A DNA stretch of 33,277 bases from Pegethrix bostrychoides GSE-TBD4-15B (lineage in GTDB: Bacteria > Cyanobacteriota > Cyanobacteriia > Elainellales > Elainellaceae). Below, piece by piece: positions 1 to 33,277 of the stretch. The notes under the pieces were generated by a model that saw only the letters and a list, made by a program, of their open reading frames with translations, ran no database searches and was not told the DNA's origin. Position 1 is the stretch's first letter. Every line of letters starts with the position of its first letter. The stretch is from assembly GCA_019359155.1 (NCBI GenBank), contig JAHHHV010000031.1:1-33277 (forward strand), in the 5' to 3' direction. Position numbers and translations under genes: made by a program.

Positions 1-237
1 CGGACTCTAGGTTTGAGTCCCAGTTTGACGGCTTGCTTGTGGCTGAGACTCAGTAGTCCCAGGCAACTCTGAACTTGACGCTGGCGACCGGCGGTGGTTT
101 GGGTGGCTTACCGTAATTCAGATAGCTCAATGATTGTGGTGCATACACCGCCTCGATCGGCTCAGGCGCTGACCTTTACAAAGATCACTCGCTCTGCTCC
201 GGCTCCGGTTTAAGCGAGCGGCTGGTGACTCCACCAC

Positions 238-262
238 GACCTGTCCTGTTTCGGGGCAGGTC
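238..262 (+). terminator. Hairpin just after the GNAT gene, possible terminator
   Basis: An inverted repeat of 11 + 3 + 11 nt has outer arms GACCTG and CAGGTC and a TTT loop. It lies 1 nt beyond the stop codon of the minus-strand GNAT gene. Read as plus-strand RNA all 11 positions pair, two of them as G-U. Read as minus-strand RNA the same two positions become C-A mismatches. The fold therefore fits a plus-strand transcript better. An unassigned open frame ends at 211-213 on the plus strand, but it has no recognisable product. Neither side carries a T-run, so terminator function is uncertain. I see no gene I can support in the first 237 bases. Confidence 0.35.
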
Positions 263-263
263 A

Positions 264-761
264 TCATTGGTCGATTTTGAAAAACACAATAGAATTTCCG
301 TCCACAATTTTTTCTCCTGTTTTCCTCATGCCGAGTCTTTCTGCTACTTTCTGCGACTCAAGGTTTGGCTGGTCACAGCTTGCTACAAGATACTCATAGC
401 CGAGTTCATCAAAACAATACTTGAGAATTTCGGCTGCGGCTTCGGTGGCATAGCCTTGCTTGAGTGCTTTGGGCAGCAAGGCATAGATGAGCTGGGGCTG
501 AGTCTCCTCAAAGAAATACCACAGCCCCACAAATCCAATAGCTTCGCTCTCACTTTTTGGCCTAATCAACCAAAGTCCGAATTTTTCTGTTACAAAGGAT
601 CTGCTACTTTGGTCAAGCATTTCTGCAACCTGCTCTAGAGAGAAAATCTGGTCGTCGCAGAGATATCTTCTGACATGCGAATCGATAAAGATGTGATGGA
701 GCGTATTGACTTCACTCTCTACAACTGGCGCTAGAGTGAGTCTTGGTGTTGTCAGTCGCAT
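264..761 (-). CDS. GNAT-family N-acetyltransferase (RimJ/RimL-like)
   Basis: This 165-residue protein begins MRLTTPRLTL, the usual opening of RimJ/RimL-type GNAT enzymes, which move an acetyl group from acetyl-CoA to an amine on a protein N-terminus or small molecule. The acetyl-CoA loop is recognisable as KQGYATEAA near residues 101-109, following the strand LIYALLP. A later NLESQKVAERLGM segment matches the family's conserved 'N..S..v.eklGm' helix. The length is normal for a single-domain cytosolic GNAT. Its start overlaps the end of the response-regulator gene by 10 nt, so it is probably the last, translationally coupled gene of the signalling operon. The substrate cannot be read from the sequence. 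Confidence 0.88.
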   Translation of the reverse strand: MRLTTPRLTLAPVVESEVNTLHHIFIDSHVRRYLCDDQIFSLEQVAEMLDQSSRSFVTEKFGLWLIRPKSESEAIGFVGLWYFFEETQPQLIYALLPKALKQGYATEAAAEILKYCFDELGYEYLVASCDQPNLESQKVAERLGMRKTGEKIVDGNSIVFFKIDQ

Positions 762-1558
762 GGGTGAGTACCTGTTTTTTCTAAAAGTATGCCTTCATAG
801 CAATTTATTTTTAGGCTGAGCTGAATTGAAACCGATCCCCAGAAAGTTGAACGATCCTGTCGGTAAAGCTCTAGGCTATAGTCACGGATGGGACAGCTTA
901 CCTGAAGCTCGGCGAAAAGTTGTTTGGCATCAAACTCAGAGCAGTATTCGGAGAAGTATCTTTTTTGAATAAGCTCCGTATCCGTTTGATGACCTAATAG
1001 CTGCATCAAGTGCTGATTTACAGCAAGCAGCAAGCCATCAGGCTGCATTTGAAAGATGCCAACTAGCTGGTTGTGGAAGAGCGCCTGGTAGTTTTCTTCA
1101 CGGCTGGTTAAATCCGCCTCTAGCTGCTGGCACTTCCGGCTAACCTGCTGCAACTGCTGCTGCAGCTGGCGAATCGTCAGGATGTTTTCCACTCTTGCCA
1201 GCACCTCTTCTTCGCTAAAGGGCTTGGTAATATAGTCGGCGGCTCCAACCGCAAAGGCTTTGACTTTATCGAGGACTTCATCGAGGGCGCTAATGAAAAT
1301 AACGGGAATGGCCTGGGTCTGCTCAATCGCCTTCAGATGCTGGCAGACTTCGTAGCCGTTCATATCTGGCATTTTAATGTCCAGCAGAATTAAATCTGGT
1401 GGATTGGCCTGAGCGGTTTTTAGCGCCATCTGCCCGTTGACGACTCGGCGGACTTCGTAGCCCTGATCGCTGAGCATGGCCGAGAGCAGTCGCAGGTTAT
1501 TGGGCGTATCATCTACGAGTAAGATATTTGCTTTGGTTAAGTTTGCGATACTGCTCAT
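752..1558 (-). CDS. Response regulator with REC, coiled-coil and PAS domains
   Basis: This 268-residue protein starts with a receiver domain (about residues 10-125). The acidic pocket is D16-D17, the phospho-acceptor is Asp60 in LLDIKMPD, the conserved Ser lies in FISAL and the Lys in TKPF. A glutamine-rich coiled coil follows (about 130-155), then a PAS-like fold (about 158-265, 'YQALFHNQLVGIFQMQPDG'). There is no DNA-binding, GGDEF or kinase output, so it probably relays phosphate or docks to another protein. The gene begins 12 nt after the hybrid kinase and runs into the GNAT gene, so the cognate kinase is most likely the 1308-residue protein. The Shine-Dalgarno sequence before the ATG is weak, which suggests coupling to kinase translation. 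Confidence 0.9.
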   Translation of the reverse strand: MSSIANLTKANILLVDDTPNNLRLLSAMLSDQGYEVRRVVNGQMALKTAQANPPDLILLDIKMPDMNGYEVCQHLKAIEQTQAIPVIFISALDEVLDKVKAFAVGAADYITKPFSEEEVLARVENILTIRQLQQQLQQVSRKCQQLEADLTSREENYQALFHNQLVGIFQMQPDGLLLAVNQHLMQLLGHQTDTELIQKRYFSEYCSEFDAKQLFAELQVSCPIRDYSLELYRQDRSTFWGSVSIQLSLKINCYEGILLEKTGTHPCD

Positions 1559-1570
1559 AACGATCTGAGA

Positions 1571-4500
1571 TTAGCGTTTAGTTAAATCTAAAATTTTGTC
1601 ACAGCGGAAGTTGTTGACCCAGTTGATGAGCGTGTTTTTCATCGCTGTATGCGAATCAGGAATTTTCTCAATCAAACTGATGATTTCTGGCTCGTCGGTG
1701 TAGAGGGCAGCTTGGTGCAGTTGGGCAATCCAATCGGCTGGCATCATAGCTAACATGTCAGTCGTGAGAGTGACTGGCGCACCAGAAATGAGCTGCTCTT
1801 CGTAGAGATAGCGCAGACCCAGATGTTCAGCCATTTTGTCAAAGATGATTGCCTCTTGAAACGGCTTGCGGACGAGATCGTCACAGCCTGCGGCGAGTAT
1901 TGTCTCCTGCTGCTCTTCAAAGGCGCTGGCGGTCAGGGCAATAATTTTAGTCGTCTCTGAGCCTGCGGCAGCGCGAATTTGGCGCGTGGCCTCGTAGCCA
2001 TCGATTCCCGGCATCCGCATATCCATCCAGATCAGGTGAGGCTGCCAGGTTTGCCATTTGGCAATGGCCTCCAGTCCAGTCGCAGCCGTGCGCGTCTCAA
2101 ACCCGGCAACGTTGAGCAACTGCACTAGCAGGTCGCGATTCTCTAGACGATCATCCACCACCAGAATTCGATAGCTGGGCTGATCTGGCGCGAGATGCAG
2201 GACTCGCTGAGTCGTCAGCGGCGGCAGCACAGGCTCAGCAACCTGTACGGGTAGATGAAACCTGAACGTAGAGCCTTGGGCGAAAACGCTCTCCACCCGG
2301 ATCTCGCCGCCCATCAGCCGCACAAACTGCCGACTGATCGCTAGCCCTAGCCCCGTGCCTTCGCTGAACTGTGCTCCGGCTAGGGTCTGCATAAAGGGTT
2401 GAAAGATCTGCCCTAGTTCCTCTGCGGCAATTCCGCAGCCTGTATCAGTGATCTCAAACTGTAAATGAATCATATCCATCTGGTATTCCTGCCATACTCG
2501 TAGGCTGACTCCCCCTGCCTCAGTAAACTTGACGGCATTGCCCAACAGATTGATTAAAACCTGACGCAGTTTGCCTTCATCGGTGATAATCGACTCTGGC
2601 AAATCGGTGGGAATGTCAAATTGCAGCGAGAGCTGCTTGGCCTGAGTGCGAGGCTGAAACAGGGCTTTGAGCGTTTGCAAAAGCTGATAGAGATCGCAAG
2701 GAGCCTGATTCAGCAAAATTCGTCCGGCTTCAATCTTGGACATTTCCAAAACGTCATTGATCAAGTTCAGCAAATGTTCGCCGCTGTGGTTGATCGTGGA
2801 TAGCGACTCTCGCTGTTTGGGAGTTAAGGCCGGATCGCGCTCCATCAGGTGGGCAAAGCCCAAGATAGCGTTGAGCGGAGTGCGTAGCTCATGACTCATG
2901 TTGGCTAAGAAGGCACTCTTGGCTCGGTTGGCCGCTTCAGCCGCCTCCTTGGCTAGCCGCAGGGAAGCTTCTGCCTGCTGACGCTCTAGCTCTGCTCCGG
3001 CGCGGGCCGCAAAGATTTTTAGAATGAGTTCCCGACCCGGATCATGCTCCATGGGCTGCTCGTCTAGGACGGCCAGATGCCCCAAAATTTGACCCGCTGA
3101 ATTGATCAGCGGTACGCCCAAATAGCTCTCAGCGACCACGCCTAGCTCACTCAAAGCGCTAGGAAAGGCGGCAGATAGCCCTTGGGGAAAGTAGCAGACT
3201 TGGCCTTTGAGCACTGAGCCGCAGGGACTCGCCTCGACGCTGTATTCAGAGTTTTCAGAAAAATCTTCAGCAAAATTCTCAGAAAAATCTTCGGCATCAG
3301 CTTTGCCCTGCCAGAAGGCAATGGTGCGGACTCGCGTCCTGGCGGCATCTACAGCTTCTGTGAGGCAGGCATAGCGTACCCGCAGCACTTTGGCCAGATA
3401 GCGAACGCAGGCGTGAAAGAATTCGTCGCCAGTTTGGGCAGCTGTGCCTTCGACAATGAGCCGCAGTGCCTGCTCGCGATGCTGTCGCTCAGTGATATCT
3501 TCGGCAATCATCACAATATGCGTAGCGTTGCCTTCAGCGTCAAATAGCGGCATCTTCCAGCCGCGAATCATAATCCGATCGGGTGCATCGCTCGTCCAAT
3601 GCTCAGGAAATTCTAGCAGCTTGCCGGCTTGTAGCGTTGCCAGATCCTCCTGACGGTGATAGTCAGCGCGGGCGTTTGAAATTAGCTCGTAGTCGTTGCG
3701 GCCAATCGCTTCAGCCACTGGAAACCCCAATACTTTTTCAGAATTCTGGTTAATGAGAACATAGCGGAAATCGTTTTTGACATCTTTAACGACAATTGCC
3801 AGCGGAATACTGCTGATAATGCTGTCTAAAAACTGCTGCGAGGTGCGTAGCTCTTCTTCTAGCCGCTTGCGCTCAGTGATGCTCACTCCAATCCCTAAAA
3901 CGCTGTTGACGCTGCTGCCGGGAAGCTGCAAGGGCTGCTTCTGCCACTGCAACCATTGATTCTGGTGGGTCAGCGTCGAAACTTGCTCTTCAGCAATGAA
4001 CAGCCCTTGCCCGGTTTCAATCACCTGCTGATTCTGCTCAACAAAGCCTTCAACGGCGGCTATATCGGGATGCAGATCGCGGTCAGATTTGCCGACTAGC
4101 TCCTCTACGCTGAGCTGGTAAAAATCGGCTGTGGCTTGGTTGGCAAGCAGGTAGCGACCTTCCCAGTCTTTGACAAAAATCAAGCTGGGATCCGTATCAA
4201 TCACGGTACGCAAAAACTGCTGCTGCTGCTGGAGCGTTTCCTCCGCCCGCAGCCGCTCGCCAATCTCACTTTGGAGCTGCTCGTTAGACTGCGTTAGGGC
4301 GGCAGTGCGTTGCTTCACCTGACTTTCCAAATCGGCATAGAGCAATCTGAGCTGCTCGATCATCTGGTTGAACACCCGCGCCAAGCTGCCAATTTCGTTT
4401 TCGCTCAACACCGGAGCCGTGGAGGTCAAATCGCCCGCTGCCACCTGCGCTGCCGTCTGGGTAATGGCCAAAATCGGGCGGGCAATCCGCCGGGTGCCAA

Positions 4501-5497
4501 AATAAACGCCAACAGCCAGCAGTCCTGCCAATCCCAAGCCGCTGGCAAACAGTGTTTGGGCGAGCTTGCGGGCAGGGGCAAAGGCTTCCTGCGTCGTCAT
4601 TTCGGCCAGCAGCGCCAGATCGTTTTTGTCCAGCCAACGATAGGCTCCTATCACCTCCACGCCACGATAGTTGTGATAGATGCCGCTGCCTTCCCGACCT
4701 CTGGCGGCCTGGGCAATGCCTTCGCTGCGGACGGCCTGCGCGTCGGTCGAATGGCCAGACTGGCTACTAGATTGGCTGCTAGATTGGCCGCTAGATTGGC
4801 CGCCTGAAACAAAAATATTGTAGAGTTCCAAATCGCTGCCGCTTTGATTGGGCAGCGTGTTGCCGACCAGATAGGTTTCGCCCGTATTGCCCAGCCCGGG
4901 ACGTTTGCGGATTACTTCATCGATGCGATCCAAATTGAGGTGTATAGCCAGTACGCCAATCTGCCGCTTTCCATCCAGCAGCGGGCTGGCAAAGGTCATT
5001 CTAGGGCGACCTGACAGCAGCGACAGGTAAAAGTTGGGATAAAACGGGTTGCCGTTTTCTGGCAGATAGCTGTACTGCACCAGCGATTCGTAGGTGTTTT
5101 GGCTGGGCTGGCGCGTTGAAGTTACCACTCTGCCGCCTTTGGTTAGCAGTAGGATTTCATCAATGCTGGAATGATTGTCGGCAATCGCCTTGAGGGCTGT
5201 CGTGAGCTGAGCGGCGGCAGATGGATCAGGCTGGGCTTGTAGCATCAGCGGAGCCAGCTCTATGACCTCTGGCATTCTAATCAGCGTATTGACTTCTTCT
5301 CGCTGATCTTCGATCCAGCGATTCAGCTCATCTTCTTTTAAGTCAGCGGTCAGGTCGAGCTGCTTAATAATCGAGTCCTCAAGCGCAGCTCTCGCCTGCC
5401 AAAAAGCCACAGAGCAAATGCTGCTGACTGTGACAAACGACAGGAGCAAAAAATAGCCAACTAGCTGCACAATCAGGCTGTTCTTCCAGAGTTTCAT
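1571..5497 (-). CDS. Membrane hybrid sensor histidine kinase (Cache-like sensor, HAMP, PAS x2, GAF, HisKA, HATPase, REC, C-terminal module)
   Basis: This 1308-residue membrane hybrid kinase has TM1 near residues 10-32, a periplasmic Cache-like sensor to about 310, TM2 at about 312-336 and HAMP at about 336-390. A coiled coil leads to PAS domains at about 425-545 and 550-670 and a GAF-like domain at about 685-835. HisKA has its phospho-His near 868 in NMSHELRTP. HATPase_c boxes are LRQVLINLLGNAVKF, DTGCGIA and GTGLGLA. A receiver domain near 1120-1235 has its Asp in WMDMRMPG (about 1157). The last 65 residues (WIAQLHQAAL...NNFRCDKILDL) recur at the end of the AAA-HisKA protein at 7052-8875. 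The gene lies 26 nt after a solute-binding lipoprotein and 12 nt before a response regulator. That order suggests the lipoprotein presents a ligand to the periplasmic domain. The ligand is unknown. Confidence 0.95.
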   Translation of the reverse strand: MKLWKNSLIVQLVGYFLLLSFVTVSSICSVAFWQARAALEDSIIKQLDLTADLKEDELNRWIEDQREEVNTLIRMPEVIELAPLMLQAQPDPSAAAQLTTALKAIADNHSSIDEILLLTKGGRVVTSTRQPSQNTYESLVQYSYLPENGNPFYPNFYLSLLSGRPRMTFASPLLDGKRQIGVLAIHLNLDRIDEVIRKRPGLGNTGETYLVGNTLPNQSGSDLELYNIFVSGGQSSGQSSSQSSSQSGHSTDAQAVRSEGIAQAARGREGSGIYHNYRGVEVIGAYRWLDKNDLALLAEMTTQEAFAPARKLAQTLFASGLGLAGLLAVGVYFGTRRIARPILAITQTAAQVAAGDLTSTAPVLSENEIGSLARVFNQMIEQLRLLYADLESQVKQRTAALTQSNEQLQSEIGERLRAEETLQQQQQFLRTVIDTDPSLIFVKDWEGRYLLANQATADFYQLSVEELVGKSDRDLHPDIAAVEGFVEQNQQVIETGQGLFIAEEQVSTLTHQNQWLQWQKQPLQLPGSSVNSVLGIGVSITERKRLEEELRTSQQFLDSIISSIPLAIVVKDVKNDFRYVLINQNSEKVLGFPVAEAIGRNDYELISNARADYHRQEDLATLQAGKLLEFPEHWTSDAPDRIMIRGWKMPLFDAEGNATHIVMIAEDITERQHREQALRLIVEGTAAQTGDEFFHACVRYLAKVLRVRYACLTEAVDAARTRVRTIAFWQGKADAEDFSENFAEDFSENSEYSVEASPCGSVLKGQVCYFPQGLSAAFPSALSELGVVAESYLGVPLINSAGQILGHLAVLDEQPMEHDPGRELILKIFAARAGAELERQQAEASLRLAKEAAEAANRAKSAFLANMSHELRTPLNAILGFAHLMERDPALTPKQRESLSTINHSGEHLLNLINDVLEMSKIEAGRILLNQAPCDLYQLLQTLKALFQPRTQAKQLSLQFDIPTDLPESIITDEGKLRQVLINLLGNAVKFTEAGGVSLRVWQEYQMDMIHLQFEITDTGCGIAAEELGQIFQPFMQTLAGAQFSEGTGLGLAISRQFVRLMGGEIRVESVFAQGSTFRFHLPVQVAEPVLPPLTTQRVLHLAPDQPSYRILVVDDRLENRDLLVQLLNVAGFETRTAATGLEAIAKWQTWQPHLIWMDMRMPGIDGYEATRQIRAAAGSETTKIIALTASAFEEQQETILAAGCDDLVRKPFQEAIIFDKMAEHLGLRYLYEEQLISGAPVTLTTDMLAMMPADWIAQLHQAALYTDEPEIISLIEKIPDSHTAMKNTLINWVNNFRCDKILDLTKR
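4758..4805 (-). repeat. 12-bp tandem repeat inside the kinase sensor domain
   Basis: Four consecutive 12-bp units of the form GATTGGCYGCTA (plus strand) differ at a few positions. In the kinase frame they encode a Gln/Ser-rich run, SSGQSSSQSSSQSG, near residues 232-246. The run sits in a surface-loop position of the periplasmic sensor, between the predicted Cache core and TM2. Because the unit is a multiple of three, copy-number change would keep the frame. Confidence 0.85.
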
Positions 5498-5523
5498 TGC
5501 AGTCCCAGGTGAATCAGGCTCCT

Positions 5524-6924
5524 TTACGCCCAGTCAGCAAAAATCTGTTGGATGCGAGCAATTGCGGCATCCACCGCTGCATCGACAGTTTGGCCTTCTA
5601 CCAGCGCAGCATGAATTGCCTCCCCCCAGACGTTTTCAGCCTGCACCTGCGAGTAAGCTGGATTCAAAACATTATAGAAGGCGCGATTGGGGCGCTGCGA
5701 AAACTGCCGTACCGCAGTCGCAATATGCGGGTCAGTAGAGTCACGCCAGAAAGGCTGCTTCAGCGCATCCGGCATGGCCGGGACTGAGCGACCCAGAGCC
5801 TCCTGCACGTAAGCGGAGAGCTGCTCTGGTTGAGTCAAATAGCTCAAAAAATCTTTGGCGGCTTCGTGGTTTCGACCAGCCTCAAACACCAGCGCCTGCT
5901 TGACAGAGATCAGGTAGTTCATGGGCGTGCCGTCTGGCTTGTTGGGAAATTCGCGCGTGGCAATTTGCTGGAAATACATCTGCGAGTCGTCCTGCTGAGA
6001 GGCCGGGATTGAGAGGCTGGGATTGACGGTCATCAGGCTATTGCGATTCAAAAAGTCTACGTTGTTATCTGGATCAACCCAGTTGATGGCATCGGAAGGC
6101 GCATCTTGGTCACGGTAAAAATGACAGAGCCATTCCATGGCCGTAATCACGGCTTGACGTACCTGTGGCTCTTGCAAACGCAGCTTGCCCTGCTGATCAA
6201 CGGGATGAATATTGTAGGCTTCTAAAATCTGCTCAAATAGAAAATAGGTATCGCTGGCTTTAGTGGAGAGCGGCAGTCCGAGTCCGTAGATATTTTTATA
6301 GCTGGTGCTAGTCTGGACTCGCCGCTGTGTCTGTCGCCAGAAGTTCCAGAATCCATCCCAGTCATTGGGTATATCAGCATCTTTTAAGCCTACCTGCGCC
6401 AAAATATCTCGCCAGTAATGCACATGCATCGCCTGCATTTCAATCGGCACACCGTAATATCCCTGCTTTTTATTTGTTTTGTTGTATAAATAAGCAGACT
6501 TTAGTGCGATTGGACTATATTTTTCTTCTACTGCTGCAACGACATCTGAGAGATCCACCAGCTTGCCGTCGCGCGCCCAGCGTGGCGCTAAGGTATAGTC
6601 CGCTCGGTGGGCAAACAAGATATCGGGCGGATTGCCGCTCTCTAGCGCAATTGTAGTTTGATTTAAAATATCATCAGAGCTAAAAAACGCAAGCTCCACG
6701 GGCGTTTGGCTCTGCTGCTTCCACGCATCGACCACCTGCTGCAACGCCTGATCCTCGGCTGGATAAAGCCCACGATTCCAGTAAATCCGCAGCGGTGAGC
6801 TGACCGGACTCGCTTCTGGAACCTGCTGATTGCAGGATATCAGCACCGCCAGCAGCAGCCCAAACAGTCCGGCTAGCAGTAGACGAGAGCCATGAAACCA
6901 GTGAACAAGACGGTTCTGAAGCAT
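5524..6924 (-). CDS. Extracellular solute-binding lipoprotein (family 1, sugar type)
   Basis: This 466-residue protein has a lipoprotein signal peptide: basic start, hydrophobic LLLAGLFGLLLAVL, then lipobox LISC with the lipidated Cys at 31. The rest matches family-1 solute-binding proteins of carbohydrate ABC importers. Features include the start of lobe 1 (LRIYWNRG...), the ligand-cleft segment 'ALESGNPPDILFAH', 'YGVPIEMQAMHVHYWRDIL' and the late 'AAKDFLSYLTQPEQ' helix. A GAGG Shine-Dalgarno lies 8 nt before the ATG. No permease or ATPase gene for an importer is present. Instead the next gene, 26 nt downstream, is the membrane hybrid kinase. I infer a ligand-sensing role at the outer face of the membrane. 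Use as an importer subunit with distant permeases is the alternative. Confidence 0.9.
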   Translation of the reverse strand: MLQNRLVHWFHGSRLLLAGLFGLLLAVLISCNQQVPEASPVSSPLRIYWNRGLYPAEDQALQQVVDAWKQQSQTPVELAFFSSDDILNQTTIALESGNPPDILFAHRADYTLAPRWARDGKLVDLSDVVAAVEEKYSPIALKSAYLYNKTNKKQGYYGVPIEMQAMHVHYWRDILAQVGLKDADIPNDWDGFWNFWRQTQRRVQTSTSYKNIYGLGLPLSTKASDTYFLFEQILEAYNIHPVDQQGKLRLQEPQVRQAVITAMEWLCHFYRDQDAPSDAINWVDPDNNVDFLNRNSLMTVNPSLSIPASQQDDSQMYFQQIATREFPNKPDGTPMNYLISVKQALVFEAGRNHEAAKDFLSYLTQPEQLSAYVQEALGRSVPAMPDALKQPFWRDSTDPHIATAVRQFSQRPNRAFYNVLNPAYSQVQAENVWGEAIHAALVEGQTVDAAVDAAIARIQQIFADWA

Positions 6925-7051
6925 AGAATAACCTCTACCTAGTGAACGACAGGAACTGATCGAAGCCGTAACTGTATCTCCAAACTATCCTCTTTTCATA
7001 GGTTTATGATTATGCACAGCATTATTTCTATGGCATTTATCTCTATCGCAC

Positions 7052-8875
7052 TTATTGAAGTTGCGATTGTAGCAACTGTGTCAGCTCTAGGATTTTGTCA
7101 CAGCGAAACTGATTGACCCATTCGCTCAGCACTGCCGCAGTCTGGCTTTCTGCTGCCGGAAGTTGAGCCAGTAAACCCAGAATTTGCTGCTCGTCTGTGC
7201 AGAGGGCAGCTTGATGCATCTGCTTAACCCAATCGAGATCCAGATGAACTAGCAGTTCTGGGGTCAGGTCTGTGGCTAATGCGCTAGGCAATGCAGTCGG
7301 CTCAGTCGGCTGATGAGCGGCTTTGGATAGCTCCAGCAAATGAGTGATCAGCGTTAGCAGATGATCGGCATTTTGGTGAATAATTCTCAGATGCTCTTGC
7401 TGAGTTGCCTGCAAGCTCAAATCACGCTCTAGCCGCTGCGTAAAGCCCAAGATGGCGTGCAGGGGCGTTCGCAGCTCGTGGCTAAGATGGGCAATCAGCA
7501 CCGCCGCGCTATGTGACTCCTGCTGAAACTCGCGCCAAGCTGCCGCCTGACTGCTGATTAAAAACTGGTAGTCTAGATCGCTCAGGCGATGCGTCATGGC
7601 CCAACGCTGCGCCTGCTGCAATGCCTCCCCCCGCAGCAGAGCAGCAGCATCACTGCGCTCAGAGTCCAGCCAGCGCTGTAAGGCTGCTGCATAGGGACGA
7701 CGTGCGGCTAGCTGTTGCTCCACCCAGTCTAAGTTAAAGACCTCCTGGTAAATCCGATTGGCCACCTGAAGCTTGCCTTGCCTCCGAGTCACCACCCCGC
7801 TCAGCAGCAGCGCCATCGCCGCCGCATCATTTGCCTCCACCACTGCCCCCTGCAAAACAGTTTGGTACAGCTCCAGCAAGCCCTGCGGCTCTTGCAGTAG
7901 TCGGTCGCGAATTGTTTTTAAATGTTCGGGCTGATCCTGAACTTCCCACTGGTCGATCAGATGCGAGCGCACCAGTCGCTCAATGGCCAGTATAGGCAGG
8001 CTGTAGTAGAAGTTGATTAAATGCGGGTTGGCGATCGGCAATTCCTGATCAAGCTGATAGCTCGTCTCCTCCAAGTCGCGATCTTGCTCATGCTCGCGTC
8101 CGCGCTCCGCCACGATTCGGCAAAGTTTTTGGGTCAAAAACGGCTGTCCGCCTGTCCAGTTGAGAATTTCTTTGAGTACAGTCTGAGGATGACTGACCGC
8201 ACCTTCGAGTCCGTCAATCAGCGGCTGCACTTCTGCTAGCTTGAAGCCCTGCAAATCAATTGCTCTGCCAATATTAAACGGCGTTAAGGCCGGATCGCGA
8301 ATCAGATCGCTGGGGGTCGCCACACCAAACAGCGCCCAGCCCAACCGCTCATAGGCCGGATTCTCAGCCCGCTGATTATAGCAGTAGCGGATCAACGCAA
8401 AGAAATCATCCACCGCAAAATCCAGACTCAGCACGCTGTCAATTTCATCCAAAAAAATAAACAGCCTTTCCCCTGAAACCTGCTTCAGCAAGCCTTCTAT
8501 GAACTGGCTCAGCCGCTGGATCAGCGAAAGCTCCGCAGAGTCGCCCCAGTTCACAAAGTCGAACTGGTCAAACAGATCAAAGCCTCGCACTACATCCACC
8601 ACAATGCCCGTATACCACTGCTCTGGCGTGATCGTTTTGCTGCCAATTCGTGCCAGGTCAATCGAAGCGCAGCGCATTCCCGCCTGCTGTAGTCGCTGCT
8701 TAGTGCGTAGCCGCAGACTTGACTTCCCCATCTGGCGCGAGTTGAATACATAGCAGAGTTCACCCTGAATCAAAGAATCGTATAGCTCAGCATCTGCCTG
8801 ACGTGCGACATAGCTGAGCGCATTCAGCTTGAGGCTACCTCCCACTTGATATTCGTATCCCGGCCTGAGCATCAT
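7052..8875 (-). CDS. AAA-like ATPase fused to an orphan HisKA domain and the kinase C-terminal module
   Basis: This 607-residue protein has an AAA-like (AAA_35) NTPase over about residues 5-330. It starts in the typical way, YEYQVGGSL, with Walker A NSRQMGKSS (K51) and Walker B LFIFLDEIDS. After a helical region comes a HisKA dimerisation/phospho-acceptor segment, AHLSHELRTPLHAILGF, with the His near 465. No HATPase_c or receiver follows. The chain goes straight to a C-terminal module (WVKQMHQAALCTDE...NQFRCDKILEL) nearly the same as the end of the 1308-residue kinase. The protein therefore cannot phosphorylate itself and is probably a phosphate acceptor or partner of that kinase. The start overlaps the stop of the upstream vMAP-AAA gene (ATGA) and is preceded by a GAGGAG ribosome site. 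Confidence 0.88.
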   Translation of the reverse strand: MMLRPGYEYQVGGSLKLNALSYVARQADAELYDSLIQGELCYVFNSRQMGKSSLRLRTKQRLQQAGMRCASIDLARIGSKTITPEQWYTGIVVDVVRGFDLFDQFDFVNWGDSAELSLIQRLSQFIEGLLKQVSGERLFIFLDEIDSVLSLDFAVDDFFALIRYCYNQRAENPAYERLGWALFGVATPSDLIRDPALTPFNIGRAIDLQGFKLAEVQPLIDGLEGAVSHPQTVLKEILNWTGGQPFLTQKLCRIVAERGREHEQDRDLEETSYQLDQELPIANPHLINFYYSLPILAIERLVRSHLIDQWEVQDQPEHLKTIRDRLLQEPQGLLELYQTVLQGAVVEANDAAAMALLLSGVVTRRQGKLQVANRIYQEVFNLDWVEQQLAARRPYAAALQRWLDSERSDAAALLRGEALQQAQRWAMTHRLSDLDYQFLISSQAAAWREFQQESHSAAVLIAHLSHELRTPLHAILGFTQRLERDLSLQATQQEHLRIIHQNADHLLTLITHLLELSKAAHQPTEPTALPSALATDLTPELLVHLDLDWVKQMHQAALCTDEQQILGLLAQLPAAESQTAAVLSEWVNQFRCDKILELTQLLQSQLQ

Positions 8876-10287
8876 GCTGTCTCCTCTTTGCCCAACTGGT
8901 CTTGAAAGTAACGCTGGTATAAATAACAGCTAGGTTGGATCTCTCCAGTCTGTATTTTTACCAAACCAAGACTTTCCAGCTTGTATAGCTCTATGGGTTC
9001 TAGATGGCCTTTGCTACTCAGTATCCGCCAAAATGCAGCCGCGAGCTGGGGCTGGTTTTGTAAATGGCTCAACTGTTGGCGCAGATGTTCGCTGTAGATG
9101 CCGGTGGATGTTGGTGCTGCCTGCAACAATTGCTCTAGCGTCATCTCTTGTCGCGCGAGGTGGTAAAGCGCTAGCCGAACCAGATAGGGATGCCCGCCAA
9201 TCATCTCCAGCAGCGAGGTTAATTTGCTAGCGCCTGCCTCGCCCGTTGCCCAATGCAGACCATGCCGCAGCGCTAACGCCTGCACCTGAACCAGCGTCAA
9301 TTCAGGCAGGGTAATCGGCAAGCCCACGTTGAAGGGCGACTGATTTAGATTTAGCGGAATATAGACCTCTGTGGCATGTACCACCACCAGCCGCAGCCTC
9401 TGCCAGACTTCATACTCAGAGGCATCTTCATACCAGGAGCGCAGCAGGGGCAGAAAATCTGCGGCCAGATCGGGATATTCAAACAGCCGATTCACTTCAT
9501 CAAAGGCCAACACCAGCGCCTCAACTGTCGGAAGCAGATACCGCTGAAAGTAGATCGTGCAGCTCATTTTGCTGCCAATTTCTGAGTTCCAATAGTCAGC
9601 TAGGGCGGGGGCTAACCCTAGCTGCTGCGCTATGTTGGCACAGAGCCAGCGCAAGAACGCATCGAGCGAGCTGAAAACTGCACGGTCGGCTCTTTGCAGA
9701 TTCAGCGTTGCGGTTTGCAGTCCGTGCTGCTTGGCGTGAGCCAAAATCCGGTGCATCAGCGAGGACTTGCCCATCTGTCGGGGCGCTCGAATCCGAATCA
9801 GGCTACCCGGCTTGCAGACTTCGCTGAACGCCCGCAGTTCAATCGGCGGACGCTCGATATAAAACGGTGAGCCCAGCGCCACTACGCCGTTGGGAAACTC
9901 TAGCCGATCTGAGGCGTGAACGACAGCTCTATCCCGGCCATAGCTTCCTAGCGACTGGCGCATCTGCTCCTGCTGATAGCGTCTAAACACCACATGCATA
10001 TTCTTCTTCGTAACCTTTTCGCCCAAAGCTTTGGAAAGCATCAGCCAAAGCTGTGATCCGATATCTCGAATGTAGCTGGCGTCATAGCTCAATCCGGCGG
10101 CAATTTCTTCATAGTTTTGACCTGCCCAAGATTGACAAAATACCGTCTGCTGTAAGTCGTTCAGAGACTTCGGCTGGAGCAGCGATTCTAAAATGAGTAG
10201 CGCTTCATCAGGGGTCATGGCTTCTGAGCGATCAGAATAGGTTTCTGCTGCTCTTGATTCTATCGCTATCGCTTGGCTCCCAAACAT
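8872..10287 (-). CDS. vMAP-type N-terminal HTH plus AAA-like ATPase
   Basis: This 471-residue protein has an N-terminal segment (about 24-104; TPDEALLILE..., 'FCQSWAGQNYEEIA', 'YIRDIGSQLW', 'ALGEKVTKKN') matching the vWA-MoxR-associated helix-turn-helix domain common in cyanobacterial conflict and signalling proteins. An AAA-like NTPase follows, with Walker A APRQMGKSSL near residue 170 and Walker B VLAFDEVNRL near 265, then a helical C-terminus. A perfect AGGAGG lies 5 nt before the ATG, which supports this start over Met24. It is the first gene of the minus-strand block and overlaps the AAA-HisKA gene by 4 nt, so two related ATPases are made in a coupled way. The vWA and MoxR partners of textbook ternary systems are absent here. 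The precise role is unknown. Confidence 0.87.
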   Translation of the reverse strand: MFGSQAIAIESRAAETYSDRSEAMTPDEALLILESLLQPKSLNDLQQTVFCQSWAGQNYEEIAAGLSYDASYIRDIGSQLWLMLSKALGEKVTKKNMHVVFRRYQQEQMRQSLGSYGRDRAVVHASDRLEFPNGVVALGSPFYIERPPIELRAFSEVCKPGSLIRIRAPRQMGKSSLMHRILAHAKQHGLQTATLNLQRADRAVFSSLDAFLRWLCANIAQQLGLAPALADYWNSEIGSKMSCTIYFQRYLLPTVEALVLAFDEVNRLFEYPDLAADFLPLLRSWYEDASEYEVWQRLRLVVVHATEVYIPLNLNQSPFNVGLPITLPELTLVQVQALALRHGLHWATGEAGASKLTSLLEMIGGHPYLVRLALYHLARQEMTLEQLLQAAPTSTGIYSEHLRQQLSHLQNQPQLAAAFWRILSSKGHLEPIELYKLESLGLVKIQTGEIQPSCYLYQRYFQDQLGKEETA

Positions 10288-10460
10288 ACGGCCTCCTGCT
10301 AGCTACCAATGCAATCGTTCTTACCTTAGGCTGGAAGTTGCGTTCTGTCTGTAGGAAACTGTGGGAAAAAGTTGGATTTCAAAAAGTTTCTAAATTTCTG
10401 CGAATCGAACTTGACACAGTTTAGTAAACCTACTAAGTTAGCCTCGTAGGCTACAGTTTT

Positions 10461-10484
10461 CCTTGAGCCTACCCTTGAGCCTAC
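10461..10484. repeat. 12-bp tandem duplication in hetC upstream region
   Basis: CCTTGAGCCTAC occurs twice in direct succession without mismatch. Its AGCCTA core also appears in the adjacent palindrome at 10439-10453, so the two together could present several half-sites to one regulator. Confidence 0.8.
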
Positions 10485-10503
10485 TTAGAAGCTCAAAGGG
10501 AGC

Positions 10504-10525
10504 TGAAATGCTTGTGAAATGCTTG
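10504..10525. repeat. 11-bp tandem duplication in hetC upstream region
   Basis: TGAAATGCTTG occurs twice in direct succession without mismatch, 20 nt after the first tandem duplication. The unit is about one helical turn. Confidence 0.8.
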
Positions 10526-10680
10526 GTCTGACACCTATTTTTAACCGTTTTGCTTGATCAAAGAGCGATATCTATAGCGGTTGTCATGCGCTGCTATCAG
10601 GTTCGTTGAAGGTTTGTTCCCTGTTTCCAACCAGCTACCAACCGGTGATCTGGGGCTAGAGATTCCAGATACCGATTCTC

Positions 10681-10704
10681 TAAAGATTTCTGTAAAGATT
10701 TCTG
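10681..10704. repeat. 12-bp tandem duplication nearer hetC
   Basis: TAAAGATTTCTG occurs twice in direct succession without mismatch, about 150 nt before the hetC start. It is the third such duplication in this one intergenic region. Confidence 0.8.
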
Positions 10705-10855
10705 TTGCCTTTGCATGTCCCCCCGGCAGTTGCTCTGCTCGTTGAGGATAGATTCTAGTGACTACACGTCTTCAATCGGTTCTAGATATCCACTAGATAC
10801 CCATAGTTGCTTCTGAACTATGCGGCAGTTCAAGATTTTGAAATGAGGCCGAGCC

Positions 10856-13800
10856 ATGAACCATGTGAGTCGGGTGCAGGGCAGTCATCTTGCCTGCTCC
10901 CAGAGCGTGCTGATGCCCCCTTTAGCCGTCTCTAAATTCCTCAATCTGTTTCTAAACGCAGATCAAGTCGAGTCATCCACACTGCTAGAGTGCAGCCAAG
11001 CCTTTAGCGTTCGGACATTTCAGCTTGGTGAAGAGATTGGCCGATTTACAATAGATGTAGATACAGCAAATCAGCCAGCCCTGTTTTATCTCGTCTGCCA
11101 GGGTCGAGTGCGCTTGCTTTGTGAAAGTTTCGAGCAGTCTCGTGAGACTACCGCCATGCTGCTAGAGGCTGACGCGGCTTTTGGAGCAGACTTCCTGTTC
11201 ACAAATATTTTATTGCCTTATCGAGCAATAGCCGCAAGTTCAGTCCAGGTTGCCTCGGTGCCGACTGCCAGACTCACAGGTTGGTTAAAGCAGTTTTCGA
11301 GACTGGAGGGACTCTTAGGCAATTCCGTTCAGCAACGACAGCGTTTAATTTTCTTCAAGCGCTTTACAGTCCTGCATTCATTACCTAGCAGCTATATTCA
11401 TCAGTTTGTTGATCAGCTGGTTGAGCAGACGATTCCAGCAGGTTCCAGGCTGACCCAAGCTACGCCCAGTGAGGTCGGCCATTTCTGGCTGCGGCAAGGA
11501 ACGGTCAGCGGTTCTGGCGAGCTGCATCTGAATGGCCAAGCGCCCAGCCAAATGCAGCCGCCTACAATTGGTGAAGATTGGGGCTACCCTAATTTACCCC
11601 CTAGTGACTGGAAGGCTCAAACTGATCTGGTCGTTTACCAGCTGGCGCCTGAGCGTTGGGCGGAGATAGCGGCGTTAGGAGATGGAGTCCGCTCACCTAG
11701 CCGTTCGCTTCGGCTACCCGTTTCGCTTCCGCCTCAGGTTAGTCCACCGCAGGCTAAACCCGACTCCCCAACCCGCCCCAATCAGCTCGCCCATCAATCT
11801 GCCTCTATTGCCTTTCCCAAACCGCTCAAGCGTCGTCTGCTCAGCTTGCTCGACCGCTATCCCTGGATTGAACAGCAGAGTTCTTCCGACTGCGGCGCGG
11901 CTTGCCTGGGGATGATTGGCCGCTACTGGGGCAAGAATTTTCCCATCTATCTGCTGCGCGAGCAGGCCAACGTTGGGCGCTCCGGGGCTTCTCTGAAAAA
12001 CCTGGCGAGCGCGGCAGAAAATCTAGGGTTTCAGGCTCGTCCGGTGCGCGCCAGCCTCAGCCGCCTCGCTGAGCAGAAAAATCCCTGGATTGCCCACTGG
12101 GAAGGAATGCACTACGTGGTGGTCTACACCACCACCGCCAAACGGGTCTTTCTTGCCGACCCGGCGATTGGTAGAAGGTCACTGTCTCGGACAGAGTTTC
12201 AAGCCCACTGGACGGGCTATGCCCTGCTGCTCGACCCAACTGAACAGCTGCGGCAAACTGAGGTGAAGCAAGCCTCGCTGAATCGATATCTGACAGCACT
12301 CTTTCCCTATCGTGGCCTGATTTTACAGGTGATTCTAGTCTCCTTACTAATTCAGATCTTGGGACTAGTCACACCGCTGTTCACCCAAATTATTTTGGAT
12401 CAGGTGGTGGTGCAGAAAAGCCAGTCGGCTTTGAATATCTTTGCGCTGGGGCTGCTGCTGTTCAGCGTTTGGGGCATCTGTATGGCAGCGGTGCGGCAAT
12501 ATCTGCTCAGCTATTTCTCCAATCGGCTTGATTTAACGCTGATTAGCGGATTTATTCGACATACGCTGACGCTGCCCCTGAAGTTTTTTGAGTCGCGTCG
12601 GGTGGGCGATATTTTAACCCGCGTCCAGGAAAACCAGAAGATTCAGCGGTTTTTGATTGGGCAGGTGGTGCTGGCTTGGCTGGATTTCCTGACTGGCTTC
12701 GTCTATCTGGGACTGATGCTCTACTACAACTGGCGGCTGACGCTGCTGGTGCTGGCGCTGATTCCGCCGATTGTGCTGCTGACGCTGGGAGCGACCCCCT
12801 GGCTGCGGCAGGTTTCACGCCAGATCTTCAACGAAGCCGCCGATCAAAGCTCTACCTTAGTCGAGATGATCAGTGGTGTGGCCACTATCAAAGCGGCGGC
12901 GGCTGAGCAAGAGCTGCGCTGGGGCTGGGAAGATCATTTGACGCGGCAGATGAACATGCAGTTTAAAGGCCAGAAGCTCGGCATTGGACTCCAAACCGCA
13001 AGCGGCCTGATCAATACGCTGGGGAGTACGGCGTTGCTCTGGTATGGGGCAATGTTGGTGATTCAAGACGATCTGAGCGTGGGGCAGTTTGTGGCCTTCA
13101 ACATGATGACGGGCTATGTGATTAGCCCAGTGATTGCGCTGGTAAATCTCTGGGACGAGCTGCAAGAAGTGTTTATCTCGATTGAACGCTTGAATGATGT
13201 CTTTGAGGCTCAGCCAGAATCCGCTCAGTCTACGCTGCTGCTGCTGCCAACGCTGCGCGGAGAGATCCGATTTGAAGATGTCAGCTTCCGGTACGGGGAA
13301 GATGAAGACTACAATGTGCTGCAAAATATTTCGTTTGACGTAGAGGCTGGTCAGACGGTGGCCATTGTGGGGCGCAGCGGCTCAGGCAAAAGCACGCTGG
13401 TCAAGCTCTTACAGGGGTTGTATCCGGCCAGTCGCGGCCATGTGCTGATTGATGGACATGATATTCGGCATACCGCGGCTCAGTCTCTGCGTTCGCAGCT
13501 CGGCGTTGTCCCCCAGGAATGCTTTTTGTTCTCCGGGAGTATTCTGGAAAACATTACGCTTTATCGCTCTGAATTTACCCTAGAGCAGGCGGTTGAGGCG
13601 GCAAAGTTAGCTGAGGCTCATGCGTTTATTCAGTCACTGCCGCTGGGTTACAGCACCAAAGTGGGAGAGCGCGGCAGTTCACTCTCAGGCGGACAGCGGC
13701 AGCGGATTGCAATTGCTCGCGCCTTGCTAGGCGAACCGCAAATTCTAATTCTCGATGAGGCGACTAGCTCGCTAGATACCGAGTCTGAGCGGCGGTTTCA

Positions 13801-14005
13801 GCGCAATCTGGCGCAGCTTCGACGCGGTTCTACTGGCGCAGCGCGCACGACACTGATTATTGCCCATCGGCTCTCCACGGTTCGCAGCGCCGACAAAATT
13901 TTGGTACTCGATCGCGGCATTCTAGTTGAGCAAGGTGACCATGACGCTTTGATGAAGCTGCATGGACTCTACTACCATTTGGTGCAGCAGCAGCTCGATC
14001 TCTAA
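10856..14005 (+). CDS. hetC: HetC-like peptidase-containing ABC exporter (cNMP-like domain, C39, TM domain, ABC)
   Basis: This 1049-residue exporter has the HetC architecture. Residues 1-290 resemble one or two degenerate cyclic-nucleotide-binding folds. A C39 bacteriocin-type peptidase follows (about 333-460) with catalytic Cys346 in SSDCGAACL, His419 in MHYVVVYT and Asp435 in FLADPA. The ABC membrane domain spans about 485-770. The nucleotide-binding domain has Walker A VGRSGSGKST (about 836), signature LSGGQRQR (about 942), Walker B ILILDEATS and H-loop IIAHR. C39 exporters cut double-glycine leaders and export the cargo in one step. The HlyD adaptor, hetP and three leader-bearing small proteins lie downstream. 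In Anabaena HetC is needed for heterocyst development and its gene is next to hetP. All catalytic residues are intact. Confidence 0.93.
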   Translation: MNHVSRVQGSHLACSQSVLMPPLAVSKFLNLFLNADQVESSTLLECSQAFSVRTFQLGEEIGRFTIDVDTANQPALFYLVCQGRVRLLCESFEQSRETTAMLLEADAAFGADFLFTNILLPYRAIAASSVQVASVPTARLTGWLKQFSRLEGLLGNSVQQRQRLIFFKRFTVLHSLPSSYIHQFVDQLVEQTIPAGSRLTQATPSEVGHFWLRQGTVSGSGELHLNGQAPSQMQPPTIGEDWGYPNLPPSDWKAQTDLVVYQLAPERWAEIAALGDGVRSPSRSLRLPVSLPPQVSPPQAKPDSPTRPNQLAHQSASIAFPKPLKRRLLSLLDRYPWIEQQSSSDCGAACLGMIGRYWGKNFPIYLLREQANVGRSGASLKNLASAAENLGFQARPVRASLSRLAEQKNPWIAHWEGMHYVVVYTTTAKRVFLADPAIGRRSLSRTEFQAHWTGYALLLDPTEQLRQTEVKQASLNRYLTALFPYRGLILQVILVSLLIQILGLVTPLFTQIILDQVVVQKSQSALNIFALGLLLFSVWGICMAAVRQYLLSYFSNRLDLTLISGFIRHTLTLPLKFFESRRVGDILTRVQENQKIQRFLIGQVVLAWLDFLTGFVYLGLMLYYNWRLTLLVLALIPPIVLLTLGATPWLRQVSRQIFNEAADQSSTLVEMISGVATIKAAAAEQELRWGWEDHLTRQMNMQFKGQKLGIGLQTASGLINTLGSTALLWYGAMLVIQDDLSVGQFVAFNMMTGYVISPVIALVNLWDELQEVFISIERLNDVFEAQPESAQSTLLLLPTLRGEIRFEDVSFRYGEDEDYNVLQNISFDVEAGQTVAIVGRSGSGKSTLVKLLQGLYPASRGHVLIDGHDIRHTAAQSLRSQLGVVPQECFLFSGSILENITLYRSEFTLEQAVEAAKLAEAHAFIQSLPLGYSTKVGERGSSLSGGQRQRIAIARALLGEPQILILDEATSSLDTESERRFQRNLAQLRRGSTGAARTTLIIAHRLSTVRSADKILVLDRGILVEQGDHDALMKLHGLYYHLVQQQLDL

Positions 14006-14041
14006 GCACACAGGCGATCCAGCAAATTTGTCACCCCTTAA

Positions 14042-14064
14042 CCAAAATTCTGCCAAATTGGCAG
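14042..14064. promoter_or_regulatory. Operator-like palindrome, copy 1 (upstream of hlyD)
   Basis: The core is TGCCA-AAT-TGGCA (14051-14063), preceded by CCAAAATTC. The same A-rich flank plus TCTGCCA-N3-TGGCA core recurs at 16119 and 16624. It lies in the 204-nt gap between hetC and the adaptor gene, with AT-rich TTATTTATATAG and TATAGAT promoter-like sequences 25-55 nt downstream. The protein that binds it is unknown. Confidence 0.65.
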
Positions 14065-14209
14065 TTAATAAATTAGCTCACCTCTAAAATAGTTATTTAT
14101 ATAGCAGCACTATAGATCTTTCCGTGATCTGCTCTGCCTCGTCAGAAATTGCTTTCCAGTCTTTTCAGCATTACCGTAATATTGCTCGCTCTCTATTCAG
14201 GTCACTACT

Positions 14210-15664
14210 ATGCAGCAGCTTGACTCCTCAACATCCTCAAACTCCGCTGTTCTGATCCAAAACCTCGAACTCGAATCCATCCAGCAACTGCCGCATCCTG
14301 AATCGGGTGCAATCTATGGCGGTATCGTGACCACAAAACCCGTGACTGAAAAAATCGGGCGCAGCAGCCCTGTTCCCGAGCGGTTGGCAACGGCTCAGAC
14401 TGCAAGCTGGAGTCCGACGCTGCAAACCTTGCTCGATCAGCCGCCTTCCAGCTTTCCGCGCCATCTGCTGCTGGGTGGCTTGCTGTTCGGGACGGTGTTG
14501 ATCGCTTGGGCTTGGCTGGGTAAGGTGCAGGAGATTAGCCATGCTCAGGGGCGATTGATGCCGCAGGGTGAGCTGTACAAGGTTCAGCCCGTGACGCAAG
14601 GAGAAATTGCTAAACTGCTGGTTACGGAAGGGCAGTCAGTGAAGGCGGGACAGGTCGTTGCCGAGCTAGATAATCGGCTGGCGGCTTCAGAAATCGATCG
14701 GCTCAAGCAAGTCTTGGCGGCCTCAGAGCTGCGATTATTTCAGACTCAAGAGTTGATCGATCGCACGCAGCTAGAGGCCCAGACGCGACGCGCAATCGCG
14801 GCGGCTGGATTACAGGCGCAAACCGCATCTATTCAGCAGGTGCAGGCACAAGCTCGCTCAATTCAAACTCTGCTGCCGCAGCTCCAGGCTGAAAAAGCGG
14901 CCTACGAGTCAAGGCTAGGGCGGTTGCAGCCGCTGGCACAGGAAGGAGCAATTGCTCAAGATCGGCTGTTTGAGATTGAGCAAACCTTACGCCAGCAGCA
15001 GCAGACGATTAGCCAAAATCAAGGAGAGCTGGAGCAAATCCAATCTGATGGTAACCGCCTGCAAGCTGGATTAACTGAAAAGCAGGCTGAGGCTAAAAGC
15101 AGCGATTTAGAAACACAGCAGCAGTTGCAAAAGCTGAAAATGCAGGCGGCTGAAGTGAACGCTGAAATTGCCGAGGCCAAGGTGGAGATGCAGGCGGCTC
15201 ACACTAGAATGAGCGATTTATTGCTCTATGCGCCCGTGAATGGTACGGTGACTTCGCTGAAGATCCGTAACCCTGGGGAAGTAGCTCAGCCTGGACAGAC
15301 GATTGCTGAAATTGCCCCTGCCAATATGCCGCTGGTCTTGTCGGCCTTCTTGCCCACCTCAGAAGCGGGGTTGGTGCAGCCCGGAATGCCCGTGCAAATC
15401 AAGTTTGATGCTTTTCCTTACCAGGAGTATGGGTTGGTTTCAGGCAGCATTATCACGATTTCACCAGATGCTGAAATCCACGAGCAGATGGGCGCAGTCT
15501 ATCAGGTCAAAGTTGCGCTAGAGCACAGTTCGGTGATTCGACAAGAGATTCAGCTCAAGGCAGGGCAGACAGGACGAGCCGAAATTATTGTGCGCCAGCG
15601 ACGCATTCTTGACGTTCTACTCGATCCAATTCGGCAGCTTCAGAAAGGCGGTATTAGTTTGTAA
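14210..15664 (+). CDS. HlyD-family periplasmic adaptor (membrane fusion protein)
   Basis: This 484-residue protein has a cytoplasmic N-terminus, a single membrane helix near residues 85-104 (LLLGGLLFGTVLIAWAWLG) and then the first half-lipoyl motif (VQPVTQGEIAKLLVTEGQSVKAGQVVAELD). A long Gln/Ala-rich coiled-coil hairpin spans about 155-330. The second half-lipoyl and beta-barrel follow (APVNGTVTSLKIRNPGEV...PGQTIAEIAP) and the family's closing strands (KAGQTGRAEIIVRQRRILDVLLDPI). Such adaptors join an inner-membrane C39/ABC exporter to an outer-membrane TolC-type channel. None is encoded in the window, so a shared TolC is likely. The gene sits behind hetC with a repeated palindrome in front and hetP 40 nt behind. 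Confidence 0.93.
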   Translation: MQQLDSSTSSNSAVLIQNLELESIQQLPHPESGAIYGGIVTTKPVTEKIGRSSPVPERLATAQTASWSPTLQTLLDQPPSSFPRHLLLGGLLFGTVLIAWAWLGKVQEISHAQGRLMPQGELYKVQPVTQGEIAKLLVTEGQSVKAGQVVAELDNRLAASEIDRLKQVLAASELRLFQTQELIDRTQLEAQTRRAIAAAGLQAQTASIQQVQAQARSIQTLLPQLQAEKAAYESRLGRLQPLAQEGAIAQDRLFEIEQTLRQQQQTISQNQGELEQIQSDGNRLQAGLTEKQAEAKSSDLETQQQLQKLKMQAAEVNAEIAEAKVEMQAAHTRMSDLLLYAPVNGTVTSLKIRNPGEVAQPGQTIAEIAPANMPLVLSAFLPTSEAGLVQPGMPVQIKFDAFPYQEYGLVSGSIITISPDAEIHEQMGAVYQVKVALEHSSVIRQEIQLKAGQTGRAEIIVRQRRILDVLLDPIRQLQKGGISL

Positions 15665-15704
15665 CACATTTGCAGTTCGTGAAAGCCCTACAAGGAGTAA
15701 CTCA

Positions 15705-16082
15705 ATGCATTCAAACTTTAATCAGCAGCCTGACAAAGTTATGACACCTGCTCAGTTCACGCAGGTTGTAGAAGCGATTCTAGAAGGTAAATACTCATGG
15801 GCTTGTGTCTTGATCTTACGCTTCGCGGGCTACAATCCACTCCATTACATTCCCTATCGCACCTACAACCGCCTGATGAAAGATCACGCTCAGCAGAGCC
15901 GCACTAAAATTAGGGGCTATGACGAGCGCCAACCTATCTCTGAGCCGGCTTATGCTTGCCATCACGGTATTCGAGACTTGGGGTATCTGGAGCCTTTAGA
16001 TCAGCAAACTAACGTCAGAGGCGGTGAACGTTCAGCCATTTTGGTCAGCCTTAGCTCTATTTTCAAGACCCTGAAAGCTTAG
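15705..16082 (+). CDS. hetP: HetP-family protein
   Basis: The ATG at 15705 is chosen because AAGGAG lies 7 nt before it; the open frame extends further upstream without a ribosome site. The 125-residue product has the HetP-family core almost unbroken near residues 10-62: DKVMTPAQFTQVVEAI, then GKYSWACVLILRFAGYNPL, then HYIPYRTYNRLMK. The C-terminal half is variable. In Anabaena HetP and its paralogues control timing and commitment of heterocyst differentiation, and hetP lies directly after hetC. Here an HlyD gene separates the two, 40 nt upstream. HetP has no known enzymatic motif. In an organism that may lack heterocysts it could instead govern the peptide-export genes or another cell-fate decision; that is an inference. 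Confidence 0.9.
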   Translation: MHSNFNQQPDKVMTPAQFTQVVEAILEGKYSWACVLILRFAGYNPLHYIPYRTYNRLMKDHAQQSRTKIRGYDERQPISEPAYACHHGIRDLGYLEPLDQQTNVRGGERSAILVSLSSIFKTLKA

Positions 16083-16118
16083 GCTTCAGGTCATGCTCTG
16101 GTGCTCCCAGCACTATCG

Positions 16119-16141
16119 CCAAAAATCTGCCAAACTGGCAG
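16119..16141. promoter_or_regulatory. Operator-like palindrome, copy 2 (upstream of peptide gene 1)
   Basis: The core is CTGCCA-AAC-TGGCAG (16127-16141), with 6-bp perfect arms preceded by CCAAAAAT. It ends 53 nt before the peptide-1 ATG. It matches copies 1 and 3 over a 23-bp block with only a few differences. Confidence 0.68.
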
Positions 16142-16194
16142 CGCTAAAGTTGAGAATTCGCCTATTGTTGCAGTAGCTTAAATGAGAGAAACCT

Positions 16195-16521
16195 ATGATT
16201 ATCACCGATTTAGAATATCTTGACATGCTGACCGGATCGAATCATTTAGGAGCAGGTAGGCAGACTATTTCACTTAGCCTGAGCCAGGGCATCGTTCTGT
16301 TGAGTTTAAATGGCAAAGAGCTATTCAAGACCACAGTTCCAGATGACAACCTATCCGACTTCAGCATTTCTACTAGTGTATCCAAATTTCGACGACTCTA
16401 CCGACTTGGAAAATCTCATGGTATCAGTAGCTCCGCTCTAACTCTCCTCAAATCTTGGCCTGGTATCGCTACCTATACCTCTGCATCTAGTTCAGTTGAA
16501 ATGTTTTCAGCAATATCCTAA
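16195..16521 (+). CDS. Candidate secreted small protein 1 with double-glycine-like leader
   Basis: This 108-residue protein has a leader (1-21) that opens MIITDLEYLD and ends HLGAG. It aligns without gaps with the leaders of the next two small genes, sharing I-x-D-L-x-[YH]-L-[DE] at the same distance from a terminal small-small pair. C39 peptidases such as HetC cut after Gly-Gly or Gly-Ala, so cleavage after G21 (or A20) is inferred. The mature part is about 87 residues, has no cysteine and is Ser/Leu-rich. Its middle is basic (KFRRLYRLGKSHG), unlike the other two. I do not recognise the mature domain. The gene has its own upstream palindrome and a Rho-independent terminator, so it is probably a separate transcription unit. 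Confidence 0.8.
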   Translation: MIITDLEYLDMLTGSNHLGAGRQTISLSLSQGIVLLSLNGKELFKTTVPDDNLSDFSISTSVSKFRRLYRLGKSHGISSSALTLLKSWPGIATYTSASSSVEMFSAIS

Positions 16522-16552
16522 ATATTGCTTAGATTTCAATGGGTCACAACAG

Positions 16553-16574
16553 CGTGCTTCAAGCACGTTTTTTT
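16553..16574 (+). terminator. Rho-independent terminator after peptide gene 1
   Basis: A GC-containing hairpin, CGTGC-TTCAA-GCACG, is followed at once by seven T residues. It lies 31 nt after the stop codon. Confidence 0.85.
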
Positions 16575-16623
16575 ATGAGTCGTAATCTATCAAGAGCTAA
16601 CTTTTAATCTTCTATTTTAGATT

Positions 16624-16646
16624 CATAAAATCTGCCAGATTGGCAA
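16624..16646. promoter_or_regulatory. Operator-like palindrome, copy 3 (upstream of peptide gene 2)
   Basis: The core is TGCCA-GAT-TGGCA (16633-16645), preceded by CATAAAATC. It lies between the peptide-1 terminator and the peptide-2 start, 87 nt before the ATG. AT-rich sequence with TATATC and TTATGTTT follows and could hold a -10 element. A 6-bp hairpin, CAGCTT-AAACA-AAGCTG, lies further down at 16682-16698. Confidence 0.66.
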
Positions 16647-16732
16647 CTAAGGCTTATTTATTTCGTATATCTTATGTTTAACAGCTTAAACAAAGCTGCC
16701 CACAACAAACTACGAACTTCGAGGAAAAACTC

Positions 16733-17056
16733 ATGATTATCTCCGACCTGAACCACTTGGAAGTGATCTCTGCTGGCGCATCTGTTGAAGGTGGCTCGAT
16801 TGTCAGAAGCTATACTCAATTCGACAAAATCAGCATTGACTTCAACTCTAAGAACAACTTTGCAACCAACGTCAACTCACCCAAAACCTTCAGCAACAGT
16901 GCTTCTGCTGGTGCGAAGGGCGATGCGATCAACAACACCTACTTCCCCTCCTATTCGTTCACCAAAGCTGATACGGTTGCTGTCACCGAGCTAGGCGGCG
17001 GCTCCTTCTCGGCTAGCACCTCGGCTGCTGTGATCAACTTCATCCCTTTCTACTAA
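16733..17056 (+). CDS. Candidate secreted small protein 2 with double-glycine leader
   Basis: This 107-residue protein has a canonical leader, MIISDLNHLE to VEGG, with Gly20-Gly21 as the inferred HetC/C39 cleavage site. GAGG lies 8 nt before the ATG. The mature part of 86 residues has no cysteine and is rich in Ser, Asn, Ala, Thr and aromatic residues. It contains SNSASAGAKGDAINN and GGGSFSASTSAA and ends in hydrophobic VINFIPFY. No enzyme or bacteriocin family is recognised. Alternating small polar and aromatic residues could suit a beta-rich or amyloid-like secreted protein, as proposed for the GG-leader EbfG biofilm proteins of Synechococcus elongatus; this is only an analogy. The gene is flanked by its own palindrome and a strong terminator. 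Confidence 0.85.
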   Translation: MIISDLNHLEVISAGASVEGGSIVRSYTQFDKISIDFNSKNNFATNVNSPKTFSNSASAGAKGDAINNTYFPSYSFTKADTVAVTELGGGSFSASTSAAVINFIPFY

Positions 17057-17144
17057 ACCAGTTTTAGTTGAAATTAGCTCAATTTCGGTTGAGTCAGCAT
17101 TGCTTGAAGACCCGCAGCTCAGTTGACTGATCGAGATGGGAACT

Positions 17145-17186
17145 GCACTGAAAGCTCTATCAAGATGGGCTTTCAGTGCTTTTATT
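17145..17186 (+). terminator. Rho-independent terminator after peptide gene 2
   Basis: A perfect 11-bp stem has arms GCACTGAAAGC and GCTTTCAGTGC and a 13-nt loop, followed by TTTTATT. It is the strongest terminator in the window. Confidence 0.92.
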
Positions 17187-17245
17187 ACCCTCACCGACTA
17201 GATTTAGGCTAGGGTAGTTGCTTCACGTTATTTAGAGCAGAAATC

Positions 17246-17578
17246 ATGCAGAGTAGCTTATTGATTGCAGACTTAGACTATCTAGAAGCAGCCGCTGAGA
17301 TGAGCCAGATTACAGCAGGCTACGTTTGGGTTAGCACGAGCACATCGGCTGGCTCTGGTTTCAGCAATGCCAACGCAGCCGCATTGGCGCTTGGCGCTAA
17401 AACTAGCACTAACACCCAGACGTTTGCTCAGGTTCAGAATTATCAAAACTTCTCGTTTAGTCGTGCTATGGCGACAGCTAGCGCCTCCGCCCAAAACGGC
17501 AGCAGCGGCGGCAGAGCCTCGTCTACCAGCATGACGCTCTCGTTTTCTAGCGGATCTTTCTCAAGCTGGAATCCTTGA
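17246..17578 (+). CDS. Candidate secreted small protein 3 with double-glycine-like leader
   Basis: This 110-residue protein has a leader (1-25) that aligns with the other two after a four-residue extension: LLIADLDYLE, then ITAG, with cleavage inferred after Gly25 (Ala-Gly rather than Gly-Gly). The mature part is 85 residues without cysteine. It is very rich in Ser, Ala, Gly and Asn, with segments such as TSTSAGSGFSNANAAALALG and AQNGSSGGRASSTS, and ends FSSGSFSSWNP. No conserved domain is recognised. No copy of the TGCCA-N3-TGGCA palindrome precedes it and the ribosome site is weak, so it may be controlled differently or rely on read-through from gene 2. The parvulin-like gene follows 74 nt later. 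Confidence 0.78.
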   Translation: MQSSLLIADLDYLEAAAEMSQITAGYVWVSTSTSAGSGFSNANAAALALGAKTSTNTQTFAQVQNYQNFSFSRAMATASASAQNGSSGGRASSTSMTLSFSSGSFSSWNP

Positions 17579-17652
17579 TTCATGGGTAAAACCAATGAGA
17601 TAATAATTTGGCGTACTGCATGCGCCATTTAGGATGCGGAAAGGTGAGTTCT

Positions 17653-18384
17653 GTGAGTATACTGCTTGAACCAAACACTGTCATAGAGTTCTTGAAGCGA
17701 GAGATTCAAATTAAGGAGATCTGTCAAGAAATCTTGTCTAGACAAGCGATTGTTAGGGCATCTGAAGCTCGAGGCATTATCGTAACGCCTGAGGAAATTC
17801 AGGCTGAAGCAGATCGCCAACGATACCAGAATCGACTGGAGAGTGCAGCAGATACGCTAAATTGGCTAGAAGAACAGCTCATCACCCCAGCAGACTGGGA
17901 GGCAGGCATCCGAGAAGCGCTGCTGAGTCAGAAGCTAGCAGAAGATCTGTTTGGCCGTGAAGTCAGTCGATATTTTGCAGAACATCGGCTCGACTTTGAG
18001 CAGATCTTGCTTTACAAAATTACTGTTCCCTACGAACAGCTCGCGCAGGAGTTGTTTTATCAAATTGAGGAAAATGAGCTGAGCTTCTACGAGGCCGCGC
18101 ACCTCTATGAAATAGATCAGCAGCGTCGGCTACAGTGCGGCTATGAGGGCAAGCTTTACCGCTGGAGCCTGAAACCTGAAGTTGCATCGGTTGTCTTTGC
18201 AGCCAGATTGGGAGAGGTAATTGGCCCTTTGCAAGTTGGGCAGACCTATATGCTGTTGAAGGTAGAAGAGTTTGTAGCAGCGGAATTAACGCCAGAGATT
18301 CGCCAAGAAATCATCCACCGGCTATTTCAGGAGTGGCTAGCAACCGAGCTGAACTATCTCATTCATCACGAAGGTTTGGCATGA
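17653..18384 (+). CDS. Parvulin/SurA-like peptidyl-prolyl isomerase, no signal peptide
   Basis: The GTG at 17653 is preferred because AAGG lies 8 nt before it; a TTG start 15 codons upstream has no ribosome site. The 243-residue product has a SurA-N-like helical part (about 1-105; 'AIVRASEARGIIVTPEEIQAEAD', 'WLEEQLITPADWEAGI') and then a diverged PpiC fold (about 110-215; LSFYEAAHLYEID, 'FAARLGEVIGPLQVGQTYMLLKVEEF'). There is no signal peptide or lipobox, so it should stay in the cytoplasm. Several usual PpiC glycines are missing (CGYEGKLYRW in place of the GG-G-G motif). Placed after the leader-peptide genes, it may be a chaperone that keeps the precursors unfolded for HetC. Isomerase activity is uncertain. 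Confidence 0.8.
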   Translation: MSILLEPNTVIEFLKREIQIKEICQEILSRQAIVRASEARGIIVTPEEIQAEADRQRYQNRLESAADTLNWLEEQLITPADWEAGIREALLSQKLAEDLFGREVSRYFAEHRLDFEQILLYKITVPYEQLAQELFYQIEENELSFYEAAHLYEIDQQRRLQCGYEGKLYRWSLKPEVASVVFAARLGEVIGPLQVGQTYMLLKVEEFVAAELTPEIRQEIIHRLFQEWLATELNYLIHHEGLA

Positions 18385-18476
18385 TATCGCTCGATTGCTA
18401 GATAGGCATCACCTGAATATCTTAAAATTGTCTCGACATGCTTAGCGGTTTTGCTGTCGCGTATCTTGGTTGTGAG

Positions 18477-18677
18477 CTAAAGCAGTGTGAGGTAGGTAGC
18501 AACGTCTTGCCAATCCCAGTTGTAAACCGTTAATCCTGCTCTCTCTGCTGCTGTTGTCCCACTCCGACTGCGCCATATCCAGTTGAAGTAACTCACTACC
18601 AACCGTACCCTCATCTGAGTTCGACTCCATATTTGACTAAACTTGTTCTGCCGCCCATGAAACTGCCCCGACGGCAC
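18477..18677 (-). pseudogene. Remnant of a DDE/IS1-like transposase C-terminus
   Basis: A 66-codon open frame on the minus strand contains 'VVSYFNWIWRSRSGTTAAERAGL' and ends NWDWQDVATYLTLL. This resembles the 'NW.wrHsr..tTaAqrAGLt...W.w.d..tY' tail of cyanobacterial IS1-type transposases. The DDE catalytic core is not present upstream, and no inverted terminal repeats were seen. It is a decayed fragment at the junction between the secretion locus and the fermentation cluster. The family call is from memory of the motif and is moderate. Confidence 0.45.
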
Positions 18678-18699
18678 GCCGCAGATCCCATTGATACGC

Positions 18700-19594
18700 T
18701 CTAAGCATTAGCTAATAGTCACTTTATAGTAATAAATTTATTCCTGTTTACGTTATTTTTGTATTCAAATAAATTTAATAAGCATATCTCTTCGATTACT
18801 ACTTCTTCACTAAAACCTTTTCAATCAGTGAAAATTTTTGCTCTGACGCCGCTATGTATTTCGTTCCTCATTATGCATCTCTCCCTTCTGCCAAGAGTTT
18901 ATTCTTCCCGCTTCTCGGCGAGGTTGAACAGCTACAGATTACTTCAATCTTCGTCACCTGTTATTCCTGTTATTCCTATGATTCGCTGTAACACTCTTGT
19001 AACGGCAGTTGTAGTATATTCGCCAACAGCATCTTTTTTAGGGGAAGGTAAGCTGCACGGCAACAGCCCAGAGCCTTCAACCACGCTGTCCGCTTAAAGC
19101 CAATGTCACTGAATGGCCTCTCCTATCCTAGCGATCTCAGTGCCCCAAACAAGACCGTTACATCGCGGTTCCATAGTTACTCCAAGTAAAAGATTGCAGA
19201 CTACTCACGCTCGACGCATATTCTAAAGAAATCATAAAATCTTGTGAATAGATATAGCTTTATACGCGACCCTGCCTCATCACAATAAGTTGGCGGAAGA
19301 TCACTGTAATAACTCAGGGGAAGATGGCAAAAATAAGCTCTCAACCCCAAAAAAGCATTGTATAATTAGCGGGTGTATACAAAATCAATCAATATGGAGT
19401 TGCATCTAAATCTCTGGAAATTCTTTTAGCAACCTTGATGGTGCGTTTTGCTTAACCAAAGAAAAACCAGAACTTCAAGGTTCAATATCTACAAATTTAT
19501 TCTGTAAAGCTTGATACTAACGGGCATGACGCGGGAATGTTTAAAGGAAAATTAAAGATTTATATTGCCTCGACAGCTAATGGAGTAAATTGAC
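18700..19594 (+). promoter_or_regulatory. Long upstream region of adhE
   Basis: About 0.9 kb of AT-richer sequence has no gene I can support; a 112-codon open frame at 18759-19097 looks random. A consensus -10 box, TATAAT, lies at 19361-19366, with the 8-bp palindrome TGTATACA at 19374-19381 at or next to the expected start of transcription. This would leave a 5' leader of about 220 nt before adhE. A long leader and isolated promoter suit a gene switched on by anoxia or darkness, but no known redox-regulator site was recognised. GGAG precedes the adhE ATG. Confidence 0.5.
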
Positions 19595-22333
19595 ATGGAA
19601 GTTAAAACGCTTGCAGATCTGCAAACCCTCCTTCAACAGGTGGTCGTAGCCCAGGAACAGTACGCAACTTACACGCAGGTACAGGTTGATCAGGTCTTCA
19701 AGAAAGTTGCTCAGGCAGCGAATTTAGCCCGTCTTCCCCTTGCAAAGCTTGCTGTTGCAGAAACTGGAATGGGGATCGTGGAAGATAAGGTGATTAAAAA
19801 TCACTTCGCCTCAGAAATTATCTACAACAAATATAAGGATGAGAAAACCTGCGGGTTAATCGAAGACGATCATGCCTTTGGTATTCAAAAAGTTGCCGAA
19901 CCTCTGGGAGTCTTGGCGGGCATTGTGCCCACCACCAACCCTACTTCAACCACCATCTTCAAAGCTCTGATTGCTCTCAAAACCCGTAACGCCATCATTT
20001 TTTCGCCGCATCCCCGCGCTAAACAATGCACCGTGGAGGCGGCGAAAATTCTGTTAAAGGCGGCAATTGCCGCAGGTGCTCCCGATCACATCATCGGCTG
20101 GATTGACGAACCTACCCTGGAACTCTCACAGGCATTGATGCAACACCCCGACATCAAGCTGATTCTGGCTACCGGGGGGCCAGGGATGGTGCGCGCTGCC
20201 TACTCGTCAGGGCATCCCTCTCTGGGCGTGGGGGCGGGCAATACCCCAGCAGTGATTGACGAAACCGCAGATATCCAAACCGCCGTCAGTTCGATTCTGC
20301 TCAGCAAAACCTTTGACAACGGCATGATCTGCGCTTCAGAGCAGTCAGTCGTGGTGGTGGATTCGGTGTATGAAGCGGTGAGACAGGAGTTTATCTGTCG
20401 CGGGGCACAGTTTTTGAATCCGAGCGATCGCCAAAAGCTGGCTCAGGTCATTCTCAAAGATGGCCACCTAAATGCGGCCATTGTGGGGCAACCCGTCCCC
20501 ACCATTGCGGCCTTGGCGGGCATTGACCTGCATCAGCGTCCCGATGGCGGCACCGACGATAACTACTGTGCCCTGCCGATCATGCCCAAAGTGCTGATTG
20601 GAGAAGTCTCAGACGTGAACGCCGACGAGCCTTTTGCCTACGAAAAACTCTCCCCCATTTTGGGCATGTATCGTGCCGCTGACTTTGCCGATGCTGTGAC
20701 TAAAGCAGAGCAGTTGGTCAGCTTTGGCGGCCAGGGGCACACCTCGGTGCTGTACACTGCGACCTCCAATCAGGCTCACCAAACCCATTTTCGAGGACAG
20801 ATGAAAACCGGGCGCGTATTGATTAATATGCCTGCGGCACAGGGGGCAATTGGAGACTTATATAATTTCCGGCTCGATCCGTCTCTGACCCTGGGCTGTG
20901 GCTCTTGGGGTGGCAACACCATTTCCGAAAACGTCTCGGTGCGCCATTTGCTCAATATCAAATCCATTACCGAGCGGCGCGAGAACATGCTGTGGTTCCG
21001 CGTGCCACCCAAAATCTACTTTAAGCATGGTGCATTGCCCGTTGCGTTGGGCGATCTCAAGGGCAAGCAGCGGGCATTTATTGTGACGGATAGACCACTG
21101 TTTGACTTGGGTCTGGTGGATCAAATTACGACGGTTCTAGATGCATTGCACATCCAACACGATATCTTCCACGATGTCGAACCCGATCCCACGCTTTCCA
21201 ATATCAATCAGGGGTTAGCGCAACTGCGCCGCCATCACCCCGATGTGATTATTGCCTTGGGGGGCGGGTCACCGATGGATGCCGCCAAGATCATGTGGCT
21301 GATGTATGAGCAGCCCGATGTGGAATTTGAAGGCTTGGCGATGCGGTTTATGGATATTCGCAAGCGCGTCTATGAACTGCCTGCACTGGGGCAAAAGGCG
21401 ATACTGGTCGCAATTCCCACCACATCGGGCACGGGTTCAGAAGTCACCCCGTTTGCGGTAGTCACAGATGATAGTGTAGGCATCAAATATCCCCTGGCCG
21501 ATTACGCGCTCACTCCTAGTATGGCGATCGTCGATCCGGCGCTGGTGCTGGAAATGCCCAAGGGCTTGACTGCCTTTGGCGGCATTGACGCCCTGACCCA
21601 CGCCTTAGAATCCTACGTTTCGGTATTTTCGACGGACTTTACCAGCGGACTGGCGCTGGAGGCGATTGCCCTGCTGTTTGAATACTTGCCCCGTGCCTAC
21701 CAAAACGGCAGCAGCGATCCCGAAGCCCGCGAAAAGGTTCACTATGCCGCCACGATTGCAGGGATGTCGTTTGCCAATGCGTTTTTAGGAATTTGTCATT
21801 CTCTAGCCCATAAATTGGGATCGAGTTTCCATATTGCACATGGGTTAGCCAACGCCTTGATGATCTCCCATGTGATTCGCTACAACGCGACGGATATTCC
21901 GTTTAAGCAGGCGATTTTCTCGCAATATAAATATCCCGATGCCAAAATGCGGTATGCCCAAATCGCCGATCGTCTCGACTTGGGAGGCAACAGCCCAGAT
22001 GATAAAGTAAATCGACTGATTTACGCCGTTGAAGATCTCAAACATCGCTTGCAGATTCCCACCAATATCCGAGAGCTAGTTCCCGATGACCAACGCTTTT
22101 ATGGAGCGTTGGAAGAATTGGCAGAACAGGCGTTTGATGATCAATGCACCGGTGCGAACCCCCGTTATCCTCTCATCCAAGACCTGGCAGAACTCTACCG
22201 CGCTGCCTACGAAGGGATTGCACCCTTTTTGAGTAGCGCCCCCACGACCGATCTCAAGGGAGCACTCTACAGCCAGTTGAATGCGCTTTATCACCAATCG
22301 CCCAATCTCTTGGAGGCGAACGCGACTCCATGA
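19595..22333 (+). CDS. adhE: Bifunctional acetaldehyde/alcohol dehydrogenase AdhE
   Basis: This 912-residue enzyme turns acetyl-CoA into acetaldehyde and then ethanol, using two NADH. The N-terminal CoA-acylating aldehyde dehydrogenase (about 1-440) has its catalytic Cys at 246 in NGMICASEQS, plus GAGNTPAVID and the 'PTTNPTSTTIFKALIAL' segment. The C-terminal iron alcohol dehydrogenase (about 455-870) has ALGGGSPMDAAK for NADH and keeps the metal ligands: Asp and His in GGIDALTHALESY, and two His in 'GICHSLAHKLGSSFHIAHG'. Length is close to the E. coli enzyme (891). AdhE forms filaments called spirosomes in other bacteria. pflB follows 100 nt later, so acetyl-CoA made from pyruvate by PflB can be reduced directly. 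Confidence 0.97.
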   Translation: MEVKTLADLQTLLQQVVVAQEQYATYTQVQVDQVFKKVAQAANLARLPLAKLAVAETGMGIVEDKVIKNHFASEIIYNKYKDEKTCGLIEDDHAFGIQKVAEPLGVLAGIVPTTNPTSTTIFKALIALKTRNAIIFSPHPRAKQCTVEAAKILLKAAIAAGAPDHIIGWIDEPTLELSQALMQHPDIKLILATGGPGMVRAAYSSGHPSLGVGAGNTPAVIDETADIQTAVSSILLSKTFDNGMICASEQSVVVVDSVYEAVRQEFICRGAQFLNPSDRQKLAQVILKDGHLNAAIVGQPVPTIAALAGIDLHQRPDGGTDDNYCALPIMPKVLIGEVSDVNADEPFAYEKLSPILGMYRAADFADAVTKAEQLVSFGGQGHTSVLYTATSNQAHQTHFRGQMKTGRVLINMPAAQGAIGDLYNFRLDPSLTLGCGSWGGNTISENVSVRHLLNIKSITERRENMLWFRVPPKIYFKHGALPVALGDLKGKQRAFIVTDRPLFDLGLVDQITTVLDALHIQHDIFHDVEPDPTLSNINQGLAQLRRHHPDVIIALGGGSPMDAAKIMWLMYEQPDVEFEGLAMRFMDIRKRVYELPALGQKAILVAIPTTSGTGSEVTPFAVVTDDSVGIKYPLADYALTPSMAIVDPALVLEMPKGLTAFGGIDALTHALESYVSVFSTDFTSGLALEAIALLFEYLPRAYQNGSSDPEAREKVHYAATIAGMSFANAFLGICHSLAHKLGSSFHIAHGLANALMISHVIRYNATDIPFKQAIFSQYKYPDAKMRYAQIADRLDLGGNSPDDKVNRLIYAVEDLKHRLQIPTNIRELVPDDQRFYGALEELAEQAFDDQCTGANPRYPLIQDLAELYRAAYEGIAPFLSSAPTTDLKGALYSQLNALYHQSPNLLEANATP

Positions 22334-22433
22334 CGCTGACCCAACAGATCCCCTCTCATCTTGGCGATCTGCTTCAGCTTGTCCAGTTCAATACCTCTAA
22401 ATACCTCTTCAAATTCCCTAAAGGAGCGAACCT

Positions 22434-24731
22434 ATGAGCACAGTTATGAGTCCTGTTGCGACCACCGAAGCCAAGTCGTTTACCGGCTTTACTGGTGCGC
22501 CAGTAAATGTTGGATGGGCTGGATTTAAGCCCGGAGCTTGGACGCAAGAAATCAATGTTCAAGATTTTATTCAGCGCAACTATACGCCCTACGCAGGCAA
22601 TGCCAATTTTTTGTCTGCTGCGAGCGACCGCACCCAAACCCTCTGGGGGCAGGTGCTGGAGTTAATGCAGGCAGAACGCGAAAACGGCATCCTGGATGTC
22701 GATACCCAAGTGCCCACAGGCATCACCGCCCATGCTCCCGGCTATTTGAATCGGGAGTTAGAGCAGATCGTTGGCCTCCAAACTGATCGCCCTTTGAAGC
22801 GGGCAATTATGCCCTTGGGCGGCATCCGCGTGGTGGAATCCGGACTCAAAGCCTATGGCTACGAACTCGATCCGCAGACCCGCGAAACTTTCACGAAGTA
22901 TCGTAAAACCCACAACGATGGCGTATTCGATGCCTATACCCGCGAAATGCGACTCGCGCGGCATTCCGGCATCATTACCGGCCTCCCCGACTCCTACGGA
23001 CGGGGACGGATTATTGGCGATTATCGGCGGGTGGCCCTGTATGGAGTCGATCGGCTGATTGAAGACAAAAAGGCCCAGCAAACCTCCCTGGAAGTCGATG
23101 TCATCGATGAGGCGGTGATCCAGCAGCGAGAAGAGATTTCGGAGCAAATTAGGGCACTCTTGGAACTCAAAGCGATGGCCGCCAGCTATGGTTTTGAGCT
23201 GGGCCGTCCCGCCAGCACTGGCCAAGAAGCCGTGCAGTGGACTTACTTTGCCTACCTAGCAGCGGTGAAAGAGCAAAATGGTGCGGCCATGTCGCTGGGG
23301 CGCGTTTCCACCTTTCTAGACATTTATTTTGAGCGCGATTTGCGCAACGGCACCGCCACCGAAGCTAGCCTACAGGAATTGATCGACCACTTTGTGATGA
23401 AGCTGCGCATGGTGCGATTTTTACGCACCCCCGACTACAACGCCCTATTTTCTGGTGACCCCACCTGGGTGACTGAATCGATCGGCGGCATGGGCGCAGA
23501 CGGACGCACGTTGGTGACGAAGACCAGTTTCCGCTTCCTGCAAACGCTATATACCCTGGGTGCAGCCCCCGAACCCAACCTCACCGTATTGTGGTCTGAA
23601 GCCCTGCCAGCTCCGTTTAAGCAGTTTTGCGCCCAGGTCTCGGCAGATACTAGCTCGGTGCAGTACGAAAACGATGATTTAATGCGCCCCTTTTGGGGAG
23701 ATGACTATGCGATCGCCTGCTGCGTCTCTGCCATGCGGGTCGGCAAGCAAATGCAGTTTTTTGGAGCACGGGTCAATCTAGCGAAGTGCTTACTCTACGC
23801 CATCAACGGCGGTAAAGATGAAAAGTCGGGTGAGCAGATCGCTCCTGCCTTTGCCCCCGTTACAGGCGACTATCTGGATCATGCCGAGGTGATGACCAAG
23901 TTTAAGCAGATGGTTGCATGGTTAGCGAAGACCTATGTGAACACCTTGAATGTGATTCACTACATGCATGACAAATACTGCTATGAACGGATTGAAATGG
24001 CGCTGCATGATCGAGATATTCTACGCACGATGGCCTGTGGCATTGCCGGGTTGTCAGTCGTAACCGATGCGCTATCGGCGATCCAATTTGCCCAGGTCAA
24101 GGTAATTCGCAACGAACAGGGCTTGGCGGTCGATTATGAGATTGACGGCGACTTTCCTAAGTACGGCAATAACGATGATCAGGTGGATCAGATTGCGATT
24201 GAGCTAGTGGAACTGTTTATGGATGAGATTCGCAAACACAAAACCTATCGCAATGCAGTCCCCACCCAGTCGGTATTGACCATTACCTCCAACGTTGTCT
24301 ACGGCAAAAAAACGGGCAATACCCCCGATGGGCGTAAAGCGGGAGAGCCTTTTGCCCCTGGTGCTAACCCCATGCATGGACGCGACACCAAAGGCGCGAT
24401 TGCCTCACTGGCTTCGGTCTCTAAATTGCCCTACCAGCATGCCCAAGATGGCATCTCCAACACCTTTTCGATTGTGCCTACGGCTCTGGGCAAAACCGAG
24501 GGCGATCGGATTGACAATCTCGTGCAAATGCTGGATGGCTACTTCCACGATCACGGTCATCATCTCAACGTCAATGTTCTCAGCCGCGAAACCCTGTTGG
24601 ATGCCATGGATCATCCCGAACAGTATCCCCAGCTTACCATTCGCGTATCGGGCTATGCTGTCAATTTCATCAAACTCACCCGCGAACAACAGTTGGATGT
24701 GATTAACCGCACCTTTCACGAACAGTTCTAG
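22434..24731 (+). CDS. pflB: Pyruvate formate-lyase PflB
   Basis: This 765-residue glycyl-radical enzyme splits pyruvate plus CoA into acetyl-CoA and formate under anoxia. The paired active-site cysteines are Cys429-Cys430 in AIACCVSAM. The radical glycine is Gly740 in [10 protein letters not shown], 25 residues before the C-terminus, as in the family. The segment [20 protein letters not shown] and the start '[20 protein letters not shown]' also match. AAGGAG stands 8 nt before the ATG. It needs the activase encoded next (pflA). The enzyme is oxygen-sensitive once activated, so activity is expected only in dark, anoxic conditions such as a mat at night. Confidence 0.97.
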
Positions 24732-24793
24732 CCCGATCTAGCCCCAAGAGATCCAATTCAGGAATTAATCGTTCCGTTAATTGTGTCTGCGTA

Positions 24794-24832
24794 ATACCTC
24801 GAAGATTGAACGATATTCAGTCTTCGAGGTAT
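24794..24832 (+). promoter_or_regulatory. Long hairpin between pflB and pflA
   Basis: A perfect 12-bp inverted repeat has arms ATACCTCGAAGA and TCTTCGAGGTAT and extends inward by five more pairs (one G-T) to a 5-nt loop, CGATA. It lies 62 nt after the pflB stop and 24 nt before the pflA ATG. The only purine-rich candidate ribosome site (AGGAG, 24833-24837) directly abuts its foot. There is no T-run, so it is more likely an mRNA processing, stability or expression-ratio element than a plain terminator. Confidence 0.7.
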
Positions 24833-24855
24833 AGGAGTGAATTCACCTTTTAACT

Positions 24856-25710
24856 ATGACTGCCATCCCACCCACTCCCTCCAGCTACTGCTTACTCCCA
24901 GCGCCCTTGCCTCCAGAGCAAGATTGCCGGGGATTCATCCATTCCGTCGAAACCTGCGGCACTGTGGATGGCCCCGGCCTGCGGTTTGTGATTTTTGTCC
25001 AGGGTTGCCCTCTGCGCTGTCTCTACTGTCACAACCCAGATAGCCGCAACTCAGAGGATGGAAAAGAAGTGTCGGTAGAGGCTCTAATCAATGAGATCCA
25101 ACACTACGCCTCCTATATTCGTCCACCGGGCGGCGTCACCGTTAGCGGCGGCGAACCCCTGATGCAACCCCAGTTTGTGCGCGAGATCTTTCGTCGCTGT
25201 CGAGAATTGGGGATTCATACCGCCTTAGATACATCGGGCTATACTCAATTGGAGACGGCGATCGCAGTTCTGGAATTCACCGATTTAGTTTTACTGGATA
25301 TCAAATCCTTTGATCCCACTCTATATGAACGAGTCACGCATGTCTCGCTAGAGCCTACCCTCGCCTTCGTCCGCCATCTAGAGGCCATCCACAAGCCCAC
25401 TTGGATTCGATTTGTCCTCGTTCCCGGCCTCACCGATGATCCCCAGAATATCGCAGCATTGGCTCAGTTTGTCGGCACTCTCAGCAATGTGGAGCGCGTC
25501 GAAGTCCTGCCTTTTCACAAAATGGGAGAATACAAGTGGAATATGCTGGGGCTAGACTATGCCCTAAAGGAGACGCCACCCCCTACCCCTGAGCAAATTC
25601 AGCAAGTCACTGAAATATTTCAGCGATCGCGTTGCAATCGAGACTCGTCCCCGAACTCTGGCGTTTTGACGACAGGGAGTAGGGCTTCTCGTTCTCTTGA
25701 TGGAATGTGA
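24856..25710 (+). CDS. pflA: Pyruvate formate-lyase activating enzyme PflA
   Basis: This 284-residue radical-SAM activase puts the glycyl radical on PflB. The [4Fe-4S] cluster motif is Cys51-x3-Cys55-x2-Cys58 in CPLRCLYCHN. The family segments 'IHSVETCGTVDGPGLRFVIFVQG' (interrupted by the cluster), TVSGGEPLMQ (SAM GGEP), 'HTALDTSGY' and LVLLDIKSFD are present. The N-terminal 24 residues are extra compared with E. coli PflA (246 residues) and have no clear role. The last 25 residues (NRDSSPNSGV... on) also lie beyond the family fold. The ATG has no good ribosome site at normal spacing: AGGAG is 18 nt upstream, next to the hairpin foot, so translation is probably weak or structure-controlled. 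Confidence 0.95.
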   Translation: MTAIPPTPSSYCLLPAPLPPEQDCRGFIHSVETCGTVDGPGLRFVIFVQGCPLRCLYCHNPDSRNSEDGKEVSVEALINEIQHYASYIRPPGGVTVSGGEPLMQPQFVREIFRRCRELGIHTALDTSGYTQLETAIAVLEFTDLVLLDIKSFDPTLYERVTHVSLEPTLAFVRHLEAIHKPTWIRFVLVPGLTDDPQNIAALAQFVGTLSNVERVEVLPFHKMGEYKWNMLGLDYALKETPPPTPEQIQQVTEIFQRSRCNRDSSPNSGVLTTGSRASRSLDGM

Positions 25711-25744
25711 TGTGATTGTGACGTGACTGTCAAAGACTGGTCAA

Positions 25745-25781
25745 TCGCTCATCGTTGCATCAAATTGATGAGGATGAGCGA
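25745..25781. other. Hairpin in the pflA-kdpD gap
   Basis: A 9-bp outer stem (TCGCTCATC / GATGAGCGA) encloses a second small stem, CATC-AAATT-GATG. It lies 35 nt after the pflA stop. No T-run follows (AAAATAG), so it may protect the 3' end of the message or act as a weak terminator. Confidence 0.5.
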
Positions 25782-25796
25782 AAATAGAATATTCAA

Positions 25797-25813
25797 GCAC
25801 TCAATCTGAGTGC
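25797..25813. promoter_or_regulatory. Operator-like palindrome upstream of the short KdpD gene
   Basis: A perfect inverted repeat, GCACTCA-ATC-TGAGTGC, lies 43 nt before the ATG at 25857. It is the right size for a dimeric repressor or activator site. It is unrelated to the TGCCA palindromes of the secretion locus. Confidence 0.45.
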
Positions 25814-25856
25814 CAATGTTCTCATAATCACCCGCAGCTCTTGAAGTTCACAGCTT

Positions 25857-27008
25857 ATGGATACCCCATCGCCCCCATCGCCTGATACTTCTTCTATTCG
25901 TCTTGCTCGACGTGGGAAGCATAAGATCTTCATTGGGATGTCTCCTGGTGTAGGCAAAACCTACAAAATGCTGGAGGAAGGACATCGGCTAAAACAGGAA
26001 GGGACAGATGTAGTGGTTGGGCTACTAGAAACTCACAATCGGCAAGAGACAGCCCGAAAAGCCGTTGGATTAGAAATTTTAGCTCGCAAGGAAATTACCT
26101 GGTCGGGTGTGACGCTGACAGAAATGGATACAGATGCTGTGATTGCCCGTCAACCTCGACTTGCTCTCGTAGATGAACTCGCCCATACGAACGTTCCCGG
26201 TTCCGAACGCGAGAAACGGTATCAGGATGTTGAAATAATTTTGACAGCAGGGATTGATGTGTTCTCAACTGTGAACATTCAGCACTTGGAGAGCTTAAAC
26301 GATCTAGTTGCTCGGATTACAGGGGTAGTTGTGCGCGAGCGAATTCCCGATCGCCTGCTTGACGAAGCCGATGAAGTAGTGGTAGTGGATGTCACTCCAG
26401 AAACCTTGGAGGAACGCTTAAAAGACGGCAAAATTTACGCTCCAGGAAAAGTAGACCAGTCCCTCCAAAACTTCTTTCAACGCCGCAACCTGATCGCTTT
26501 GCGGGAATTAGCACTACGTGAAGTGGCAGACAACGTAGAAGAAGATGCATTAGAAGCAGGATCTAACCATTCACATGCTTCTGTCCCCTACTGTAACATT
26601 CATGAACGAGTCTTAGTTTGTGTATCAACCTACCCCAATTCGCTTCAGTTAATTCGACGAGGTGCTCGCCTTGCAGCATATATGCATGCCCCTTTATATG
26701 GCTTATTCGTAGATGATCTTGAGCGCTTTCTGACCAAAGAAGAAAGCCTCCATATTGAAACATGCGAGCGATTGCTCAAAGAATTTGATGGGCAATTCAT
26801 GCGTATTACAGAGCAGAATAAGGCAAAAGCGATTTCAGATATTGCTCAAAAGTACCATATTACTCAAATTGTGATTGGCGAAAGCCAGCGCTCTCGTTGG
26901 AGAATTCTCCTGCGGGGATCTTTAACGCAACAGCTGCTCAAAGCTCTTAGACATATAGATATCCATATTATTGCCACAGAGCAAGCACTGAAACCATCTA
27001 ACAAGTAA
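25857..27008 (+). CDS. kdpD: Short KdpD-like protein (KdpD ATPase domain plus Usp domain, no kinase)
   Basis: This 383-residue protein corresponds to the cytoplasmic N-terminal half of KdpD. The KdpD ATPase-like domain (about 18-230) has Walker A GMSPGVGKTY (K34-T35) and Walker B LALVDELAHTN, with 'GIDVFSTVNIQHLESLND' and FFQRRNLIALRELALR. A universal-stress (Usp) fold follows (about 245-375) with IVIGESQRSRWRILLRGS. The membrane helices and histidine kinase of full KdpD are missing. Short KdpD of this kind is known in cyanobacteria, where it accompanies kdpABC potassium-pump genes. Here no kdp gene lies nearby, so it is an orphan. It may sense K+ or ATP/cyclic-di-AMP-type signals and act with a separate partner; that is an inference. 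Confidence 0.9.
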   Translation: MDTPSPPSPDTSSIRLARRGKHKIFIGMSPGVGKTYKMLEEGHRLKQEGTDVVVGLLETHNRQETARKAVGLEILARKEITWSGVTLTEMDTDAVIARQPRLALVDELAHTNVPGSEREKRYQDVEIILTAGIDVFSTVNIQHLESLNDLVARITGVVVRERIPDRLLDEADEVVVVDVTPETLEERLKDGKIYAPGKVDQSLQNFFQRRNLIALRELALREVADNVEEDALEAGSNHSHASVPYCNIHERVLVCVSTYPNSLQLIRRGARLAAYMHAPLYGLFVDDLERFLTKEESLHIETCERLLKEFDGQFMRITEQNKAKAISDIAQKYHITQIVIGESQRSRWRILLRGSLTQQLLKALRHIDIHIIATEQALKPSNK

Positions 27009-27091
27009 ATCTAACAAGTAAGTAGACTGTAGAAATCTGACATGAACCATGAAGGTATAGTTAGATAAATCAAAGCTTTCATCCTATCCAC

Positions 27092-27313
27092 TCATCTATT
27101 AGATCTAATAGATCCGATCGGATTGCTAGAAGTGAGTCGCAATTGCTCTAGCCGTTGATCTTCCGCTTCTTGTCGCTGGATATATTTCCGCACTGCCACT
27201 CGTCCCACGGTTGAAATATCGTAGCGCCTGCCCAGAATGCTGTCCCACACAGTTTTTCCGTTGGCGCAAGAAAGCTGGGTGCTCAGCCTGATTCCTAGAG
27301 GCTGATGCTCCAT
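27092..27313 (-). CDS. Small hypothetical protein (doubtful)
   Basis: A 73-codon open frame runs antisense in the gap between kdpD and the membrane-protein gene. GGAG stands 5 nt before its ATG. The middle, 'VWDSILGRRYDISTVGRVAVRKYIQRQEAED', looks protein-like and helical, while the C-terminus (SNPIGSIRSNR) is encoded by palindromic DNA. No family is recognised. It may be a real small gene, the tail of a decayed gene, or chance. Confidence 0.3.
   Translation of the reverse strand: MEHQPLGIRLSTQLSCANGKTVWDSILGRRYDISTVGRVAVRKYIQRQEAEDQRLEQLRLTSSNPIGSIRSNR
27094..27113. promoter_or_regulatory. 20-bp perfect palindrome
   Basis: A perfect palindrome with half-site ATCTATTAGA and no spacer is followed immediately by a second, ATCCGATCGGAT (27112-27123). 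They lie 86 nt after the kdpD stop. This could be an operator or a short hairpin at the end of a transcript; there is no T-run. Confidence 0.6.
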
Positions 27314-27425
27314 TTAGCTCCATTTTGGCTGTATTTCCGCAACAGCTATCTATCTTTAGGCTGATAGGGCTCAAGTTGTCGGTGCATTATGCTTGGGTTA
27401 ATTTTAGGTTAAGTAAGGAAGCAAC

Positions 27426-28112
27426 ATGTTCTCTCGAATGAGCGATTTGGCTAAATTGTTGCTGGGTGCGTTGCTGATCACTGACTTTAGCTTTATCGCC
27501 CTTCATCTTTTATTTCGTTACACTTATTTCTCAACTGATATTGGGCTAGCACTTGAGGTTGATCGCGGTTTCAGTGAAATATTTCAATACCTGAAAGAGT
27601 TTTGGATCGCGCTTGCGCTGGGATTTCTGGCGCTGCGCTACCGCTCATGGCTCTATGGTGTATTAGCGACGCTGTTTTTCTATATTTTGTTGGATGATGC
27701 TGCTAAGCTGCATGAGAAGTCTGGGGCGGTGATTAGCCAACGGTTCGCCTTCTCTGATCTCTGGGGCTTGCAGGCTCAGGACTTTGGCGAACTCTTGTTT
27801 TACAGCGGCGTTATGCTGGTCTTTGCCGGGTTGATTGCGCTGGCCTACCCCACTGGCCAGACAGCCGCAAAACGCACGGTGCGGCAACTCATCGTTTTGC
27901 TAGGACTGTTTGCCTGTTTTGCCATTGGTGCAGATCTGCTCCATAGCGCCATCCGGATACCGGTACTCGACCCACTTTTGATTGCGTTGGAAGATGGGGG
28001 TGAACTGATTGCGATGAGCATAATTGCGACCTACATATTTGTTAGGTTAGAGCAGGCGAGTAGAACTCATCTCTCTATAGAGATGCATAAAACTGATTCC
28101 GTGAATAGCTAA
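27426..28112 (+). CDS. Multispanning membrane protein of unknown function
   Basis: This 228-residue protein has AAGGAAG 5 nt before the ATG. About six hydrophobic segments are visible (near residues 8-30, 58-70, 75-90, 120-140, 153-172 and 190-208). Conserved-looking charged residues stand at or in the helices: LDDAAKLHEKSG after segment 3, DLLHSAI in segment 5 and EDGGE before segment 6. Membrane-embedded Asp, His and Glu could bind a metal or carry protons, as in intramembrane hydrolases, but I do not recognise the family. It stands alone, convergent with ggt across a 40-nt gap. Confidence 0.75.
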   Translation: MFSRMSDLAKLLLGALLITDFSFIALHLLFRYTYFSTDIGLALEVDRGFSEIFQYLKEFWIALALGFLALRYRSWLYGVLATLFFYILLDDAAKLHEKSGAVISQRFAFSDLWGLQAQDFGELLFYSGVMLVFAGLIALAYPTGQTAAKRTVRQLIVLLGLFACFAIGADLLHSAIRIPVLDPLLIALEDGGELIAMSIIATYIFVRLEQASRTHLSIEMHKTDSVNS

Positions 28113-28152
28113 GCATATAATTTTGCGAATCAGGTGTGAACCTAAAAACCAG

Positions 28153-29973
28153 TCATGGCCGAACCGTCAGAGCTGCGCCACCACCGCGTCGGGTCGGTTC
28201 AGCAGCAGCCAAAATGCTGCCATCTGGCCGCATGATCAGCCCAGTTGCCGCCCCAATTTCCGGCACAGGCTCCAAGATTTGTCCCAATGCGCTGAGCTGC
28301 TGCCCCAACTCACTCTGCTCAAAGCCGCTGTCTACCTGCGTCGTGCCGCCGTTGCGCTGCGAGATCCGGGGGGCCGCAATCGCCTGATCCAGCGGCAGGC
28401 CGAGGTCAACCATATTCACGGCAATGCCGATGACAGTAGTAATAATTGTGGAGCCGCCGGGAGAACCGAAGGCCAGCACTGTGCCGTCTGGGGCGAAGGC
28501 AATGGTGGGAGCCATGCTGCTACGCGGACGCTTGCCCGGTTCAGGCGAATTGGGGTGGGGCTGAACCGGGTCAAAATCGGTCAGTTCGTTGTTGAGGATG
28601 AAGCCGTAGCCCGGAACGACGATGCCAGAGCCGCCCGTTGATTCGATGGTGTTGGTGTAGGAGACGACGTTGCCCAGGCGGTCGCTGACGGTGAGATGCG
28701 TGGTGGAGCGGCCTTCGTGATCGCTGATTTTGGCGCTGAGCCTGCTGGCCGTCAGGCTGGGGCTGGGGTCGTTTTGAAAGGGCAGCGGATCAGCCGCAGC
28801 GGCGCGGAAAGCTTGGTCGGCAGTGGCGCGATCAGCAATTTCGGCGCGGCGCAGTTGGGCGAAGCCATCGCTTTGCAGGCCAGCCAGCGGCACATCCACA
28901 TATTCTGGATCGCCCAGATAGGCGGCGCGGTCGGCAAAGGCAAGCCGCTCGGCTTCAATCACCCGATGCCAAGCGGCGGCTGGTTCAAGCTGTCCCAGGT
29001 CAAACCCTTCGACAATCTTCAGCACTTCGCCTGTGGTGATGCCGCCGCTGCTGGGTAAGCCCATGCCGTAAAAGCGATAGCCGCGATAGTGAGCTGCCAC
29101 CGCAGGCCGGACGCGCACCCCGTAGCGATCTAGATCGGCCAGCGTCATGCCACCCTGGATCACTCGAAACGGTGGCGACTCGACCGCAGGCGGATTCTGC
29201 ACGGTTTGCACAATCGCCTCGGCCAGCTCCCCTCGATAAAAAGCATTCAGCCCGCGCTCTGCCAGAATTCGGTAGGTTTTGGCCAGCTCAGGATTCTGGA
29301 ACCTGGAGCCAACCGCAGGCGGCTGATCGTTGGGCAGGTAGAGCGCTTGGGTAGAGCGAAAAGCGGCAAAGCGCTCCTGATTCTGGGCAATTTGGCCTGC
29401 AAAGGTCGCATCGACCTCAAAGCCAGATTCAGCTAGATCAATCGCAGGCTGGAGCGCCTGCGCCAGAGTCAGCGTCCCGTAGCGGTTCAGGGCTTCCTGC
29501 CATTCGGCGAGCGTTCCGGGTACGCCCACCGCCAAACCACTGCTGATCCGGTTGGGCGCAAAGGGCAGCAGCGCGCCTGGGCTGTCTGGGCTGTCTGGAT
29601 CGTTAAACATCTCGACGCTGGCTGTCGCTGGAGCCTGTTCGCGCCCGTCTATTGTGATTACGCGGTCTTGATCTTTGAGGTAGATCACCATGAAGCCGCC
29701 GCCGCCAATCCCGGTCGAGAATGGCTCAACCACGCCCAGTGCCGCCGAGGTTGCCACCGCTGCATCAATCGCGTTGCCGCCCGCTTTCAGGACTGCGATT
29801 CCCGCCTGCGTCGCTCTGGCATCCACCGAAGCAACTGCCCCTAAACGCCCGACAGCAGTATGCATTTGGGGCGGTATTTGGAGTGGTGCTTGGGCAGAGG
29901 TGTGAACCAGTAGGCTCAACCAAACAGTTACCGCTAGCGCTAATCCCAGCAGTCCCAAAAATCTGGATCGCAT
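28153..29973 (-). CDS. ggt: Gamma-glutamyltranspeptidase (Ntn hydrolase)
   Basis: The ATG at 29973 is chosen because AGGGGG lies 6-7 nt upstream and the product then begins MRSRF with a clean signal peptide ending near TSAQA. The frame is open 12 codons further up. The 606-residue precursor cuts itself at Thr424 in RSTTHLTVSD, giving large and small subunits; that Thr is the nucleophile. 'ASVDARATQAGIAVLKAGGNAIDAAVA' and 'STGIGGGGFMVIYLKD' are typical of the large subunit, and SSMAPTIAF and FGSPGGSTI of the small. The enzyme works in the periplasm on glutathione and other gamma-glutamyl compounds, for cysteine and nitrogen recovery. It starts 22 nt after the por stop, so the two are probably co-transcribed. 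Confidence 0.96.
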   Translation of the reverse strand: MRSRFLGLLGLALAVTVWLSLLVHTSAQAPLQIPPQMHTAVGRLGAVASVDARATQAGIAVLKAGGNAIDAAVATSAALGVVEPFSTGIGGGGFMVIYLKDQDRVITIDGREQAPATASVEMFNDPDSPDSPGALLPFAPNRISSGLAVGVPGTLAEWQEALNRYGTLTLAQALQPAIDLAESGFEVDATFAGQIAQNQERFAAFRSTQALYLPNDQPPAVGSRFQNPELAKTYRILAERGLNAFYRGELAEAIVQTVQNPPAVESPPFRVIQGGMTLADLDRYGVRVRPAVAAHYRGYRFYGMGLPSSGGITTGEVLKIVEGFDLGQLEPAAAWHRVIEAERLAFADRAAYLGDPEYVDVPLAGLQSDGFAQLRRAEIADRATADQAFRAAAADPLPFQNDPSPSLTASRLSAKISDHEGRSTTHLTVSDRLGNVVSYTNTIESTGGSGIVVPGYGFILNNELTDFDPVQPHPNSPEPGKRPRSSMAPTIAFAPDGTVLAFGSPGGSTIITTVIGIAVNMVDLGLPLDQAIAAPRISQRNGGTTQVDSGFEQSELGQQLSALGQILEPVPEIGAATGLIMRPDGSILAAAEPTRRGGGAALTVRP

Positions 29974-29995
29974 AGGCCCCCTATCCACCATGTGA

Positions 29996-31057
<1,062 letters not shown>

Positions 31058-31173
31058 TTAGGTCATGGCTGAGAACGATATCGGCAGAGCTAGCACTGAT
31101 AAGATTTTTAAAGCTGCCCTTCTTCGTCAACTCAGCTCAGCTGCGGCTCAAAAACAGAATGCCGATTGTCCAG

Positions 31174-32043
31174 TTACCCGTCATTCGTGGAAAGCTTCGC
31201 AGCGTCAAGATTCAGAAAGGGAATTGCGCCACTGCCGCCCAGAACCTGGGGAAACTTGCCATCCCACTTTTCAATCGCCTGCTTCTGCAACAGCTCTGCG
31301 GTCAGGGTTTCTCGCAGCAATCGCTGGGCTTCGGCCTGTCCTTTGGCACGATTGACGGTCGCCTCGGCCTCTTGTTCTGCCTCTCTGGCAATATATACCG
31401 CACGTTGAGCGCGCTGTTCGGCAATTTGCTTTTCTTCGACTGCCTTAGAGAATTCAGTTGAGAAAGCGAGATCAACCACACTCGTATCCAAAACGATAAT
31501 TCCGTATTTCTCCAAACGACCGCTTAACGCTTCATCAAAGTCCTGCTTTAGCTCATTGCGCTTAGTAATTGCTTCTTCTACAGTTCGGCGAGCCGCCGCA
31601 ATTTTGAAAGACTCCTGAGTCTGGGGTGCGATGATTTTTGAAACAATGTTTTGTAACGTACCTTGAGTACGTCGAATCGAGACAACCTGGATCGGGTCTA
31701 GACGAAAGTTGATCGCAAAGCTCGCAGAAAGCTGCTGGAGATCTTTGGTCGAGCTTTGAGCCGGCACTTCAAATTTTTGGACGGTCAGATCATAAAAATC
31801 AACTTTTGAGACGAACGGCGGCTTGAAGTGAACGCCCTCTAAGAGCACGCCATCTCTGGCTTTACCCAAAATGCTGATCACCCCGGCTTCTCCTGGATTG
31901 ATAATCACATAGGAGCTGAGGCCAATGATGGCGACGATTGAGAGAATTGCGACAAGCAGCGGTGTCTGCCAGCTAGTTTGACTTTTCAAGGGAGTTGCCT
32001 CACGAGTAGAGAGATTGGCTGAGCTTGAATAGCCCTCAACCAT
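31174..32043 (-). CDS. SPFH/prohibitin-like membrane protein
   Basis: This 289-residue protein has one membrane helix near residues 28-48 (TPLLVAILSIVAIIGLSSYVI), then the SPFH/band-7 domain (VIINPGEAGVISILGKARDGVLLEGVHF..., about 45-220). A long Ala/Glu-rich helix follows (QIAEQRAQRAVYIAREAEQEAEATVNRAKGQAEAQ; about 210-255). Together these are characteristic of prohibitin-type proteins. They form large ring- or cage-like assemblies that organise membranes and regulate FtsH-type proteases; cyanobacteria carry several. I do not assign a specific paralogue. The gene is divergent from the small membrane protein at 32147 and apparently monocistronic. Confidence 0.9.
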   Translation of the reverse strand: MVEGYSSSANLSTREATPLKSQTSWQTPLLVAILSIVAIIGLSSYVIINPGEAGVISILGKARDGVLLEGVHFKPPFVSKVDFYDLTVQKFEVPAQSSTKDLQQLSASFAINFRLDPIQVVSIRRTQGTLQNIVSKIIAPQTQESFKIAAARRTVEEAITKRNELKQDFDEALSGRLEKYGIIVLDTSVVDLAFSTEFSKAVEEKQIAEQRAQRAVYIAREAEQEAEATVNRAKGQAEAQRLLRETLTAELLQKQAIEKWDGKFPQVLGGSGAIPFLNLDAAKLSTNDG

Positions 32044-32146
32044 CCTACTCGGCTTTGCCGACCGCTAACAGAAGTGGCCTGACTGGCTCGACTATGATAA
32101 TCTAAACTCCAGTCCTGATTTACTCAGTCGTTTTTAGCAGTTGCTC

Positions 32147-32401
32147 ATGGGTAGCCAATCTACCGCCAAGACAATATTTCTGCTCGCCTCTATGGTGGGC
32201 TGGCTAATTGTCGGGGCAGCGCTCATGTATCTTTTCCCGCTCGTCGCAGACCGCCTGCTCGGCTCAGATCTGACGGCACTCTGGATGACGAATCTGACGC
32301 GCGGCGGCTATGATCCAATGCTGGCTTGGGTTGGCGGCGGAACTGCTCTAGCTCTGACGGTATTGGGCAACGTCTTTTGGTCACTATCGCATAGAGAATG
32401 A
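32147..32401 (+). CDS. Small two-helix membrane protein, unknown function
   Basis: Starting at the ATG at 32147 (a TTG two codons earlier is also possible) the product is 84 residues. It has two hydrophobic helices, near 8-34 (KTIFLLASMVGWLIVGAALMYLF) and near 60-78 (AWVGGGTALALTVLGNVFW), joined by a polar loop with DRLLGSDLTALWMTNLTRGG. The ribosome site is weak. A TATGATAAT stretch 47-55 nt upstream could be its -10 region. No family is recognised. The codon pattern and clean helix-loop-helix layout support a real gene. Confidence 0.65.
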   Translation: MGSQSTAKTIFLLASMVGWLIVGAALMYLFPLVADRLLGSDLTALWMTNLTRGGYDPMLAWVGGGTALALTVLGNVFWSLSHRE

Positions 32402-32496
32402 TCGCACAGGTAACGGCAGCAGTTAAGGCACAGATCTTCGTGCACAGTACTACAAGTCCGACTGGCAGATTTCGATAGTATCACTTATGCAGCCGC

Positions 32497-33277
32497 TCAA
32501 GCCAGCAGCAGGCTAGTCCCGCCAGCTACGCCATAAAACTCATCTAAATTCAAGTTTCCTGCTGCGTCAAGATAGACATTGCCTTCGCAGCTATCAAATA
32601 GGCGACGAATTCTAAACTGATGGTAGCGAGTCAGAATTTGCGGTAGTGTAATGTAGTGGTTGTCATGCTGCTCAGCGACTACGGCATCCAACTCAGGTAG
32701 ATTGTACCAAGGGCATTTCATGACGGCATGATGTGCATTATGGTAGCCAAAATTGAGCAGTAGGAGATTCAGCCAGGGATATTTCAGCGAGAGCAATGTA
32801 CTAAACGTATGTGCCTGCTCATGAGCGACCGTCTTTTTGTGAATCACTGCATCATAGGGATACAGCTCATAGGTATGCTGCAAGCAATCCACAATTAAGA
32901 TAACATGTACCGCACCAATATAGGCCAAGCTGTAGAGCAAAAGTGCTGGGAGCGAAATCCAGCCCAATGCTGCAAACATCGCTATCCTAAGCAGAAGCAC
33001 GACGATAACTCTTGCTTTATCTTGCCAGTTGCCATTGCGGTAAATTAAGCTCACTCCAACGATCTGTCGAATGAAAAGTAGCGCAGGAAAATAGAGCCAT
33101 TCCAGTCCTGCAATCAGGTTTTGTAGCAGCATGGGGAGGCTGTTGATAAAGCTAATCCGATCAAAAATATAGAGATCAACGCCCTTGATATGGTGGTCGA
33201 TATGTCCTTGGGCTAAGTCTTGGAACCGCGCATAAGAAGTACCGTGCAGCCACTGCATGATTCTGCCCCAAAAGCGG
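32497..33277 (-). CDS. Fatty-acid desaturase family protein, 5' end beyond the window
   Basis: The frame continues past an internal Met to the right edge (RFWGRIMQWLHGTSYARF...), so the start lies outside and at least 260 residues are seen. Histidine boxes of the membrane di-iron desaturase/hydroxylase superfamily are visible: GHIDHHIKG and, later, 'FGYHNAHHAVMKCPW', the H-x2-HH type. VDCLQHTYE and AHEQAHTF add further His. Hydrophobic segments near LLLRIAMFAALGWISLPALLLYSLAY fit membrane passage. Such enzymes use O2 to desaturate or hydroxylate lipids or carotenoids; the substrate is not evident. The C-terminal tail, with 'NVYLDAAGNLNLDEFYG', is outside the catalytic part. Confidence 0.85.
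   Translation of the reverse strand, partial: RFWGRIMQWLHGTSYARFQDLAQGHIDHHIKGVDLYIFDRISFINSLPMLLQNLIAGLEWLYFPALLFIRQIVGVSLIYRNGNWQDKARVIVVLLLRIAMFAALGWISLPALLLYSLAYIGAVHVILIVDCLQHTYELYPYDAVIHKKTVAHEQAHTFSTLLSLKYPWLNLLLLNFGYHNAHHAVMKCPWYNLPELDAVVAEQHDNHYITLPQILTRYHQFRIRRLFDSCEGNVYLDAAGNLNLDEFYGVAGGTSLLLA

Follow-up and report, generated by a model that had tools for sequence, protein, structure and literature searches.

The question raised by this locus is which protein reads a palindrome that recurs in the gaps of a peptide-secretion cluster, and what the palindrome does there. The window (the whole stretch of 33,277 nucleotides that was analysed) carries the cluster on its forward strand. 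It includes a C39-peptidase ABC exporter (10856..14005), which is HetC/PteB-like and has an N-terminal cNMP-binding-like domain whose match lies below the Pfam cut-off. This gene is followed by hlyD, encoding an HlyD-family adaptor recognised by profile matches (14210..15664), and by the gene of a 125-aa HetP-family protein (15705..16082). Peptide 1 has a leader-like N-terminus and no Pfam or NCBIfam match (16195..16521), peptide 2 has a double-glycine leader and relatives in other loci (16733..17056), and peptide 3 has no palindrome upstream (17246..17578). The gene after it encodes a PpiC/SurA-like isomerase (17608..18384, as the longest ORF; the true start may be further in). As in clusters of the PteB/EbfG type, a C39 peptidase is fused to an ABC exporter and GG-leader peptides adjoin it; the exporter domains Peptidase_C39 and ABC were assigned by profile search, and the peptide leaders were judged by inspection.

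Exact TGCCA-N3-TGGCA occurs three times in the window, all on the forward strand: TGCCA-AAT-TGGCA 5' of hlyD (14051..14063), which is conserved in related loci, TGCCA-AAC-TGGCA 5' of peptide 1 (16128..16140) and TGCCA-GAT-TGGCA 5' of peptide 2 (16633..16645). This confirms what had been noticed in a sequence-only reading, namely three 23-bp blocks with an A-rich left flank (14042-14064, 16119-16141 and 16624-16646), each in the gap before a gene, with perfect arms around a changing 3-nt centre (AAT, AAC, GAT) and no further full copy in the window. One additional copy with a single mismatch is located at 31378, and the window scan found no exact copy upstream of peptide 3 (17246) or the isomerase gene. 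The same reading had set the palindrome apart from NtcA and LexA types, which holds: the three copies do not fit GTA-N8-TAC, and an NtcA-type site was rejected on sequence. Its proposal that a dimeric regulator controls the secretion genes through this operator is supported by the conservation of the palindrome before the same kinds of gene and by a geometry that suggests an activator site.

A scan of the whole genome, which that reading had recommended, gave 11 exact copies against 1 match for the reversed-pattern control; 3 of them are those of the cluster gaps, and the other 8 are all inside ORFs, with a phased -10 box in none. Comparison with related genomes, recommended likewise, found the palindrome kept before the same gene kinds across filamentous and pleurocapsalean cyanobacteria. 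Random scatter or copies inside genes had been named as the mark of a dispersed repeat, and we judged that this is not the pattern. Of the 132 copies in 79 related transporter loci, 114 are intergenic and 18 lie in called genes. In the gaps between genes of these loci, no five-base-arm palindrome of the 1024 possible is as frequent as the one with the TGCCA arm (114 copies, with 35 for the runner-up), and none of the other 59 arms of equal base composition exceeds 2 intergenic copies. The spacer of 3 nt is the only one tolerated, spacers of 0-2 or 4-8 nt giving 0-5 copies.

The protein that stands out beside these sites is the HetP-family protein, whose gene lies directly 5' of peptide 1, between hlyD and peptide 1. 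It matches NF037966 with 116 bits against a curated cut-off of 45 (E=3e-34), is the only HetP match in the genome, has three confident helices in the predicted structure and ends in a leader-like IRDLGYLE...VRGG tail. A HetP gene was found in 49 of 52 site-bearing loci, and none of the other small conserved non-transport genes is shared by the loci to the same extent. Of 149 HetP ORFs, 54 lack a site of this kind within 6 kb. The palindrome with a -10 box occurs two or more times in 49 of 71 HetP-positive and in 10 of 220 HetP-negative genomes (rows counted by hand), a co-occurrence that alone is expected because hetP belongs to the cluster. Nine of the 71 HetP-positive genomes are without any motif match, the Thr52 genome among them. 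A single match is present in 40 HetP-negative genomes. The ten with two or more were inspected and hold 27 places: 17 fall within ORFs of 120 aa or longer, all frames being allowed, which is a lax criterion, 6 are near-identical, repeat-like copies in one genome (G319), and 4 remain, one of them in the sister genome of a HetP-positive genome.

Protein and site also covary. When half-site bases 1 and 2 were left free in the scan, they covaried with Tyr51 and Arg52, the two residues that open the third predicted helix (codons at 15855..15860, forward strand). Arg52 goes with G at base 2 in 342 of 350 half-sites (TGCCA; 175 sites in 90 loci), and Thr52 with A in 8 of 8 (TACCA; 4 sites in 3 loci), in the same phasing. 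According to the HlyD tree, Thr52 arose twice independently, in three loci in all. Two Hydrococcus genomes each have both pairs, Arg52 with TGCCA and Thr52 with TACCA, in separate paralogous clusters, where the site fits the cluster's own HetP, and Gln51 in HetP coincides with an altered outer half-site base. Searches by codon pattern gave no further Thr52 case in 36 genomes of its own order and just the known Myxacorys genome among 42 genomes of the Myxacorys family. A scan of 388 genomes for the TACCA palindrome returned 5 matches in 4 genomes, and the reversed control 2. Single TACCA matches were seen in G339, G179 and G242. At the level of sequence, the covariation points to the cluster's own HetP-family protein as the best candidate reader of the palindrome.

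It is rather unlikely that another widespread regulator, for example one of the LysR type, binds the palindrome and that HetP serves as a peptide precursor, a cofactor or in some other role. The palindrome does show a T-N11-A pattern, which fits LysR-type sites too. HetP is also without a match to known DNA-binding folds: a search of PDB sequences to E=10 yielded no relative, Pfam gave just scattered weak matches over 66 members, and Foldseek returned no significant match, helix-turn-helix folds included, for the full model or the domain alone (best Z 3.9 when its own matches of the full model were re-checked). HetP-like proteins have moreover been read as possible bacteriocin precursors (Wang et al., 2011, PMC3140520). 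Yet residue 52 and site base 2 switch in concert, both at the two origins and from one paralogous cluster to the other within a genome, and no rival small gene is as widely shared. A LysR-type regulator is disfavoured because the site differs between paralogous clusters that share a genome and fits the HetP of each.

The position of the palindrome suggests how it may act. Of 86 promoters, 59 have a TANNNT -10 box that begins 28-29 nt from the centre of the palindrome, with the other offsets averaging 2.3 and reaching at most 9. This distance places the palindrome near -41, where class II activators sit. All three window sites have the phased box (predicted, forward strand): TAAAAT at 14085..14090, 28 nt from the centre of palindrome 1, TATTGT at 16163..16168, 29 nt from that of palindrome 2, and TATCTT at 16668..16673, 29 nt from that of palindrome 3. 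No separate conserved -35 box was seen at the palindrome promoters, the phasing putting the palindrome over the -35 region; at most of the sites a TAN3T -10 box lies at a fixed distance without a -35 box, as in class II activator promoters. At a minority of sites (L019, L027, L040), TTGACA lies 3' of the palindrome and no phased -10 is present, and a second mode of action is possible there. A palindrome beside a -10 box could block polymerase, but a repressor operator is very unlikely, since the +28/+29 phasing takes the place of the -35 region, the class II layout described for NtcA (PMC3898017).

HetR, the heterocyst master regulator, is a highly improbable binder, even though this genome has two HetR genes and HetR sites are odd-centred palindromes whose consensus shares the CA-n-CA right flank. 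HetR requires GGG-N5-CCC (PMC4192349), whereas all three copies have GCC-N5-GGC. A HetR match was absent from 16 of 50 genomes, 12 of them palindrome-bearing, though some assemblies are incomplete, and the palindrome varies with the HetP of its own cluster within one genome. HetR is excluded as a general binder because the core differs and those 12 genomes showed no HetR. A dispersed repeat with no regulatory role, which the eight copies inside ORFs and the six identical ones in G319 might suggest, is hardly credible, as the copies differ in their flanks and are specific in position, spacer and -10 phasing.

The palindrome is very probably a class II activator site bound by a dimer of the cluster's HetP-family protein, whose third predicted helix would read the half-site; conservation, phasing and protein-DNA covariation support this at the sequence level. 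The dimer would bind TGCCA-N3-TGGCA centred near -41, replacing the -35 box, and would help RNA polymerase to start at the -10 box that lies 28-29 nt away, so that hlyD, followed by hetP, could be switched on jointly with the exported peptides. Arg52 at the start of the helix would recognise the G of base 2, and base 1 may be influenced by residue 51. We infer the helix-turn-helix reading, the dimer, the direct binding and the activation by HetP.

In Nostocales, such sites lie 5' of hetP paralogues; in 3 of 8 loci they lie 5' of the heterocyst RNA NsiR8. For those Nostocales sites (groups A, B and D) that have no protein start shortly downstream, no Rfam match exceeded the gathering score; three matches below threshold, all in L210, are to unrelated families. 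HetP is needed for heterocyst differentiation, and the consulted text gives no molecular activity for it. Anabaena HetP has a predicted membrane segment, and its GFP fusion is found near the heterocyst poles (PMC4133259). A literature search, largely of abstracts and with most subscription papers outside its scope, found no report of HetP binding DNA or of TGCCA-N3-TGGCA. We tentatively suggest that HetP may represent an unrecognised class of DNA-binding activators, that its tail here may be the exporter's double-glycine signal, and that binding or cleavage of the activator by the exporter could couple peptide transcription to secretion; the HetC-HetP pair of heterocyst development might then have descended from this secretion circuit, and in Nostocales HetP-family proteins might act directly on hetP paralogues and NsiR8. 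If true, the DNA site, the reading residue and the natural specificity switch would make HetP a testable transcription activator, a candidate regulator would be named for a widespread cyanobacterial peptide-secretion system, and an old secretion circuit would be linked to a bacterial cell-fate decision.

Several known systems resemble this cluster. Synechococcus elongatus PCC 7942 also uses a C39-peptidase exporter, PteB, for small GG-motif proteins, and ebfG regulation was termed 'yet unknown' there (PMC4997328). Group II bacteriocin clusters likewise combine a long C39 exporter, GG peptides and a HetP-like protein with a KIxDLxYLEx10GG tail; that protein was proposed as a bacteriocin precursor and is read here as a candidate activator, promoter and palindrome terms being absent from the main text (Wang et al., 2011, PMC3140520). 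NtcA class II promoters share the site near -41.5 and the TAN3T -10 box, with GTA-N8-TAC in place of TGCCA-N3-TGGCA (PMC3898017), and the HetR operator is similarly odd-centred but differs in its core (PMC4192349). The four HetP proteins from Nostoc hetC loci (L081, L083, L086, L088) carry Ser51, and these loci, unlike this cluster, lack the palindrome. HetP of Anabaena PCC 7120, known for heterocyst commitment, belongs by profile to the same family (NF037966) as the cluster HetP, and Anabaena likewise has hetP behind hetC, a C39-peptidase exporter.

The palindrome TGCCA-N3-TGGCA occurs exactly at 14051-14063, 16128-16140 and 16633-16645, upstream of hlyD (14210-15664), peptide 1 and peptide 2, respectively, and a scan of the window gave no fourth exact copy; the sequence-only reading had claimed these three copies, the genes behind them and the lack of a further full copy, and all of this was borne out. 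Each copy is followed by a phased -10 box, that is, a TANNNT box starting 28 or 29 nt from the palindrome centre (TAAAAT at +28, TATTGT at +29 and TATCTT at +29). The cluster also comprises a HetC/PteB-like C39-peptidase ABC exporter (10856-14005), a HetP-family gene (15705-16082; NF037966, E=3e-34), three leader peptides and a PpiC/SurA-like isomerase. A genome-wide scan, a step proposed in the same reading and run here for exact copies, found 11 in the 5.72-Mb genome (1 in the reversed control), and all eight outside the cluster lie within ORFs, none with a phased -10 box. The same genome has two HetR genes (L011, G000:C88:49242-49688; L012, C5:41348-41794), with none of the 11 exact palindromes nearby. 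The minus strand at 7052-10287, divergent to the exporter gene, encodes a pair of AAA_35 ATPases, of which one has a HisKA domain; this family is common to only 3 loci. The HlyD N-terminus (14210-14360) contains a leader-like stretch ending in IYGG, which recurs in several other loci, as if the adaptor too bore the recognition signal of the exporter.

The comparison with related loci, likewise proposed earlier, covered 79 loci (1.40 Mb in total) found by searching with the exporter. They contain 132 palindromes, 114 intergenic, spread over 51 loci, and 18 inside genes by greedy gene calls. Among all 1024 possible 5-nt arms, TGCCA ranks first in intergenic copies (runner-up TTTTT, 35). None of the 59 further arms with its base composition exceeds 2, and changing the spacer to 0-2 or 4-8 nt leaves only 0-5 copies. 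The genes behind the palindromes include hlyD, leader peptides and the isomerase, as well as RTX-like repeat proteins, judged by eye, in L013 and L068. One contig with the cluster (L073) is labelled Candidatus Gracilibacteria, falls with Hydrococcus in the HlyD tree and is probably mis-binned.

Together with the window, these loci gave 117 intergenic sites. In 89 of these a gene or leader peptide starts at most 400 bp away, and the 86 of them that are unique and have full flanks were analysed for the -10 offset. TANNNT starts 29 nt from the palindrome centre in 44/86 and 28 nt in 15/86, against a mean of 2.3 and a maximum of 9 at other offsets (8 to 74), while the mirrored strand gave 13/86 at 28-30. 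The site profile has an upstream A-rich stretch, a C before the left arm and (A/G)CA after the right arm, with no conserved -35 hexamer. If, as is conventional, the -10 box is taken to begin at -12, the palindrome centre would lie near -41. In L019, L027 and L040, some of the 28 sites to which no gene was assigned lack a phased -10 and show TTGACA behind the palindrome, and therefore a second promoter layout may exist.

HetR was rejected as the binder, since the palindrome core is GCC-N5-GGC, whereas the HetR site requires GGG-N5-CCC (PMC4192349), and since 12 palindrome-bearing genomes have no HetR match. The search covered 50 genomes, for 50 of the 79 loci, and matched HetR in 34; an intergenic palindrome is present in 12 of the remaining 16, several of which are metagenome assemblies and perhaps incomplete. 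Those 12 include Hydrococcus rivularis NIES-593, Xenococcus sp. PCC 7305 and Pleurocapsa sp. CCALA 161.

Beyond exporter parts, peptides and isomerase, the most widely shared family is HetP, in 59 loci by clustering and in 66/80 by profile (window included), and in 49/52 site-bearing loci; the window's copy is the single HetP match in its genome. An AlphaFold2 model has three confident helices (15-26, 30-40, 51-70), which we read as a helix-turn-helix, with Tyr51 and Arg52 opening the third; comparison with solved structures gave no significant match. Of the 291 genomes of the class that were searched, 71 have NF037966 matches, 111 in total. At least one palindrome with a phased -10 occurs in 62/71 HetP-positive versus 50/220 HetP-negative genomes, and at least two in 49/71 versus 10/220 (rows counted by hand; reversed motif 0-3 per genome, not totalled). 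In the ten HetP-negative genomes that reach two or more, the matches mostly look like chance or a repeat; one of the HetP-negative genomes, G319 (L235, L245, L251, L253-L255), has six near-identical copies with a -10, probably a mobile repeat. Nine HetP-positive genomes, a Thr52 genome among them, have no motif match. Co-occurrence alone is no proof of HetP binding, because hetP belongs to the cluster.

Covariation points to HetP as the candidate reader of the palindrome. About 10 kb was fetched around 101 of the 110 HetP matches outside the window (100 stretches). Pooling these with the window and the 79 loci left 149 unique HetP ORFs, and up to 6 kb from each was scanned for intergenic CCA-N3-TGG with a -10 at +28/+29, leaving the first two bases of each 5-nt half-site free and dropping identical contexts. 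With duplicates kept, CCA ranks first of 64 possible cores (190; next 87, middle value 9). Arg52 proteins (90 loci, 175 sites) go with G at base 2 in 342/350 half-sites and Thr52 proteins (3 loci, 4 sites) with A in 8/8; one more site adjoins a HetP that is neither. A quick tree of 88 HlyD proteins implies two changes in the Thr52 label, a number already forced by its well-supported branches. Residue 51 behaves likewise, as Tyr51 accompanies T at base 1 in 301/322 half-sites, and with Gln51 (12 loci, 16 sites) A starts the promoter-proximal half in 12/16. For 54/149 ORFs the 6-kb scan gave no such site; these include four Ser51 Nostoc proteins, the YRTYIR paralogues, a number of cluster-type proteins with Arg52 and loci truncated at contig ends, and some of the 54 have a palindrome without a strict -10 (e.g. 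L041, L076, L167). Stand-alone relatives in L189, L193 and L201 have Glu at the Arg52 position (QETYSQ, HEIYSQ, QEIYTK) and may have lost or changed DNA reading.

The contrast recurs within genomes. On a single contig of Hydrococcus rivularis NIES-593, L029 combines Arg52 with TGCCA and L049 Thr52 with TACCA, and L047 and L065 of Hydrococcus sp. Prado102 repeat this. Every intergenic site in the four loci matches the HetP of its own locus; L047 has an extra TGCCA copy within a CDS. Myxacorys (L084) has Thr52, two TACCA sites and no TGCCA site with a phased -10 in its genome. TACCA-N3-TGGTA-NCA with a phased -10 gave 5 matches in 4 of 388 genomes (reversed control 2), and only Myxacorys had two, both inside its cluster.

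The Gln51 loci belong to Nostocales where named. In 11/12 the HetP ORF is preceded on its own strand by a site 113-861 bp away, with distances measured to stop-to-stop ORFs; small genes may lie between. In the twelfth the site precedes hlyD, then hetP; this placement suggests that hetP would be autoregulated. Directly behind two sites Rfam places NsiR8, which has 8 matches in 291 genomes, 4 above the cut-off. In three, an exact palindrome with a phased -10 is centred 36-38 nt ahead of the model start; in four the element reads GGCA-TTT-TGGCA, a palindrome with a damaged left arm; and the weakest has no palindrome-like element at that distance. A HetR-HetP-NsiR8 chain is a plausible hypothesis. 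Nostocales loci of groups A and B (L209-L217) have intergenic TGCCA-N3-TGGCA-ACC with a phased -10, and no protein begins shortly after these sites. In several of them the downstream DNA is similar, closes with a GAGTGGGAG...CTCCCACTC-T run resembling a terminator and may encode a small RNA not yet listed. In L213 a rubrerythrin-like gene, named by eye, starts about 380 bp behind a site.

A leader-like IxDLxYLE...GG tail closes many of the cluster-type HetP proteins; a regular expression matched it in 65/149 (shuffled tails, 0.05 on average). This motif was reported by Wang et al. (2011), who took HetP-like proteins as possible bacteriocin precursors (PMC3140520), a view repeated in a 2015 survey (PMC4558948). 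In contrast, our reading is that the tail-bearing HetP would be an activator recognisable by the exporter, with the tail kept and the job other than that of a precursor. GFP fusions of HetC and of HetP accumulate near the poles of heterocysts (PMC4133259, PMC10986499). The literature searched yielded no HetP-family protein that reads a palindromic class II site and shows a natural switch in specificity, and an earlier report elsewhere is possible. Palindromic class II activator sites are themselves of an already known kind, and the promoters described here have the same layout as NtcA class II promoters (PMC3898017).
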